A stretch of DNA of 64,000 nt from Acidobacteriota bacterium. Its GTDB lineage: Bacteria; Acidobacteriota; Blastocatellia; UBA7656. This document shows, in pieces, positions 1-64,000 of this stretch. A program made the position numbers and the translations under genes. Where the stretch lies: NCBI GenBank assembly GCA_040754075.1, contig JBFMDH010000019.1:62001-126000 (forward strand), read 5' to 3'. The notes beneath the pieces are model-generated. The model had not been told where the DNA came from and ran no database searches. It was given only the letters and a program-made list of their open reading frames with translations. Numbering within the stretch: position 1 is the first letter of the stretch; each line of letters opens with the position of its first letter.

Positions 1-1198
1 TGCGACCTTGCTGGAGGATATCGTTTAATCTGGCAGTGGAAAGTTGATGCTCCTGGGCAAAGCTGTCCAAGGGCTTCTTTATATGGATGATGGAATTTTG
101 GCGCTCAAAATTTCCGGCTTCGGAAATGTCATAAAAATCGCAAAAAATTTCACCGACCTCCTCACCCAGTAACTCAACGACCTCATTTCGTTGCCAGACA
201 TAAAACTTTCCCTCGACGCCTTCACTGTCGGCGTCTTCCGCTGAATAAAAACCGCCGGTTTTATCGGTTAAATCTCTATAGATATATTCGAGAATCTCTT
301 CGGCGATTCGACTATAAAAGGGATTTTGGGTGATTTGAAAGGTCTGTAAAAAAGCTCTCGCGAGGAGCGCATTATCATAAAGCATCTTTTCAAAGTGGGG
401 AACCAGCCAAAATTGATCGACAGAATATCTGGCGAATCCGCCTCCGAGGTGATCGTAGAGACCACCGTTGGCCATCTGTTGCAAAGTTTCTTCCACCATT
501 TTTAAAGCGTCCGGCGATTGCGTCCTCCGGTAATACCGTAATAAAAACATTAACGTCATCGACGGAGGAAATTTTGGAGCGTTGCCAAAGCCGCCGTATT
601 GCGGATCAAAACTCAGGGAGAGGGAATTGAAGGCGTTATGTAAAAGCTCGACGGTGAGCATTTCATTCGACACAAAAAAGCGATTGGTTTTTTGTAGCTC
701 CTCGGTAATTGCCTTGGCGCTGTCCTCAATCTCATTGCGTTTGGTGTGATAGGCATCGGCAATGGTTCGCAAAACCTTGGGAAAGCCGGGCATTCCTCTG
801 CGGTCTTCCGGTGGAAAATAGGTGCCGCCGTAGAACGGTTTAAGCTGGGGGGTTAAGAAAACTGTCAGTGGCCAGCCGCCATGTCCTGTCAGCATTTGAA
901 TGGCATTCATATAAATGGCATCGATATCGGGTCGTTCTTCGCGGTCAATTTTTATACAAATAAATAGTTCATTCATCAGCGTAGCAATCGCCGCATTTTC
1001 AAAGGATTCGTGAGCCATGACATGGCACCAATGACATGCCGAGTAGCCGATTGATAAAAGAATGGGCTTATCTTCCCGCCGTGATTTTTCAATTGCTTCA
1101 TCGCTCCAGGGATACCAGTCAACAGGGTTGTAAGCGTGCTGCGCGAGGTAAGGGCTGGTTTCGTTGATTAAGCGATTAGCTGGAGACTTTGGTTTCAT
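1..1198 (-). CDS. DUF255 thioredoxin-domain protein (YyaL/SPATA20 family), 3' end cut by window edge
   Basis: The 399 N-terminal codons are visible; the gene continues beyond base 1. The start ATG is the complement of 1196-1198. Translation opens with the family blocks NPVDWYPW and CHWCH (Cys55 and Cys58), followed by [23 protein letters not shown] and the beginning of the helical barrel ([30 protein letters not shown]). The family couples a thioredoxin fold carrying CxxC to an alpha/alpha barrel like those of sugar epimerases; its true substrate is not settled. There is no signal peptide, so it is probably cytoplasmic. It is transcribed away from the neighbouring zinc-ribbon gene region with a 179-base gap and no obvious operon partner in view. 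Confidence 0.93.
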
Positions 1199-1377
1199 CG
1201 GTAAACTCAATAATGGGATTTCGCTTTCAACTATATAAGGTTTATTTAATCTGAGCGAATCGGTCGGTCGGCAACCGAAGTTAAGAGAGTCTGATAACGA
1301 CTTGCGAATGGATAGTTTGGAATAGATTCATAAGGCGGCTGTGAGGGTAAATGACGAATTGTTAAGTTGACGAATGT

Positions 1378-2325
1378 TTAAAAGGTACTCCGAGTTGAAG
1401 CAATGACTTTTTGGTTATCAATGTTTTGTCCAAGCAAACGGAATTGCATGAGTCCATTTGAAGAATAGGGAACTGAAGGGGTAGTGATTGTAAAGGTAGC
1501 TTTTCCGGGAGAACCGGTAGCAAGGGTTAATGGAATGGCTTTATTTATGGTTTTCCCGGACGACAGGCTGACTGTAATCATTAAATAATCCCAATGAATT
1601 AACCTCCCGCTTTCGTTGCCGATTTGGAAAGCCATTTGATAAAAAACTCCTTGTGACCCGTTTCTTGATTGAGAACTCAATAATCTGAATGGAACGCCTG
1701 CGCTACCAGGGGGAGAGGTTTTCGTATTTGATGAAGTTACAACTTGTGAGTTTCGAGGTTCATTGGGTTGATAAGTTGTTGATGATTTAATTGGCGAAGG
1801 CGGTTGGGGTTGATGCGCATTAATTTGGGGTTTGGAATTACCAGTCGATTCAACTCGAATTGCAGGTGGAGAATTCGGTTTGGTGGGTTGAGGTTCGCGT
1901 GTGTTGTTCGTATCTGATTGAGGTGAAGGGGGAAGGTAAACCTTTACGCCGGGTTGGTCGGGTGTCGAAGGCTTTTGATTATGCGCCTGTAAATCTGTCG
2001 AAGGGTCTTCAGAGTAGTCTATGGCAACCTTCGGGGTTTCGATAACAAGAGGCTCTTGTTTATTGCTATTCGTTTTCAATCGGTCTGGAGATTTATTTGA
2101 TGAATAGAGGAAGGGAAAAGAAATAAGCAATAAAAGTAGGGCGCTAAACAACAATTTTCGCGCTTTATAAAAGGATTGCATTGATGCGCTCAGGAAACGA
2201 AAAGGGTTTTTTAATGAAAATGGCTCTGATAATATTGGGCTGGTTTCAATGAGTTTATAACCATCGAATTCACAGTAGGTGAATTCATTTGCATAATCCA
2301 GTTTGCATTTCGGACAAGTACGCAT
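1378..2325 (-). CDS. zinc-ribbon, single-pass membrane protein with Pro/Ser/Asn-rich linker
   Basis: This 315-residue protein is not recognised as a named family. It starts with a short zinc-ribbon-like segment (CPKC at residues 4-7, then YCEFDG at 17-22; only three Cys, the fourth ligand position reads Asp or is missing). One hydrophobic helix follows at about 57-75, then a low-complexity linker rich in Pro, Ser, Thr and Asn to about 210, and a beta-rich C-terminal domain of about 100 residues. The topology suggests a cytoplasmic ribbon and an exported C-terminal domain. The ATG at 2325 has a strong ribosome-binding site (GGGAGG six bases upstream). It is divergent from the pilus operon at 2513. 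Two other zinc-ribbon membrane proteins lie at 28057 and 35785. Confidence 0.8.
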   Translation of the reverse strand: MRTCPKCKLDYANEFTYCEFDGYKLIETSPILSEPFSLKNPFRFLSASMQSFYKARKLLFSALLLLLISFPFLYSSNKSPDRLKTNSNKQEPLVIETPKVAIDYSEDPSTDLQAHNQKPSTPDQPGVKVYLPPSPQSDTNNTREPQPTKPNSPPAIRVESTGNSKPQINAHQPQPPSPIKSSTTYQPNEPRNSQVVTSSNTKTSPPGSAGVPFRLLSSQSRNGSQGVFYQMAFQIGNESGRLIHWDYLMITVSLSSGKTINKAIPLTLATGSPGKATFTITTPSVPYSSNGLMQFRLLGQNIDNQKVIASTRSTF

Positions 2326-2512
2326 TTCATGCCTCCCAGTAGAGAAAAGCCCCCATCAGATTATCGGAATTAATTTGAACCAATGTGAGGTGGATGCGTT
2401 TTAGAACCTCGAAAGTTGCAAGGTGATGAATATTTAGGCTGATTGAATAATCAATTCAACCAATGGTTCATTAATTGCGATTCGATCTACATCTCAGTTA
2501 TTCTTAGAAGCG

Positions 2513-3127
2513 ATGCGAGTTGATCTTAATTTATCGAGAAATCCTTTCACTAATCGACGGTTGTTATGGCTCTCAGTCATGGCGATGGTGTTTTGTAGCT
2601 CACTATTTGCCATTTGGATTAGTGGTGAACGCATAAAAACGCTCAATGAAATCAGTATCCTTGAGCAGCAAAAGCGGGAAATAGAAAGAACTATTCAAAC
2701 CCTGAACGCTAAAACCATTGATGTTAAAAAAGCTGTTCCGGTCACAGTTTTAAGCGATGAACAAAAGATGCAGTTGGCTTCGGCGCGTCAACTGATTGCC
2801 AAAAGGAATTTCTCCTGGAACCAGTTGTTTAGTGATATCGAGCATTTTGTTCCAAAAGATGCCTTTGTCCTGAGCATAAAGGTTGACGATGGAAGTAAGT
2901 TAAAAATCAATCCTGAAGAATCGAATCCCAGCGCCATTTTAGAGATTAAAGCTGCCGGTAAAAGTTCTTCTCAGATGACAGAAATGATGACCGCATTGGA
3001 ACACTCAGGCGGTTTGTTTGAAATAGAACAGGCTAGCCAGGAGACCACAACCGATGAGGGGTTGGTTCCTTTTACTTTGAGGCTTACCTATAAACCGCGA
3101 GGGAGCGAAAGTGGAGGTCAGCAGTAA
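2513..3127 (+). CDS. pilN: PilN-like type IV pilus inner-membrane assembly protein
   Basis: This 204-residue protein has the PilN layout: a short N-terminal cytoplasmic stretch with the typical RVDLNLSRNPF start, one membrane helix at about 18-37, a coiled coil at about 40-70 and a C-terminal ferredoxin-like periplasmic domain. PilN links the cytoplasmic PilM ring to PilO and PilP in the type IV pilus alignment complex, and type II secretion uses the same fold (GspL). Its stop overlaps the start of the PilO-like gene by one base (TAATG), so the two are translationally coupled. The short N-terminal Leu-Asn-Leu motif that binds PilM is present, but no pilM lies directly upstream; the upstream gene is divergent. 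Confidence 0.82.
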   Translation: MRVDLNLSRNPFTNRRLLWLSVMAMVFCSSLFAIWISGERIKTLNEISILEQQKREIERTIQTLNAKTIDVKKAVPVTVLSDEQKMQLASARQLIAKRNFSWNQLFSDIEHFVPKDAFVLSIKVDDGSKLKINPEESNPSAILEIKAAGKSSSQMTEMMTALEHSGGLFEIEQASQETTTDEGLVPFTLRLTYKPRGSESGGQQ

Positions 3128-3834
3128 TGTATACCCAGGTAAAGGAGAAAAATTCAACGCTGATTAAATCTCAGGCAAAACCGCCTGCCAAACCTTTTGG
3201 CCTCTCGGTTGTAGAGTTATTGGGCGTCTTCTTCGCACTCTTCTCGCTGGTCAGTTGCAGCGTCTATTATTTTTCAACTCTGAAAAATGAAAGTAAGGAT
3301 AAAACGGCGCTTCAACAACAGGTAGAAAATCTTAAAAAGACCGAAATCAATATTCAATCCACGCTGGCGTACAAGAATGAGGTAAGTAAAGACCCCGGCA
3401 AGGATGCGATAGATTCGCTTGAAGCTTTCAAAACCGGATATCTTAAAAATATCTCGCAGGGGCGAATCGCATTGATTGAAGCGATTAATAACTTGGCTAA
3501 AAAGAATAGTGTTCAGTTAGTCAGTGGCATTTCGATGTCTGCGAGTAAGCTCAGCGCGAATAGTGACCCGGATGCGAAAAGCAGGAAGCAGGGAATCGAG
3601 CAGTTAAGTAGTACCTTTCCCAGTTTGAAAATTAATTACGCGGTCGCTGGGGATTATAAAAATCTACGGCAATTCATTTACGAATTGGAGTTGAATAAGC
3701 AATTCATTACGATTAATTCAATATCGCTGACATCGATTAAAGATAGAGAGGCAGGCGGAAGAGGTCGCAGAGGACAGATGGTATTATCCGGCATATCTCT
3801 GGCGATTGAGATGACCGCCTATTTTCAGGGGTAG
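3127..3834 (+). CDS. pilO: PilO-like type IV pilus inner-membrane assembly protein
   Basis: This 235-residue protein has one membrane helix at about 26-48, a coiled coil at about 50-75 and a C-terminal periplasmic domain ending in a beta strand typical of PilO (IEMTAYFQG). In known pilus systems PilO pairs with PilN as a heterodimer and contacts PilP. The start overlaps the stop of the PilN-like gene, and the next gene begins 20 bases after its stop, so this is an operon. The assignment rests on order and topology more than on strong motifs, as PilO sequences diverge widely. Confidence 0.78.
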   Translation: MYTQVKEKNSTLIKSQAKPPAKPFGLSVVELLGVFFALFSLVSCSVYYFSTLKNESKDKTALQQQVENLKKTEINIQSTLAYKNEVSKDPGKDAIDSLEAFKTGYLKNISQGRIALIEAINNLAKKNSVQLVSGISMSASKLSANSDPDAKSRKQGIEQLSSTFPSLKINYAVAGDYKNLRQFIYELELNKQFITINSISLTSIKDREAGGRGRRGQMVLSGISLAIEMTAYFQG

Positions 3835-3854
3835 TATTCGGTAAGGTTAAAAAG

Positions 3855-4715
3855 ATGGCAAAAGGTTCCGAACAAAAGAAACTGATATTCTTGGGGATTT
3901 TAGGCGCGGCGTTGGTGGGTGTGTTGATTTACCAGCTATTTTTCAGTGGGCCACCGCCAAGACCCACATTAGCGAATTCAAATCGAAGCGCGACGCCGGA
4001 TACCAGGTCATCGGTTCCGGTGCAAAACCCTGAATCTGCCGCAAAGGTTGCACAGCAATCTGGTCGTGGAAATGGGCAAGAGGCAGAGTTCCAGGAATTG
4101 CTTTCCGATAACACGCCGCTGCAACTTGCGGCGTACAAGCCAACGGGCAGCCCTGCGGTTAGTGAGCGAGGGAATATCTTTGAATATTGGGTCAAGCCAC
4201 CGCCACCTCCAAGACTGCCCGATCCGCCACCACCGATTACGATAGTTGGCGTTAATCCGCAGAGCGCCACAGCCGGCACGCCCCGGTCATTTACATTAAC
4301 CGTGTATGTTAAAAATTCTCCTGCCGATGCAGAGGTGCTTTTAGATGGTAGGGCAAAGCCTACGAAGCGTGTTAATGATGGCGCTTTAACTGTCGAGATG
4401 ACGCCGGGCGATTACGCTTATCAGAAATCCATTAATGTTGAAGTGAAATCAAAAAGTGAACCCGTGAAACAGTATTCCAATTCGGCAAACTTTGCGGTTA
4501 CTCCTACGCCTGAACCGCCGTTCCGGTTTATCGGGATATTGGGTGAGCAGGGAGTTCTGGAGATCGGTCAGTCGAAAGAGGTCTTACGTGTGAGGGTAGG
4601 CGATAAAATCCAGAGCCTTTGGAGAGTTGACTCGATTGCGGTTGGTGGAATGGAATTGACCCACCTGCAATTTGACATCAAACGAAGATTGCCTTTACAG
4701 GAAAAACCGAAATAG
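3855..4715 (+). CDS. pilP: PilP/GspC-like pilus or secretion inner-membrane protein
   Basis: This 286-residue protein has one N-terminal membrane helix (about 10-29) without a lipobox, a long Pro-rich linker (a PPPPP run and PPPPI near residues 113-128), an immunoglobulin-like middle section and a C-terminal region (about 217-280) with FRFIGILGEQG, VRVGD and SIAVGGMELTH. That C-terminal pattern fits the small beta-barrel homology region of PilP and GspC, which bridges the inner-membrane complex to the secretin. Its place directly after PilN- and PilO-like genes supports this. Unlike typical PilP it appears anchored by a helix and is larger than usual (about 175 residues in classic PilP). A GspC-type protein is the main alternative. 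Confidence 0.68.
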   Translation: MAKGSEQKKLIFLGILGAALVGVLIYQLFFSGPPPRPTLANSNRSATPDTRSSVPVQNPESAAKVAQQSGRGNGQEAEFQELLSDNTPLQLAAYKPTGSPAVSERGNIFEYWVKPPPPPRLPDPPPPITIVGVNPQSATAGTPRSFTLTVYVKNSPADAEVLLDGRAKPTKRVNDGALTVEMTPGDYAYQKSINVEVKSKSEPVKQYSNSANFAVTPTPEPPFRFIGILGEQGVLEIGQSKEVLRVRVGDKIQSLWRVDSIAVGGMELTHLQFDIKRRLPLQEKPK

Positions 4716-4729
4716 GAGAGTTCGCAGGA

Positions 4730-5617
4730 ATGAAAAAGCGGGAGAATAATGGACAGGAAGGGTGGGCATTATTGGGATTGATTCTCGCTCTTGCCATCAT
4801 GTCGATTGTACTGGTGTCGGCAGTAACGCCGAATTACGTTGTTCAAGTGCAACGTGAAAAAGAAGCAGAGATGATGTTTCGCGGTCAACAAATGGCTGAA
4901 GGCATCGCGCGTTATTATAATAATGGCATACGACTTGGACCTATTAATCTTATATCTCCGCCGCCCTATGGATTTTTAAAAGAGTTGAACAAGCTTAGAG
5001 ATGGTTTCACCGTTGGTGTAACAGAGTATAAAACGGTTAGACCTTCGGCGATGATCGATCCGATGGATGGGAAGGAATGGGAGCCGGTCTACGCCAGAGA
5101 CCCCAGAATTATGCCTGTATTACAAGCCTGGGCAACTGAGACCGGGGGGATTATTCCGCAGCAATATCTTTTATTAGCGTCCGTTCCGGTGAAAACCCAA
5201 AATAATTCCAGTAGTGGATTGACGCCACTCACAGGCACAGGGGAAGTCTCATCTAGTCAGGGAAGACCGGGTACTCAAGGAAGCGCCGGTGGGGTAACTG
5301 CTATTGGTGGGAGGCGAACAGGAGATGACGACGATGATGATGACGACGACGATGATGACGACGATGATGACGATACTTCGTCCTTTGGGAATAGCGCGAA
5401 TGACCCGCTGGCTAATATTTTTAAAAATAGCTCATCAGGGGGATTGCCGATAGTCGGAGTCGCTCCCAGAGTCAAGGGGAGTTCTGTTAGAAGTTTATAT
5501 GGACTGAAAAAATATGAAGAGTGGGTTTTTATTTATATTCCAAATCAACTCACTAATCAGCAGCAGCAGTCAACCAGACCGCCGCAAGGGAATCGACCTA
5601 ATCAGGTGTCAAATTGA
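4730..5617 (+). CDS. pseudopilin-like protein with a 17-residue poly-Asp tract
   Basis: The N-terminus (residues 10-50) has a short charged leader, then a Gly followed by a long hydrophobic helix and a QREKEAEMMFRGQQMAEGI segment, as in prepilin-type pseudopilins of type II secretion or type IV pilus systems. The residue expected to be Glu at mature position 5 is Gly, a feature of some minor pseudopilins. The middle is low complexity, with 17 consecutive Asp at residues 199-215 (5324-5374). The C-terminal part repeats aromatic/Tyr motifs (YGLKKYEEWVFIYIPN) and ends in Gln/Asn-rich sequence. The gene starts 15 bases after the PilP-like gene with a good ribosome-binding site, so it is the last gene of the operon. 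The specific role is unknown. Confidence 0.75.
   Translation: MKKRENNGQEGWALLGLILALAIMSIVLVSAVTPNYVVQVQREKEAEMMFRGQQMAEGIARYYNNGIRLGPINLISPPPYGFLKELNKLRDGFTVGVTEYKTVRPSAMIDPMDGKEWEPVYARDPRIMPVLQAWATETGGIIPQQYLLLASVPVKTQNNSSSGLTPLTGTGEVSSSQGRPGTQGSAGGVTAIGGRRTGDDDDDDDDDDDDDDDDDTSSFGNSANDPLANIFKNSSSGGLPIVGVAPRVKGSSVRSLYGLKKYEEWVFIYIPNQLTNQQQQSTRPPQGNRPNQVSN
5324..5374 (+). repeat. GAY trinucleotide tract encoding 17 consecutive Asp
   Basis: Seventeen in-frame GAT or GAC codons in mixed order lie inside the pseudopilin-like gene. Mixed codon use argues for selection on an acidic stretch rather than a freshly expanded microsatellite, although slippage could still vary its length. The antisense frame gives a poly-Ser artefact. 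Acidic runs of this kind often bind calcium or act as flexible spacers; neither role is shown here. Confidence 0.95.
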
Positions 5618-5626
5618 AATAGGGAA

Positions 5627-5980
5627 TTATTTTTCCCCTCTTAGTAGTCCTTTGGCTTTATCAGCCTTTAAGGTGTAGGAGGTATTTTTTTCAACCTTCC
5701 ACTCACCGTTTTCCTTTTTCAAGATATATCCCAGATGTTCCTTCTGAGGTTCGCCATCCGCTGAAGAGAAACTATGGACGACGGTTAGCGAAAGATATTT
5801 TTTATCGGGGATTTCCGGGGTTTCATAAGAGAAATCGGTTTTATACTCTTTCACAGCATTTCTCTTTAACAAGTCTGCAAGGTCATTAGGAATTTCTCCG
5901 CCTGATGATTTGCAGGCGGAGAAGAAAATAAGCAGCGAAATGAATAGATAAGCAAGACGTGAATAGTTAAGGTTAGTCAT
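5627..5980 (-). CDS. small predicted lipoprotein
   Basis: The call is a 117-residue protein that begins with a positively charged leader, a hydrophobic core and the lipobox FFSAC, so it is probably exported and lipid-anchored. The remaining 90 or so residues are polar with a beta-rich C-terminal half (YLSLTVVHSFSS, EWKVEKNTSYTLKA), possibly an NTF2-like or similar small fold. The ATG at 5980 was chosen over an upstream GTG at 6028 because it places the signal peptide at the N-terminus. The stop lies nine bases from that of the pseudopilin-like gene, so the genes converge. No family is recognised. Confidence 0.68.
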   Translation of the reverse strand: MTNLNYSRLAYLFISLLIFFSACKSSGGEIPNDLADLLKRNAVKEYKTDFSYETPEIPDKKYLSLTVVHSFSSADGEPQKEHLGYILKKENGEWKVEKNTSYTLKADKAKGLLRGEK

Positions 5981-6096
5981 TTCAATTTTCCGAAGTAATC
6001 GCAAGGTCTCCACACTAAAGAACTGCACAGAGAATCAGTTCAAAGATGGAAACACTCCCTGAGTCCGATAATGAGGATTACGTAGCTTTAAGAGCT

Positions 6097-7278
6097 TTAC
6101 TTTTCCTGATAATCTGCAAATGCTGGAATGCCTGTCACCGCTTGACCAATTACCAGTAGATGTACTTCGTTAGTCCCCTCATAGGTATAAACTGACTCAA
6201 GGTTACACATGTGCCTCATAACCGGATACTCGCCGGTTATTCCATTTGCGCCAAGAATTCCCCTCGCTGTTCTTGCACAATCTAAAGCCATAGATACATT
6301 GTTCATTTTAGCCATAGATACTTGTACAGGCTTTAATTTGCCTTGATCTTTTAATCTGCCAATATGTAATGAAAGCAATTGCGCCTTACAAATTTCCGTA
6401 ATCATTTTGGCTAGCTTTTCCTGAGTTAACTGAAAAGCTGAAATAGGTCTTCCAAATTGAATCCTCTGATTTGCATAATTCAGTGCAGAACTGTAGCAGG
6501 ACATAGCTGCCCCAATGGCACCCCAGGATATTCCATACCTAGCTTGTGTAAGACACATTAAAGGGCTCTTTAGTCCACCACTGTTTGGCAACAAATTCTC
6601 TTCTGGAACAAAGCAATTATTAAAAAATAGTTCTGAAGTGACGGATGCCCTGAGACTCAACTTATGCTTGGTATCTCTCGTCGAGTACCCTTCCATCCCT
6701 TTTTCTAGGATAAATCCGCGAATTTGATTATCAATTTTCGCCCAGACAATTGCTATGTGAGCCATTGAGCCATTGGTTATCCAGGCCTTTGAGCCATTGA
6801 CGATAAATCCGCCAGAAACTTTTTCAGCCTTGGTTATCATATCCACTGGATTTGAACCAAAATTAGGTTCGGTCAAGCCAAAGCAACCGATTATTTCGCC
6901 TGTAGCCATCTTAGGAAGATACTTAGTTCTTTGTACTTCATTACCAAAGGCAAAAATCGGATACATACAAAGAGCCCCTTGAACTGATGCAAAACTTCTT
7001 ATTCCCGAATCACAAGCCTCAAGTTCCTGCATGACCAGTCCATAGGCTACATTATTCATTTCTGCGCAGCCATATTTCTCTGGGAGATTAGCCCCTAGTA
7101 CCCCTAATTCCCCCAACTTTGGGATGATCTCATCAGGAAATTCACCTTTTTCATAAAATTCTGGCATTATCGGACTCACTTCGTTTTCAACATATTTCTT
7201 TATCGAATCACGTGCAAGCCGCTCTTCATCCGTCAATAGCGAATCAATGTTCAACAAATCTAATCCTTCAAATGACAT
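6097..7278 (-). CDS. gcdH: acyl-CoA dehydrogenase, glutaryl-CoA dehydrogenase type
   Basis: This 393-residue flavoprotein matches glutaryl-CoA dehydrogenase, which oxidises and decarboxylates glutaryl-CoA to crotonyl-CoA in lysine and aromatic degradation. Visible family features are the substrate-binding RSFASVQ block (about residues 93-99), the FAD-binding GCFGLTEPNFGS and AWITNG blocks, FSLRAS-like KLSLRASVTSE, QFGRPISAFQ, and the catalytic base in TYEGTNEVH near residue 365. It overlaps the preceding XdhC-like gene by 19 bases, so translation is coupled. Pairing with an XdhC homologue is unexpected. This pair is AT-richer than its neighbours, which may signal transfer. A related short-chain acyl-CoA dehydrogenase remains possible. 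Confidence 0.88.
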   Translation of the reverse strand: MSFEGLDLLNIDSLLTDEERLARDSIKKYVENEVSPIMPEFYEKGEFPDEIIPKLGELGVLGANLPEKYGCAEMNNVAYGLVMQELEACDSGIRSFASVQGALCMYPIFAFGNEVQRTKYLPKMATGEIIGCFGLTEPNFGSNPVDMITKAEKVSGGFIVNGSKAWITNGSMAHIAIVWAKIDNQIRGFILEKGMEGYSTRDTKHKLSLRASVTSELFFNNCFVPEENLLPNSGGLKSPLMCLTQARYGISWGAIGAAMSCYSSALNYANQRIQFGRPISAFQLTQEKLAKMITEICKAQLLSLHIGRLKDQGKLKPVQVSMAKMNNVSMALDCARTARGILGANGITGEYPVMRHMCNLESVYTYEGTNEVHLLVIGQAVTGIPAFADYQEK

Positions 7279-8000
7279 AATTTCCTCTCTTTCGAGTTTA
7301 TAACTTGAATAATTTCAGCCAATATAGAAATGGCAATCTCCATTGGCGTTTTAGCATTTATTTTCAACCCAATCGGAGCCTGAACCTGATCAAGCCGGAC
7401 TTTTGAAATTCCCTCTTCAATCAGTCTATTTTTTATTCCAAGCACACGCCTCTTGCTGCCAATCATCCCCAAATACCTGGGACTCTGTTTAATGGCAAAA
7501 GATAAACAAAGCTCATCATACCAATGCCCCCTCGTAACAATCACTACTACATCGTCAGCACTCATTTCAATGTTTAAATCATTGAAGTCAATCAAATGAG
7601 TTTGAATATCCCCTTCAGAAAATGTATTTAAAAATTCTTCACGATCATCAAGAAGATGCACCGTATAACCAAGTTTCACGGCTATTTCAGCAACCGCCTT
7701 CCCAACATGTCCCGCCCCAAATATAAAAAGATTGACCGGAAAGCCAATAAATTCAACGATAGTTTCGACCCCCACAACATCTGATAGCAAGAAAAAATCA
7801 AAATCTTTTAGATATAGTGATTCCAAATTATTAGCTTTAGATATTCCGGTAGATGGCAACTGCTTAATGGTTTCCTCAACTATTGCTCGATCAATTAATT
7901 TCCTCCTGACCTCCCCGCTCTGAGAGATTACTGTAATCAATACCGGATTCTCCGAAGCTTCTCCCCTTTTCAGCCTACTTAATGTCTCAAGAATAGCCAA
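7260..8000 (-). CDS. XdhC/CoxI-family protein with shortened N-terminal domain
   Basis: The C-terminal two thirds match the Rossmann domain of XdhC, the accessory factor that delivers sulfurated molybdenum cofactor to xanthine dehydrogenase-type enzymes: FIFGAGHVGKAV (GxGxxG at 95-100), VTRGHWYDE, RYLGMIGSKRR, and IGLKINAKTPMEIAISILAEI. The N-terminal XdhC/CoxI domain is much reduced: after TVISQSGE the expected PR-x-x-G-x-x-M segment and the GTIGGG signature are absent, an apparent in-frame loss. No molybdenum hydroxylase gene is nearby. Instead the gene overlaps a glutaryl-CoA dehydrogenase-like gene by 19 bases, so it may have been co-opted or simply be degrading. Confidence 0.8.
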   Translation of the reverse strand: MAILETLSRLKRGEASENPVLITVISQSGEVRRKLIDRAIVEETIKQLPSTGISKANNLESLYLKDFDFFLLSDVVGVETIVEFIGFPVNLFIFGAGHVGKAVAEIAVKLGYTVHLLDDREEFLNTFSEGDIQTHLIDFNDLNIEMSADDVVVIVTRGHWYDELCLSFAIKQSPRYLGMIGSKRRVLGIKNRLIEEGISKVRLDQVQAPIGLKINAKTPMEIAISILAEIIQVINSKERKLCHLKD

Positions 8001-8031
8001 CTTTAATTACCTTCGTTATCAGACTCTTGTT

Positions 8032-9330
8032 TTACCGACCGAGCGATATATATTCAAACCCGGCATTGCTCATCATGAGAGGTTCATAAATATTCCGATA
8101 ATCAAACATCAGTGAGGATTTCATTAACGATTTTAATTTCTTAATATCCAAACTGCGAAATTGATTCCACTCGGTGACCACAACCACTGCATCACTCCCC
8201 GCTGCGGCATCATATTCATCAATTGCAAATTCAACATTCATTAATAACCGACTGGCAGCCTTCATTGCCACCGGATCATAGACCTTTACTTTAGCACCCA
8301 ACTGCATCAATTCTTCTATAATTTCCAGCGACGGAGCCTCTCGTATATCATCCGTATCCGGTTTAAAAGCCAACCCCAGGATAGCGACAACCTTGCCGCT
8401 CAAATCCCCAAACCTTTCCTGAATTTTCCTGACCGCCAGCTTTTTCTGTAACTCATTTACTTCTATCGTGGAATTCACGATTCGCATTTCATAGCCGACA
8501 CTTCGCCCCAACGCAACAAGCGCCTTGGCGTCTTTAGGAAAGCAACTCCCGCCAAACCCCGGACCCGGATGTAAAAACTTTGAACCGATGCGCTCATCCA
8601 TCCCCATCCCCTTTGATACATCCTGTACATTAGCGCCAAGCCTTTCACATAAATTCGCAATCTCATTAATAAAAGATACCTTGGTTGCCAGAAAGGCATT
8701 TGAGGCATATTTAATCATTTCGGCGGATTCGGTATTGGTAATCACAAATGGGGTTTCGATTAAATAAAGCGGTCTGTATAAATCTTTCAATATTGCTATC
8801 GCTTCTTCATCGGCACACCCCAAAACGATTCTATCCGGTTTCATGAAGTCATTAATTGCAGCCCCTTCTCTTAAAAATTCTGGGTTTGCGGCTACGGAGA
8901 ATCTACAGGATGATGTCTTATTTTCCTCTATCACGCCTTTGATATATGCTCCCGCGCCCACAGGCACCGTACTTTTTGTGACAATCACTTTGTACTCATT
9001 AATTGCCGATGCAATCTCCATTGCAACTTGTGAAATCTGTGTCAGGTCTGCGGAGCCATCCTGCGCCGGAGGTGTTCCAACCGCAACAAAAACAACCAGG
9101 GCTTTTTCAACAGCATCAACCAGATTGGTGGTAAATGATAGCCGTCCTTCCTTCACATTTTTCACGACAATCGTCTCAAGCCCAGGTTCAAAAATCGGTA
9201 ATTCCCCGTTTTTTAACTTGCCGATTTTCGCTTCGTCTTTATCCACACAGATGACATTATTGCCAAAGTCCGCAAAGCAAGCACCGGTTACCAACCCTAC
9301 ATAACCTGTACCGATTACCGCTATATTCAT
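8032..9330 (-). CDS. ugd: UDP-glucose 6-dehydrogenase
   Basis: This 432-residue enzyme has the full layout of UDP-glucose dehydrogenases, which oxidise UDP-glucose to UDP-glucuronate with two NAD+. It shows the N-terminal Rossmann motif GTGYVGLVTGACFA (residues 7-20), the AVGTPP and TKSTVPVGA blocks, EFLREG, the catalytic-cysteine motif GFGGSCFPKD (about 255-264) and the C-terminal domain start LGLAFKPDTDDIREAPS. The next gene in transcription order upstream is UDP-glucuronate decarboxylase, which uses its product, and a DegT aminotransferase precedes that. The three same-strand genes are separated by about 35-40 bases and form a nucleotide-sugar operon for cell-surface glycans. Confidence 0.97.
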   Translation of the reverse strand: MNIAVIGTGYVGLVTGACFADFGNNVICVDKDEAKIGKLKNGELPIFEPGLETIVVKNVKEGRLSFTTNLVDAVEKALVVFVAVGTPPAQDGSADLTQISQVAMEIASAINEYKVIVTKSTVPVGAGAYIKGVIEENKTSSCRFSVAANPEFLREGAAINDFMKPDRIVLGCADEEAIAILKDLYRPLYLIETPFVITNTESAEMIKYASNAFLATKVSFINEIANLCERLGANVQDVSKGMGMDERIGSKFLHPGPGFGGSCFPKDAKALVALGRSVGYEMRIVNSTIEVNELQKKLAVRKIQERFGDLSGKVVAILGLAFKPDTDDIREAPSLEIIEELMQLGAKVKVYDPVAMKAASRLLMNVEFAIDEYDAAAGSDAVVVVTEWNQFRSLDIKKLKSLMKSSLMFDYRNIYEPLMMSNAGFEYISLGR

Positions 9331-9369
9331 ATTGATTTTTCCTTTTCTACAATAGCTGAAAATTAATCT

Positions 9370-10323
9370 TCAATCCTGCTTGAAATAGTCAATCGTCTTT
9401 CCCAATCCCTCTTTCAATCCAATACCAGGTTGCCAATTCAAAAGCGCTTGGGCTCTGGTTATATCAGGTTTACGACATTTCGGATCGTCTTCGGGCAAGG
9501 GCAGATTGATAATTTCACTCGTGCTCCCGGTCAATCTAATAACCTCCATTGCTAATTCTGCAATGGTAAATTCCGTGGGGTTACCCAGATTAACCGGATA
9601 ATGAATGTCCTTCCCATCGATTACGGCGTCACCGTTTTGTCTGAGTAATCGTAAAATCCCCTCGACCAAATCACTGACGTAACAAAATGAGCGGGTCTGC
9701 CGTCCTTCACCATATACAGTCAAGGGTTTTCCGGCTAATGCCTGAACGATAAAATTTGATACGACGCGCCCATCCTCACGTCGCATACGGGTCCCATAGG
9801 TATTAAAAATACGAATGATTCGGGTATCCACCCCATGCTTTCTGTGATAAGCCATAGTGATGGCTTCGGCAAAGCGCTTGGCTTCATCATAAACACTTCG
9901 TGGGCCAATCGGATTCACATTTCCCCAATAATCCTCTTTTTGCGGATGAATGAGCGGGTCGCCGTAAACCTCGGAGGTTGACGCCAGTAAAAACACCGCG
10001 TTCTTTTCTTTCGCCAGCCCTAACGCTTTATGGGTTCCCAAACTTCCCACTTTGAGCGTTTGAATAGGCAAATTTAAGTAATCTATTGGAGATGCAGGCG
10101 AGGCGAAATGAACGACGGCGCTGACCTCGCCATCAACGCTTAGATACTCTGTCACATCTTGTTCGATAAATTGGAATCTGGGATGACCGAGATGGCGCTC
10201 TACATTCCTAACTCGCCCGGTTACCAGATTATCAAATACACACACCTCATTCCCCTCTGCCATCAAGCGATCAACTAAATGTGACCCCACGAAACCGGCA
10301 CCCCCGGTTACCACATAACGCAT
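9370..10323 (-). CDS. uxs: UDP-glucuronate decarboxylase (UDP-xylose synthase)
   Basis: This 317-residue extended short-chain dehydrogenase has [12 protein letters not shown] (NAD binding, residues 7-18), [11 protein letters not shown] typical of UDP-xylose synthases, the Ser/Thr site in STSEVYGDP, the catalytic YDEAKRFAE (YxxxK), [11 protein letters not shown] and [16 protein letters not shown]. It converts UDP-glucuronate to UDP-xylose with a transient 4-keto intermediate. It follows ugd functionally (same strand, 39-base gap), giving a two-step UDP-glucose to UDP-xylose route. Family discrimination against dTDP-glucose dehydratases rests on the SPASP block. Confidence 0.94.
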
Positions 10324-10357
10324 ACACGCTCCTTAAAAATTTGCCCGAACCTAAGCA

Positions 10358-11497
10358 CTAGTTATAGAACCCTTTTATGGTCTCGACAACATAGCCCTGA
10401 TCCTGCTTCGTAAGCTCAGGATAAATCGGTATCGCCAGGGATTCCTGAGATGCTTTTTCAGACTCCGGGAAACTCCCTTCTTGATACCCAAGAAATTTAA
10501 AACAAGGTTGTAAATGCAAGGCGAGCGGATAATAGATTTCTGTTCCGACACCATTTTCGGAAAGATACTTTCTTAAAGCATCCCGGCTTTTAACCCGAAT
10601 GACAAATTGGTTATAGATATGATGGCAGTCTTCTTTTTCTACCGGCAATTTTACGGCACCTGAATCGACCAATCCGTTTTCCCGAAACGCTTCCCTGTAG
10701 AAATTGGCATTGCGAATTCTACCTTCCGCCCAACCATCCAGATACTTTAATTTTACTCGCAAAATCGCAGCCTGTAGCGCATCAAGCCGACTATTGATGC
10801 CAACATAATCATGAAAGTATTTGACCTTCGCTCCATGTGCCCGCAAAGCTTTTAATTTTTGATAAGTATCGTTATCAGATGTCGTCAGCATCCCACCATC
10901 ACCGACGCCGCCCAAATTTTTCGACGGATAAAAGCTGAAACACCCCAAATCCGCCAAATTTCCGGCTAACTTGCCTTTATATTTTGAACCGATGGCTTGC
11001 GCTGCATCCTCAATTATCTTTACCCCATGCTTTTTGCCAATCTCATTCAATTCGTCCATCTCAGCGCATTGACCAAACAGGTGTATAGGAATAATTGCCC
11101 TGGTATTTTCAGTAATGACCGCTTCAACCTGACTGATCTCTAGGTTAAAGGTATCCGGCTCAATATCAACCAAAACCGGCTTAGCTCCTAACCTGACAAT
11201 TGCCCCGATAGTCGCAAAAAACGTGTAGGGCGTGGTGATGACTTCATCCCCAGGCTTGATGTCATAAGCCATCAACGCCAGTAACAGCGCATCCGACCCG
11301 GATGCACAACCTACTGCATAACTGCTTTGACAATAAGTGGCAAGCTCTTCTTCGAGGGCTTTCACCTCAGGACCTAAAATATATTGTTGGGAATCGAACA
11401 CCCGTTTAACCGCCGTATCAATCTCTGCCCGAATCTGTTTATGTTGTTCCCCCAGATCAAGCAGAGGAACTTTTTTTCTTCCTGTTGCTTCCTTCAT
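10358..11497 (-). CDS. DegT/DnrJ/EryC1/StrS sugar aminotransferase
   Basis: This 379-residue PLP enzyme has the fold-type I sugar aminotransferase pattern: PLLDLGEQH near the N-terminus, the [11 protein letters not shown] phosphate-binding region, [20 protein letters not shown] (cofactor-contacting Asp) and the Schiff-base Lys in [14 protein letters not shown] near residue 192. Members transfer an amino group to 3- or 4-keto nucleotide sugars. It heads the three-gene sugar operon with uxs and ugd. The precise substrate cannot be read from sequence; a keto sugar made elsewhere in the genome is likely, since the keto form in the UDP-xylose synthase reaction is normally not released. Confidence 0.93.
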
Positions 11498-11516
11498 AAT
11501 CCTCCCTCGGTTATCG

Positions 11517-12824
11517 TTATCGTCCGGCTCCTACCAGACCGTCCTTAAAGGCGCTATTAATCCAATGGTATTGCAAAATGTATTTATTAGTCTCGGCACG
11601 AAATATCGCCAGGGTGAAAGACCTTTTAACATATACGGTGCGATAGACCACCTTTTTAACCCGCTTGCCTTTCTGCTTCACATAGATAGTTCGCGGGACG
11701 CTGACCGGCACACTGCGCACAACCACCTTCGTAGGCTTCTTTCCGGCTTCGGGATTCTCCATCCACCCAACTTCATTATCCCTTAGAATATCGATTACCC
11801 GACCGACACCACCATTATAGGCTGCCGCCAGATATGGACCGATCTGGTCTTTGGAAACTTCTCTGGATGAATTTATCGATTGCCAATCGGCATCGCATAA
11901 TAAAACCTGCGCGACTATCGCATTCAAGGTGTCAACCATGCCGAAATTAAAATCATAATTCAATCCGGCCGCCGGATACTTTCTCACTAATAAGGCATAC
12001 GTCGAAGGAATCATCTGCACCAGTCCCCGCGCACCTGCGGAACTGATGGAATAGGCATAGGCTTTCTCCTTATTCGTCGCAATGATAACCAGAACCTGTT
12101 CAATCAATTGTTTTGCCTGCGCCTGACTTGAAAAGAAACTCGGATCAATGTGTTCATTGATTAGCAGATTGCGAACCACATCTTTGGGAATCACCTCTGC
12201 CATCCTCCTGCCGGGAAAGGCTTGCGACATGACCGCTCTCGATTCGAGATATTTATATGCCCGCTCAATCAGCGCCATTTCCAGTCGCAACCCCTGTTCA
12301 ACCAGAGCGTCACTTTTCAGATCATTGGAAAATGGCGTATAAACTGCCTGAATGATCGCTTCCCCGCTTCCAAAGCGATTGTTCTCATTGGTCACCGGGT
12401 ACTTAACGGCAATCACTTTTCCGCCTGCCGGTTCAATGACTGCAATATCCGAATTGATCCCATTGTCGCGTCGCACGAAGAGATTAAAACCTGCAGACAG
12501 CGAATCAATGCCTTTATCGCGTTTGATGCCTCTGGCAATTTTTATCTCACCATCTTCAGTTAAAATCGCCAATGCCATTTGTCTCCCGACCACTTTAGTG
12601 ACGGGAATCTCTTCATAAACCCGCGGAGCCTTCTTGACCCTGCGAGTCCCCACGACCTCGTTTACCAGCGCGACTTCCTGGGTTTTAAGTAATCCTTTAG
12701 CTTCCTCGATTTTTTCAAGTATTTCTACCTTTTTAAGAGTTGAACCGGACTTGGCATATCCCTGAACTGCCGGCAAGGCTAAAAATACCAATACCAGACA
12801 AAGGTGTTTAACGGTTTGTGACAT
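11517..12824 (-). CDS. exported lytic transglycosylase (SLT-like domain)
   Basis: This 435-residue protein has an N-terminal signal peptide (about residues 5-24), a long unassigned middle region and a lysozyme-like transglycosylase domain from about 220. Catalytic features are the Glu near residue 253 in NKEKAYAYS, then [16 protein letters not shown], and the [11 protein letters not shown] block, where family members cleave peptidoglycan to 1,6-anhydro ends. The C-terminal 60 residues are basic and Val-rich. The ATG at 12824 was preferred to a GTG nine bases upstream. It lies 19 bases upstream of the DegT gene on the same strand, so it may be cotranscribed with the sugar operon. Confidence 0.83.
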
Positions 12825-12879
12825 ACTTCTCACTTCCTGTTGAGTTATGAAAATTTTTTGATGAGGGCATCCCTGTTAT

Positions 12880-13566
12880 TTATTTCAGGTGCTGTGCAAA
12901 GAAATGATTTACCCGCTCCCAGGCATCCTTTGCAGATGATTCATCGTAAGCATCCGGGCGTGTATCATTAAAAAAGGCGTGACCCACTCCTTGATAAATT
13001 TTAACTTCACCGGTCTTGCCAAATTTTTTAAGCGCCTCTCTCAACCCCTCCATCTTTTCCCCGGTAATCCAGAAATCATTTTCCGCGCCAATAAATAAGA
13101 CCGGAGCTTCAAGGTCTCTTAACTTGGCTTCGGATGGCACATCGCCATAAAACGGCGCAGCGGCTTTTATATTTTTATTCACACATGGTAATAGCAAGGC
13201 AAACGATCCTCCCATGCAAAAACCTGTGACCCCTATCCGTTCCCCATTCACGCCGGGCGCAGTTTGCAAATAATCGACACTTTTATTTAAAACCTCCAGC
13301 GCATAATCCTGATTCAACCCCTGCATTAGCGCCCCTGCTTCCGTGGGGGCTTTGGTCACCTTTCCTTTATAGAGGTCTGGGGCAAGCACCGCATAGCCTT
13401 TTTCGGCAAACCGGTTTGCGACATCCTTGATGTGGTCGTTGAGTCCCCACCATTCCTGAATAACGATTAACCCAGGCTTCACGTCATCTGTCTTGCCTTT
13501 TGCATAATAGCCTTTCGCCGTGCCACCTGTAAGATTAATTTCAATCATTTCGCCAACCACACTCAT
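12880..13566 (-). CDS. dienelactone hydrolase-family alpha/beta hydrolase
   Basis: This 228-residue single-domain hydrolase carries the dienelactone hydrolase triad: nucleophile Cys in GFCMGGSFA, Asp in GAENDFW and His in GVGHAFFND, with the substrate-site block VIQEWWGLNDHI. Dienelactone hydrolase opens a lactone to maleylacetate in chlorocatechol degradation, but most homologues have other ester or lactone substrates, so only the general reaction is claimed. A ribosome-binding site GGAGG precedes the ATG. It has no signal peptide, so it is cytoplasmic. Two hairpins separate it from the ccsA gene upstream. Confidence 0.9.
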   Translation of the reverse strand: MSVVGEMIEINLTGGTAKGYYAKGKTDDVKPGLIVIQEWWGLNDHIKDVANRFAEKGYAVLAPDLYKGKVTKAPTEAGALMQGLNQDYALEVLNKSVDYLQTAPGVNGERIGVTGFCMGGSFALLLPCVNKNIKAAAPFYGDVPSEAKLRDLEAPVLFIGAENDFWITGEKMEGLREALKKFGKTGEVKIYQGVGHAFFNDTRPDAYDESSAKDAWERVNHFFAQHLK

Positions 13567-13587
13567 ATCGCCTCCAGTTTAATGAGT

Positions 13588-13643
13588 TTTTCGCAGATAC
13601 CCGTTGCGAAAATAGCAAAGGCGGACATCTATCCGCCCTTGCT
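13588..13643 (-). terminator. tandem hairpins between ccsA and the hydrolase gene
   Basis: Two hairpins stand side by side. One at 13614-13643 pairs AGCAAaGGCGGA with TCCGCCcTTGCT around a six-base loop (11 pairs with one mismatch). The other at 13588-13612 pairs TTTTCGCA with TGCGAAAA across nine bases. Read on the minus strand, the first is followed by ATTTTCG, so termination after ccsA is plausible; the second lies in the 5' leader of the hydrolase gene. Confidence 0.5.
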
Positions 13644-13685
13644 ACCCATCGCCTTTTTTTAATCACTCTTCATCGAAAGACGGAA

Positions 13686-15260
13686 TTAAACCTGTGCGTA
13701 GGAATGCAAACCTACTAACAGGAAGCTGACACCTAACCAGGTGAAAATCACTAAGGCAAAACCCACCAACGCAAAGTAGGCGCTTCGTCGTCCGCGCCAA
13801 CCATGCGCAATGCGTGTATGTAAAAACGCCGCGTAAGCCATAGTTGCCACCAATGCGCCGGTCTCTTTCGGGTCCCATCCCCAATACCTGCCCCAGGACT
13901 CATTCGCCCAGACCGCGCCGGTAATCAGTAAAATGCAGAGTAATGGAAATGCCACCCCAACGGTTTTATAAAGCAGAGAATCTATCGTCGCCAGCGACGG
14001 CATGGCTTCAACCAGGGCTTCACGTTTCCAGGCAAACAGCGCCACCAGGAATAGACAAACCCCCAGGCTGATTACTGCCCCAACCTCGACCGGGTTCGAT
14101 TTGGCGCTGATGTTTAATAAGCCTTCCTTCCCTTTTTCAGCAAGCCACATATTCCCCAGTTGTTGATTGCCGACCATTGGCGCATCCAATCCTTGCTTCT
14201 TTAACCACTCGCCTAACATTTCGTGTCTGACAGGAGAAACCCGCGCTGCGACATCCGCTTTATTCACCTGACCGATTTGAAAGAAAAGTACAAAAATGGC
14301 AACGATCTGCATCACCGTCGCGACGCGAAAGATATTCCAGCCAAGTTTCTTTAATTTTTCGTCCTTACGATTCCACTCAATGATAAAGCACACCATCGAG
14401 GTAAGAATCAATGCCAGGGTAATCGCCATCATTACTCCCACACCGGGCAACGAGGCGCGCACCGGCAAAGGAGATTTTTCGATATTGACCAGCACCCCAT
14501 AATCAGCCCTGAACGGAATTCCATAATCACCGATGGTTCCGTAAATCAATAAACCATAAAGCGCCACCGCAATGGCAATGGCTTCGGAGCGCACCCCATC
14601 TTTAATTAAATAAGCGAATGCCAATCCGAAACTCACCAGGCATACGCCATATGCCACGGTCGCCACGGTCACATGAATCGGTCGCCAGTAACTATCGAGA
14701 ATCGGCATCAGGGTTCGGATTTCATTACCAAACAAGATGGCGATGGTCAGAATGATGGCAATGATTGGCAAAGCCAGCGCCCCCAGAAATTCATATTTGG
14801 GTTTACGCACAATGACCAGCGTGGCAATCGCTGCACCGCAACAAAAACCCAGCGTCAGAGCATACAAGGTATCAAGCGGGTAATAGCGCCAGAAGCCATT
14901 GATTCCGCCTTTCCAGCCTTCCGCCTCACCGGCTTCAATCCAGCGAATCATCCAGCCTGAAAAGTTAAAACAAAACCCCAATCCAAGAGTGAGCAACCCC
15001 AGTTTGTACAACACCTTTTCTTTAACGAAGAGATTCGTCACCATGACAGTCGCGGCGGTGATGTAACAAATCAGCGCCAGCACGGTGAGTGAGCCTTCTT
15101 TTAAAAAGTTACCGGGACCAAATTTATAGCGACTATAAATGAGAATGATAGCGGCAAGCAGTGGCAAAATGACCGGCATCATCCCTTTGATTTTTTCAAA
15201 GAAAGTCGGCTCAATTTCACCAAACCCGGTTAAGTTTTTCCGTTCAACAACACTACTCAT
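13686..15260 (-). CDS. ccsA: cytochrome c biogenesis protein CcsA-like (System II)
   Basis: This polytopic membrane protein of 524 residues carries the haem-handling WWD signature in its last third (SWGRYWGWDPKETGAL) and a C-terminal set of helices typical of CcsA/CcmF/CcmC-type proteins. With ResB it forms the System II complex that exports haem and attaches it to CxxCH sites of cytochromes c. It is longer than classic CcsA (about 320), with additional N-terminal helices and a periplasmic loop. The ATG at 15260 was chosen because GGAGGAAGTAAAG precedes it; it overlaps the resB stop by eight bases. Tetraheme cytochrome 18549-20081 is a natural client. Confidence 0.9.
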   Translation of the reverse strand: MSSVVERKNLTGFGEIEPTFFEKIKGMMPVILPLLAAIILIYSRYKFGPGNFLKEGSLTVLALICYITAATVMVTNLFVKEKVLYKLGLLTLGLGFCFNFSGWMIRWIEAGEAEGWKGGINGFWRYYPLDTLYALTLGFCCGAAIATLVIVRKPKYEFLGALALPIIAIILTIAILFGNEIRTLMPILDSYWRPIHVTVATVAYGVCLVSFGLAFAYLIKDGVRSEAIAIAVALYGLLIYGTIGDYGIPFRADYGVLVNIEKSPLPVRASLPGVGVMMAITLALILTSMVCFIIEWNRKDEKLKKLGWNIFRVATVMQIVAIFVLFFQIGQVNKADVAARVSPVRHEMLGEWLKKQGLDAPMVGNQQLGNMWLAEKGKEGLLNISAKSNPVEVGAVISLGVCLFLVALFAWKREALVEAMPSLATIDSLLYKTVGVAFPLLCILLITGAVWANESWGRYWGWDPKETGALVATMAYAAFLHTRIAHGWRGRRSAYFALVGFALVIFTWLGVSFLLVGLHSYAQV

Positions 15261-16962
15261 CTTTACTTCCTCCTGTGATGGATTCAACCAATGAATTAAA
15301 CCGCCCCTCAAATGCTTGACGATTGCGGTTGGTATTGGCTCCCACAAATACCTTCGCCCCTTTGTCGTCCGGCTCGATGACTGCCCACACCCGCTGGTGT
15401 GAAAAGAAAAATACCCCACACAACGCTGCGCTTAAAATGAAAAATCCCAAATAAGCCGGTGTGCGCCCCGGGTCGTATTGAACCGTCAGCGTGTGTCCCT
15501 GTGCGGCTTTTTCAAAATCACTCAAGATGATTTTATAACCATTCACCAGCAATAGATTCTCCTGCCCATCTTTCTGCTTGGCGCTCTCTGCCTGTTTAAA
15601 GGTCTCTTCGGCAAAATGAGGATTGAACGCAAAAGCTACCCGGCGTTTCCCATCCGGGGTTTCAATATTGAGTTCGGCAACCGGATTATTATAATCGGGT
15701 GAAACCGAATCTGCGCCTTGTCGGGTAATCTGAAAATCCGGGAAGAATCTTGAATAAGTAATTTTTCCGATACCGGCAACCTCGACCGCTCCATTTCTGG
15801 GAATGGTCACCTCTTCGGCGTTGCCGCCCTTTTCCGGCTCTAGTCGAAGTTTAATCGACCTGGCGTAACCGAAAGCCGTGAATTTGGATTGGAATAATCG
15901 GTAGCCCTTATAATCATAGGGATTATTCAGATGCACCAGTGCATCCTCTACAAAATCGCCGTCCTTGATTTTCACATAGCTCAGCCAGTCAATCGTATTG
16001 GTGGCTTCGAGTCCGCCTTCGGGTCGAATGAGTTTTTGTTGCAAATCCGTGCATTCAACCGTAAACGGCAACGGCGCTTCGCCCATCGCCGGACCGTCAA
16101 CCGCCATCTTCTGGGTGAAGATTTTATTGGCGGATTCGCCCGGCGTGATTTCCATCATGCCGCTCACATCATAGCGACTGGTCAAAAATCCGCCGATAAA
16201 AATAAACATCAAAGCGACGTGAACAATATATGCGCCCAAACGGTTCCAGGCGTTCATCTGACCAAAAACCGTCTTCTTGCCGTTATCCTCATTGATGATG
16301 AAATCAAAGCGAATGCCTCTCAGAAGAAAATAGAGGCTGCCGACTAAACCGGTTAAAAATAAAATCCAGAAAATTACCGTATGCGCAAACAACACGTAGA
16401 TGGATAAAAAGAATAGCCCCAGAATGAGCGATGCGATTAGCCTCGACTCGTTTACCGCAGATTTAATTTCTCTTAAATGAAGCCAGGTCGACTGTATCTT
16501 TTCTGCGACCTCTTGCGAACCGGACGGTAAACTGGTCTCTGCATGAAACATTTGCGCTTTAACAAAATTGGCAGAGGCTTTGGTTTTGGGTTTGACGATG
16601 TATTGCCAGGCGGTTGGGAAGCGATCAATCGATGCCAGAATGATATTCAAGGCAGTGATCGCCAGCAACAGAGTAAAATACCAGGAGTGATAGATATTAA
16701 AAAAATCAAGTTTCGTGTAGATGATTCGCTGTGCCGGCGTCAGCTTGGCGTAGTATTCGGCAAAGCCTTCGACCTCTACCTGCATGATTAACATGCCAAT
16801 CATGCAACAGACCAGCACGATTGAAAGCATGATAATGCCGAAGCGCACGGAACTCAGTAACATTAAAACTTTATCAACCAGCGATACGCTTTTTGCCGCG
16901 CGTGTCTGATTGACAGAAACCGTCTCGGTCTTGGCAGTAATTTCAGTCTCACTTGAAGACAT
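15253..16962 (-). CDS. resB: ResB-like cytochrome c biogenesis protein (System II)
   Basis: This 569-residue protein has three or four N-terminal membrane helices (from about residue 30, including GIIMLSIVLVCCMIGMLIM and YFTLLLAITALNIILA), the SIDRFP segment common in ResB, a large extracytoplasmic domain (about 255-475) and a final helix near 500 (AYLGFFILSAALCGVFFF). ResB works with CcsA in haem delivery and holding the apocytochrome. The two genes overlap by eight bases. Conserved region FQSKFTAFG (ResB: YQSSY type) supports the call. Confidence 0.92.
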   Translation of the reverse strand: MSSSETEITAKTETVSVNQTRAAKSVSLVDKVLMLLSSVRFGIIMLSIVLVCCMIGMLIMQVEVEGFAEYYAKLTPAQRIIYTKLDFFNIYHSWYFTLLLAITALNIILASIDRFPTAWQYIVKPKTKASANFVKAQMFHAETSLPSGSQEVAEKIQSTWLHLREIKSAVNESRLIASLILGLFFLSIYVLFAHTVIFWILFLTGLVGSLYFLLRGIRFDFIINEDNGKKTVFGQMNAWNRLGAYIVHVALMFIFIGGFLTSRYDVSGMMEITPGESANKIFTQKMAVDGPAMGEAPLPFTVECTDLQQKLIRPEGGLEATNTIDWLSYVKIKDGDFVEDALVHLNNPYDYKGYRLFQSKFTAFGYARSIKLRLEPEKGGNAEEVTIPRNGAVEVAGIGKITYSRFFPDFQITRQGADSVSPDYNNPVAELNIETPDGKRRVAFAFNPHFAEETFKQAESAKQKDGQENLLLVNGYKIILSDFEKAAQGHTLTVQYDPGRTPAYLGFFILSAALCGVFFFSHQRVWAVIEPDDKGAKVFVGANTNRNRQAFEGRFNSLVESITGGSKDE

Positions 16963-17073
16963 ATAATTTCCTCATCATTGATATTTCCGGGGTAAATTAG
17001 AGTCTATCAATTTAGTGTATAAAATGGAAAGATGAAGTCTGCGAATCATTGCAGTCTTTTCAACCTCAACCCG

Positions 17074-17799
17074 TCAGCCTTTTTTCGGTGGCTCGCTGGG
17101 TCTTATTTCCACACGACTCGGTAAAGCCCTTGGGTTCATCTTCAATAAATTCAAGACCACTTCCGCGACATCCTCCGGGTTCAATTTCCAGGTCGTGGCT
17201 TTATCGGTTTTCTGATGACGACCAAAATCCGTATTGACCGAACCGGGCATCACATAACTGACCCGGATATGCTCGTGACGCACTTCCTGCATCAAGGCTT
17301 CGGAAAATCCAACTAAACCAAACTTGGTTGCACAATATGCCGCCGCTCCCGCAAAAGCTTCCTTCCCCGCCAGACTTCCGATGTTGATGATATATCCGCC
17401 CCCGCGTTTCTTCATTAGCGGAATCGCTTCGTGGCAACAATAAAAAACTCCCGAAAGATTGATCGCCAGAGTTTGCTGCCAATCGGTTATCGCCAAATCT
17501 TCAACGGTCGAAAAACAACCGACGCCGGCGTTATTGACCAGAATATCAATCCCTGAAAGCCTCTGCTCCACTTCTTGAAACAGATGCTGCACATCTTCAA
17601 AGTTACTCACATCGCAGGGGCTTCCGAATACCCTGTTGCCATAAACTTGTTTTAACGCTTCTACCTTCTGTTGTACCGCAGCCTCATCCCTCGCACATAA
17701 AAAAACCTTGGCTCCCTGTTCCAAAAGCGCGATAACAATTGCTTCACCAATCCCCTTGGTGCCTCCGGTAATCAATGCGTTTTTATTTTTAAGTTCCAT
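17074..17799 (-). CDS. short-chain dehydrogenase/reductase
   Basis: This 241-residue enzyme has the classical SDR features: TGGTKGIGEA (cofactor binding, residues 11-20), CDVSN, NNAGVG (88-93 region), the catalytic Ser in INIGSLAGKEAF and the YCATKFGL (YxxxK) pair, followed by VMPGSVNTDF. It is an NAD(P)-dependent oxidoreductase with unknown substrate, most similar in style to 3-oxoacyl-ACP reductase-like broad-function members. It lies 57 bases downstream of the maf gene on the same strand. Confidence 0.93.
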   Translation of the reverse strand: MELKNKNALITGGTKGIGEAIVIALLEQGAKVFLCARDEAAVQQKVEALKQVYGNRVFGSPCDVSNFEDVQHLFQEVEQRLSGIDILVNNAGVGCFSTVEDLAITDWQQTLAINLSGVFYCCHEAIPLMKKRGGGYIINIGSLAGKEAFAGAAAYCATKFGLVGFSEALMQEVRHEHIRVSYVMPGSVNTDFGRHQKTDKATTWKLNPEDVAEVVLNLLKMNPRALPSRVEIRPSEPPKKG

Positions 17800-17856
17800 C
17801 GAGTTGATATCCGTTAATCAAAAGTGAATCGATAAATCCTGACGCGAAGAAAATAA

Positions 17857-18456
17857 TCAGGTAACGATCTCGTCAATCAGGGAAAAACCCAGGCGTTTTC
17901 CCAACCGGTAAACCAGCGGCACAGGCAAGCCAACGACATTCAAATAATTTCCGGCAATCTCTTCGACAAAGGCTGCCGCATAGCCTTGAATCGCATATCC
18001 ACCCGCTTTGCCTTTATACTCCCCTGTTGAGATATACCAATCGATTTCATCCTGTGAGAGCGGAGCGAACCGCACCAGAGTTTTTTCAAAATCAACAACC
18101 TCTTTTTTGGAATCGATGTCATAAAGCGCAACCCCGGTCATGACCGCGTGCCATCGACCAGCCAATACTTTCAATATTTCTTTGGCGTTCTCTTCGTTTA
18201 AGGGTTTGCCGATGATTCGACCTTCAAATACCACAATCGTATCTGCACCTAAAACCAGCCCGGTTTCGAGGTTTTTAGCGACGTCAACAACTTTGGCTCT
18301 GGCAATCCGAATAATATAATCGGCAGGGGCTTCATCTTTATGGAAACGTTCATCAATGGAACTGGGTGAGATAGAAAAATCCAGCTTGAGGGAATTTAAA
18401 ATTTCAGAGCGTCTTTGAGAACCGGATGCTAATATTAGTTTTTTAGGATTTGGCAT
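17857..18456 (-). CDS. maf: Maf-like nucleotide pyrophosphatase
   Basis: This 199-residue protein matches the Maf family, pyrophosphatases that remove non-canonical or modified nucleotides. Signature blocks are LASGSQRRSEIL (residues 9-20), VLGADTIVV, IIGKPLNEENAKEIL, MTGVAL, DWYISTGEYKGKAGGYAIQG and YLNVVGLPV. The DxSxxDE-type segment reads ISPSSIDERF. The ATG at 18456 has AGGAAAG upstream. It is divergent from the tetraheme cytochrome gene with a 92-base shared upstream region. Confidence 0.95.
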   Translation of the reverse strand: MPNPKKLILASGSQRRSEILNSLKLDFSISPSSIDERFHKDEAPADYIIRIARAKVVDVAKNLETGLVLGADTIVVFEGRIIGKPLNEENAKEILKVLAGRWHAVMTGVALYDIDSKKEVVDFEKTLVRFAPLSQDEIDWYISTGEYKGKAGGYAIQGYAAAFVEEIAGNYLNVVGLPVPLVYRLGKRLGFSLIDEIVT

Positions 18457-18548
18457 TTCACTTTCCTGGAATTGGGATGATAGAGTTAGCTATCATAGCA
18501 CAAGGCATTTATTAAAATAAAAATCAATCATTTATTTGGAGGCGTATT

Positions 18549-20081
18549 TTGCGTAGAAAAATTTCCCTAGCCGTTTGGTTTGCCTTTACCTTAACGATTT
18601 CTACGATGTATTACGGATGTACCGGAAGCAATGAAAGCGAATTTGAGGAGCAGAATGTAACCGTAAATTTCAATATTAATGAGCCAAAAATCAAGGAAAA
18701 GCTCGGAGACGACGACGGCTATGCCTTTGCCATTCATTATGGCTCGGACATTCACGGAAGCCTTGAAACCTGTGGCTGACCGGCCCACCCGATGGGTGGA
18801 CTGGCACGGCGTGTCAGCTATATCAAAGCTTTTAAATTTCGCTCGAATAATGAAGTCCCGACCCTTTATGTCGATTCGGGAAATCTCTTTACCGACGATA
18901 AAGTGAGTAATGGAAGTTTACCTTCGGAAGTAATCGCTAAAAATAAATGGGTGGTCAAAGGTTATGGAGAATTTCGCCATGACGCGGCAAACCTCACCTA
19001 CAGCGATTTGCCTTATGCTGCCGAGTTGTTGAAAAAAGAGGGTTATGAAGCGCGCATTAAAGAACACCCGTTTATCAAACGGCTGCTCTCAGCCAATATT
19101 AAACCGGTCTCGGATACCTTAAACGCCCCCGTTCCTTACCTCATTCGCGAGGTCAACCTTCGTCGCGGCACACCGAATAAAAAACTGCGGGTTGCGATTG
19201 TCGGATTCACTGAAGAGCGACCGCAGATGACCAGTCAGGAACCCAATGCTCTGGCGGGCTTTACTATCGAAGACCCGTTTGAGGCTGCCCGGAAAATTCT
19301 CCCGGAAATCAAACAAAATGCCGATTTTATTGTCGTTTTAGCCTATATGGATGATTTGAAGGTGCAACGCCTGGCTTCTGAAAATCCTGAAATCGATTCG
19401 CTGATTTACGGTAGACACTTAGGGAGCATGAACGAGCCGACTCACTTCAATCGCGCCACCTTAACCAGCGCCTACGACCAGACCAAATACCTCGGCGAAT
19501 TGCGTGTCTATCTTAAGGGAGATGGCTCAGTTGAAAATCTGCTCAATCGTTATGTGCCGCTTGATTCCGATATCCCTGATGATCCGCAGGCATTGACAAC
19601 CGTCACAACGGCTCACGATGAGTTTACCAATGAACAGAGCAAAGCTGCCAAAGCCAGCATTCAGCCGACTTCGGTTCTATCTTCCAATAACTCGCCCTTC
19701 GCCGGTGGCGATAAATGTGCCGCTTGTCATCAGGAAGAGCACGCCGTCTGGCAAAAAACCGGGCACGCCCATGCGATGGCAACACTCGAAAACAAAAATC
19801 AACAGTTTGATAATGAATGTGTGAAATGTCATGTCGTGGGTTTTGGTCAGGGGGGATTTCAATCCCTGACTAACACACCCCAGTTTGCCAATGTGCAATG
19901 TGAATCCTGTCACGGGCCTGGCAAAAGTCATGTTGCCAATCCGCAAAAAGGCTATGGTTTTATGCCAACGCCGAATGGCTGTGTGCAATGTCACACTCAA
20001 CCCAATAGCCCGGATTTTGAGTTCAAATCCTATTGGCAAAAAATCAAACACGGAAAACGCGAAGTGGCGCAGGCTTTTTAA
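18549..20081 (+). CDS. candidate selenoprotein: lipoprotein-like metallophosphatase/tetraheme cytochrome c with in-frame TGA
   Basis: The gene starts at TTG 18549, six bases after GGAGG. The leader ends in a lipobox-like YYGC (residue 24). A UshA-like metallophosphatase half follows (SDIHG near 66-70, then VDSGN), then four CxxCH haem motifs in the last 160 residues (CAACH, CVKCH, CESCH, CVQCH), as in c554-like cytochromes. One in-frame TGA at codon 77 (18777-18779) splits the frame; coding is continuous on both sides (CG, stop, PAHPMGGLARR). In relatives as I recall them this block reads CGC, so Sec would replace the second Cys. Full length would be 510 residues. The next downstream ATG (18792) has no ribosome-binding site. 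Alternatives are a nonsense mutation or a base error. Haem attachment would rely on System II, encoded nearby. Confidence 0.72.
18777..18817 (+). promoter_or_regulatory. possible bacterial SECIS region after the in-frame TGA
   Basis: Two overlapping hairpins follow the TGA. The downstream one pairs CTGGCAC (18801-18807) with GTGTCAG (18811-18817), seven pairs with one G-U, around loop GGC; its loop starts 28 bases after the TGA and opens with G, which fits the bacterial SECIS pattern as I recall it (loop 16-37 bases away, G among the first two loop bases). The upstream one pairs CCACCC with GGGTGG (18785-18799) around GAT, extended by CCGG with CTGG. The two share CTGG at 18801-18804, so the extended forms exclude each other. 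Confidence 0.5.
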
Positions 20082-20096
20082 TCGGCAGGTTTTCTT

Positions 20097-20546
20097 ATGA
20101 TGACCGAATTGCTCAAACTTCTTCCGATGATTCTCCGCAAAGCGGGTGATTCGGAAGAAGCGCGTGAGCAAGCGGTCTTTGCCGCCTGGCTGGTTTCGGT
20201 CGGCTCGCAAATCCGCCAAATTTCCAGACCCCTTAAATTGGAGAAAAAGACTTTAATCATTGCGGTTCTAAGCGCAAACTGGCGCGCTCAACTTCATAAG
20301 ATGCGCGAACCGCTGATCTTTAAATTGAATTCGATTCTCGGAACGCCCACCTTGAGAACTATTGAATTTGTCATAAACCCGGATAAAATTGTCGAAGCCC
20401 AAAAACCGCCCCAGGAAATTTCATTTATCGCCCCCGAAGAGCATCAACTCCAGTTACGCGACAAAGCCGAGGCGATTCCCAATACGGATTTACGCGAGGC
20501 TTTTTTAAGAGCCGCTGGAAAATGTCTGGATCGAAGGTACAGGTAA
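20097..20546 (+). CDS. DciA-like (DUF721) protein
   Basis: This 149-residue protein matches the DUF721/DciA pattern: a helical start, a WLVSVGSQIRQISRPLKLEKKTLIIAVLSANWRAQL core (WxxxVG, then a KH-like beta-alpha fold) and a charged tail. DciA in many bacteria helps load the replicative helicase DnaB. It starts 15 bases after the cytochrome gene, and its last codons run to the ABC ATPase gene, so it may share their transcript. Function by homology is moderate, because C-terminal parts vary and this one is short. Confidence 0.75.
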   Translation: MMTELLKLLPMILRKAGDSEEAREQAVFAAWLVSVGSQIRQISRPLKLEKKTLIIAVLSANWRAQLHKMREPLIFKLNSILGTPTLRTIEFVINPDKIVEAQKPPQEISFIAPEEHQLQLRDKAEAIPNTDLREAFLRAAGKCLDRRYR

Positions 20547-20548
20547 AT

Positions 20549-21487
20549 ATGAATGATGTGGCTGTTGAACTCAAAGATTTAACCAAAGATTATCAGGTCG
20601 GTTTTTTAAAGAAACGCACGGTTCGCGCCCTTGACCATCTGAACCTCAAGGTGAATCGCGGAGAAATTTTCGGGTTTTTAGGCCCGAATGGCGCGGGTAA
20701 AACCACTACCTTGAAAATATTAATGCAACTCATTTTCCCCACATCAGGGTACGCAGAAATCCTTGGAAACCCGCTGAATGATTCAAACACCCGCGCCTTA
20801 ATCGGCTATTTGCCGGAGAATCCTTACTTTTACGATTATTTAACCGGCATTGAACTTCTCGAATATTCCGCTGCCCTTTTCAACATACCGAAACCGGAAG
20901 CGAAAACTCGCGCCAGAGAATTATTGGAGAAGGTTGGATTGGAATCTGAACGGTCATCGAGACAACTACGCAAATATTCAAAAGGCATGTTGCAGAGAAT
21001 CGGTATCGCGCAATCATTAATCAATGACCCGGAAATCATTTTTATGGATGAGCCGATGTCCGGGCTTGACCCCATCGGTCGCCGCGAAGTTCGCGACCTG
21101 ATGCTATCATTACGAAAACAGAACAAGACGATTTTTTTCTCATCGCATATCCTCTCGGATGTCGAAGCCCTTTGTGACCGGGCTGCCATTTTAATGAAAG
21201 GCAAGTTGGTAAAACACGGAACTATTCAAGAGTTGACCGGTGAGCAGGATGCTTCAATGGAGGTTGTCGCGGTTGGTCTCAATGAATCAACCCTTCAACA
21301 ATTATCGCGTGAGGTGGCAAATCTCTTATCGGTTAATCGCACACCGAATGGGGTTCAACTGTTAATCAAAGACGAAAGTCAGGTTGAAAATATAATCAAG
21401 TTGCTCCATGACGCAGGCGGAAAATTGATCTCCGTCATGCCGAGAAGAACATCACTTGAAGAGATTTTCTCAAATTCATCGAAATAA
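20549..21487 (+). CDS. ABC transporter ATP-binding protein
   Basis: This 312-residue protein contains Walker A (GPNGAGKTT), the Q-loop region [17 protein letters not shown], signature [10 protein letters not shown], Walker B with [13 protein letters not shown] and the H-loop SSHILSD. The C-terminal extension of about 80 residues is typical of exporters of the DrrA/NatA/CcmA group. The start at 20549 (two bases after the DciA stop) was preferred over an upstream ATG at 20522 overlapping dciA, as it matches the family N-terminus ([12 protein letters not shown]). No permease gene adjoins it, so its membrane partner must be encoded elsewhere. Confidence 0.94.
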
Positions 21488-21550
21488 ATTTCATCCTAAC
21501 CAACCACGATTCTCTTTTTCCCTTCTTACCAAATGAAGAGAAAGGATTCT

Positions 21551-22420
21551 ATGAATAGCTTTATTGTCCGTTCAACGGGTTTGTTAGTTTTAACTACGAC
21601 AGCATTTTATTATTCCGGTTTAAAAAATGGATTATCCGGTGATGCCGCTTACCTGCTTTTCTCGGAGTGCCATTTAAAAACGCCTGAACTTCCTGAACTT
21701 ATTGCGATCCCCTATTCTCAACTTGCAATTCCCTATCCTCAACCCTCAACCCTCAATCGCTCCCCTCTCCCTTTATCACCAATCTTCCAACCCATAAAAT
21801 ATCTTTCGTTATCAGATGTAAATCTTCAGCGGACGGATTTAGGCGGAGTTATTGACGGCTTACAGCGCAAGTACTCCCGTATGACAACCCTCGAAGCCAG
21901 CTTTTTACAGGTTTACCAGGCGCAGGATGGCAGAATTATTCGAGAATCGGGAAGCCTAATTTTGAAAAGACCGGGCAAAGCCCGGTGGGATTACCACTCA
22001 CCCGAAAAGAAAATTTTTGTCTCGGATGGCAAAAATATTTTCTTCTATGTTTTCGGAGAGGCTATTGCTACGAAAACTTCAATCCGCAATTCCAGCGACC
22101 CCCAGATTCCTTTTTTATTTCTGCTCGGCCGCGGCGACCTGCGCAGAGATTTTTCCCGCATCGAATCGTTAAACAGCGAACGCGCTGTTGAAGCCGGTAA
22201 CTGGATTTTACGATTGGTTCCTCAAAAAGCGCCTGAAGAATTCAGGAAACTCCTCGTCGAGGTCAATCCCAATAATTTTTCGGTCAAACGATTAATCATT
22301 TTTGAACGCAGCGGCGCGCGGATGGATTTTGTTTTAAGCAACGTTCGTGAAAACGTCAAAGTCTCCGATTCCCAATTTCAATTTTCGCCGCCGCCCGGAG
22401 TTGCAATCAAACAGCAGTGA
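21551..22420 (+). CDS. lolA: LolA-like outer-membrane lipoprotein carrier
   Basis: This protein of 289 residues has an N-terminal hydrophobic segment, a Pro/Ser-rich low-complexity linker (about 45-85) and a LolA/LolB fold from about residue 100: LQRKYSRMTTLEASFLQVYQ, GSLILKRPGKARWDYHSPEKKIFVSDGKNIFFY and QFSPPPGVAI at the end. LolA ferries lipoproteins across the periplasm, which implies an outer membrane. The ATG at 21551 has AAAGGA upstream; a second ATG lies at 21533. The linker's DNA has repeated CTCAACCCTCAA-type units and looks inserted. Confidence 0.85.
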   Translation: MNSFIVRSTGLLVLTTTAFYYSGLKNGLSGDAAYLLFSECHLKTPELPELIAIPYSQLAIPYPQPSTLNRSPLPLSPIFQPIKYLSLSDVNLQRTDLGGVIDGLQRKYSRMTTLEASFLQVYQAQDGRIIRESGSLILKRPGKARWDYHSPEKKIFVSDGKNIFFYVFGEAIATKTSIRNSSDPQIPFLFLLGRGDLRRDFSRIESLNSERAVEAGNWILRLVPQKAPEEFRKLLVEVNPNNFSVKRLIIFERSGARMDFVLSNVRENVKVSDSQFQFSPPPGVAIKQQ

Positions 22421-22430
22421 TTCGATCACT

Positions 22431-22919
22431 TCACTTAAACTGAATCCCGGTTACTTCAACAGTCATATGCATGATCTCTGTCGGATCGGGAATCGGCTCC
22501 ATGTATAATTCAAGGCTGACATACTGATTGGAGGGTAAAGTTTTAGCGGAACCCGGAATCGGGGTTAAATATTTTTCTTTTAAAACCTCGTATTCGTAAC
22601 CCAGTGCAACAAGCCGGAGTTGAACCCCGGATATCGCCCGATCACCACTATTTTTTAATTTAAAATTAAATTGAGCGAAACGGGTATTTAATCTTTCTGC
22701 CGTTTTGATTTTTAAATCCTCAACGGTTAGCGATTGAACATAGGAATCGAATTCAGGGTTTCCCTGTCCAATCAGTTTCAACTCTTCGGGTTTACGGCTC
22801 CCAATATAGGAAACCGCGATGATTAACCCAATGACACAAATTAATGCCAGTCCGCTTGCGACGATAATTAATCTCGACCGATCTTTTTCGATTTTTCCAG
22901 TAGATTCGTTAAACATCAT
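22431..22919 (-). CDS. single-pass membrane protein, unknown function
   Basis: This 162-residue protein has one hydrophobic helix (about 21-43) and a C-terminal beta-sandwich-like domain of about 100 residues with FNFKLKNSGDRAISGVQLRLVALG, a pattern seen in FxLyD/DUF2393-type domains. The domain would be extracytoplasmic. It lies ten bases downstream of the TldE-like gene on the same strand, so it is probably cotranscribed. Its stop faces that of the lolA-like gene. No specific function is claimed. Confidence 0.7.
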   Translation of the reverse strand: MMFNESTGKIEKDRSRLIIVASGLALICVIGLIIAVSYIGSRKPEELKLIGQGNPEFDSYVQSLTVEDLKIKTAERLNTRFAQFNFKLKNSGDRAISGVQLRLVALGYEYEVLKEKYLTPIPGSAKTLPSNQYVSLELYMEPIPDPTEIMHMTVEVTGIQFK

Positions 22920-22929
22920 TTTGAATTAT

Positions 22930-24279
22930 TTATGCGCTTAACGTCATTCGACCGATAAGCACGGTTGGAGAAGTAATATTCCCGCGAAATTGTAAATCAT
23001 TCCCGATCATTTCAATGGCTTGCAACATGTCTTTCAGATTTCCGGCAATCGTTACCCCTTGAACCGGAAAGGTCAACTCACCATTTTCTATCCAGATTCC
23101 CGAAGCCGATTGCGAATAATCTCCGGTCACCGTATTCACCCCGAAGCCCAATACATCAGTTACTAAAAATCCTTTGGAAACCGCGCCGATGATTTCATTG
23201 GGAGAATATCTCCCCGGCTCAAGATAAAAATTTCCGGCTTCTACGCCGAGCGCGCCAACCAGCCCTCGCGATGCGTTGCCGGTTGACTGCATTCCCAGTT
23301 TTCTCGCGGTGTAAGTATCAAGCAAATAATTTTCAAGAATGCCATTTTTAATGACGACGGTTTTTCGTGTCGGTAATCCTTCGGCATCAAACGGTCTTGA
23401 CCCTAATCCTCTGATTAATTGCCCATCATCGATTACTGTCACTTTTTCATCGGCAACTTTTTCTCCAAGCTGTCCGACAAAAAAACTTGATTTGCGAAAA
23501 ATCGCTTCCCCCGACGCCGCTTGAAAAACATAGCTCATCAGAGTTCGCGCGATATTCTGCTCGAATACCACCGGCACATTTTGTGTGGCAACCGCCCGCG
23601 CGCCAAGTTTCCTAAGCGTCCTTTGCGCTGCAATACGACCGATATTTTCCGGCAAATCTACATCAGCGAGTTGGCGTTTGACATCGTACCAGTAAGCCCC
23701 CTGCATCTGACCGTTTTCCGAAGCCACCGGGACACTGGCAATCGAAAACGAAGTTCCGCGATAAGCTCCTGCAAAACCCAACGAATTGGCGAGAATTAAA
23801 GAGCCGACAGAAGTATCGACGCCGCCGCCTTCAAAATTGACAATCAACGGGCTGCTATCTCTGGCAGCCTGTTCCGCTCTAAGCGCCATCTCGATTTTCT
23901 GTTCGGTGGCAAGGTTGACGATTGCTTCATCATATAAATCAAGGTCTTCGATGGTTTGCGCAAACGCCTTTGAGTCCGGCAGTCCGATATTATCATCTGG
24001 CGAGGTAACGCGAACCAGCGCGATTGCCTGTTGTACCAATTCCGTCAGAGCATCTTTACGAAAATCTGAACCCGATACTGATGCCTGTTTCCCGTCCAGC
24101 AAAACCCTTAGCCCAAGCCCCCTATCGGTTGATTGCTGTAAAGTTTCAACTTCACCCAACCGAACCCCTACAGAAAACTCAGTCCGTTGTTTGATGACCA
24201 CCTCGGCGGCGCTTGCGCCATTTTTTACCGCTTCGTATGCCAGTTCACTGGCTAACTGCTTGTTTAATTCGTTTGCCAT
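22930..24279 (-). CDS. pmbA: TldE/PmbA-like metalloprotease partner subunit
   Basis: This 449-residue protein belongs to the TldD/PmbA family but lacks the HExxxH zinc motif, as expected for the TldE (PmbA) partner of the heterodimeric protease. Visible blocks are RTEFSVGVRLGEVETLQQSTDRGLGLRV, GLPTRKTVVIKNGILENYLLDTYTARKLG and GVEAGNFYLEPG. In known cases the TldD/E pair cleaves small peptides such as microcin B17 leader or unfolded peptides. The gene follows tldD on the same strand; an upstream GTG (24339) would overlap tldD, but the ATG at 24279 fits the family start. Confidence 0.91.
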   Translation of the reverse strand: MANELNKQLASELAYEAVKNGASAAEVVIKQRTEFSVGVRLGEVETLQQSTDRGLGLRVLLDGKQASVSGSDFRKDALTELVQQAIALVRVTSPDDNIGLPDSKAFAQTIEDLDLYDEAIVNLATEQKIEMALRAEQAARDSSPLIVNFEGGGVDTSVGSLILANSLGFAGAYRGTSFSIASVPVASENGQMQGAYWYDVKRQLADVDLPENIGRIAAQRTLRKLGARAVATQNVPVVFEQNIARTLMSYVFQAASGEAIFRKSSFFVGQLGEKVADEKVTVIDDGQLIRGLGSRPFDAEGLPTRKTVVIKNGILENYLLDTYTARKLGMQSTGNASRGLVGALGVEAGNFYLEPGRYSPNEIIGAVSKGFLVTDVLGFGVNTVTGDYSQSASGIWIENGELTFPVQGVTIAGNLKDMLQAIEMIGNDLQFRGNITSPTVLIGRMTLSA

Positions 24280-24322
24280 TATTTCGTGTGAATATGCAGA
24301 GAGTTGATATTTAATATTCGAT

Positions 24323-25759
24323 TTACGCCTTGGTTCCACCGACCGTCATGCCACTGATTTTAATGGTTGGCAGTCCAACCCCCACAGGAACCTGCTGCCC
24401 TTCTTTCCCGCAAACCCCGACGCCTTCATCCAATGCCAAATCATTACCAACGGCGGTTACCTTTTTTAAAGATTCCGGTCCGCTGCCTCTGAGTGTTGCC
24501 CCCTTTACCGGAGCCGTTACTTTTCCATCTTCGATAAGGTAGGCTTCGGATGCAGAGAATGCGAATTCCCCATTGGTAATATCCACTTGACCACCGCCGA
24601 ATTGAACGGCATACAATCCGAATTTTACCGAGCGGATAATTTCTTCGCGGGTATCTTGCCCGGATAGCATGAAGGTATTCGTCATGCGTGGCATCGGCAT
24701 ATGCTTGTAACTTTGCCTGCGTCCATTGCCGGTTTGCCCAACCTTCAATAAACGGGAATTCAGGCGGTCATTTAAATAGCCTCGTAGAATTCCATTTTCA
24801 ATCAGCACCGTTCTTCCGGTCGGCTCGCCTTCATCGTCTATGTTGAGTGAACCGCGTCGACCGGGAATGGCGCCATCATCGACAATCGTACATAAATCAG
24901 AAGCTACCTGTTGACCGATAAGCCCGGAAAACGCCGATGTCCCTTTGCGGTTAAAATCAGCCTCCAGTCCATGACCAACCGCTTCATGCAAAAGCACGCC
25001 GGGCCAGCCCGGTCCTAAAACGACTTCCATAGTTCCTGCCGGCGCATCGATAGCATCAAGTTGAATGATTGCCTGACGCGAGGCATCGCGCGCAAAATAT
25101 TCAATCTTCGATTCGCTTTCAAAAAAATCGATCCCCACACGACCGCCGCCGCCTGCGCGTCCCGCTTGCAGATTACCGTCATCGTCGGCAATACAGCTTA
25201 TCGAATATCGGGCTAAGGGTTGCACATCACCAACCAGTCGACCATCCGATGACGCAATCATCACATACTTCACTTCATCGAAAATCCCCGATTGCACTTC
25301 GCGAATTCGTTTATCAAATCCTCTGGCGACGGTGTCGCCTTTTTTCAACAAATCAATTTTGGTTTCCAATTCTACAGACGAAACCGGAGTAGCGACGGAA
25401 TAAAGATTGTGTCTATTGGGCGTGGCATTCACCGGGTTGACCGGTGAGGGTTGCTGACTGCTGGCGATATGACTGGCAGTTTGAGCGGCTTTACGAATCG
25501 AATCAAAAGCGATTTCATCCGTATAGGCATAACCGGTTTTATCACCGGTAATCACCCGCACCCCGACACCTTGCGAGAGCGCTTTAGTTGCGGACTTGAC
25601 GATTTGTTCTTCTACGCCAACGCTATTGCTCACCTTGTATTCAAAATAGAGGTCTGCGTAATCCCCGCCTCTCATCAAGGCAATGGTTAATAATTTGTCT
25701 ATATCGCTGGCGTTGATAGCAAATCGCTCAAAGAAAAATTGGATGGCATCTAACTGCAT
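24323..25759 (-). CDS. tldD: TldD metalloprotease subunit
   Basis: This 478-residue protein carries the TldD zinc site HEAVGHGLEAD (HExxxH) near residue 255 and the conserved LGPGWPGVLLHE, INIDDEGEP-like LNIDDEGEPTGRTVLIENGILRGYL and SYKHMPMPRMTNTF segments. It is the catalytic half of the TldD/TldE complex, with tldE immediately downstream. It lies 35 bases downstream of ubiE on the same strand. Length is typical. Confidence 0.95.
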   Translation of the reverse strand: MQLDAIQFFFERFAINASDIDKLLTIALMRGGDYADLYFEYKVSNSVGVEEQIVKSATKALSQGVGVRVITGDKTGYAYTDEIAFDSIRKAAQTASHIASSQQPSPVNPVNATPNRHNLYSVATPVSSVELETKIDLLKKGDTVARGFDKRIREVQSGIFDEVKYVMIASSDGRLVGDVQPLARYSISCIADDDGNLQAGRAGGGGRVGIDFFESESKIEYFARDASRQAIIQLDAIDAPAGTMEVVLGPGWPGVLLHEAVGHGLEADFNRKGTSAFSGLIGQQVASDLCTIVDDGAIPGRRGSLNIDDEGEPTGRTVLIENGILRGYLNDRLNSRLLKVGQTGNGRRQSYKHMPMPRMTNTFMLSGQDTREEIIRSVKFGLYAVQFGGGQVDITNGEFAFSASEAYLIEDGKVTAPVKGATLRGSGPESLKKVTAVGNDLALDEGVGVCGKEGQQVPVGVGLPTIKISGMTVGGTKA

Positions 25760-25794
25760 GTGCGCCTTTCTAATTCCGGAAGTAATAAAATGGT

Positions 25795-26499
25795 TTAGGG
25801 TTTGGTTCCTGTGTGTAACGCCGCAATTCCACCGAATAGATTGTAATATTCTACATTTGAAAAACCAACTCCCCGCATCATTTGCGCCAGGGATTTTTGG
25901 TCGGGAAAGTTTTGCACGGATTCGGGCAGATATTGATACGCAAATTGCGACCCGGAAATCGCGTTACCAATCTTCGGTAAAATTCGCAGAAAATAGAATT
26001 GAAACAGTTGTCGAAAAACCGGCAACTGGGGTTGTGAAAATTCGAGGATTGCAGCGATCCCCTGTGGCTTTAACAGCCTGAAAATTTCCTGCAATCCCAG
26101 GTCAACACTATCCAGATTCCTGAGACCGAAAGCCATCGTGATAACCTCAAAATGATTGCTCGGTGCCGGAACATTTAAAGCATCGCCTTCAGCCAGGTCA
26201 ATCGCGAGTTTGGAAGCGCGCACTTTAGTCAATCCGATTTGCAACATCGGGTGGCAAAAATCCATCCCGATGGTTGTCGCATACCGTCCCAATTCAAGCG
26301 ATAAATCGCCTGTACCGCAACATAAATCAAGGGCGATGGCATTTGGACGGGTCAGTTGCCGCATCACTTTTTTGACGACAAAGCGACGCCAACGTTTATC
26401 AACGTTCAGGGAAAGCGCGTGATTTAATAAATCATATCGCGGAGCGATTTGCCCGAACATTTCCCTGACCATTGATGATTTTTTTATATGTGTGTCCAC
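25795..26499 (-). CDS. ubiE: demethylmenaquinone/2-methoxybenzoquinol methyltransferase (MenG/UbiE)
   Basis: This 234-residue enzyme matches UbiE/MenG: VREMFGQIAPRYDLLNHALSLNVDKRWRR at the N-terminus, the SAM site ALDLCCGTGDLSLEL, DFCHPML, and TMAFGLRNLDSVDLGLQEIFRLLKPQG. It C-methylates demethylmenaquinone (or its ubiquinone counterpart) in the last step of quinone biosynthesis. The GTG at 26499 gives the family-length protein; an internal ATG at 26472 is an alternative. It lies upstream of tldD on the same strand. Confidence 0.95.
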   Translation of the reverse strand: MDTHIKKSSMVREMFGQIAPRYDLLNHALSLNVDKRWRRFVVKKVMRQLTRPNAIALDLCCGTGDLSLELGRYATTIGMDFCHPMLQIGLTKVRASKLAIDLAEGDALNVPAPSNHFEVITMAFGLRNLDSVDLGLQEIFRLLKPQGIAAILEFSQPQLPVFRQLFQFYFLRILPKIGNAISGSQFAYQYLPESVQNFPDQKSLAQMMRGVGFSNVEYYNLFGGIAALHTGTKP

Positions 26500-26540
26500 A
26501 GATGAAATTAAGATGTAGCGAGCGATGATAAAAGAGTCAA

Positions 26541-27908
26541 CTACGGCATTACGGTAAACTCACCCAGTTTCTTCCATTCCATTTCATAAGCTTTCACAGG
26601 AGCCGCCACCACTATGAGATTATTACTACCAGTCAGGTAGGCTTTTGCGGCTTTCTGAATATCGCTTGGAGTAATCGCCTTCACGCGTTCAATAAAGGTC
26701 ACCAGATAATCTTTACCCAATCCATATGAATCAATATCAAAAAGAATTTCCGCAGGGTTATTTTTTAATTTTTCATTCATCATTTGGATGAGTTCGGTTT
26801 TTACCCGTTCAACCGATTCCGCTTCAGGCTGAGAAGATTGCATCGTGGTAATCAGTTTGGTCAGTTGCTCGACCCGTGTGGTCAGCTCTGTGGGAGATGA
26901 TTGAATGTTAATTAAAATCGGCCCGTTCAGTAAACGCTGAGAATATTCCACTGAACAATTTTGTTGGCAAAGTTTTGCGATCTGCTCTTTGTATAGTTCC
27001 ATCATCAACACGGCTGCCAGAAAATCCGTTGATCGTCTTGAAAAGCCGCTTTGGGCAATCACCATTTGCGCCACCGTTGCCTCGGGTCTATCGATTAAAA
27101 AAACTCTTCTGCCGGTCAGACTGTCCGGGGCGCGAAAACTCGGAGCAACCAGGTCGCCTTTTTTCCAGGCACCTAATTTGGTTCTCGTCAGTTTGGTTAC
27201 CTCTTCGGCTGAAAGGTCGCCCGCAGCGATCAGCACCGCGTTATTCGCAAGGTAGAATTTCGAGTGGAAATAGCTTAAATCGGCTTTGGTTATCTTTGCC
27301 AATGAATCGCTGGTTCCCTGTGGCAATTTTCCATAGGGATGTGTGCCATATAAACTTTCTACAGCTTTCAAATCGATCAACAGTCGATCATTGGTCGCCG
27401 ATTTGATGGCGGCGAGGCGCTCTGCCTTTAAACTATCGAATTCTTTCTGGTCGAATGCCGGAGAGATAATCAACCGGCTCATTAAATCAAAAATCGTTTC
27501 GGTCGCATCCTTGGGTCCTGAAAACTCCAAGGAGGTATAATCCCAACCGGTTTTGATGTTGATGCGTATAGCCGATTGCTCAACCACCTCTTCAACAGTT
27601 TTAAACGAATACCCGCCGCCGCCGCGTAGCAACATTCCGGCAGTTAAATCGGCTAATCCGCCTTTGCCAACCAGATCGAAAACCGCGCCGCTTTTGATGC
27701 GCACTTTAATACTGACTTCGCCACTTCCGGGCTTTTCCAGAGTGATTAATTGCAGACCATTTAATAACGAATCTTTTTTTATAATGGGTAATGTCAGGTT
27801 ATCGGTTTGCGCCAGAGTTGGGCTGAAGGAACCCGCTCCTACGGTTAAAAGCAGGAAACTTATCAATAAAATTGCGGTAGGTTTTAGCGATTTTTTCCGT
27901 ACTCCCAC
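26541..27908 (-). CDS. M16 peptidase homologue lacking the zinc-binding motif
   Basis: This exported 455-residue protein shows the M16 (insulinase-like) two-domain layout, including LADLTAGMLLRGGGGYSFKTVEEVVEQ, LYGTHPYGKLPQGT, FHSKFYLANNAVLIAAGDLS and RVKAITPSDIQKAAKAYL. The catalytic HxxEH motif is absent: the equivalent stretch reads ADLTAGML. So it resembles the non-catalytic partner of M16 heterodimers rather than a protease. No catalytic M16 gene is in view. The start GTG (27908) has GGAGG four bases upstream, and a signal peptide follows. It shares a divergent upstream region with the zinc-ribbon gene at 28057. Confidence 0.84.
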   Translation of the reverse strand: MGVRKKSLKPTAILLISFLLLTVGAGSFSPTLAQTDNLTLPIIKKDSLLNGLQLITLEKPGSGEVSIKVRIKSGAVFDLVGKGGLADLTAGMLLRGGGGYSFKTVEEVVEQSAIRINIKTGWDYTSLEFSGPKDATETIFDLMSRLIISPAFDQKEFDSLKAERLAAIKSATNDRLLIDLKAVESLYGTHPYGKLPQGTSDSLAKITKADLSYFHSKFYLANNAVLIAAGDLSAEEVTKLTRTKLGAWKKGDLVAPSFRAPDSLTGRRVFLIDRPEATVAQMVIAQSGFSRRSTDFLAAVLMMELYKEQIAKLCQQNCSVEYSQRLLNGPILINIQSSPTELTTRVEQLTKLITTMQSSQPEAESVERVKTELIQMMNEKLKNNPAEILFDIDSYGLGKDYLVTFIERVKAITPSDIQKAAKAYLTGSNNLIVVAAPVKAYEMEWKKLGEFTVMP

Positions 27909-27986
27909 ACTGCCTCCGTGCCGAAAATCATAAAAAAATTTTTCATTCGAGTCTAGCTATTAAATATAGAGTGCGTCAACCTTTCG

Positions 27987-27995
27987 TGTTATACT
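27987..27995 (+). promoter_or_regulatory. extended -10 promoter for the zinc-ribbon gene at 28057
   Basis: TG at 27987-27988, one base, then TATACT at 27990-27995 matches an extended -10 element (five of six at the -10). It lies about 60 bases before the start codon. No strong -35 is visible, as is common for extended -10 promoters. Confidence 0.45.
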
Positions 27996-28056
27996 GACCG
28001 CGTCTGCTCCCAAACCGCTAGATTTTCTGTCCTGTTCTGCTAAACCGGAGATAAAA

Positions 28057-28677
28057 ATGTACTGTCCAAGTTGCGCGACCCCTGCCGTCGATGGCGCAAA
28101 ATTCTGTAAAGTTTGCGGCATGAATTTGACGGTAATCTCTCACGCCTTAAATGGGAATATGCTGATTGCCGACCCCTCGAAAGACCGTGAAAATAAACGT
28201 TACCGCAAACAAATCAGTGAAGGCATTCAAGGCATCGCCATTGGTGCCGCGCTGTTATTTTCTGCCGTTGTCGCTTATGTGGTGATGAAAGATTTCGCCA
28301 TGTTCGCCTATCCGACAACCTTGATTCTCGCGCTGATTGGATTGGTCAAGCTCTTTAGAAATATCGGGGAAATCGTTGATGCCAAAGTCGGTGGCAAAAT
28401 CGTCGAGAACAAACCGCCCAACCGTGGCACAGCCGGGTTGAGCGCAACCACCAGTCCGCCGCTCAATCCAGCGTCGAAAAATTCGGGAGAATATCGCTCA
28501 CCGTTTCCCCAACCGACCCGTGCCGTTTCCACCGGAGCCATCGCGCCTGTGAAATCGCAAACCGGATCAGCTGGTGAAAAAGCTCCGCTGCCAACCGGTC
28601 GAGTGAACCGTGAATATTCTACCCCCTTGAAAAAAGCCGATATCGATGAAGATTTAATGGCGAGGCTGAGGAATTAA
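28057..28677 (+). CDS. zinc-ribbon membrane protein, unknown function
   Basis: This 206-residue protein starts with a complete zinc ribbon (CPSC at 3-6 and CKVC at 17-20 with surrounding Gly), followed by two hydrophobic helices (about 64-83 and 87-103) and a basic, Pro/Ser-rich tail with TP/SP dipeptides ending in DEDLMARL. It is one of three zinc-ribbon membrane proteins in the window. Function is unknown; this layout is frequent in Acidobacteriota in my experience (inference). Confidence 0.78.
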   Translation: MYCPSCATPAVDGAKFCKVCGMNLTVISHALNGNMLIADPSKDRENKRYRKQISEGIQGIAIGAALLFSAVVAYVVMKDFAMFAYPTTLILALIGLVKLFRNIGEIVDAKVGGKIVENKPPNRGTAGLSATTSPPLNPASKNSGEYRSPFPQPTRAVSTGAIAPVKSQTGSAGEKAPLPTGRVNREYSTPLKKADIDEDLMARLRN

Positions 28678-28738
28678 TTTTTCCGGGTGATTCTCAGGTT
28701 TTAAAGCATTTCCCCTAAAGGATGATAGATTTCAAGCT

Positions 28739-29926
28739 ATGGAATTTAATATCAGCATAACCGGAAGCGCGATTCAAAGCGCCGGAGCCCTGCTAATTAC
28801 CATTCTGACGTTTTTCCTATTAAGGTTTATTTCCCGACCGTTTTTAAAATATTGGGCTTTTGCCTGGTTATGTTTGCTGATTTCATTGTCATCCCTAACC
28901 ATCGCCTTTCGCCTACGCCCGATTCAATCAATTTTACTCATCGTTTATTATATTTTTGAATATGCCTTCTGTTTCCTGATTTATGCAGGCTGTAAAAATT
29001 ATTCCGCTGGCAAACGGTTAAGCAAACGAGATTTCAGGTCTTTCGCTTTCCTGTTCATTTTCGGGGTCGTCCTCGGATTGATTCCCATTCATTACAACTA
29101 TAAATTTCTGGCGCATTTTTTTATCATCGGTGGGCTGTTTTACAAATCCTATAAAGTCTTAATCCCCTCTAAATCCCTTGAACGGAAAAAGCCCGGATTT
29201 ACCGTGATGTCCATCGGACTGGCTCTGTTATCCTTTGATTTCTTTCATTATATTCCGATTTTTGCTTATGCCCTTTTCTATGCCGGGTTACCCTTTCCTT
29301 ACCTGGATTATTCGCCAATTTATGATCTGTTACTTGAATTATTTTTGGGATTCGGAATGGTCATGGTGGTGATGGAAGATATTCAACAGGAAGTCATCCA
29401 CGTCAATCATCAATTGATGCAAACCCGCGATCAATTGGAATCGCTCGCCCGGCGCGACCCCTTAACCGAAGCCTTGAATCGCCATGCCTTTTATTCACTC
29501 GTTGATAAACAATCACCTGAACTTTCAATAGAGGGGAACGGTTGCGTCGCGGTAATCGATATAGATAATTTGAAACCCTTAAACGATTGTCTGGGACATG
29601 CCGCAGGGGATGCGGCAATTCGTGAGGTCGCCAAATGCCTGCGCTCAATTATTCGTGCCGACGATATGTTGTTTCGTTGGGGAGGCGATGAATTTTTAAT
29701 CATTATGTTCAATATCACCGAGGGTGAGGTTAAAAATCGTCTCACCAACTTACGCCTGCAAATGGATATGAATCACTTATCGGATTTAAAAGAACCGATT
29801 CCGTTAATGTTTTCTTTCGGGGTAACGCCGTTTTCCAACTTAGACGAAATCGAAGGGGCTATCGACCAAGCCGATACCTTGATGTACTCATTAAAACAAC
29901 AAAGAAAAACATTACTCGCCTCGTGA
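28739..29926 (+). CDS. membrane-bound diguanylate cyclase (GGDEF)
   Basis: This 395-residue protein has about seven membrane helices (residues 13-215), a short coiled coil and a C-terminal GGDEF domain. The active-site GGDEF is at 315-319, and the inhibitory site RADD (306-309) sits five residues before it, so both catalysis and product feedback are probably intact. It makes cyclic di-GMP from two GTP, a signal for adhesion and pili. The input is the unusual membrane domain, which I do not recognise. The start ATG follows AAAGGATGAT. Confidence 0.93.
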   Translation: MEFNISITGSAIQSAGALLITILTFFLLRFISRPFLKYWAFAWLCLLISLSSLTIAFRLRPIQSILLIVYYIFEYAFCFLIYAGCKNYSAGKRLSKRDFRSFAFLFIFGVVLGLIPIHYNYKFLAHFFIIGGLFYKSYKVLIPSKSLERKKPGFTVMSIGLALLSFDFFHYIPIFAYALFYAGLPFPYLDYSPIYDLLLELFLGFGMVMVVMEDIQQEVIHVNHQLMQTRDQLESLARRDPLTEALNRHAFYSLVDKQSPELSIEGNGCVAVIDIDNLKPLNDCLGHAAGDAAIREVAKCLRSIIRADDMLFRWGGDEFLIIMFNITEGEVKNRLTNLRLQMDMNHLSDLKEPIPLMFSFGVTPFSNLDEIEGAIDQADTLMYSLKQQRKTLLAS

Positions 29927-30174
29927 CTTTTTGCTAAACTTCATTGCTGACGATTTTGGGTTGGTCAATCCAAAGGTTATTTTCTTAAATTAAAAAGACC
30001 GTTTAAACGCCTCGATCATAACCTGGCATTTCAGTTACCCAAGTTATTTGAGGAAACCCAATTTCACGTTTGAAAACGCTTCCTTATGCGAGTATCATCG
30101 CGTTGTAATTTTTTATTCAATCTTCCCCGCTCTTCAATCAACTAACTTCGGGGGACAAATTGTGGAGGAATGTG

Positions 30175-31947
30175 ATGCGTAAGAGTTTATTTTTTGCCCT
30201 GACGCTGTTGGTTACTCTAGCCTCTATCTTAACTTTCACCAAGGTGGAAGCCCAAAATCAGGTGACCAATGAACAACGACTGGCGATGTACAGTAAGCCG
30301 GCTGTCGTTCGGATTCTCGATGGCTATATTGGATATTTTTATTGGCCGCCCACAAATAAAACCTACACGGTTCCGCTGGTGGGTAGTGGTTCCGGTTCTT
30401 TCATTGATCCTAACGGTTACATTGCGACCAATGCTCATGTGGTTGATATGACCAAGCAGGGAGACGATAAAGCCAAAGAGGCTTTGTTCCAGCAATTCGT
30501 CATATTATTAGCCAGAGATTATAATACCGACCCCCGTTCGCTCAGCGCTGAGACCATCAACGGCATCGCCAATAAAGCCCAGCTTCAGGATATGAAGCAC
30601 ATTCATCACGTTCTTACTCCGGATGGCAGTAATTTTCCTTTTGAGATTAAAGCCTTCGGCGCGCCGATTGGTGAAGGAAAAGATGTCTCCATTATCAAGA
30701 TTGAAATTAAAAACGCGCCGATTCTGAAAGTCGGGGATTCTGATAAGGTTCAACTTCAAGATCATATCACCGTCTTCGGTTATCCGGGCGCAGCCGACAC
30801 CGGGCTTCTCGATAACAAATCGTTTGTCGAAGCGTCGATTACCGACGGCAAGGTGTCAGCAAGAAAGAATTCCCAGGATGGCGCACCGATCCTGCAAATC
30901 AGCGCCCCAACCACACACGGAAACTCTGGCGGACCGGTGGTCAACGATAAAGGTGAAATTGTCGGCCTTTTAACCTTCAGAGGCGACACCGTCAACGGTC
31001 AGGAGGTTCAGGGGTTCAACTTTGTGGTTCCTTCCAGCACGGTTATGGAATTCGTCAAACAATCAGGAGCGACAAATACCGAAGGACTGGTTGACAAGCG
31101 TTACCGCGAAGGCTTGGAATCCTATTGGAATAATCGTTATACGGAAGCCATTCAAAAATTTGAAGAGGTCGCCCGCCTGTTTCCTCAACATTCGGAAACC
31201 ACCAAACTCATTCAACAAAGTCAGGTGGCAAAAGCCGAAGGCAAGGAAGCCAGTGGCTTCGGTGGACTCGGAATGATTGTGATTGGTGGCGGTGTGCTCC
31301 TGTTGATTCTTGGAGGCGGCGTTTTACTGCTCCTGATGATGCGTAAAAAAGGACCCAAACAACCGGTTCAACAAGGCTTTCCTCAACCCGGTGGGATGAA
31401 TCAACCTTATCCGCAACAAGCGGGAATCAATCAATCGTTTCCCCCTCAACCCAATTATCAAGGACAGCCGAATCCGCAATTTCATCCACCGCAAGGGCAA
31501 CCTATGCCGCCGCCAATGCAGGCACAGCGACCGATGCCACCGCCAATGCCACAACCGATGCCGCCGCCAGCAGCACAACCCGCAAAAACCGTGGTCTTTG
31601 CTTCTCCGGCTCAGGGTGGAACAACTGCCGTTCCCGCCAGTCACGGTGCAATCATCTGGCAAACCGGCCCGCTTGCCGGCAAGAGTTTCAATGTTACTGC
31701 CGAAGGTTTTTTCATTGGTCGCGATGCCAATTCCGCTCAAGTGGTTATTGAAGACCCGCGGGTTTCAAGTCGTCACGCCTGGGTCGGTTTGAGAAATGGG
31801 CAGGTGGTTCTGGTTGATTCCGGCTCAACCAATGGCACCTTTAAAAATACTATTGCCTCTGGACGGGTTCAGGAAATTCCGTTAACTCCCGGCGATGTCA
31901 TCATTTTTTCTGAAGCTGATGTCGCCAGATTCGTTTATCAAAAATAG
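30175..31947 (+). CDS. exported trypsin-like serine protease with transmembrane helix and C-terminal FHA domain
   Basis: This 590-residue protein combines a signal peptide (1-26), a trypsin-like domain with an apparent triad His88 (TNAHVVD), Asp170 (GKDVSIIKIE) and Ser251 (GNSGGPV), a helical stretch, one membrane helix at about 368-393, a Pro/Gln/Met-rich linker and an FHA domain from about 495 (FIGRDANSAQVV, DPRVSSRHAWV, DSGSTNGT). That topology puts the protease outside and the phosphopeptide-reading FHA domain inside, so it may couple an envelope protease to cytoplasmic Thr phosphorylation. The ATG at 30175 has GGAGG six bases upstream; TTG at 30160 is an alternative. Confidence 0.9.
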   Translation: MRKSLFFALTLLVTLASILTFTKVEAQNQVTNEQRLAMYSKPAVVRILDGYIGYFYWPPTNKTYTVPLVGSGSGSFIDPNGYIATNAHVVDMTKQGDDKAKEALFQQFVILLARDYNTDPRSLSAETINGIANKAQLQDMKHIHHVLTPDGSNFPFEIKAFGAPIGEGKDVSIIKIEIKNAPILKVGDSDKVQLQDHITVFGYPGAADTGLLDNKSFVEASITDGKVSARKNSQDGAPILQISAPTTHGNSGGPVVNDKGEIVGLLTFRGDTVNGQEVQGFNFVVPSSTVMEFVKQSGATNTEGLVDKRYREGLESYWNNRYTEAIQKFEEVARLFPQHSETTKLIQQSQVAKAEGKEASGFGGLGMIVIGGGVLLLILGGGVLLLLMMRKKGPKQPVQQGFPQPGGMNQPYPQQAGINQSFPPQPNYQGQPNPQFHPPQGQPMPPPMQAQRPMPPPMPQPMPPPAAQPAKTVVFASPAQGGTTAVPASHGAIIWQTGPLAGKSFNVTAEGFFIGRDANSAQVVIEDPRVSSRHAWVGLRNGQVVLVDSGSTNGTFKNTIASGRVQEIPLTPGDVIIFSEADVARFVYQK

Positions 31948-31968
31948 GTGAACCCTTTTCCAAAATTG

Positions 31969-32004
31969 AAAAAGGCAACGCTTACATCAAGCGTTGCCTT
32001 TTTT
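31969..32004. terminator. bidirectional terminator between convergent FHA genes
   Basis: The 15-base arms AAAAAGGCAACGCTT and AAGCGTTGCCTTTTT pair around a five-base loop, with T-runs on both strands. It ends both the FHA-protease gene and the FHA-GGDEF gene, which face each other. Confidence 0.92.
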
Positions 32005-32033
32005 GTTCTTGATAATATTAAGCGGTGAAAAAA

Positions 32034-33041
32034 TTATTGCGCATCCGCCGGGCCATAAATAATTGCCGAAGCATCAACCATCGGATGAGCCGTATCCGGG
32101 TGATCAACGGTTGCATCGTAAATGCAGGTTCGGTTTCTCCCGATTCGTTTTGCTCTGTACAGAGCCTGATCGGCCTTTTGCACTAAATCCAAAGCGCCAA
32201 CTCCATCTCTGGGAAACACCGCCACGCCTCCGCTGATGGTTATTTTCATGGTTTGCGTCGGGTCGGTCGGCGACCCGGAAAAGATGAAGGCTTCAACCAT
32301 CTTTCTGATTTGTTCGGCGATTTCCCACCCCCGATTTGCCGAACCGACAACATAAGCAAGAAATTCTTCGCCGCCATATCTAGCCGCCAGGTCATGACTT
32401 CCAACCGCATCACGAATGATGTGCCCGACATCGCGAATCGTTTGCGAACCGACAAGATGCCCACGACCATCATTCACCTTTTTAAAGTTATCGAGGTCGA
32501 GCATGATGACGGCAATCTCTTTGGCTTCACTTCCACTTAACGCTTGATTGATGATGCGATCCAAATCCGCGAACAAACTTCGGCGTGAACGCAGACCGGT
32601 TAATTCATCCGTCTGCGTCATCTTATGCACCTTTTCCTGATATTCTGCCTCTAAATCGTCAAGCATTCCGAATCTGAGCAGATGATTGCCGATTTTTATT
32701 TTGTCGCCGTCCTCCAGCAACTGATCATCTTTAACCCGCATGCCATTCAAAAATGTCCCGTTGGTTGAGCCTAAATCGCGAAGGTAATATTCAAAACAAC
32801 CATCCTGCGCATCAATGGCGATGACTTCGGCGTGCTGACGCGAAGCGACTTCGTCGCGCAAAATTACATCACACATCGAGCCACGTCCGATAGTTACAGT
32901 GGTTTGGTTGACGGGAATCGTTTGTCCGAGGATATGACCTTTCAGAACGATTAACACAGGTCTTTTAACCGGGTTCTTGCGGCTCAGGGTCACTCCCAGT
33001 TCTTTAATTTCGAGTTTTAATGTATGTTCTGTGTCACTCAC
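32034..33041 (-). CDS. FHA-GGDEF diguanylate cyclase
   Basis: This 335-residue cytoplasmic protein has an N-terminal FHA domain (TVTIGRGSMCDVILRDEVASRQHAEV, then DLGSTNGTFLNG) and a C-terminal GGDEF domain with active-site GGEEF (ARYGGEEFLAYV). The position where a product-inhibition RxxD would sit reads GSHD, so feedback by c-di-GMP is unlikely. FHA binding to phospho-Thr probably controls synthesis. The GTG at 33041 has AAAGGTG upstream and was chosen over a TTG at 33092. Its neighbours in the window include the only other FHA protein, the protease at 30175. Confidence 0.92.
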   Translation of the reverse strand: MSDTEHTLKLEIKELGVTLSRKNPVKRPVLIVLKGHILGQTIPVNQTTVTIGRGSMCDVILRDEVASRQHAEVIAIDAQDGCFEYYLRDLGSTNGTFLNGMRVKDDQLLEDGDKIKIGNHLLRFGMLDDLEAEYQEKVHKMTQTDELTGLRSRRSLFADLDRIINQALSGSEAKEIAVIMLDLDNFKKVNDGRGHLVGSQTIRDVGHIIRDAVGSHDLAARYGGEEFLAYVVGSANRGWEIAEQIRKMVEAFIFSGSPTDPTQTMKITISGGVAVFPRDGVGALDLVQKADQALYRAKRIGRNRTCIYDATVDHPDTAHPMVDASAIIYGPADAQ

Positions 33042-33224
33042 TCCGCTACACCTTTGCTGGCTAATATAACAATAACAATTGTTACGGCGCAAACCGATAA
33101 AATCTCAAGGCGGGTTTCTTGACCCAATATTCACGAGTTACTAAAATCTTTATCGACCACCCCCATTACCAAGTCCGATTTCATCGGGCTTTCGTAATGA
33201 GTATTTGAGAATGGAGAACCAATA

Positions 33225-33857
33225 ATGGCGCAATCGAATGGCGAACTGAATCAGGAATGTACGGGCGTGGAGAAACTGGCTGAGGCAAACTTGCCAACCG
33301 AATTCGGGGATTTCAAAATCATCGGCTTTCGCGGCAAAGCCACCGATGAAGATTTTATCGCTCTGGTTAAAGGAACCCTGTCACCTGATCAGCCCAGCCT
33401 CGTTCGCATTCACTCGCAATGTTTAACCGGCGATGTTTTTCACTCCATAAAATGTGATTGTGGCCCGCAACTGCACTACGCCCTGCAAAAAATTCAGGAA
33501 GAGGGCCACGGGGTTGTCCTCTATCAACAACAGGAGGGGCGTGGCATCGGCATCATTAATAAAATTCGCGCCTATGCGCTTCAAGATGCCGGACAGGACA
33601 CCGTGGAAGCCAACCTCTCTTTAGGGTTTGAAGCCGATTTGCGCAGTTATGAATGTTGCGCCGAAATATTAAAAATGTTGGGATTGAAAAAGGTTCGGAT
33701 GATGTCTAATAACCCGGATAAAATCGCCGCCGTTCGCGCTGCCGGAATCGAAGTTGTCGAGCGCGTCTCGATTGAAGTTGAAACCCGCGACACCTTTTTG
33801 GATTATTTAAAAACCAAAAAAGAAAAGCTTGGGCATTTATTGGAAAAGGTCTATTAA
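33225..33857 (+). CDS. ribA: GTP cyclohydrolase II
   Basis: This 210-residue enzyme matches GTP cyclohydrolase II, the first step of riboflavin synthesis, which opens GTP and releases formate and pyrophosphate. The zinc site is C-x10-C-x-C ([18 protein letters not shown]), and the catalytic region has [22 protein letters not shown] and [10 protein letters not shown]. It is a stand-alone GTP cyclohydrolase II without the DHBP synthase domain (RibB), so that step is encoded elsewhere. Stop codons of this gene and the convergent unknown gene overlap (33854-33857). Confidence 0.95.
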
Positions 33858-34927
33858 CCCTTTGCGATGATTTCTGCGATGCGATTTATTTCTTCACCCT
33901 TGAGCGCCACACAATTGCCGTTGGCTTTGTTGAGGATCAGGTGAAATTCAGCCTGCTTGGAGAACACCAGATGATGCTCCGGTTGCTGGGTAAAATTTGA
34001 GTCAAGAAAATCACTTAACCGGGTAGCCTCAATAAAAATTTCGTCGCCACCCTGCAAAAGCCAGTATCCATCGTCCATCTTCATCATGAGGGTATGGATT
34101 TGTCCCCTCCGAAATTCTTCAACCTGATATTTATCCAATTCTGCTTCGAGTATCATTATCCATTTTCGGGCTTCTTTTTGCGTTATGGATATGACCAGAG
34201 AGTTGTCGGATATTTTCATGCCTTCAGGCGCTTTCTGAACGAACAGCGAATAACTGGCGGAAGATTCTATGAATGGTTGAAAATCACCGGTTTCGGAAAA
34301 TTGCTTAATGGCAAGGATTAATTTTTGTAAGGACTGAAAATAAATTTTTACGCCCTTCATTTGAATGGTTGGCGGAATCCGCTTGGGATATTGAATTTTC
34401 GCTTGCCTGAGTACCGCGACTCGTTTCTCAAATTCGAGCAGGTGATCGTCTCCCAATAAAACCCAGCGTCCGTTTCGCCCATCACTTAATAGCATGGTAG
34501 TTTCGCTCGCGGATACGCTTAACCAATCCGGGAAAGGTAAACCTGATAAACCCTTTGGGTTTTTATGAACCGCAATAATATTGTGGACGGCAATTGAATC
34601 CAGCCAAATTTCAGATTGCGGGTGGGAAAGCAAAAGATTGTCGTCCACCTGTGCAAGGATTACCTCATTTGAGGTTCGGGTTATTGCGAAAAAATTGTTT
34701 CGCAATTCAAGTGTCGCTCGAAAATGAATGGCATCCGAGCGAGCAAGTCCTACTTCCTGATTTTGGTAACGAAGACTCAATCGCTCATCTGCTCGAATCA
34801 TCAATCCCGAAGCAGCCTGTTTAACGAGTGCAGGAGTTACCTCGCCTCTTTCAATAAACTCATTCAGGCTTTCCAGCAAATATGGAATGAATGCCAGGCT
34901 ACAACGAATGGATAAAATATTGACCAT
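33854..34927 (-). CDS. protein of unknown function
   Basis: This 357-residue protein is not recognised. It has no signal peptide, no obvious membrane helix and no enzyme motif. Composition is balanced, with repeated segments of similar pattern: [21 protein letters not shown] and [20 protein letters not shown], plus a [13 protein letters not shown] stretch, suggesting duplicated domains. The ATG at 34927 has GAGG six bases upstream; an earlier start at 34966 lacks this. It converges on ribA with overlapping stops. Confidence 0.7.
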
Positions 34928-35130
34928 TAAAAACCTCGATTGTATTTGCTCGCCCTCTTTCAACAATACCAGAATTTATAATTATGCAAAGTCGCAGAGG
35001 TTTTGAATAAACGCCACCCACGGCAATAAAACCCTCCTTAAAAATATTTCTCAATAACTTGTTTGCCTTTTGCTCGGTTTGTAAAATTGCAAATTATTTT
35101 ATTTAAAATTAAAGGAGGAGAATTGTCTGT

Positions 35131-35610
35131 ATGTCAGGTAATGGTTCTAAAATTGAATCAATTTCTGAAGCTAATGTTGACAAGCCGAGTTTGCCAAAGA
35201 CACCGAATGATATTTTAACTATCAGAGCTTTAAATCAAGTCCGGTTGATTGAAGAGAAGGATGAAGGCATGCCGGTTAATTCCCTGCCAAACGGCACCTA
35301 TGGATTTACCTATTCGCCTCAGGATCAATCCCCGATTTTTTCCAAACGCCTGTTTCAAATTTTTGAAGTTCATAAATCCGTGGATGGGGTAGCTCAAATC
35401 ATCGGCTACGTTTCGCAAGATGACTTGAAGGCTCTCGGGCAAACCGCCGATGAGTTTGTCTCAATCAGCCTCTACCCCGAACCTCACCAAAGCGCCGACC
35501 GGGTTGTCGGCATTCCCAAATCACACATTCTTGAACATCGTGGGCCGAGTCGGGAAAATGGCAACGCGCTCAAATTAAAAGTTGAACCGATTTCCAACGC
35601 GATTCAGTAA
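35131..35610 (+). CDS. protein of unknown function, strong ribosome-binding site
   Basis: This 159-residue cytoplasmic protein has no recognised family. The upstream AAAGGAGGAGAATTG is strong and suggests good translation. The middle (about 55-110) has a pattern FTYSPQDQSPIFSKRLFQIFEVHKS then VAQIIGYVSQDDL, perhaps a small beta fold. A palindromic terminator follows the stop, so it is likely monocistronic. Confidence 0.6.
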   Translation: MSGNGSKIESISEANVDKPSLPKTPNDILTIRALNQVRLIEEKDEGMPVNSLPNGTYGFTYSPQDQSPIFSKRLFQIFEVHKSVDGVAQIIGYVSQDDLKALGQTADEFVSISLYPEPHQSADRVVGIPKSHILEHRGPSRENGNALKLKVEPISNAIQ

Positions 35611-35621
35611 CCGCTCGCTTG

Positions 35622-35675
35622 TAGACCCATTTTAATTTGTAAATTTTTTCTTAAATGGGTCTAGCAATTTTTCTT
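35622..35675 (+). terminator. terminator after the unknown gene at 35131
   Basis: Arms TAGACCCATTT (35622-35632) and AAATGGGTCTA (35653-35663) pair perfectly across a 20-base AT-rich loop, then GCAATTTTTCTTT. The loop is large, which lowers confidence. Confidence 0.65.
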
Positions 35676-35784
35676 TCAATAATTGCTTGAAAAGTAAATC
35701 TTGAAGGTTGACCTCGAATTGCCAATTTTGTTACTATGCGCCCCGATAGTCAGGTAGCCCCAATTCGCTTTAGGATTAACTGTT

Positions 35785-36990
35785 ATGAAATGTAAGAATT
35801 GTGGGCACAACTATTACGGGACTCACGCAGTCTGCCCTCGTTGCGGTCAAGATTTCACGAAGAACGCGAACTCACCTTCGCCGTCAAAACTGTTGGAGTT
35901 TCCTCGCAGACAATTAATGGCTGAACAAATGGAGTCTACAAAGCCTGAAATACCCGCTTGGCGTAAAGAGTTGAATGAAAAAATTCAAGCGATTAAAGCC
36001 AAACGCGAATTGGAATCATTAAATTCCGGTGAGACTCAAAACGGGTTACCGGTAAATAATGGTTCCCCCACTACACAAGCGAAAAATACCTCCTTCATTC
36101 CAAACCAGACCACGAAATCTGAACTTCCAAAACCTAAAATTGTTAATCCGGTGGTCGAGAAAGCTTTGCGCCGCTATCGCATCGCCAATGAAAATGCGAT
36201 TCGCGCGTCGATTCCACGAATCGAGTCAGCACGCACATCACAGGCTGCCGCTTCGTTGGCTTTGGATAAAGAGGCAACCGCTAGAAAATTGGAACACCCG
36301 GTTCCCGAAGAAAAATCTTACGTTCAACCACAGGTTGAACTGGAAATGTCAGAAGTTGTCCCGATTTCTGAACCTCGAACCCAACAGGTAACCACACCAT
36401 CGGTGATCAAACGATTGATGGTCGAGGAAGATGAATTTGCGGGCGATGGCTTCCAAGGTAAATCCGACCCTCTCGATTATATTTATGCAGAGGTCGGAAA
36501 ATCCGGTGAAACCCCGAAATCGATTACCGCCAAACTGGTTGATCATTTTACCAACGAACCGCAAAACATTGTCGCCGCCACTGATATTCCAAACCTGTCT
36601 ACACATTTGAAAATTTTCGCCATCGACCTCTTAACCATCGCACTGAGCGCCGCGCCGTTTTTCCTGGTCATTAAGGCAATGGGTGGCGAGTTCAATCATG
36701 CGACATCAATCGTAACCGGCATCGGCTTAATCGGGTTTATCACCACGTTTTATTTACTGCTCAGTCAAACCCTGTGCGGCAAAACCTTCGGGATGATGAT
36801 TTCAAATACCCATATTGTCGATGTGGGAACCGATAGAATTCCTTCGTTTTTTCATATTATTTTGAGAACTATCGGGTATTTCATCTCATTTACCATAGCC
36901 CTGGCAGGGTTCTTCTGGGTGGCAATCGACCCCCAACATCGTGGTTGGTACGATCTTATTTCCCACACCGTCGTGGTTCGGGATAAATAG
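35785..36990 (+). CDS. RDD-family membrane protein with N-terminal zinc ribbon
   Basis: This 401-residue protein begins with a zinc ribbon (CKNCGHNYYGTHAVCPRCG, residues 3-21), a long charged cytoplasmic linker (about 30-265), and an RDD domain with three or four helices at about 275-395 (AIDLLTIALSAAPFFL, FITTFYLLLSQTLCG, TIGYFISFTIALAGFFW) with QHRGWYDLISHTVVV at the end. RDD proteins are membrane proteins, some implicated in ion exchange or transport of small molecules; function here is unknown. It lies about 117 bases upstream of rqcH on the same strand. Confidence 0.85.
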   Translation: MKCKNCGHNYYGTHAVCPRCGQDFTKNANSPSPSKLLEFPRRQLMAEQMESTKPEIPAWRKELNEKIQAIKAKRELESLNSGETQNGLPVNNGSPTTQAKNTSFIPNQTTKSELPKPKIVNPVVEKALRRYRIANENAIRASIPRIESARTSQAAASLALDKEATARKLEHPVPEEKSYVQPQVELEMSEVVPISEPRTQQVTTPSVIKRLMVEEDEFAGDGFQGKSDPLDYIYAEVGKSGETPKSITAKLVDHFTNEPQNIVAATDIPNLSTHLKIFAIDLLTIALSAAPFFLVIKAMGGEFNHATSIVTGIGLIGFITTFYLLLSQTLCGKTFGMMISNTHIVDVGTDRIPSFFHIILRTIGYFISFTIALAGFFWVAIDPQHRGWYDLISHTVVVRDK

Positions 36991-37107
36991 AATACTTTAG
37001 TTTTCCAAAGCCCCCTTTCTATATGATTTTGACGCTTGAGGATTTCCGAAATCCCACCTACCCTATCTATTGGCAAACCATCCGGGTTCATTTGTGAAAT
37101 CAACTTC

Positions 37108-38829
37108 ATGGAAGACTTTTTAATCTCAGGTCTGGTAAAGGAAATAACTCCAATCTTGATTGGGCAAACCCTTCACAGAGGATTTCTCGTCGATACCAAT
37201 TTATATTTGGATTTCCGATTAAAAAACGGGCAGGTTTTACATATCAGGCTAGACCCGAATGATTCTTCGATTTTTTTAGACACCCTCCCGAAAAATCAAT
37301 CGAATGAAGCCCATCCCTTTCTCGCCAATATTAGAAAAGAAATTCTTGGCTGGCAGCTTATCAACATTCACAAGCCTAATTTTGAACGTGTGGTGATCCT
37401 GGAGTTCCAACCCAAAAGACCTGATGCTCACCCGGCATTAACCAGGTTGATTTTGTCCTTTGCCGGGCGAAACACCAATGCCTATCTCACCGACAAGGAA
37501 AATGTGATTTATGCCCTGTTTAAACCGCGCGGTAATTTTAATCTCGATGACAGATTTTCATTTACTCAATTTGATAAAAATTTGGAAGAGCTAAATAAAC
37601 TGGTCGAAGCAAGGCGTGAAAGCCTGGATGAACCGTTCATTGAAACCACACTGAAGTTGTTTGGCCCGCTTTTAAAAAAAGAATTCAACTATAGAAAAAA
37701 TCAGTCTGGTTCAAGGGAGGCTCTTTTAACTCTACTGAAAGACTTAACATTGCCGCCCACCCCTCTAATTTACACCCCTGTTCAACTGGCTCAAATTACC
37801 AGGAATGAAATTTCCATTCATCAACTCATCGGGATAAAGAAGGCAATACAACTGTCCAGTTTCCCTTTACATTCATTGGAAAATTCGTCGGTTGAGCAAA
37901 CGGCTTTCCCTGACTTGTCTACAGCAGCGCGCACCTATTTTCAGTTGCTTGATAAAGCCATCCGCGCTCAAAATGAATTTAAACGAATCGAAAAACTATT
38001 AAGCGACGAAAGCAAAAAACTCCAAGGCTATCTAAAAAACTTAACGGTAGACCAAAACAAATTTGAAGACCCTGATAAATTTAAACGTCTTGGCGACCTG
38101 TTGCTGGCAAATCTATCGACTGCCCGAATAATCGATAATCAAGCTCTGGTAATCGATTACTTCGATGAACATCAACCTGAAATTTCTATTGCCTTGGGCG
38201 AAGGGAAATCACCTCAGCAAGCGGCACAAAACTATTTCCAACTGTTTCAAAAGGCGCGTCGCGCTCAGGATGCGATTGCAAAACGTCTCCTGGAAATTAC
38301 TAGTCGGTTGCAAACCCTTTCCCAATTGCTCTCTCAATTACAGGGTGAGCTAAATTCCATTCAGTTCAGCCATCTGCTTACCCAAGCCGAAAAGGCGCTC
38401 GGTATCAAACCCAAATATGAGAGCAGAAATACCAAAGAAAAATCCGCACAAAAAGCTCGCCCTTTAGGACGCAGGTTTCTATCCACCTCCGGTCACGAAA
38501 TCATTGTCGGCAAAAATAATAAAGAGAATGACGCGATTACCTTTCGGATTGCCAGATCAACCGATATATGGCTTCACGCCGCCGATTATCCCGGTTCCCA
38601 TGTAGTCATCCGTGGGGAAAATCGGCAGGAGGTCCCGGTTAAAACCATTCAAGAAGCCGCCGAACTCGCAGCCTTTTTTTCTCAGGCAAAGGAATTGCCG
38701 AAAGTAGCGGTTCATTACACGCAAAAAAAATTCGTCAGTAAACCACCCCGCGCTCAACCCGGTTTGGTTCGCCTTTCATCTTTTAAAACCATTTTGGTTG
38801 AACCCAGATGTGTTTTACAAAAAAGTTAA
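37108..38829 (+). CDS. rqcH: RqcH/Rqc2 homologue (NFACT, fibronectin-binding A-like)
   Basis: This 573-residue protein matches the NFACT family, which binds 50S subunits with stalled peptidyl-tRNA and adds Ala tails for degradation (bacterial ribosome quality control). It begins with the NFACT-N pattern DFLISGLVKEITPILIGQ, has long coiled coils in the middle and ends with the NFACT-R domain (RFLSTSGHEIIVGKNNKEND, TDIWLHAADYPGSHVVIR, KVAVHYTQKKFVSKPP). The ATG at 37108 fits the family start; an upstream TTG at 37036 would add 24 untypical residues. Confidence 0.92.
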   Translation: MEDFLISGLVKEITPILIGQTLHRGFLVDTNLYLDFRLKNGQVLHIRLDPNDSSIFLDTLPKNQSNEAHPFLANIRKEILGWQLINIHKPNFERVVILEFQPKRPDAHPALTRLILSFAGRNTNAYLTDKENVIYALFKPRGNFNLDDRFSFTQFDKNLEELNKLVEARRESLDEPFIETTLKLFGPLLKKEFNYRKNQSGSREALLTLLKDLTLPPTPLIYTPVQLAQITRNEISIHQLIGIKKAIQLSSFPLHSLENSSVEQTAFPDLSTAARTYFQLLDKAIRAQNEFKRIEKLLSDESKKLQGYLKNLTVDQNKFEDPDKFKRLGDLLLANLSTARIIDNQALVIDYFDEHQPEISIALGEGKSPQQAAQNYFQLFQKARRAQDAIAKRLLEITSRLQTLSQLLSQLQGELNSIQFSHLLTQAEKALGIKPKYESRNTKEKSAQKARPLGRRFLSTSGHEIIVGKNNKENDAITFRIARSTDIWLHAADYPGSHVVIRGENRQEVPVKTIQEAAELAAFFSQAKELPKVAVHYTQKKFVSKPPRAQPGLVRLSSFKTILVEPRCVLQKS

Positions 38830-38894
38830 GCCAGCAATCTTGGCGAATCCACTTTCATCCCGTATGCTGTTAAAAATTCAACTTGAGGAAATTC

Positions 38895-39941
38895 GTGAAT
38901 CGTAGAAATTTTATTGCCGGAATGAGTTCAGCATTTACGCTTCCGCTATTTTCGGTTTTTGGAAAACCTCATATGCCAGCAAACATTTTAATTAAACCTA
39001 AAGCCTTGAAATCCGGCGATACCGTCGGGCTGATTACCCCAAGCACAGAAGTGATTGACCCAGACCGGCTGGCTCTGGCGCAACACACCCTGAAGTATTT
39101 CGGACTCAAACCGCGAATGGGAAAAAATGTGGGGCGGCGCTCCATTGATTATAAAAGTTCGATACAGATGCGGCTTGATGATCTTCACGAAATGTTCAGT
39201 GATAAAACCGTCGCGGCGATTTTCGCGGTTCGTGGAGGGTACGGTTCACCTCATCTGCTCGACAAAATTGATTACCCGCTCATTCAAAAGAACCCAAAAA
39301 TATTTTTGGGTTATAGCGACATCACCGCTTTACATTTAGCGATTCATCGCCAAACCGGACTGGTTACTTTTCACGGGCCTGTGGCAGTTTCCGGTTTCAG
39401 CGATTATACGCAAAACGCTTTTCGCCGGGCGCTTTTTGACAAAAATTCGCTTGGCAAATTCACCAACCCCAAAGAGGAAAATCTACTGCGACCTGAGCAT
39501 AGTTTCAGAACCATTAAAAGCGGTAAAGTAACCGCGCCAATGATTGGCGGAAATCTTTCGTTGATTGTTAGCCTGATGGGAACGCCTTATGAAATGGACA
39601 CGCGGGGAAAACTTCTATTTTTAGAAGATGTTGATGAGCAACCCTACAGTATCGACCGTATGCTGACAAATTTACGACTGGCGGGCAAACTGGAGCAGGC
39701 GGCAGGCATTATTTTCGGTGAGTGTGCAGGATGTGGACCCAGAGATTTTCAACCGTCTTTTGCTTCGCCCTATTCACTCGGAGAAGTTTTAAATAATATT
39801 TTGGGAGATTTAAAAATCCCTGTGCTTTATGGCTTAACCATCGGTCACACCAAAGACCAGTTGACTTTGCCTCTGGGATTGACCGGAATGCTTGATGCTG
39901 ACGAAGGAATTCTAGATATTAAAGAAGCGGCGGTAATTTAA
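38895..39941 (+). CDS. exported LD-carboxypeptidase (peptidase S66), Tat-type leader
   Basis: This 348-residue protein belongs to peptidase S66, which trims the terminal D-Ala from tetrapeptide in peptidoglycan recycling. Motifs: AVRGGYGSPHLL, GYSDITALHL (probable Ser nucleophile), LEDVDEQPYSIDRML (Glu) and GHTKDQLTLPLG (His). The leader RRNFIAGMSSAFTLPLF has a twin-arginine pattern. The start GTG at 38895 has GAGG six bases upstream; a TTG at 38883 is the alternative. Export would place it in the periplasm, unlike the usual cytoplasmic recycling role, which is slightly unusual. Confidence 0.88.
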   Translation: MNRRNFIAGMSSAFTLPLFSVFGKPHMPANILIKPKALKSGDTVGLITPSTEVIDPDRLALAQHTLKYFGLKPRMGKNVGRRSIDYKSSIQMRLDDLHEMFSDKTVAAIFAVRGGYGSPHLLDKIDYPLIQKNPKIFLGYSDITALHLAIHRQTGLVTFHGPVAVSGFSDYTQNAFRRALFDKNSLGKFTNPKEENLLRPEHSFRTIKSGKVTAPMIGGNLSLIVSLMGTPYEMDTRGKLLFLEDVDEQPYSIDRMLTNLRLAGKLEQAAGIIFGECAGCGPRDFQPSFASPYSLGEVLNNILGDLKIPVLYGLTIGHTKDQLTLPLGLTGMLDADEGILDIKEAAVI

Positions 39942-39959
39942 TTGAAAAGGAAAATACCG

Positions 39960-40000
39960 AATAAAAAAGGCGACCCATGTTGATGGTCGCCTTTTTTATT
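39960..40000. terminator. bidirectional terminator between S66 and M48 genes
   Basis: Perfect 16-base arms (AATAAAAAAGGCGACC and its complement) flank a nine-base loop, with A-run and T-run at the edges, so it functions on both strands between two convergent genes. Confidence 0.93.
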
Positions 40001-40002
40001 GT

Positions 40003-41394
40003 CTATCTCAGACGTTCATTAATCGTGTAGCTGCTAAGCATTGAATTAAACGCCGGTTCATACTGGCGAAATTCACGCTCCGGCGAGATGAAAACCATAT
40101 AAACAATATTGTCGCCGCTTTGTCGCGCTACCACATACACTCTTTCCGAATCACCGGCATGATTGGTTCCTCTGAGAAATGTTCCAAGCGCCGTCTTACC
40201 AGAAAGCCGCTCCGAGCGCCGGTCGCCCTCTTCCCTAAGATAGTTATTATTCTCCTGCAACATCGCCACCACTTTATTGAGCGCCTGATCCAAGGTCAGG
40301 TAGCCGCGTTTTCTGGCATTGGGTACATAGGTTCCGACTATTGCGCCTCGCGTAATATCGGTTCCTTCGATAGCCCAGGCGGGCGCAAAACTCACGCTAT
40401 CCTGGCTCGCATAAGCATCCCAATTGTCCGGGTAATTAACCCGAACCGTCCCTCTTTGATCGGTGTAGGATTTTAAAGAACGTGAGGGGGGATCACCTGG
40501 ACGACTTCGGCTACTTGCCGGCGCGCGTGTGCCTTTGGAAACCTCTTCCATCGATCTCGCGCGCCCCATCCCGCTGAGTTTTTCGCGGATTCTTAAAAAA
40601 TCCCGATTGCTGACATTTGAATCTCTAACCTGCAACATTTCGGCTTCGCGGTTAATATATTCAAAACGGTTTCCGGGATTGGGGTGGTCGCTCAAAAATT
40701 CGGGCCCGCCTTTGCCTCCTTGTTGTTCCAAGGTTTTAAACATATTTGCCAGGTCTCGCGGGTCGTATCCGGCGCGCGCCATGGTTTGCGCACCTAAAAG
40801 GTCGGCTTCCTTCTCATATTCCCGGCTGAACTTCAAAAAGTAGACGCCAAAACCGCTGTAAATGGCGCTTCCCAACGCCTCGCCCCCGACAATTAATCCG
40901 CCGATGGCAGCAATCGTCGCCCAGGTTCCGACCTTTTTCCCTTTGGCATATTGCAAAGTTCCATGTCGCAAGGCAACGTGACTGATTTCGTGAGCCATGA
41001 CACCAATCAATTCCCCTTCATTTTTCGCGGCTTCGATTAATCCGCGATTGACATAGGTATATCCGCCCGGCAAGGCAAAGGCATTCAGGTCTTTAACATT
41101 AACCACCTTATAGGAATACCGAAACTCGGAAAATTGATACTTGCCTGGAAGCGATGCAACGATTCGTCCACCTAATCCTGCAATATAGGCATCAACCTCG
41201 CGGTCATTTAATAGAGGAAGTTGTTTTTCCACCTCTGTTGCGGCTTGTCTGCCAAGCTTCACATCTTCCGATGGCGGGTAAGAATTTTTATGGTCTTTAA
41301 TTGGGGTTTGTGCGGAAAAACCTATTGGCTGGAAAATGGTCAGCAAAAAAATATTTAAAACGAAAACGCTGAGAACTTTTTTTGAAGATTTCAT
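40003..41394 (-). CDS. exported M48-family metalloprotease (BepA/Oma1-like)
   Basis: This 463-residue protein has a signal peptide (about 1-28), an M48 zinc domain with HEISH at 135-139 (VMAHEISHVALRHG), the third-ligand Glu in SREYEKEADLLG and the FKTLEQQGG region. M48 members such as BepA act in periplasmic quality control of outer-membrane proteins. A C-terminal domain of about 130 residues (FAPAWAIEG, GYLTLDQALNKVV) with no recognised fold follows. It sits downstream of the ligase cassette on the same strand, 190 bases away. Confidence 0.93.
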   Translation of the reverse strand: MKSSKKVLSVFVLNIFLLTIFQPIGFSAQTPIKDHKNSYPPSEDVKLGRQAATEVEKQLPLLNDREVDAYIAGLGGRIVASLPGKYQFSEFRYSYKVVNVKDLNAFALPGGYTYVNRGLIEAAKNEGELIGVMAHEISHVALRHGTLQYAKGKKVGTWATIAAIGGLIVGGEALGSAIYSGFGVYFLKFSREYEKEADLLGAQTMARAGYDPRDLANMFKTLEQQGGKGGPEFLSDHPNPGNRFEYINREAEMLQVRDSNVSNRDFLRIREKLSGMGRARSMEEVSKGTRAPASSRSRPGDPPSRSLKSYTDQRGTVRVNYPDNWDAYASQDSVSFAPAWAIEGTDITRGAIVGTYVPNARKRGYLTLDQALNKVVAMLQENNNYLREEGDRRSERLSGKTALGTFLRGTNHAGDSERVYVVARQSGDNIVYMVFISPEREFRQYEPAFNSMLSSYTINERLR

Positions 41395-41587
41395 TGTATG
41401 CCTCCACTCCTTAGATAGTCATATCGCTCATTCCTTAATCATATTCACACGAAAGGTTTGATACAAGGAACGCCAAAAAAGTTGTCGTCTGGTATTCCCT
41501 GACGATTCTGGATGTTGGTGGGATGAATTTGAAATTGTTTGCAATTAAGCAGCAATCGATGGTTAATCGCAATTATAGAATAATCAA

Positions 41588-42688
41588 TTATGCGATGCCT
41601 TCCACGGTTTCTTTAATCAGGTTATCGACCACGGCATTGAAATCTTTGGTCTCTTCGTAAATCCTGAGTTGTCTATCAGCACTGGTTCCCTCTTTGATGA
41701 CCGTGTGGACATATTCAACCTCTTTTCGGCTTCCGAGGTCATCGACCACCTCATCAATAAAAGCCAGCAACTCAATTAATAAATCCTTAACCGGAACCTC
41801 TTTTTGAATGCCGAAATCGATGAGTTTTCCGTCGATTCCCCAACGCACGGCGCGCCATTTATTTTCCTGAAGCAAGGCACGATGATAAATCCTGTACCCT
41901 TGATTCATCTTGTGTAATTTATCGAGTTTGGCGACGATGGCTTGAATGAGCGCCGCCAGCATAATGACTTCATCGACTTTAGCAGGTAAATCACAAATGC
42001 GAATTTCCAGCGTCGGGAAATTGGGATGCGGGCGTACATCCCACCAGATTTTCTTCGGGCGGTCGATACAATTGGTTTTCAACAACAAATCGACATATCC
42101 CTGATATTCCGAATAGGAACGGAAATGGTCGGGAATATCTGTGCGCGGGAATTTTTTAAACACTTCGGAACGATAACTTTTTAAACCGGTATTCATTCCC
42201 AGCCAGAACGGCGAACTGGTTGAAATTGCCAGCAAGTGTGGCAGAAAATATCGCAGTTCATTCATTATACGAATTTGCGATTCGCGGTCTTCGATGCCAA
42301 TGTGAACGTGCATTCCGAAAATTAATAGCGATTGCGCTAAAAATTGCATTTCACTGATTAACATTTCGTAATGTTCGCCCGGGGTAATTTGCTGGTCTTT
42401 CCAATGTGAAAAAGGATGCGTGGATGCCGCGATGATTTTCAATCCCTTACGACCAGCCAGTTCCGAAATGGCTTTCCTGAGTTTGACGAGGTCAGCGCGC
42501 GCTTCTTGAATATTTTTGCAGATGCCGGTTCCGACTTCGACCATTGATTGATGCATTTCGGGTTTCACCTGCTCACCCAGCAACATTTTTCCTTCTTCTA
42601 TCATTTCTGTGATATGGGATTTCAGTTCGCGGGTATTCGGGTCGATGATTTGAAATTCTTCTTCTATTCCAATTGTAAAGTCCGGCAT
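41588..42688 (-). CDS. carboxylate-amine ligase, GCS2/YbdK family
   Basis: This 366-residue enzyme matches the GCS2 group of glutamate-cysteine ligase-like amide-forming enzymes: TIGIEEEFQIID (residues 4-15), MHQSMVEVGTGIC, MHVHIGI, and WWDVRPHPNFPTLEIRICDLP. Family members use ATP to join a carboxylate, often the gamma carboxyl of Glu, to an amine. The ATG at 42688 has GGGAG upstream, and an earlier start at 42730 is less likely. It is the last of three ligase genes on this strand, so its likely role is one bond in a small peptide (inference). Confidence 0.93.
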   Translation of the reverse strand: MPDFTIGIEEEFQIIDPNTRELKSHITEMIEEGKMLLGEQVKPEMHQSMVEVGTGICKNIQEARADLVKLRKAISELAGRKGLKIIAASTHPFSHWKDQQITPGEHYEMLISEMQFLAQSLLIFGMHVHIGIEDRESQIRIMNELRYFLPHLLAISTSSPFWLGMNTGLKSYRSEVFKKFPRTDIPDHFRSYSEYQGYVDLLLKTNCIDRPKKIWWDVRPHPNFPTLEIRICDLPAKVDEVIMLAALIQAIVAKLDKLHKMNQGYRIYHRALLQENKWRAVRWGIDGKLIDFGIQKEVPVKDLLIELLAFIDEVVDDLGSRKEVEYVHTVIKEGTSADRQLRIYEETKDFNAVVDNLIKETVEGIA

Positions 42689-42841
42689 GACATTCTCCCT
42701 CTTTTCGAGCGTCAACGGAATACAGGTCAAGGTTCAATGAGAGAACCAATCGTTTATTGCAATCGAAGTGGCATTTAAAACCCTGAAAGCTTAACAACAA
42801 AATAAATATTGAACAATCACCTATAGATGTTACTCAGCCGT

Positions 42842-44179
42842 TTATTCAATCAACATGGTTGGCACCATTCCGGCTCCTGACGTCACATTGGCAAGCGATG
42901 AAGACGATAATCGTGTAAATGCTCCCTTCACTTTTCCAAAAAACAGCAAGGGGTCAATGTCGAGCAATTGTTCAACCAATTTAACGCCATCATCGGTAAT
43001 ATGTGGGAAAAGTTCACGAGACGTTTCGACCCGTTCCTGCGCCAAATAATCACCAGCCAAGGCGCTGGCGATTGCTTCATCCCACTGACTTTCAGTTGAT
43101 TCCCAGCCAATATAAATCCCATGTCCACCGTAATCATCATTGGGTTTTAATACCAGTTGATGGCGGTTCTCGCGGATGTGTGGCAATAAATCGATCTCCA
43201 AACCATTGCGTGTGGTTTTGACATCGCGAACTTTTCTCGTCCAGGGTATATGTTGACGAATGGCTTGTTGTTCTTCGGTCGTGAAATAATGTTGATGATG
43301 TTCATCGGTTAAAATTCCAAATAACATTTTTTTATGAACGTATTTTGACCGCAAAGAATTAACATAAATTGCCGCCCCCGTGGCATATCCTTCGATAAAT
43401 CCCTGGCATTCATCCTCTTTTTCCAACAATTCAGTAGCCAGGACTCTTCGATAAACCAGATCAATTTTGAAATCCTCGCTGTAAAGCTTGCCATTATGAA
43501 CTTCAACCTCGCGAGGGTCTGCGATGGTGGTTTGAAACCCTTGTGACTCAAAAAACTGTTTAAACAATTCAAATTCGCGTTGTGTGGGAAGCCCTTTGTA
43601 ATCGATGATGGCGATGTTGGGTTTTTCTCCGCGCCCGCGCACTTTTGTGTAAATTTCGAGCAAGGCATTCAGCATATTTTGCCGACAATACATCGGCGTA
43701 ACCGTATAGCTTTTGCCAAATTCTTTCATCAACGGGAGTTCTAAAAATATCTCTGCCGCGACATCCGCATAGGCAATGCCTGCTGGACACTCTCCGTTCA
43801 ACTCAACAAAGCTATAACGTTCGCTGGTCAGAAAAGAATCGAGTCGCGCAGAAACCGAGACATTTTCATAACCGGGATTGACCGCTAATAATTTTTTTTC
43901 CGCTTCACTAAATCCGATTTGCTCCTGCATCAGCACATCGGTCGGCGCATTCCGTCCAACCTTTTCGATTGCCCCCCAGATGGTTTCACAAGCTTGAGTG
44001 ATTCGCGCCCACTCCGTTCTGGTAACGAAATGTGGGCGAAGGTATGGGGATAATAATCTGCCACCAAAAACAAAGCGAACTTCTTCAAATCGTTGCAACA
44101 GATGTTGATGCGACTCGTTGAGCAGGTGTGGTTGTTGTTCAATAATTTCGTTATAGGTCTCAACCGCTTTTATTGACAT
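42842..44179 (-). CDS. circularly permuted ATP-grasp protein
   Basis: This 445-residue protein has the circularly permuted ATP-grasp pattern: ELNGECPAGIAYAD (about 130-143), IDYKGLPTQREFELF, a YRR segment (IDLVYRRVL), KYVHKKMLFGILTD, and the ATP-binding QLVLKPNDDYGGHGIYIG followed by YLAQERV. Relatives are glutathionylspermidine synthase-like amide ligases. The ATG at 44179 has GAGG six bases upstream. It starts 45 bases after the first ATP-grasp gene's stop and precedes the GCS2 gene, on the same strand. Confidence 0.86.
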   Translation of the reverse strand: MSIKAVETYNEIIEQQPHLLNESHQHLLQRFEEVRFVFGGRLLSPYLRPHFVTRTEWARITQACETIWGAIEKVGRNAPTDVLMQEQIGFSEAEKKLLAVNPGYENVSVSARLDSFLTSERYSFVELNGECPAGIAYADVAAEIFLELPLMKEFGKSYTVTPMYCRQNMLNALLEIYTKVRGRGEKPNIAIIDYKGLPTQREFELFKQFFESQGFQTTIADPREVEVHNGKLYSEDFKIDLVYRRVLATELLEKEDECQGFIEGYATGAAIYVNSLRSKYVHKKMLFGILTDEHHQHYFTTEEQQAIRQHIPWTRKVRDVKTTRNGLEIDLLPHIRENRHQLVLKPNDDYGGHGIYIGWESTESQWDEAIASALAGDYLAQERVETSRELFPHITDDGVKLVEQLLDIDPLLFFGKVKGAFTRLSSSSLANVTSGAGMVPTMLIE

Positions 44180-44224
44180 GCATTTCCTCAATGTAACCCT
44201 TGTTAGTGCCATCTAAAAATCAAA

Positions 44225-45181
44225 TCAAGCTCCGGCGGGTTGACCGAAGCCAGATCGCTTAATGTCGTTTTTCAAAAAATCAATCCAACGATGCGATTGC
44301 AAGGTGGGTTCCCCATGTAATGCCGACTCAATAGCGAGGTCTGCGACTCTGGCAACCATCCATTTGAAATAAATTGTGCCAACCGACCACCAGTCAGCGT
44401 CTGGGGCGGGATTCATATAATCAATTGCGTAGGGGATGCCGTCTTTAATGGCAAACTCGACAGTGTTGATGTCATAGCCCAGGGCTTCATTAATCAGGAT
44501 GGTTTCTTTAATTACCCGTTCTTCGATCTCTTTATCCAGATAATTATCAATGACCAGATAACGGTGGGCAGCCGGGTCATACGGCATCGGATTGACGAAT
44601 TTCTTCCCGATACAATAGGAGCGAACATAATGATCGAAAGCAATATACTCCTGTAAAACCATACAATCGGTGCCGCTCTCATTGTATTTTTGCATTAATT
44701 CCTGAAAGTTATCGACTTTGGAAACGCCGCGCCAACCACCGCCATCGTGGGGTTTGATAAATGCCGGAAAGCCGATGTAATCGCAAATGGCTTCCCAATT
44801 TAAGGGATACTCCAGATTTCTCAGTGACTCCGAAACCACACCTTCTTTGTAATCTTTTTGCGGCAAGAGAATGGTTTTAGGAATAGCAATTCCCAAATAG
44901 GTCGCCAGAGAATAATTAAAAAATTTATCATCGGCTGACCACCAGAACGGGTTGTTGATAACCTTGACGCCGGACAAAACTGCGGTTTTTAAAAAGGAGC
45001 GATAAAACGGAATTTCATGAGAGATGCGGTCAATAATTAAATCATAATCGACTTTTTCAGCCATCTTGACGCCACCGATTTTTATATATTCCGCCGTAAC
45101 CCCGGATTGACGATGATTGATTTCTTCTATTAAAGCGGCTGGAAAGGTCTGTTCCCTTCCCACCAGGATACCAATTTTCAT
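44225..45181 (-). CDS. ATP-grasp ligase, RimK/glutathione-synthetase-like
   Basis: This 318-residue protein has ATP-grasp features: a Rossmann-like start KIGILVGREQTF, the ATP-binding lysine and loop in AFIKPHDGGGWRGVSKV, MVLQEYI, YVRSYCIG, and the metal-binding NTVEFAI...DYMNPAPD. It heads the three-gene cassette, so it may add one residue to a peptide. The substrate is unknown. A 402-base intergenic region separates it from the divergent gene at 45584. Confidence 0.88.
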   Translation of the reverse strand: MKIGILVGREQTFPAALIEEINHRQSGVTAEYIKIGGVKMAEKVDYDLIIDRISHEIPFYRSFLKTAVLSGVKVINNPFWWSADDKFFNYSLATYLGIAIPKTILLPQKDYKEGVVSESLRNLEYPLNWEAICDYIGFPAFIKPHDGGGWRGVSKVDNFQELMQKYNESGTDCMVLQEYIAFDHYVRSYCIGKKFVNPMPYDPAAHRYLVIDNYLDKEIEERVIKETILINEALGYDINTVEFAIKDGIPYAIDYMNPAPDADWWSVGTIYFKWMVARVADLAIESALHGEPTLQSHRWIDFLKNDIKRSGFGQPAGA

Positions 45182-45583
45182 TGCAAAATCTCCTTAATAT
45201 AATTCATTGATAATCGCGCATTCTATAGTACAGCTATTCAGGGTTGCAACTGTGCTAATTTCCTAAAGCTTAAATGAAGACGATGGAATAATTTCTGCCG
45301 CTTGAATCGCTGATTAAGCTAACCCCACTCCGTTGGTAGACGATTAATTTGGGTGACTTGACGATCTCTAATCTGAATGTCGTGGCATTGAGTTAAGGAA
45401 GATGCTCATCAAAATTTCCTGATTGCCTATCCTATCGAATAAAAGAATATGAATTGCTGGCAAATTCACCAAGCGGCTTGTAAAAAAAATTTGTCTCAGG
45501 CTGGCTTTCTGTTATAGTTCATCCAGCAGGAAAAGAGCAAACGCCCCAATATAATGTAGCAATTCCTAAAAAGAGACCCATAT
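45182..45583. other. 402-base intergenic region, divergent promoters
   Basis: No open frame of substance or RNA-like fold was seen. It is AT-rich, holds the promoter at 45491-45518 for the plus-strand gene, and must contain the promoter for the ligase cassette on the minus strand, which I could not pin down. Confidence 0.5.
45491..45518 (+). promoter_or_regulatory. sigma-70 promoter for the FtsK-gamma-like gene
   Basis: TTGTCT at 45491-45496, a 16-base spacer, and TATAGT at 45513-45518 (five of six). It precedes the ATG at 45584 by about 65 bases. Confidence 0.5.
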
Positions 45584-46003
45584 ATGGATGCTTCAACGAG
45601 AAGTAAAGAATTAGTTGATGCGATAGAATCCCTGCGTAAAGAACTCATACATATCAAGAACTACCTATCAATTCCAATTGGTGAATGTCCGGACTTAGAC
45701 CTTTTGGAAAATCAACGCGTCTCAGCCACAGTTGATTTTTTTGTCGATTTAACCAGAGAAGAGGCTTCGCCGGAAACCTCCGAATTGCTTGCGGAAGCCC
45801 TAAAGGCAATAGCGAAAATTGGCTATGCTTCGCCATTGGTATTACAACATTGCTTAGAAATTAGCTATCGGCAGGCAGTTTGTTTACTGTATCAATTGGA
45901 ACGCGACGGTTATGTTGAGCCGTCACATGGGTTCAGACCCCGGAAGGTCATCAACGCTGCATTTAAAAGTGAAATTCCCAAAGAACAAGCCAAACCGTTT
46001 TAA
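45584..46003 (+). CDS. stand-alone FtsK gamma-like winged-helix protein
   Basis: This 139-residue protein has an N-terminal coiled-coil segment (about 5-30), an acidic middle and, from about residue 73, a winged helix resembling the gamma domain of FtsK: LLAEALKAIAKIGYASPLVLQHCLEISYRQAVCLLYQLERDGYVEP and RPRKVIN. In FtsK this domain reads KOPS sequences and contacts XerD. No FtsK motor is attached, so it is a separate DNA-binding or adaptor protein. A strong terminator follows. Confidence in the domain is moderate, based on ISYRQAVCLLYQLE against the IGYNRAARLIDQLE pattern. Confidence 0.72.
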   Translation: MDASTRSKELVDAIESLRKELIHIKNYLSIPIGECPDLDLLENQRVSATVDFFVDLTREEASPETSELLAEALKAIAKIGYASPLVLQHCLEISYRQAVCLLYQLERDGYVEPSHGFRPRKVINAAFKSEIPKEQAKPF

Positions 46004-46038
46004 ATCTCAATCTGCGTTGATAGATATGGATTATTGCC

Positions 46039-46090
46039 ATCAAGCAAAAAGCGGCTGACAAGACATCTTGTCAGCCGCTTTTTGCTTGAT
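46039..46090. terminator. perfect 25-bp inverted repeat, bidirectional terminator
   Basis: The arms at 46039-46063 and 46066-46090 are perfect 25-base complements with only two bases (CA) between them; AAAAAGCGGC and its complement flank the middle. It ends the FtsK-gamma-like gene and the minus-strand tRNA-Phe, whose 3' end touches it at 46090. Its perfect match makes it stronger than other terminators in the window. Confidence 0.9.
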
Positions 46091-46162
46091 GGCCAGGGAC
46101 GGAATCGAACCGCCGACACCGTGATTTTCAGTCACGTGCTCTACCAACTGAGCTACCTGGCC
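46090..46162 (-). tRNA. tRNA-Phe (anticodon GAA)
   Basis: The minus strand reads GGCCAGGTAGCTCAGTTGG at the 5' end, an anticodon loop CTGAAAA giving GAA, and GGTTCGATTCC in the T arm, with acceptor pairs GGCCAGG and CCTGGCC and an A discriminator. The genome does not encode CCA. A consensus promoter (46200-46229) and the 25-bp inverted repeat terminator frame it, so it is a single-gene unit. Confidence 0.97.
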
Positions 46163-46199
46163 AGTTTCATTTTTCAAAGACATTCAAAACGAAGTTTGG

Positions 46200-46229
46200 A
46201 TAATAAACAATTCATTTGAAGCCTGTCAA
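46200..46229 (-). promoter_or_regulatory. promoter of tRNA-Phe
   Basis: On the minus strand TTGACA (46224-46229) and TATTAT (46200-46205) are separated by 18 bases, a near-consensus promoter about 40 bases upstream of the tRNA. It sits immediately downstream of the stop codon of the small membrane-protein gene. Confidence 0.75.
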
Positions 46230-46230
46230 A

Positions 46231-46443
46231 TTACTCTTCATCATTCTTAGGTCTTTTTCCACGAACGTAATAGAAATAAAAACCTATCCAGCCCACAAAG
46301 GCGACGGTGCACAGAATGCCAACCCATAAAGATAAGAGTGATTTTGCAGTGAAATACTTATAAAAATTGAAGCCGGCTAGTATGGCAATCAATAGCGAAT
46401 AATAAAAAAATATTCTTAATCCATGTTTTCTTTGTTGGTTCAT
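46231..46443 (-). CDS. small two-helix membrane protein
   Basis: This 70-residue protein has two hydrophobic helices (about 11-29 and 34-58), a basic N-terminus and a tail RGKRPKNDEE. No family is recognised. It is flanked by the tRNA-Phe promoter downstream. Confidence 0.65.
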   Translation of the reverse strand: MNQQRKHGLRIFFYYSLLIAILAGFNFYKYFTAKSLLSLWVGILCTVAFVGWIGFYFYYVRGKRPKNDEE

Positions 46444-46565
46444 CTATTCAATCGTTTGCCTGGCTGGTATGATGATTGCTCATTGATCCCCAAATACCGA
46501 GAGTTAACATTCAACTAATTGTTATCACATCCCAAACATTATTTCAAAAGGAGCCGATTCGCTAA

Positions 46566-47420
46566 ATGTCTATCTGGTATGCCATTTTACTTGGGTTAAT
46601 TCAAGGATTAACCGAATTCCTCCCGATCAGTAGCACCGCACATTTAACCATAGCCGGCAAACTATTAGGTCAAATCAGTCAGGAACGCCCTGATGAGTGG
46701 ACTGCTTTTATTGCCGTCATTCAACTCGGGACGCTTTTTTCTGTATTGTTTTATTTTTGGCAGGACATTTTACAAATCACTATCGGCTTTCTAAAAACCA
46801 ATCTTTCCCTATTCACTAAAAAACCGGTGAGTGAAAGCGAAAAATATAACTCAAAATTAGGTTGGTTTGTAATTGTCGGAACGATACCGGCGGCAATCGT
46901 TGGGTTAATTTTCAGACATCAAATTGAGGGGGTTTTTACCAAAGATTTAAGAGTGATTTCCTGGGCGCTTATCTTATTGGCAATTGTTTTAACCGTTGCT
47001 GAATTGACCGCCCGTAAACAAAGAAACATGCAACAACTCAACCTTTCGGATTCATTAATTATCGGTATTTCTCAAACCTTTTCCTTAATCCCAGGGTGTT
47101 CACGCTCAGGCAGCACCATCACCGGCGGGTTATTTGCCGGACTGACACGAGAAGCTGCCGCACGTTTTTCATTTTTGCTTTCTATTCCTACCATTGCGGC
47201 AAGCGGGTTACTGGAATTGCCAAAAGCCCTTCAATCAACAAGTGGAAATACCACACCTTTAATCGTAGCTACCGGATTCGCCTTCATTTCCGGTTATGCC
47301 TCAATCGCATTTCTATTACGGTTTTTACAAAAAAACAGTACCTTCGTGTTTGTTTTTTATCGGATTATTCTGGGAATTATTCTTCTGGTTTTAATATACC
47401 GGGGGGGATTATCAATATAA
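46566..47420 (+). CDS. uppP: undecaprenyl-diphosphatase UppP (BacA)
   Basis: This 284-residue polytopic membrane protein has the two conserved motifs of UppP: LIQGLTEFLPISSTAHL at residues 11-27 and SLIPGCSRSGSTITGGLFAGL around 175-195. It dephosphorylates undecaprenyl pyrophosphate so the carrier lipid can be reused for peptidoglycan and glycan assembly, consistent with the sugar operon and wall enzymes in the window. Ribosome-binding AAAGGAG lies upstream. Confidence 0.96.
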   Translation: MSIWYAILLGLIQGLTEFLPISSTAHLTIAGKLLGQISQERPDEWTAFIAVIQLGTLFSVLFYFWQDILQITIGFLKTNLSLFTKKPVSESEKYNSKLGWFVIVGTIPAAIVGLIFRHQIEGVFTKDLRVISWALILLAIVLTVAELTARKQRNMQQLNLSDSLIIGISQTFSLIPGCSRSGSTITGGLFAGLTREAAARFSFLLSIPTIAASGLLELPKALQSTSGNTTPLIVATGFAFISGYASIAFLLRFLQKNSTFVFVFYRIILGIILLVLIYRGGLSI

Positions 47421-47447
47421 TCACGGGGAAAAATTGCTTGCTGCCAT

Positions 47448-48110
47448 TTAAAATCGCGGTTCGCTCGCCGCGTTCGTTCGGTGGATGATACCGGCTAATC
47501 GTGTGCGAACATTTTTTAGGCACTCAGGACAGATATTTTTATCCAGCTTATCTGTCAGGTGGTGATGTTGATATTTTTCCAGTCGCTGCCAATACTCTTT
47601 GTCGTTTCTGGATTTATTGCAATAGCTACAAATCGGAATTAATCCCGATAATAATTCGACCTGCCCCAATACATCCTGAAGGGTTTTACGGGCTGATTCC
47701 AACTCATTAATTAAATTCTTTTGCTCGGTAATATCCGTAAAAGTACAAATCCAAAAATCGGGGTGTCCACTTTCATTCACAATTAAACGGCAGGTTTCTT
47801 CTATCCATAAGATATTCAGGTCGCCATCAAAAATGCGGTATTCAATCGTCACATTTTCCCGATTTTGGGTTGCAAAATTTTTAACCTTCCGAACTCGTTC
47901 ACGATCTCCCTCATGAATGTGGTTTAGGTAATCGTCTTCATTCACGAAATTATTTATTGAATGACCAAAAAATTTGTCCCTACTGACAAATACAGGGGTT
48001 ATCAGGAAGCAGGATTGAGAAACCAGTATTGTAACTTTCACATGACTGTTGAGGGTATCAATGACCGCTCGAAAGTATTGGCGTTCCGGTAACTCAAATA
48101 AATCTTTCAT
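47448..48110 (-). CDS. PAS-domain protein with C-terminal Cys-rich motif
   Basis: This 220-residue protein has a PAS domain (about 35-130: RIFDGDLNILWIEETCRLIVNESG..FWICTFTDITEQ) followed by a coiled coil and a C-terminal segment with ICSYCNKSRNDKEYWQRLEKY and ICPECLK, a two-CxxC motif known at the end of some bacterial PAS proteins. It likely senses a signal and relays it through another protein; no enzyme domain is present. Confidence 0.83.
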   Translation of the reverse strand: MKDLFELPERQYFRAVIDTLNSHVKVTILVSQSCFLITPVFVSRDKFFGHSINNFVNEDDYLNHIHEGDRERVRKVKNFATQNRENVTIEYRIFDGDLNILWIEETCRLIVNESGHPDFWICTFTDITEQKNLINELESARKTLQDVLGQVELLSGLIPICSYCNKSRNDKEYWQRLEKYQHHHLTDKLDKNICPECLKNVRTRLAGIIHRTNAASEPRF

Positions 48111-48221
48111 AGAATTCTAATCGAGATGCACACCCGGTCAGGCGTATAACGAAGGATAATTTAAGGGCAGACGCGAGTTGTCACTTTGAAGATAAATAAA
48201 CCCCGGTAAAACCTCAATAGT

Positions 48222-48686
48222 TTATTCAACGCGCCAGAATTTCAAGCGTTTCCAGATTGATTGCAACCAGATGGAAAGGGTTTTATGAGGACGGGCAACG
48301 TGAATGGATTCACCGGCTCTTTCAATATTTTTCACCCGCCCAAGGATATTGGTCACGACAATAGAACAATCATTTTGTGTAGATGCATCGCCCCGTGTGG
48401 TGATGGTTTTCTTTCCGGCAATTCGTTCGATTTTAATGACTCGGTGGATAACCGCTGTTTCAAACCGACTTTCAAATAAGACGATATCCCCTTGATTGAC
48501 TTTCCCGTCGGAAATCGCTTCGATGGTAACCAGGTCTCCGTCCTGTATAGTCGGACGCATGCTGCCGCCACTCATAAATATCTGCATGGAATTATTTTTA
48601 GCAAGCATTTGCCGTGAGCGTTCTAAAAAATCCGGCGATTCAAGGTGAATTCCGCGCTCTGCCTTAATACCATCATAGGCTCGCAT
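48222..48686 (-). CDS. S24/S26-like peptidase domain protein (His-type signal peptidase)
   Basis: This 154-residue protein has the fold signature of the LexA/signal peptidase clan: SGGSMRPTIQDGDLVTIE (probable Ser nucleophile) and GDIVLFESRFETAVIHRVIKIE, with His where bacterial signal peptidases usually use Lys, as in the archaeal/eukaryotic type and SipW. No membrane helix is visible, in contrast to typical signal peptidases. It could be a soluble self-cleaving or regulatory enzyme or a truncated signal peptidase. The ATG at 48686 with GGGAG upstream was chosen over TTG at 48710. Confidence 0.78.
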   Translation of the reverse strand: MRAYDGIKAERGIHLESPDFLERSRQMLAKNNSMQIFMSGGSMRPTIQDGDLVTIEAISDGKVNQGDIVLFESRFETAVIHRVIKIERIAGKKTITTRGDASTQNDCSIVVTNILGRVKNIERAGESIHVARPHKTLSIWLQSIWKRLKFWRVE

Positions 48687-48827
48687 AACTACTGCTCCCT
48701 CAAGTATCAAACTTTGAGTTGATTGTTCAGAGTTGGAAAGACTCTGATTGAAACATCAAATCACGTTAGGGAAATAATAACGCAACCCTGATAGAGGGGA
48801 AAAGTCGGAAATAAAAATTGTCGAAGT

Positions 48828-49466
48828 TTACGGTCGCAATTCTTTGATTTTAATATTCCTGAATCTCGCTTTGCTTTTCTCCCCCCAGGCTCCCGCTCCG
48901 CCATGAACTTGCAGTCCGATATAGCCTTCGTGAGGAAAACGCGGTTTTGAGTCAGTAAAATCAAGGGTTTTTACATCATTCAACCAAGCCGTTAGATGAG
49001 CGGGTTGACCTTCAATCCTTGCGCGTAAGCTATTCCACCCATCTTTTTTATAGGCTTTTTGCCAATCCGCATATTGATTGAGGAATCCACCTTCTGCCGG
49101 TGCATACAGGCTTCCGACGAACCCACCGTCGCGATAATCAATGGTAATTTGGTAGCCCATTCCATCGTCCCGGGTTCTTAAAAAAAGCCCTGTGTCAACC
49201 GGAAAATCGGCTTGAAATTCGAGAGTGATTTCAAAATCCGAATATTTTTTTTCGGTCCCCAATAAGCCCCCGGTGTGGTCTTTATCCTGGTCTGCGACCA
49301 GCGCCCCTTTTTCAACAACCCAGATGCCGCCACGTCCACCATGAACTGCTTTCAATTGCCAGCCTTTCAGGGTTTTTCCATCGAATAACTTTTCCCAGTT
49401 GGCAGCTAAAACCAAACATTGAAATAAACCCGTTAATGTAATCAGCATAAAAATGCGTTGTTTCAT
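48828..49466 (-). CDS. exported DUF1080 (3-keto-disaccharide hydrolase-like) protein
   Basis: This 212-residue protein has a signal peptide and a single concanavalin-like domain of the DUF1080/3-keto-disaccharide hydrolase family: NWEKLFDGKTLKGWQ, WVVEKGALVADQDKDHTGGLLGTEKKYSDFEITLEF, and GYIGLQVHGG. Members often act on keto-sugars in the periplasm, but most are uncharacterised. The ATG at 49466 has GAGG six bases upstream. It precedes a small lipoprotein gene on the same strand. Confidence 0.88.
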   Translation of the reverse strand: MKQRIFMLITLTGLFQCLVLAANWEKLFDGKTLKGWQLKAVHGGRGGIWVVEKGALVADQDKDHTGGLLGTEKKYSDFEITLEFQADFPVDTGLFLRTRDDGMGYQITIDYRDGGFVGSLYAPAEGGFLNQYADWQKAYKKDGWNSLRARIEGQPAHLTAWLNDVKTLDFTDSKPRFPHEGYIGLQVHGGAGAWGEKSKARFRNIKIKELRP

Positions 49467-49491
49467 TTTGCGCCTCACAATTTTTTTATTG

Positions 49492-50055
49492 TTATTCTTT
49501 AATGCGACGGAAAACCGCGATTTTGCTTTTATCCGACTCCAATTTCAACTCACTGCCGTCAGTCGATAATTTGAACTTAAATCTTTTTTCGACCGGGGTT
49601 GTTTGAATCTGCTGTTGCGACATCACGATTTTCAGTATCAGGGTGTCTCCTGAAATTGAATAGTAACCACTATCCGTATGATCCATTTTGCCATTCTTTT
49701 TTGATGAACGGGTATAAGTTGCAGGCGGTTTGAAAACGATTTCCGTCTGGTTATCCGGTTTAATCAAATCGATGATGCCATCATGTTGGACTTCAGTTGT
49801 GGCATATGTCCCATTAAGTAAAGCCTCCGGGGCGGTTCCTGGGACACCAGCCGCCTGAACTTTGTTTGCATCTACCGGCTGAGGATTCTCTTGAGAATTT
49901 GAAGGTGAATCACCCTTTGCTCCTCCACCTTGTGAAGTTGAATCTACTTGCGGTGAATTTTTATTTGAGGAAGTCCCATTTTCAGGGTTTTGCGCACAAC
50001 TTGCGAATCCCAAACCAATAAACAATAGACCAAAAAGGATTGCCGTATTTTTCAT
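49492..50055 (-). CDS. predicted lipoprotein
   Basis: This 187-residue protein has a lipoprotein leader with lipobox GFASC, a low-complexity Ser/Asn/Gln-rich linker (about 25-75) and a C-terminal beta-rich domain (TYTRSSKKNGKMDHTDSGYYSISGDTLILKI, FKLSTDGSELKLES). This pattern resembles small lipocalin-like repair or binding proteins, but no family is claimed. The ATG at 50055 was chosen as the lipoprotein start. Confidence 0.68.
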   Translation of the reverse strand: MKNTAILFGLLFIGLGFASCAQNPENGTSSNKNSPQVDSTSQGGGAKGDSPSNSQENPQPVDANKVQAAGVPGTAPEALLNGTYATTEVQHDGIIDLIKPDNQTEIVFKPPATYTRSSKKNGKMDHTDSGYYSISGDTLILKIVMSQQQIQTTPVEKRFKFKLSTDGSELKLESDKSKIAVFRRIKE

Positions 50056-50142
50056 AATTATTGAACTGGTATTTTGTTTGAACGAATGAATATACACGAT
50101 GAAAATTGATTACGTCACATCGGATTTTTATCCAAACTCAAT

Positions 50143-53100
50143 TCATTTTTTTATTTTATCGCCTTGTCGAATCCGCTCCTGATTTTTAATTTGCTCGATT
50201 GCATTAATTGCTGCATCTCTTACATCTGAATTTTGATCTGTTTGAGCGACTTTTTCCAAATCCGCTATCACATCCTTGTTACCCACAACCCCCAAACCTA
50301 TAGACGCAATTTGCCGGATGTCTTCATATTGATCGCGAAGCGCCGTCAATAATGAAGGAATAACCCGTCGATCATTTATTTTCGATAAGGCGGAAATCGT
50401 TTTTTTCCTGAGCGAGACGGAATTGTTTTGCGATAAAGGCAATAAAGCATCGACGGCTCTTGGGTCACCGATTTTTCCCAATGCCTCGATGGCATCACCT
50501 CTTGCCGAAGTGTTATCGGTTTTTACAATCTCAATCAGTGAATTGACCGCCCCCTTTGACCCGATTTCTCCGAGCGCGTTTGCCGCAAGCGAACGCGTTG
50601 AGGTATTAAAGTCTTTGAGCAAGCCGACCAATTGATTAACTGCAACTTCTCCCAATCGTCCCAACGAATCGGCAGCCTGACTACGTAAAGGCGAATTGTC
50701 ACCTTTCAATAATTCAATTAAAGGTAAAACCGCTTTTTCACTTTCGGTGCTGCCGAGTGATCGCACGGCAGCTAAACGAACGTTCGGGTTTGAATCGTTT
50801 ATCAATAAAATCAGCTTTTCGACAGCACCCGGCGTTTTTATTCCACCGAGAGCTTCGGCGGCGGCTTCTCGAATCAAAGCGGTTGGCGAATTCGCCATCT
50901 CTAAAATTGAATTCGCTGCCTTTTGCCCTAACATTCCGAGCGCCATTGCGGCTTGTTGTCGAATCGTTGGATTTTGATCGCGCAATAAAAGTGAGAGCGG
51001 CTTAATCGCTTTTTCATCGGCGATAATTCCAAGCGTATTGATTACGGCAATTTTAGATTCCGATGAAGTATCGCGATCAATCAACAGACCAATCAAGGGT
51101 TCGACCGAAGGCTTTCCGATTCTCGCAAGCATTCGAGCAGCCCGAACTCTTTCGCTTTCCTTTGGCGACCATAAAATATTAATTAATGCGGGAACTGCTT
51201 TAGCGCCCAGTGCGGTCAACCCTTCAGCGGCAAAATATCGCACCAGAGTATCTTTATCTTTTAAGGCTTCGGCGAGGGGTTCGACCAATGCACTGGTGCC
51301 GCCGCCTTCAACCGATACTCTGGCTAAGACCTGTGCGGCTCTTGACCGGGTTCGCCAATCCGGGCTGCTTAGCGAATCAATCAGCACCTGAGTTGCTTTG
51401 GGGTCTTGCATGCGCGCCAACGATTCAGCCGCAGCTAGATTGATTCTCGCATCTTTGTCATTAAGTAAACCGGTTAACTTGTTTAAAGCCCTTGCATCTT
51501 TCAAATGGCCGAGGGCAGTAATCGCCTGTAGGCGAACTTCCAGATTTTGATCGTTTAGACTTCCTAATAGGGGGTCAATAGCCTGTGCATCTTTTAAAAG
51601 TCCCAAGACCTGAGCAGCTTCAGCCCGCACATGGTAATCGGCATCTTTTAAGGCATTGACGGCTATGGGCAGAGCTTTGGTATCCGCCAGTTTACCCATC
51701 GTAGTCAAAGCAGCCTGCCGGGTTTGCCAGTTTGGATTGGTTAAATCCTGACTTAATCGGTCAACCGAAATTCCAAGATTGGTTAATGCGTCGAGCGACG
51801 CTTGATGAACCCGTGGATTGGTATCATTAGCCGCAGTCAAAAGGGCATCGGTAGCCTGCGGGTCACCGATTGCTCCAAGCGCCTGAATCGCTGCAAGTCG
51901 CAACTCGATTTCTTTATCATTGGTGGCAAGGATTAATGGGTCAATCGCTCGCCGGTCTCTGGCTCTTCCTAAAATTTCTGCGGCTTTAATTTTAACCTTG
52001 ATTTCCGTTGTAGTGGTTAGGGTGTTAATCAAGGGTTCGAGCGCCTTGGGGTCACCAAATTTGATGAGGTGTTCAGCCGCAAGAATTTTGGTTTGGCTGT
52101 CACCACTCGCCAATCGTTTGGCTACGGTTTCCGGGGTTATTCCGATAGTAGCGAGCGCGCTGATTATGCTTTCGCCTAATTTACCATTGGTTTCCGTGGC
52201 ATTAAGCAGTAGATCTTCGGTTTTGTGTGGATCAAAAGTAATCAGGCTCTGATTGATGCTGGCGATAATTTTGGGGGATTTCTCTTTTTTTAATAAATTG
52301 ATTAGCGCACTTAATGCAAAGAATTTCTGATCCTCAGAGGCAACGGTTTTTGCCCACAAGCCAAGCGATTCAACGGTAACCAGTCGAATCTGCGGTGCAT
52401 CATCATTCAATAATTCCAAAAATGTTTCTTGCGTCTTCTCACTCTCAAATCTATTTAGCGATTTAGCCAGATTTAGCTTTAGTTCAATCGCGTTTTCAAA
52501 AGATTTAGTATCGCTTTCCACCGGAGATTTAGCGTACTCCAACAGTGGTTTTAAAGCATTACTGTCGGCAAATTCCAACAAGGTATGAAAGGCGGCAATC
52601 CGGGCATCAACAAATGGTGATTTCAAGACTTTGATGACAGGTTCCAAACTATCTTTATTTCCCAACCTGTAAAGCGCCGCAGCGTACTGCCAATCGGCAT
52701 CATCGTCACTTGCCTTTTCCCTGATAAATGCAATAGAGGATTTATCCCCCAACCGGCTGAGAGCGATTGCTGCCTTTAATTGAACATCAGGCTCTTCGTC
52801 CTTCAATAAATTTCGCAGTTCTTCGACAGACTGAGAGGCATTTAAATGACCTAATGCCTGAGCTGCCATTTTTCGCACTTGTGGCTCGTTATCTTTAAGT
52901 AATTGAATTAATGTTGGCACGGCTTCTACATCTTTCAGGATTCCGAGCGACTGAGCAGCTTTTGCCCGCAAATACCAGTCCTCAGATTGCAGAAGCGGTT
53001 CTATTTTTTTGGCTAAGGTTGAATCTTGTTTTAGAATGAGTCCCTCAATGGCTTCCATTTTTACGAACCAATGCGCATCTTCCACTAATTGAACGAGTAA

Positions 53101-53352
53101 ATCAGCAATGGATTTATCGGAATAGGTTCCAAGCGCCCGGGTAGCGATGCCTCGAACATACCAATCATTATCAGTCAAAAATGGTTTGATTTTCTCAACC
53201 GACGAACCGGTATTCTCAGCTAAAACCGACTCGAACTGTTTGACTTTTTTAAGGGATGGAGGTTGATTCTCATTTTGCGACCATAAGTTTATTGGAAAAC
53301 CCAAAAATAAAATAAAAATAAATAATTTGATTGGGATTGACTTTTGATTCAT
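50143..53352 (-). CDS. exported HEAT-repeat protein, about 30 repeats
   Basis: This 1069-residue protein has a signal peptide (about 1-26) and then near-continuous HEAT/PBS-lyase-type repeats of about 31 residues (for example DPRAVDALL, NDNEPQVRKMAAQALGHL, DYHVRAEAAQVLGLLKD). Such solenoids are protein-interaction scaffolds. The ATG at 53352 removes a longer upstream stretch that would run into the terminator at 53454-53487. A short spacer and lipoprotein gene follow it on the same strand. The repeats are conserved strongly enough that the solenoid may be recently expanded. Confidence 0.9.
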   Translation of the reverse strand: MNQKSIPIKLFIFILFLGFPINLWSQNENQPPSLKKVKQFESVLAENTGSSVEKIKPFLTDNDWYVRGIATRALGTYSDKSIADLLVQLVEDAHWFVKMEAIEGLILKQDSTLAKKIEPLLQSEDWYLRAKAAQSLGILKDVEAVPTLIQLLKDNEPQVRKMAAQALGHLNASQSVEELRNLLKDEEPDVQLKAAIALSRLGDKSSIAFIREKASDDDADWQYAAALYRLGNKDSLEPVIKVLKSPFVDARIAAFHTLLEFADSNALKPLLEYAKSPVESDTKSFENAIELKLNLAKSLNRFESEKTQETFLELLNDDAPQIRLVTVESLGLWAKTVASEDQKFFALSALINLLKKEKSPKIIASINQSLITFDPHKTEDLLLNATETNGKLGESIISALATIGITPETVAKRLASGDSQTKILAAEHLIKFGDPKALEPLINTLTTTTEIKVKIKAAEILGRARDRRAIDPLILATNDKEIELRLAAIQALGAIGDPQATDALLTAANDTNPRVHQASLDALTNLGISVDRLSQDLTNPNWQTRQAALTTMGKLADTKALPIAVNALKDADYHVRAEAAQVLGLLKDAQAIDPLLGSLNDQNLEVRLQAITALGHLKDARALNKLTGLLNDKDARINLAAAESLARMQDPKATQVLIDSLSSPDWRTRSRAAQVLARVSVEGGGTSALVEPLAEALKDKDTLVRYFAAEGLTALGAKAVPALINILWSPKESERVRAARMLARIGKPSVEPLIGLLIDRDTSSESKIAVINTLGIIADEKAIKPLSLLLRDQNPTIRQQAAMALGMLGQKAANSILEMANSPTALIREAAAEALGGIKTPGAVEKLILLINDSNPNVRLAAVRSLGSTESEKAVLPLIELLKGDNSPLRSQAADSLGRLGEVAVNQLVGLLKDFNTSTRSLAANALGEIGSKGAVNSLIEIVKTDNTSARGDAIEALGKIGDPRAVDALLPLSQNNSVSLRKKTISALSKINDRRVIPSLLTALRDQYEDIRQIASIGLGVVGNKDVIADLEKVAQTDQNSDVRDAAINAIEQIKNQERIRQGDKIKK

Positions 53353-53446
53353 TAAATTTTGCCCTAAGAAATGTTTCAAATTGATTTTATAGCACTTATT
53401 AAATGTTTCAAAAGCAAACTGTGGACTGTATAAAATTATTACCCCG

Positions 53447-53487
53447 AAAATAAAAACGGGCTTTGAAATCCACTTCAAAGCCCGTTT
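53447..53487 (-). terminator. terminator after the small gene at 53511
   Basis: Arms 53454-53467 and 53474-53487 pair perfectly (14 bases) around a six-base loop and are followed on the minus strand by TTATTTT. It separates the 53511 gene from the HEAT gene. Confidence 0.88.
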
Positions 53488-53510
53488 ACTAACTTGCCAC
53501 TATGGGACAA

Positions 53511-53891
53511 TTACGCAGCAAGTTTTCTCTTGGAACTGCCCAACGTTTCATCAAAGATATGGAATGAAGCCATGGTTCGCTCAACAGCTTTCATTGCCTG
53601 TGCGACATTTATCTTTAAAAACCGGATCAAATGACCGACTTCGGTTGGCGTTAAATCTTCAGGAACCCGTCCTGGAATTCCCAGAGGCACCAGATAGGCG
53701 CGAAGATTCAGACTGGCACGCTTCATTTCGCTTTCCAAAGTGCGAACAAATTCTTCACGGTCTTTAAGCGCAAGCATTGATAAACCGTTGCGAATCACAT
53801 CCTTAAGTTCATTTGGGTCAAGACCAGCAAAAGTTTTCCGAACATTGCTGCTTGGAATTAAATCTTCTCTTTTTGGAATTCTTCTTCTCAT
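53511..53891 (-). CDS. small protein of unknown function with strong ribosome-binding site
   Basis: This 126-residue protein is basic at both ends, helical, with no membrane helix or recognised motif (NELKDVIRNGLSMLALKDREEFVRTLESEMKRA, LTPTEVGHLIRFLKINVAQ). GGGAGGGG upstream suggests good translation, and it has its own terminator. It is divergent from recA across a structured 380-base gap. A role cannot be assigned. Confidence 0.7.
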   Translation of the reverse strand: MRRRIPKREDLIPSSNVRKTFAGLDPNELKDVIRNGLSMLALKDREEFVRTLESEMKRASLNLRAYLVPLGIPGRVPEDLTPTEVGHLIRFLKINVAQAMKAVERTMASFHIFDETLGSSKRKLAA

Positions 53892-54271
53892 TTTTCTACC
53901 CCTCCCTAAATCCTTTTCTCTACCATTTTAATTAACGGTTCTCGGCAAACCGCTTAGCGATGGCTTAAACGTTCGTTGAATAAAATGGTTTCATTAATAT
54001 TTCATTATTGCATCAATCTTTCATCAAAGAACCATCCGCGCCGAGCATTGGTGCGGAAAACCCTGTTTCAGGTTGCCCGCCTCAACTACGGAAATACTCC
54101 GAAAGCAATTATTATTCCCGTTCAAATAACTGTTCGTAAAAGCATCCCCGTTTAGATTCATTTGGTGAAAGAAAAAGTCGGAATTTCTTGCAAAGAATTT
54201 TTTTTAGACGATTGGCGATATGCTATAATTTGCCCTCCAAGTACCCAAATAAAAGTAAGAAGGAGAAATTC
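53892..54271. other. 380-base divergent regulatory region upstream of recA
   Basis: It contains a 16-base imperfect palindrome TTAAACG-TT-CGTTGAA at 53965-53980, three consecutive hairpins at 54035-54101 (arms TCCGCGCC with GGTGCGGA, AACCCTG with CAGGTT with a bulge, CGGA with TCCG), a 13-base palindrome TTCTTGCAAAGAA at 54185-54197, and the recA promoter. None of these matched a known riboswitch or LexA box as I remember them. Confidence 0.5.
54221..54229 (+). promoter_or_regulatory. extended -10 promoter of recA
   Basis: TGC followed by TATAAT (54224-54229) is a perfect -10 with the extended TGn. The -35 is weak, as is typical with extended -10. It lies about 42 bases before the recA ATG. 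A palindrome at 54185-54197 upstream could be an operator. Confidence 0.7.
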
Positions 54272-55345
54272 ATGGCAGATGAAAGAACTGAACGATTGAA
54301 GGCTATTGATGCGGCGATAGCCGGAGTCGAAAAACAATTTGGCAAAGGCTCAATCATGCGGTTGGGCGAAAAATTTATTGATGATGTGGCAGCCATATCC
54401 TCAACCTGCTTGAGCCTTGATGCGGCTTTAGGTGTGGGAGGAATGCCCCGCGGGCGTATCATTGAGATTTACGGGCCGGAATCGGGTGGTAAAACCACTC
54501 TCGCGCTACACGTTGTCGCAGAAGCCCAAAAACAGGGCGGAATTGCCGCCTATGTGGACGCCGAACATGCTCTGGATGCGGTTTATGCCGGGAAATTGGG
54601 CGTGGATATTGATAACCTCTTTGTCTCCCAACCCGATTCCGGCGAACAGGCACTGGAAATCGCTGAAGCCCTGGTGCGCTCCAACGGCATTGATGTGCTG
54701 GTAGTTGACTCCGTTGCGGCTTTGGTTCCGAGAGCCGAACTGGATGGGGATATGGGCGATTCTCACATGGGCTTACAGGCTCGCCTGATGTCACAGGCTT
54801 TGAGAAAGCTGACAGGCGTAGTCAACCGGTCAAAAACCTGTTTGATTTTCATCAACCAGGTTCGTGATAAAATCGGTGTCATGTTTGGCTCTCCCGAAAC
54901 CACTACAGGCGGACGAGCACTGAAATTTTATGCTTCTATTCGTCTGGATATTCGCCGCATTGCCGCCATTAAAGATGGAGAAAATGTGGTCGGCAATCGC
55001 ACTCGCGTCAAGGTTGTAAAAAATAAGGTTGCACCGCCATTCAAAGAAGTTGAATTTGACATCATGTACGGCGAAGGCATCTCTCGCGAAGGTGACCTGT
55101 TGGATTTAGCCGTGAACAACAAAATTGTTGAAAAGAGTGGTGCCTGGTTTAGCTTTCAAGGCGAACGACTTGGACAAGGACGTGAGAATGTCAAGAATTT
55201 GTTAAAAAATGATAAGGATATGGCTTCACGCATCGAAGTGGAAGTTCGCAAAACTATCGGCTTGGTTAAAAATAACGGCGTCATTGAAGCAGAGGAAATT
55301 TCAACGCCTGCGCCAACCGGAAGAAAAGCCTCAGCCAGAGATTAA
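54272..55345 (+). CDS. recA: RecA recombinase
   Basis: This 357-residue protein matches RecA: Walker [10 protein letters not shown] at 68-76, the MAW-like conserved VDAEHALD, Walker [16 protein letters not shown]2 region and the C-terminal [10 protein letters not shown]. RecA binds single-stranded DNA, drives strand exchange and triggers SOS cleavage. The ATG at 54272 follows AAGGAG and matches the family N-terminus; an upstream start at 54188 was rejected. It is followed by a terminator and then dnaG and rpoD. Confidence 0.99.
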
Positions 55346-55368
55346 TTTCATCAAATCCTAAAACCCTC

Positions 55369-55402
55369 AAAAGACCCGTAGAAATCTGCGGGTCTTTTAT
55401 TA
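55369..55402 (+). terminator. rho-independent terminator after recA
   Basis: Arms AAAAGACCCG (55369-55378) and CGGGTCTTTT (55389-55398) with a short loop, then ATTATT. Confidence 0.88.
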
Positions 55403-55526
55403 TTCCACTAACCAAGGCTAGCAAATATATTTTGATTTTTAGTTCACTTGCTCAAGCAATATTTTGTGATTAACATTCCATTCGGTTTCAAGGTGGATAA
55501 AAACTGAAAAAGGCAAAAGGTGGGTC

Positions 55527-57323
55527 ATGCGTTTTCCGCGTGGTTTTGCAGATGATGTTAAAAATCAAGCCGATATCGTTCGCATCGTTTCGGATTATGT
55601 CTCTTTAAAGAAACGCGGTGCGAATTATATCGCCTGCTGCCCTTTTCATTCTGAAAAAACCCCTTCATTTTCTGTTCATGCCGGTAAAGGCATTTTCAAA
55701 TGTTTCGGCTGTGGAGCCGGTGGCGGAGTCTTTGAATTTGTCATGCAAATCGAAGGGTGCGCCTTTCCTGAAGCTTTACGCATCATCGCACAAAAAAGCG
55801 GTATCCCGATTCCGGTTGTTGATGAGACCGAAGATTTCAAAAAAGCCGAACATAATCGTGAAATCGTTCTCAGATTAAATGAATTAGCCACGCAATTTTT
55901 TATATACAATCTCCAGGAAGAAAAAATCGGCGAAACTGCCCGTCAATATGTTGACTCAAGGGGAATCCAACCTGAAACCGGCAAACTATTTCGCCTCGGA
56001 TATGCGCCGGATAACTGGGATGGGTTGATCAACTATTTTCGCGAACAGGGCATCACTACCGATGAAATTGATTTAAGCGGCTTGGCAGTTGTCAAAGATT
56101 CAGGCGGTTTTTATGACCGCTTTCGCAATCGTTTGATGTTTCCAATCGTTGATTCGCAAGGGCGCGTGATTGCCTTTGGTGGCAGAGTGATGGGCGAAGG
56201 TGAACCCAAATATTTAAACTCGCCGGAAACTGCGGTTTACACCAAAGGGCGTCACCTTTACGGTCTTTCGTTTGCCAAAAATGAAATTCGCAATCGAGGT
56301 TTTGCCATATTGGTTGAAGGTTATTTGGATTGCCTGATTCCCTATCAGGAAGGGGTGCATAATATCGTTGCCAGCCTCGGTACAGCCTTAACCGATGGTC
56401 AGGTCAGGTTGCTCAGACGCTATATGGACAAACCGCAAATCATCGTCAATTTCGATGCCGATTCTGCCGGTCAAGCCGCCACCATGCGGTCAATCGAAAT
56501 GCTGATGACCGAGGGTTTCAAAATCAATATTCTGCAATTGCCAGCCGGAAAGGACCCGGATGAATTCGTAAGAACGCATGGCGTAGAGGCTTTCGTTGAA
56601 TTATTCAAAAATACCCAACCCTATATTGACTATGTGGTAGAAAAATCCATCAGCGAAGTGGATATAACGCGACCGATTGGTAAAGTCGAAGCCATCAATC
56701 GTATTTTGCCGCACCTTGCGCGAATGCCCGATAAAGTGGTTCGGGCAGATTATGCCGAACAAATCGCCAACCGATTAAAAGTTGATAGTCGTGTGATTCG
56801 TGACGAGATGAAGCGGGTTGCGGTCAACCGACAACCATCATTAGACCCGAAACGGGTTCGCGCCTCTCAGGATATGACTCCGGCTGAACGCCAATTGCTC
56901 GAGTTGATGCTCGCCAATAATGAACTACGAAGCGCGATGGTTGAAACCATCGTCGAGGAAGACATTAACGAGTTGGCATCTGCGGCGTTATTCATCGCCA
57001 TCATTCATCTTGAAAAGCAGAAGGTTGAGCCGGATTTTTCCAACCTCAGCGAATTGCTGGATTCCGATATTGATCGGGAACGATTGCCGGGTTTAATGAT
57101 CAGTGATTTAGCCTGGGTAGGGGGGAATGATTTTGATACCTTGATAAAAAAAGCCACCGAGGCGTTATCTTCGCTTAGAAGAAAACGTTTTGAAAAACGC
57201 TTGGAGACCATTCAAATCGAAATCGGGCAAGCTAATACTTCATCAGATTTCGAGCGGTTAAATCAGTTGATGATTGAAAAAACTGAAATAAAGAAAAAAA
57301 TTTTGGCGCTTTCTTATTTATAA
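55527..57323 (+). CDS. dnaG: DNA primase
   Basis: This 598-residue primase has the CHC2 zinc finger (CCPFHSEKTPSFSV with C38, H41, and CFGCGAGGG with C59, C62), the catalytic-core RNA polymerase region with YGLSFAKNEIRNRGFAILVEGYLDCL (Toprim) and DADSAGQAAT, and a helicase-binding C-terminal region. It synthesises RNA primers and interacts with DnaB, relevant to the DciA-like gene at 20097. The gene precedes rpoD and follows recA; no rpsU is present in the usual place. Ribosome-binding AGGTGGG lies upstream. Confidence 0.97.
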   Translation: MRFPRGFADDVKNQADIVRIVSDYVSLKKRGANYIACCPFHSEKTPSFSVHAGKGIFKCFGCGAGGGVFEFVMQIEGCAFPEALRIIAQKSGIPIPVVDETEDFKKAEHNREIVLRLNELATQFFIYNLQEEKIGETARQYVDSRGIQPETGKLFRLGYAPDNWDGLINYFREQGITTDEIDLSGLAVVKDSGGFYDRFRNRLMFPIVDSQGRVIAFGGRVMGEGEPKYLNSPETAVYTKGRHLYGLSFAKNEIRNRGFAILVEGYLDCLIPYQEGVHNIVASLGTALTDGQVRLLRRYMDKPQIIVNFDADSAGQAATMRSIEMLMTEGFKINILQLPAGKDPDEFVRTHGVEAFVELFKNTQPYIDYVVEKSISEVDITRPIGKVEAINRILPHLARMPDKVVRADYAEQIANRLKVDSRVIRDEMKRVAVNRQPSLDPKRVRASQDMTPAERQLLELMLANNELRSAMVETIVEEDINELASAALFIAIIHLEKQKVEPDFSNLSELLDSDIDRERLPGLMISDLAWVGGNDFDTLIKKATEALSSLRRKRFEKRLETIQIEIGQANTSSDFERLNQLMIEKTEIKKKILALSYL

Positions 57324-57447
57324 GTTTAGTCTCGCTTAATTCGATTTGCTCTTTCAAAAGAAATAAAGAAAAATCATTAATCATCTGATTTCTAAAAAAT
57401 TTAACGATGAAAACTTATTTTAAATGAGTTTGAATGTGGGTCACATC

Positions 57448-57476
57448 TTGACATCTGGAATTGATGAGCGTACCAA
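57448..57476 (+). promoter_or_regulatory. putative promoter for rpoD
   Basis: A perfect -35 TTGACA at 57448-57453 is followed, after 17 bases, by TACCAA at 57471-57476 (three of six). It is about 52 bases upstream of the TTG start. Confidence 0.45.
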
Positions 57477-57527
57477 TTTTCAGGCAGTTTCAACTGCCTA
57501 TCAATCGTTCCTTTAGGAGAGGTAAAA

Positions 57528-59273
57528 TTGTCCGAAGCAAATGAAAAATATTCTGACGAAGTAGAAAAACTCCTTGAACTGGGCAAGGAAAAGGAGTTTC
57601 TCACTTTGGACGATATTAATCGTTTACTGCCGATTAACATCAGTTCAGCCGATGACATCGAGGCGATATTTGACGCCCTCGGTGCCGAAGGAATTTCCAT
57701 TTCCGATACTGAAGAAAAATTCATTGAGGTCGTTTCCAAAGAGCGCGTCCCGGTCGAAGAAAAACTGGATGAACCGGTTGAAGAAGATTTGGATTTGTCT
57801 CCCGGTTCAGCAGACGCTGCCAACGACCCGGTTCGATTGTATATGCGAGAAATGGCATCTGTCCCTCTGCTTACTCGTGAGGAAGAGGTCGAAATATCCA
57901 AACGCATCGAACGGGGTCGGCATCGCTCATTAAAAGCAACTTCGCGATTGCCGATTTGCGTGAGAGAGTTAATCAAGGTCGGGGAAAAACTGCAAAGTGG
58001 CGAATTGAATATCAAAGAATTGGTTGAAGACTCCCCGGAAGAAACGGTTACCGAAGAAACCGCCGAACGGATGGTCGAGGAATCGCGCGCCCGAATGCTT
58101 GCAGCGATGGCGGAATTAAAACTGGGGTTGGATAACTTTATTCAACTGAATTCCGCCTACAACGAAGAACCGAAAAAATCGCAAAATCTCCCGACTTGGC
58201 GTTATCGATTAGCCCGGGCACGGATTTCCATGAGCCGTAAGGCGCGTACCTTGGAGAGTTCTCTGCAAATCCATGAAGATTTAATTGAAATTGTTCAACA
58301 CTGTTCAAGGCAGGTTATCGAATCGAAAGCGGAAATCGAAAAAGCTCAGCGAGCACTTGATAAACGAAAGTGGAATGAGGATGAACGCGAATTAAAGCGC
58401 GATCTACGCGAAGCTGAAAGAAAGTTAGCCGAATTAGAAAATGGTTGGCACGTCAGCGCTTTTGAAATCGAACGCTCGTTAAAACAAATCCGCATCGGTG
58501 AACAGGAATCTTATTTTGCCAAGCGTCAATTGATCGAGGCGAATCTCAGGTTGGTGGTTTCCATTGCGCGAAAATATATCAACCGGGGATTGCAGTTTCT
58601 CGACCTGATTCAAGAAGGCAATCTTGGCTTGATGAAAGCCGTCGATAAATTTGAATGGCGACGGGGTTATAAATTTTCGACTTATGCGACGTGGTGGATT
58701 CGCCAAGCCATCACCCGCGCCATTGCCGATCAGGGGCGAACCATTCGTATCCCGGTTCATATGATTGAAACCATCAATAAAATGGTGCGCACTTCGCGTG
58801 CCCTCGTTCAAGAATTGGGACGCGAAGCCTCTGCCGAAGAGATTGCCGAAAGAATGGATTTGCCGGTTGATAAGGTTCGACAGGTCATGAAAGTGGCTCA
58901 GGAACCTATCTCGCTTGAAACGCCTGTGGGTGATGAAGACGATACGCATCTCGGCGATTTTATCGAAGATAAGGTCATCGCCAATCCTGCTGAAGCGGTT
59001 ATGAGTTCAACTTTGCGGGAGGTGACCGATGAGGTTTTGAAATCCCTCACACCGCGTGAAGAAAAAGTGATTAAAATGCGGTTCGGTTTGGGACCGAACG
59101 GGGATGAACATACACTTGAAGAAGTTGGGCAACATTTCGCGGTTACCCGTGAACGCATCAGACAAATTGAAGTCAAAGCATTAAGAAAGTTGCGGCATCC
59201 TTCGCGCGCTCGGAAACTGAGAGCCTTTTTTGACGGCGAACCGCAAGACCCCAATGAGCTAACCGAACTTTAA
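57528..59273 (+). CDS. rpoD: primary sigma factor RpoD
   Basis: This 581-residue sigma-70 factor has region 1.1-like DDINRLLP at the N-terminus, region 1.2 [21 protein letters not shown], a variable insert, region 2 ([56 protein letters not shown]), region 3 and region 4 with VIKMRFGLG and [21 protein letters not shown]. It directs RNA polymerase to housekeeping promoters. It starts with TTG, following AGGAGAGGTAAAA, which is unusual for such a gene. It ends seven bases before the convergent PspA-like gene. Confidence 0.98.
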
Positions 59274-59279
59274 CCCTGA

Positions 59280-60041
59280 TTAATCGATTGGACGAATTTC
59301 ACCATCAGCCCTGCCCAGTGTTTTTTTCTCCTCTTCCCCTTCGTCATCAATCACACGACTCGATGAGCTTGTCGGCGTGGCATTATTGGGCAAAGGGGTT
59401 GAGGGTTTCTTTTCAACGGGGGAGTTGATGTCCAGGTTATTTTTATATTGAGCCAACAAATCATCCACCTTATTTCCTTTATTCAAGGATTCCAATTCCC
59501 TGTCAGCCTGCGCCAATTGGTATTCGCTTTCCGAAAGCCCAGAGCGAGATTGAATCCGCGCACGCATTTCATCAATCGTCGATGCCGGGTCATTGACCTC
59601 GAAGGCAGATTGGGTTGAAGTAATGGTTTCACGCATCTTGGTTAAATAAAGTTCGTTTGCCAGATCAACGCCTTGAACTTTTCTTTCTTCCCTTAATATT
59701 CGAGCTTTTTCGGCTGAGGCATCGGCTTCGATAATCTGTTTTTGCAAAAGGTCTCGTTGCGCAGAAAGGCTTTGAATGGCTTCCGCAGCCCGCAAGGCAG
59801 CTCGTTCATCTCCCTGAGCACGTAAAATTTTTTCTCGCTCACCGAGTCCGAGAATTTTTAAATTAATTTCAGCCAACTCTTTTTCAAATAATTTTTTTGA
59901 GGCTCTGGCTTGCACTTCATACTCATTTAATCTGGTGATTTCTCCGCGAGTGATTGCTCTCACCTCGTTATCGGGTTTGCTTGATTTTTCGATTAAATCG
60001 TCCAGATAAGAATTAATCAGCCGTTTTGTCCTCTCCCACAT
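59280..60041 (-). CDS. PspA/IM30-family coiled-coil protein
   Basis: This 253-residue protein starts with the PspA pattern MWERTKRLINSYLDDLIEKS, then a long coiled coil (about 40-150) and a Pro/Ser-rich tail. PspA proteins coat and protect the inner membrane under stress. The ATG at 60041 has GGAG seven bases upstream. It ends opposite rpoD with only a six-base gap. Confidence 0.82.
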   Translation of the reverse strand: MWERTKRLINSYLDDLIEKSSKPDNEVRAITRGEITRLNEYEVQARASKKLFEKELAEINLKILGLGEREKILRAQGDERAALRAAEAIQSLSAQRDLLQKQIIEADASAEKARILREERKVQGVDLANELYLTKMRETITSTQSAFEVNDPASTIDEMRARIQSRSGLSESEYQLAQADRELESLNKGNKVDDLLAQYKNNLDINSPVEKKPSTPLPNNATPTSSSSRVIDDEGEEEKKTLGRADGEIRPID

Positions 60042-60088
60042 AATCAATCTCCTTTATCTATATGAATGTATTTTGCCTCAAAAAGTTG

Positions 60089-60124
60089 AAAGCGCAAAGA
60101 ACCGGAAGCGGCTCCCTGCGCTTT
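60089..60124 (-). terminator. possible terminator downstream of the exported Gly-rich gene
   Basis: Arms AAAGCGCA (60089-60096) and TGCGCTTT (60117-60124) enclose a 20-base loop that holds a smaller GGA/TCC stem. On the minus strand CAACTTTTTG follows. Weak but plausible. Confidence 0.45.
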
Positions 60125-60151
60125 TACGAAATGCAATAAGAGAAGTTTGAC

Positions 60152-60853
60152 CTAATTATTTTTAACCGCTGGCCTATCGAAATTATCTGATGTAGGTTTT
60201 GCGGATGAGCGAACCGGCAGCGTTAAAGGTTTAACGAATTTGATTCTCAGGATAGTCCCGGATTGCAAATTCACTTCGGCTCCCTTGGTCATGATCAATC
60301 CGCCCAATGCCCCTGCACCTAAAGCGCCGGCTCCAGCAGCGCCACCGCCTCCTGAAAGAATGATGACCCCTGCGCCCATTGCGCCAACCTGACTGCCTCG
60401 TATGACGTTATCTAAGGTTTTATCACCACGTTTTCCACCTTTGACCTGGCCTTCATCATTTGCTTTTAATTTGTCATTGTTGTCCCAATCATCAACCGTC
60501 GTCAGCATAATCGAAATCGGTTCCTCGCCCCAGGGCATTCCAATGCGCTCAAAAATTAAACCCAATTCGCCTTCCTTATGTCCGCGCTTTGCAGCTTTAA
60601 CGTGAGTAACTTTTCCGCGAAATTCGGTGCCTTTTGCAATCACCAGCTCACCATTGACATAAATTGCATCTTCCAGAGTAGCAATTACCGGGTCTCCAAC
60701 TTCATTCAATTTTGAACTCAGACGGGTTTGTAAAACAATGCGGGTCTTGGTTTCCGGTTCGATTGTGGCTTCGCGCGCGCTTTGCGCAAATAGAAAGAGT
60801 GGTGTTCCCGCTAAAAATGTGAATCCCATTAGCAAGCTAAACAGCTTTTTCAT
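60152..60853 (-). CDS. exported Gly/Ala-rich protein of unknown function
   Basis: This 233-residue protein has a signal peptide (1-23), a beta-rich domain with YVNGELVIAKGTEFRGKVTHVKAA and a Gly/Ala-rich hydrophobic segment (about 160-190, GGGGAAGAGALGAGALGG) that may span a membrane, then LRIKFVKPLTLPV. Its layout resembles TrbI- or glycine-zipper-type envelope proteins. Function is unknown. Confidence 0.72.
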   Translation of the reverse strand: MKKLFSLLMGFTFLAGTPLFLFAQSAREATIEPETKTRIVLQTRLSSKLNEVGDPVIATLEDAIYVNGELVIAKGTEFRGKVTHVKAAKRGHKEGELGLIFERIGMPWGEEPISIMLTTVDDWDNNDKLKANDEGQVKGGKRGDKTLDNVIRGSQVGAMGAGVIILSGGGGAAGAGALGAGALGGLIMTKGAEVNLQSGTILRIKFVKPLTLPVRSSAKPTSDNFDRPAVKNN

Positions 60854-60958
60854 TTCATTACCTCCGAAATGGCAGTCCTTTGGTTGAAAATATTAGCTCA
60901 GTCTCATCTGAGCAACAATGTAAATTAACGCTGAACGGGAGACAAAAGAAACTGAGTG

Positions 60959-62341
60959 TTAGCCAATCGCCTGTTTTAGAAATTCAGCCATCCGCCTGGC
61001 TTTATTTTCTATATCATCCTGATTTTCACCTTCAATCATCACGCGGGCTAAATTTTCGGTTCCTGAATAACGAATGAGAACCCGACCACGACCTTGCATC
61101 TCTTTTTCAAGTTCATCAATGGCGGTCATTACTTCGGGCATTGAATGGAGTGGTGGTTTATGACTTACACGGATATTGACTAAGGTCTGGGGATAGGTTT
61201 TCATTGACGCAGCCAGCGCTTTCAAAGAGGTTCCATTCTCGACAATGGCGCGAAGTAAAGATAAAGCCGTAATGATGCCATCACCGGCTAAAGAAATATC
61301 TGAAAGAATGATGTGACCGGATTGTTCGCCCCCGATACTTGCGTCTTTCGCTAACATTTCTTCCAGCACAAAACGGTCACCAACCTGCGCGCGAATTAAC
61401 TCTATATTCCTTTCTTTGAGTCCGATTTCAAGTCCCAGATTACTCATCACTGTCGCGACGACCAGATTATTTTTTAACTTGCCCTGGGTTCGGAAACTTT
61501 CAGCAAGGATCAGCATGGTGAAATCGCCATCAACCAGCTTTCCTTCATCGTCAACGAAAAGCGCCCGGTCTGCATCTCCGTCAAAAGCAAGTCCCAGGTC
61601 AAACCCTCCGCCCCTAACCAGATTTTGTAAATCGTTTAAATGTAAGGCTCCGCAATTTTCATTGATATTGACGCCGTTTGGCGAGGCATGAATCACCGCA
61701 AGATTGGCTCCAAGCCGTTTAAAAACCTGCGGCGCAATATTTGACGCAGCCCCATTCGCGCAATCTATCGCGATGTTTAATCCTGAAAGGTTCAATCCAT
61801 TCCCAATCTCTTCGGTTAAAAAATCAAGATACCGATTTAGCGAATCCGCTTCGGAATTTTTGTTATTTTCCCGAGCCAATTCATCTGCGAGCTTCAGTAA
61901 AGAGTGTCCCTCGTATGCGTTGTCAAAAATATCTCTCTCGATTTTTGACTCCATCTCATCAGTCAATTTTTTTCCTGAAGGAGTAAAAATCTTTATACCG
62001 TTATCCTGAAAGGGATTGTGTGAGGCAGAGATGACGACTCCTGCATCATAAGGTGTGGTGCGTGTGATAAAGGCTACGCCTGGGGTCGTAATCACCCCGG
62101 CAGAACTGACCATCGCTCCCGCAGCGATTGCGCCTTTGGTCAAAGCCCGTTGAATGGGCAACCCTGATTCCCGCGTGTCTCTACCGATAATGATTGAGGG
62201 GTGGTGTCCGAGTTGGCTACTTAGATTTTGAGTTAATGAAAAGCCAATTACCTCAACGGTTTTTTGGTCAAGGGGAAATTCATAGGCTTTTCCGCGAATC
62301 CCATCGGTACCAAATAATTTTTGTATCTTAGGTGCAGTCAT
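60959..62341 (-). CDS. glmM: phosphoglucosamine mutase
   Basis: This 460-residue enzyme matches GlmM: KLFGTDGIRG at 8-17, the phosphoserine loop ISASHNPFQDNG with Ser107, metal loop DGDADR and the substrate-binding GGEQSGH, plus C-terminal RYSGTE. It makes glucosamine-1-phosphate for UDP-GlcNAc and peptidoglycan. It is last of the cdaA-cdaR-glmM group on this strand. The ATG at 62341 has GGTGG upstream; GTG at 62353 is the alternative. Confidence 0.97.
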   Translation of the reverse strand: MTAPKIQKLFGTDGIRGKAYEFPLDQKTVEVIGFSLTQNLSSQLGHHPSIIIGRDTRESGLPIQRALTKGAIAAGAMVSSAGVITTPGVAFITRTTPYDAGVVISASHNPFQDNGIKIFTPSGKKLTDEMESKIERDIFDNAYEGHSLLKLADELARENNKNSEADSLNRYLDFLTEEIGNGLNLSGLNIAIDCANGAASNIAPQVFKRLGANLAVIHASPNGVNINENCGALHLNDLQNLVRGGGFDLGLAFDGDADRALFVDDEGKLVDGDFTMLILAESFRTQGKLKNNLVVATVMSNLGLEIGLKERNIELIRAQVGDRFVLEEMLAKDASIGGEQSGHIILSDISLAGDGIITALSLLRAIVENGTSLKALAASMKTYPQTLVNIRVSHKPPLHSMPEVMTAIDELEKEMQGRGRVLIRYSGTENLARVMIEGENQDDIENKARRMAEFLKQAIG

Positions 62342-62360
62342 TAGGAATCCCACCTGACAA

Positions 62361-63320
62361 TCAGTTGATTTTTATCAAACTGGGTTGAATGCTTTTGACG
62401 GATAGTTTTTCACTATTGGCAAAAAACTTCACTTCCGGTTTGCCTTCGCGTAATTTCTCATCGATTGTCAAATAGTCAACAATAATTTCTAATTCTTCCG
62501 GTTTTAAATCATCGACAGCCTGTTTAGTGCCTGAAATGATTAATCGGACAAATTTTGGTGTGTACTGGGTATTTGCCGGAGCGTTGATTAAATTAACCGG
62601 AATTTTTTCCAAGACCCGTTCTTTCCGCACCTCTCCGATATTCACCGTCAACATTACTTTCGGGCTGTCTTCGATAGTATTGACAAATTGTGAACCGGTA
62701 TCGATGGCAACAAAATCACTAAATGGTGCCGTCTTCCCAGCGATATTAATGGTCTCCGTCAATACCGAGGTAATATCTTTTATATGACTGGCGGCTGCCG
62801 ATACTTTTATTGTATGAGGTGAAATCGTCCAATTATAAATTTCATACCCCGCAGCCACTTCACCTTCAAATCGGGGTTCTACCGGTAAGTTGGCTTCGAC
62901 CAACCGCTCAAGCGTAACCCGAACACTATGCGGGGAAATATCTATCGTTTGCGTGTCGATGCTCGGAGGCAAGCGGTCTGTATCAATCTTTAAGGGAATC
63001 ACCCGCACACCCGGTTCGACATTCTGCAAATCCGCAACCACCGCCAGTTCCGTTGAGCGCAGTGAATCAACCACATCTTTGGGTCCTCTCAAATAGACTT
63101 TTGCCGACAGGGTTTCATATTTCGTCAAGGCGAGTTCCGGCGACAGGTTGATGATTTCAATGGGAACAGGATTTAAGGTAATTTGACTCCAACGCGACGC
63201 TACCGAGAGCCATAACACGGCGGTCATAAAAAGTGCCAGCACCTTCAATCCGGTATTCTCAAGAATATAATCTCTGGCATATTCTTTTACAGCCGACCAG
63301 CCATAACTCATCCTGTCCAT
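62361..63320 (-). CDS. cdaR: YbbR-domain protein (CdaR-like)
   Basis: This 319-residue protein has one N-terminal membrane helix (about 26-44) and YbbR-like repeats outside the membrane (YETLSAKVYLRGPKDVVDSL, VEPGVRVIPLKID, FVRLIISGTKQAVDDL). In Firmicutes CdaR binds and regulates CdaA, and cdaA, cdaR and glmM form a conserved group, as they do here (20 and 10-base gaps). The start lies ten bases after the cdaA stop. Confidence 0.9.
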   Translation of the reverse strand: MDRMSYGWSAVKEYARDYILENTGLKVLALFMTAVLWLSVASRWSQITLNPVPIEIINLSPELALTKYETLSAKVYLRGPKDVVDSLRSTELAVVADLQNVEPGVRVIPLKIDTDRLPPSIDTQTIDISPHSVRVTLERLVEANLPVEPRFEGEVAAGYEIYNWTISPHTIKVSAAASHIKDITSVLTETINIAGKTAPFSDFVAIDTGSQFVNTIEDSPKVMLTVNIGEVRKERVLEKIPVNLINAPANTQYTPKFVRLIISGTKQAVDDLKPEELEIIVDYLTIDEKLREGKPEVKFFANSEKLSVKSIQPSLIKIN

Positions 63321-63330
63321 TTTAATCGTC

Positions 63331-64000
63331 TCACTTTATAAAAGTTTCCGTGATTTGTTCTCTGGATGATTCCGAAGAGTAATTTTTCGCATTGGAGATT
63401 TTTCGTTTGGGTTGCAAGACATTTGCAAGTCCATTCGATGCGTTCATCGATTCTCGAATCAATTCCCGCAGTCGGGCGGCGTTTAAATATCGGGTAATCT
63501 CCCCTTTTTCGACAAAAGAAATCACTCCGGTCTCTTCACTTACCACGATGCTCACGGCATCCGTATCCTCGGTTACACCGATTGCTGCTCGATGCCGAGT
63601 ACCCAACTCTTTTGATAAACGGGGATTCAAGGTCAACGGTAAAAAGCATCCGGCGGCGACGACTCTTGAATTTCTGATTACCACCGCGCCATCATGCATC
63701 GGAGCCGATGGTTCAAAAATCGTCACCAACAAATCATAGGAAAGCGCCGCGTCAAGTTTGACTCCCGTATCGATATAATTTTGCATTCCCACATTGCGCT
63801 CAATCACGATCAGCGCACCGACTTTGCGCGATGAAAGCGTGGTTGCGGCAAGCACCACGTCTTCATATAAATTTGAGGTGAATTTTGAACGGGGGAAAAA
63901 GATCGTCAGACGAAGGTTTGCGCCAAACCGCATTAATGCCGAGCGAATTTCCGGCGCAAAAATAACCAGAATGGCGAAACCGAAATATAAAATCATGTTT
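63331..64000 (-). CDS. cdaA: diadenylate cyclase CdaA, 5' end cut by window edge
   Basis: The visible 223 codons cover the last membrane helix and the DAC domain with the catalytic HDGAVVI (DGA) and GTRHRAAIG (RHR) motifs. CdaA makes cyclic di-AMP, which controls potassium, osmotic balance and wall homeostasis. The N-terminal helices are beyond base 64000. The C-terminal 40 residues beyond the DAC domain are basic and Ser/Asn-rich. Together with cdaR and glmM it links nucleotide signalling to wall precursor supply. Confidence 0.95.
   Translation of the reverse strand, partial: NMILYFGFAILVIFAPEIRSALMRFGANLRLTIFFPRSKFTSNLYEDVVLAATTLSSRKVGALIVIERNVGMQNYIDTGVKLDAALSYDLLVTIFEPSAPMHDGAVVIRNSRVVAAGCFLPLTLNPRLSKELGTRHRAAIGVTEDTDAVSIVVSEETGVISFVEKGEITRYLNAARLRELIRESMNASNGLANVLQPKRKISNAKNYSSESSREQITETFIK

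Follow-up and report, generated by a model that had tools for sequence, protein, structure and literature searches.

Within the window, by which we mean the whole 64-kb stretch of DNA analyzed here, a continuous reading frame extends from a TTG codon, preceded by a GGAGG ribosome-binding site, through a single TGA to a TAA stop (Table 1), just as an initial sequence-only reading of this DNA had described. The TGA at 18777-18779 is the sole in-frame stop between TTG 18549 and TAA 20081. On its 5' side the frame encodes a signal peptide followed by the conserved stretch DDGYAFAIHYGSDIHGSLETCG, and on its 3' side PAHPMGGLARR is followed by four CxxCH motifs, in agreement with the GGLARR block and the CxxCH motifs reported in that reading. 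The leader had also been called lipobox-like. Judged by its sequence, the prediction of a signal peptide is safe, but the segment STMYYGC fits the lipobox [LVI][ASTVI][GAS]C poorly by eye, and that the protein is a lipoprotein is only possible.

Table 1. Positions in the window of the gene and of the features assigned to it.
Feature	Position	Strand	Details and basis
Predicted UshA-like tetraheme selenoprotein gene	18549..20081	+	TTG start, single in-frame TGA, TAA stop; 510 residues with Sec
GGAGG ribosome-binding site	18538..18542	+	6 nt 5' of TTG start; sequence
TGA predicted to be read as selenocysteine	18777..18779	+	Homologue column, SECIS, dN/dS comparison
Cys-Gly-Sec (CGU) motif: Cys75, Gly76, Sec77	18771..18779	+	
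N-terminal signal peptide region, poor lipobox (YYGC)	18549..18626	+	Sequence; AlphaFold helix 2-22
UshA-type (5'-nucleotidase fold) domain, residues ~56-370	18714..19658	+	Structural match; dimetal ligands mostly lost
Tetraheme cytochrome c554-like domain	19716..19994	+	CxxCH starting at residues 390, 424, 451 and 478
Predicted bacterial SECIS stem-loop CUGGCAC-GGC-GUGUCAG	18801..18817	+	7-bp stem; apical loop 28 nt after TGA

In the 64-kb window, just one other pair of long stretches is joined by a same-frame TGA, and this pair proved to be simply two ordinary consecutive genes. A general reassignment of TGA in the genome is ruled out, as had been argued from the sequence, because the neighboring genes at 21533-22420, 17857-18456 and 17074-17799 end normally at this codon. 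The same normal usage would suit an explanation in which TGA 18777 is a real stop, left by a pseudogene or by a sequencing error that splits an ordinary Cys protein, for which the substitution of one base, TGC to TGA, would suffice. However, in comparisons with two same-family relatives and a named Blastocatellia MAG, dN lies at 0.08-0.37 and dS reaches high or saturated values on both flanks of the TGA, which points to purifying selection on either side of a codon that is retained in all three relatives. The low dN, the high dS and the retention of the TGA therefore indicate that the frame is neither a decayed gene nor the product of a sequencing error.

These values bear similarly on the choice of start codon. 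An ATG at 18792 opens a 429-residue frame of the kind that a gene finder would call, which raises the question as to whether the gene yields just a shorter, cytoplasmic product, with the upstream part serving as a leader. Yet the product of this frame would have neither the signal peptide that is required for c-type heme attachment nor the fold's first strand, and the sequence preceding the ATG, DIHGSLETCG included, shows conservation at low dN. A start at ATG 18792 is thus extremely improbable.

The identity of the residue at the TGA was examined across homologues. A survey with the NCBIfam model NF041198 covered 396 Acidobacteriota genomes, 198 of which contained matches. In 74 CxU/CxC members from this phylum the column was read out as TGA in 51 cases and as Cys in the other 23, the remaining Acidobacteriota proteins read out being genuine UshA enzymes, apart from a single derived protein. 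A scan of genome contigs with the window protein as a single sequence gave no matches; a profile built from 21 relatives, searched against the genome contigs, gave 80 loci. Among the named-genome loci, with the window excluded, 14 have TGA in the column and 60 have Cys, with no other residue, making the window the fifteenth TGA; the named genomes belong to Planctomycetota, Myxococcota, Thermodesulfobacteriota, Nitrospirota, Verrucomicrobiota, Armatimonadota and others. The proposal that the TGA replaces a Cys codon is therefore borne out, and the check suggested with it, a search for homologues with TGA at the same position, was passed.

The genome itself encodes a paralogue on contig C4 (L026, 1501-2976, minus strand) with the sequence FTGELHGNLEPCGU-KEPRQGGLAR, in which TGA occupies the same column (EPCGU). 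One TGA of this gene is used as Sec and a second serves as its stop. A second paralogue, on contig C20, is heme-free, reads GNLELCDCNVPRGGLARR and has Cys in the column (ELCDC). The clade of L026, L099 and L100 consists entirely of Sec forms, and both copies are present in the genomes G331 and G251, which together imply that the duplication is older than these genera. With TGA in the same column in three close relatives, in the paralogue, in 51 Acidobacteriota members and in other phyla, with no further stop in frame, and with a SECIS element present (see below), the explanation by a real stop can be regarded as already refuted by independent copies of the codon, and on this comparative evidence its probability is practically negligible.

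In a FastTree tree of 146 rows, computed with the CxU residues masked, the window protein groups with L051, L055 (same family) and L119 (Blastocatellia bacterium nzgw74), each a Sec form. On this tree Sec and Cys must have replaced each other at least 14 times, counted without direction, and well-supported branches force at least 6 of these changes. Such exchange can also be followed at a single chromosomal position. In Blastocatellia the gene lies between a divergent maf and dciA, and since the gene in this arrangement is a Sec form in three cases (the window, L055, L119) and a Cys form in L120, the two residues replace each other at a single syntenic locus. The divergent maf adjoins the gene across Acidobacteriota (17857-20546 in the window; L055, L064, L073, L108, L119 and L120), with dciA or mltG flanking the gene on its other side. 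The conserved neighbors maf, dciA, mltG and an ABC protein gave no functional clue. On the opposite strand, within 2 kb of the tetraheme gene on its upstream side, lie mutually overlapping ResB and CcsA-like genes for cytochrome c assembly (System II; 13686-16962 in the window).

Downstream of the TGA, the codons for LARRVS coincide with a predicted SECIS hairpin. In a position-fixed test, the complete 7-bp stem was found in 31 of 65 Sec forms, as compared to none of 79 Cys forms. Likewise, a stem of at least 5 consecutive base pairs occurs in 38 of the 65 Sec forms, where synonymous shuffles lead one to expect 5.8, while the Cys forms contain it in 2 of 79 cases against an expectation of 2.1. 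The two strands of the stem covary (CTGGCAC/GTGTCAG, CTCGCCC/GGGCGGG, CTAGCAC/GTGCTAG, CTGGCTC/GAGCCGG and TTGGCGC/GCGTCAA), with compensatory pair types at varying stem positions and loops of GGC, GGA or GUC. The published bSECIS model describes a loop of 3-9 nt with an early G, located 16-37 nt after the TGA, and a stability of -7.5 kcal/mol or lower (PMC13188914); the window hairpin, with its GGC loop at 28 nt and -10.7 kcal/mol, agrees with each of these features.

The stem is absent from this position in approximately 27 Sec forms, mainly those with KK or other residues instead of RR, in which a different register must be used. When hairpins were searched for under loose conditions, Sec and Cys forms could not be told apart (49/65 vs 57/83, with 88 of 195 shuffles passing). 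In addition, folding of the naked 60 nt from the TGA favors a rival hairpin (-19.5 kcal/mol) over the SECIS. The SECIS is preferred over this rival because it is conserved, and a ribosome positioned on the TGA would mask part of the competing hairpin. Comparative sequence evidence shows TGA 18777 to be read as Sec under the direction of the predicted hairpin: SelB together with tRNA-Sec would insert Sec at this codon, directed by the stem with the GGC loop 28 nt downstream.

The machinery for such a reaction, for which a search had been proposed, is present in full. The genome of this member of the Acidobacteriota, which probably belongs to the Blastocatellia (G000; 7.6 Mb, 100% complete), contains the complete set of selA (565.9 bits), selB (383.5 bits), selC, encoding a tRNA-Sec with anticodon TCA (UCA in the RNA; 65.5 bits vs a cut-off of 47), and selD (353.2 bits). 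The selD gene (L019, C29:72690-73613) also encodes a selenoprotein, its in-frame TGA lying at the usual Sec position in the motif SCAGU. Across the survey, selA was found in 46 of 47 other genomes with the Sec form, but it was also found in 18 of 21 genomes where just the Cys form was read, so that co-occurrence of the machinery lends weak support.

Together, the Sec machinery, the column of Cys and TGA and the added SECIS element uphold the original proposal of a selenoprotein, and the recoding event is settled by several independent lines of evidence. The gene at 18549-20081 is predicted to encode an exported UshA-like CxU selenoprotein of the NF041198 family, and as far as its identity as a selenoprotein is concerned, this assignment is very nearly certain.

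The sequence-only reading had treated this type of selenoprotein as undescribed, and in this respect it was mistaken. UshA-like sequences (COG0737) with the motif CxU, 76 in number, were listed in the Global Ocean Sampling survey of Zhang and Gladyshev in 2008 (PMC2398784), and UshA-like CxU selenoproteins appear again in reviews from 2022 (PMC9312934) and 2026 (PMC13188914), the latter with NF041198. In the literature searched, no function was found for the UshA-like multiheme proteins, nor any mention of lost dimetal ligands in the group. The type is therefore already known but uncharacterized, and the window protein is a slightly divergent new member of it. It matches NF041198 (UshA_like_PCGU) over both domains, with a common UshA-plus-cytochrome architecture in which the CxU motif of the UshA-like domain is followed by the tetraheme domain, and with the CGU motif at the same place. 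Nevertheless, it carries ETCGU instead of PCGU, and its score of 266.6 bits lies below the curated cut-off of 275.

The C4 paralogue scores 192.5 bits against the same cut-off, and a same-family protein in G251 reaches 275 bits. Just 12 of the 198 matching Acidobacteriota genomes pass the cut-off, and most Sec forms among the Acidobacteriota loci L029-L118 fall under it. The NF041198 cut-off leaves most acidobacterial members unnamed, and the proteins are probably shortened in annotation.

Other known families resemble the window protein over only part of its length. It shares a related N-terminal region with NF049981 (UshA-like family 2, CxxU), but scores 25.7 bits against a cut-off of 140, with a different motif and no full-length match. 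With the multiheme c-type selenoprotein family ExtKL (NF040886) it shares just the C554-like heme stretch (17.1 bits vs a cut-off of 250). Similarly, cytochrome c-554 (1bvb) has a heme-binding stretch like the C-terminal domain of the window protein, but possesses neither a UshA-like domain nor Sec.

An AlphaFold model, computed from a 72-row alignment, has a mean pLDDT of 88.7. In VIA-align comparisons, residues 56-370 match CD73 (Z ~28), E. coli UshA (Z 27.6) and SoxB (Z ~27), while the C-terminal part is recognized by Pfam as Cytochrome_C554 (E 3.8e-15) and matches 1bvb by sequence (E 1.7e-12). Sequence matches and a confident model thereby show a 5'-nucleotidase-type fold joined to a four-heme cytochrome c554-like domain. 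As compared to the UshA/CD73-type 5'-nucleotidases, with which the fold is common, the four hemes take the place of the nucleotidase C-terminal domain, and most of the dimetal ligands are absent.

This second difference was followed residue by residue. Eight positions (D, H, D, N, H, H, H, H) are fixed in 17-18 of 18 canonical relatives, and we take them to be the dimetal ligands of the UshA fold. None of the eight is conserved among the 74 CxU/CxC proteins, and the window protein retains two, Asp67 and His69 of the DxH motif. The residues that are invariant or nearly so in the 74 proteins are instead Gly70, Cys75, Gly76 (73 of 74), Sec/Cys77 and the turn glycines Gly83 and Gly84, and the Cys-Sec pair lies in the loop after the first strand, near the DxH metal motif in sequence. 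The loss of the metal ligands together with the retention of the CxU/CxC residues shows the group to have, as predicted from these positions, the fold of a phosphatase without its metal site. The earlier designation as a metallophosphatase is thus correct as to the fold, but not as to the metal site.

It might nonetheless be proposed that the selenoprotein is still an active metal-dependent phosphoesterase or nucleotidase, in which Sec acts as an extra metal ligand. The 5'-nucleotidase fold and the two residues kept from DxH would accommodate such an activity, and Sec does ligate metals in formate dehydrogenase and NiFeSe hydrogenase. However, the other six ligand positions are replaced in the window protein and unconserved in the group, and L027, which possesses neither the Asp nor the His of DxH, still has CxC, leaving this proposal rather improbable. 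A second alternative takes its cue from SoxB, which is among the nearest folds and to which there is a weak sequence match (TIGR04486): the protein would perform SoxB-like sulfur or selenium chemistry on a sulfur-substituted compound or carrier, with the hemes as electron partner. Yet the similarity reflects the common fold, the dimetal ligands have not been retained, and the conserved neighbors maf, dciA and mltG point to no pathway; we consider a SoxB-like role unlikely.

The conserved residues suggest that the old metal pocket may instead have been taken over for redox chemistry. The Cys-Sec pair would form a selenenylsulfide and trade electrons with the hemes of the fused tetraheme domain, and the protein would act outside the cytoplasm as a heme-linked thiol/selenol oxidoreductase, with compounds of sulfur or selenium, peroxides and protein disulfides as candidate substrates. 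On the basis of the sequence and the predicted fold, we give this mechanism roughly an even chance of being correct. There is an equal prospect that the UshA-like CxU/CxC group as a whole is a pseudo-metallophosphatase turned redox enzyme, its Cys-Sec pair wired to the tetraheme domain. Should the redox mechanism hold, heme-linked selenol oxidoreductases of this kind would, with the same balance of probability, represent a type not yet characterized.

The finding also bears on the use of Sec in these bacteria. A search for formate dehydrogenase, covering the type TIGR01553, gave no full match to this Sec enzyme in the genome; of the 48 Acidobacteriota genomes that encode a Sec form of the UshA-like protein, 4 contain the enzyme, each time with TGA. 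Because it occurs in only 4 of 48, UshA-like proteins may be among the main Sec users in these bacteria, as judged from a comparison with the TIGR01553 type of formate dehydrogenase. What had been an entry in a list of selenoproteins becomes a testable idea, namely that a protein with the preserved shape of a phosphatase has shed its metals and acquired a redox pair linked to hemes. Furthermore, the occurrence of Sec and Cys forms in one and the same syntenic setting provides matched pairs for asking what selenium adds. In many Acidobacteriota, the UshA-like CxU protein may be a main reason for keeping the Sec machinery.
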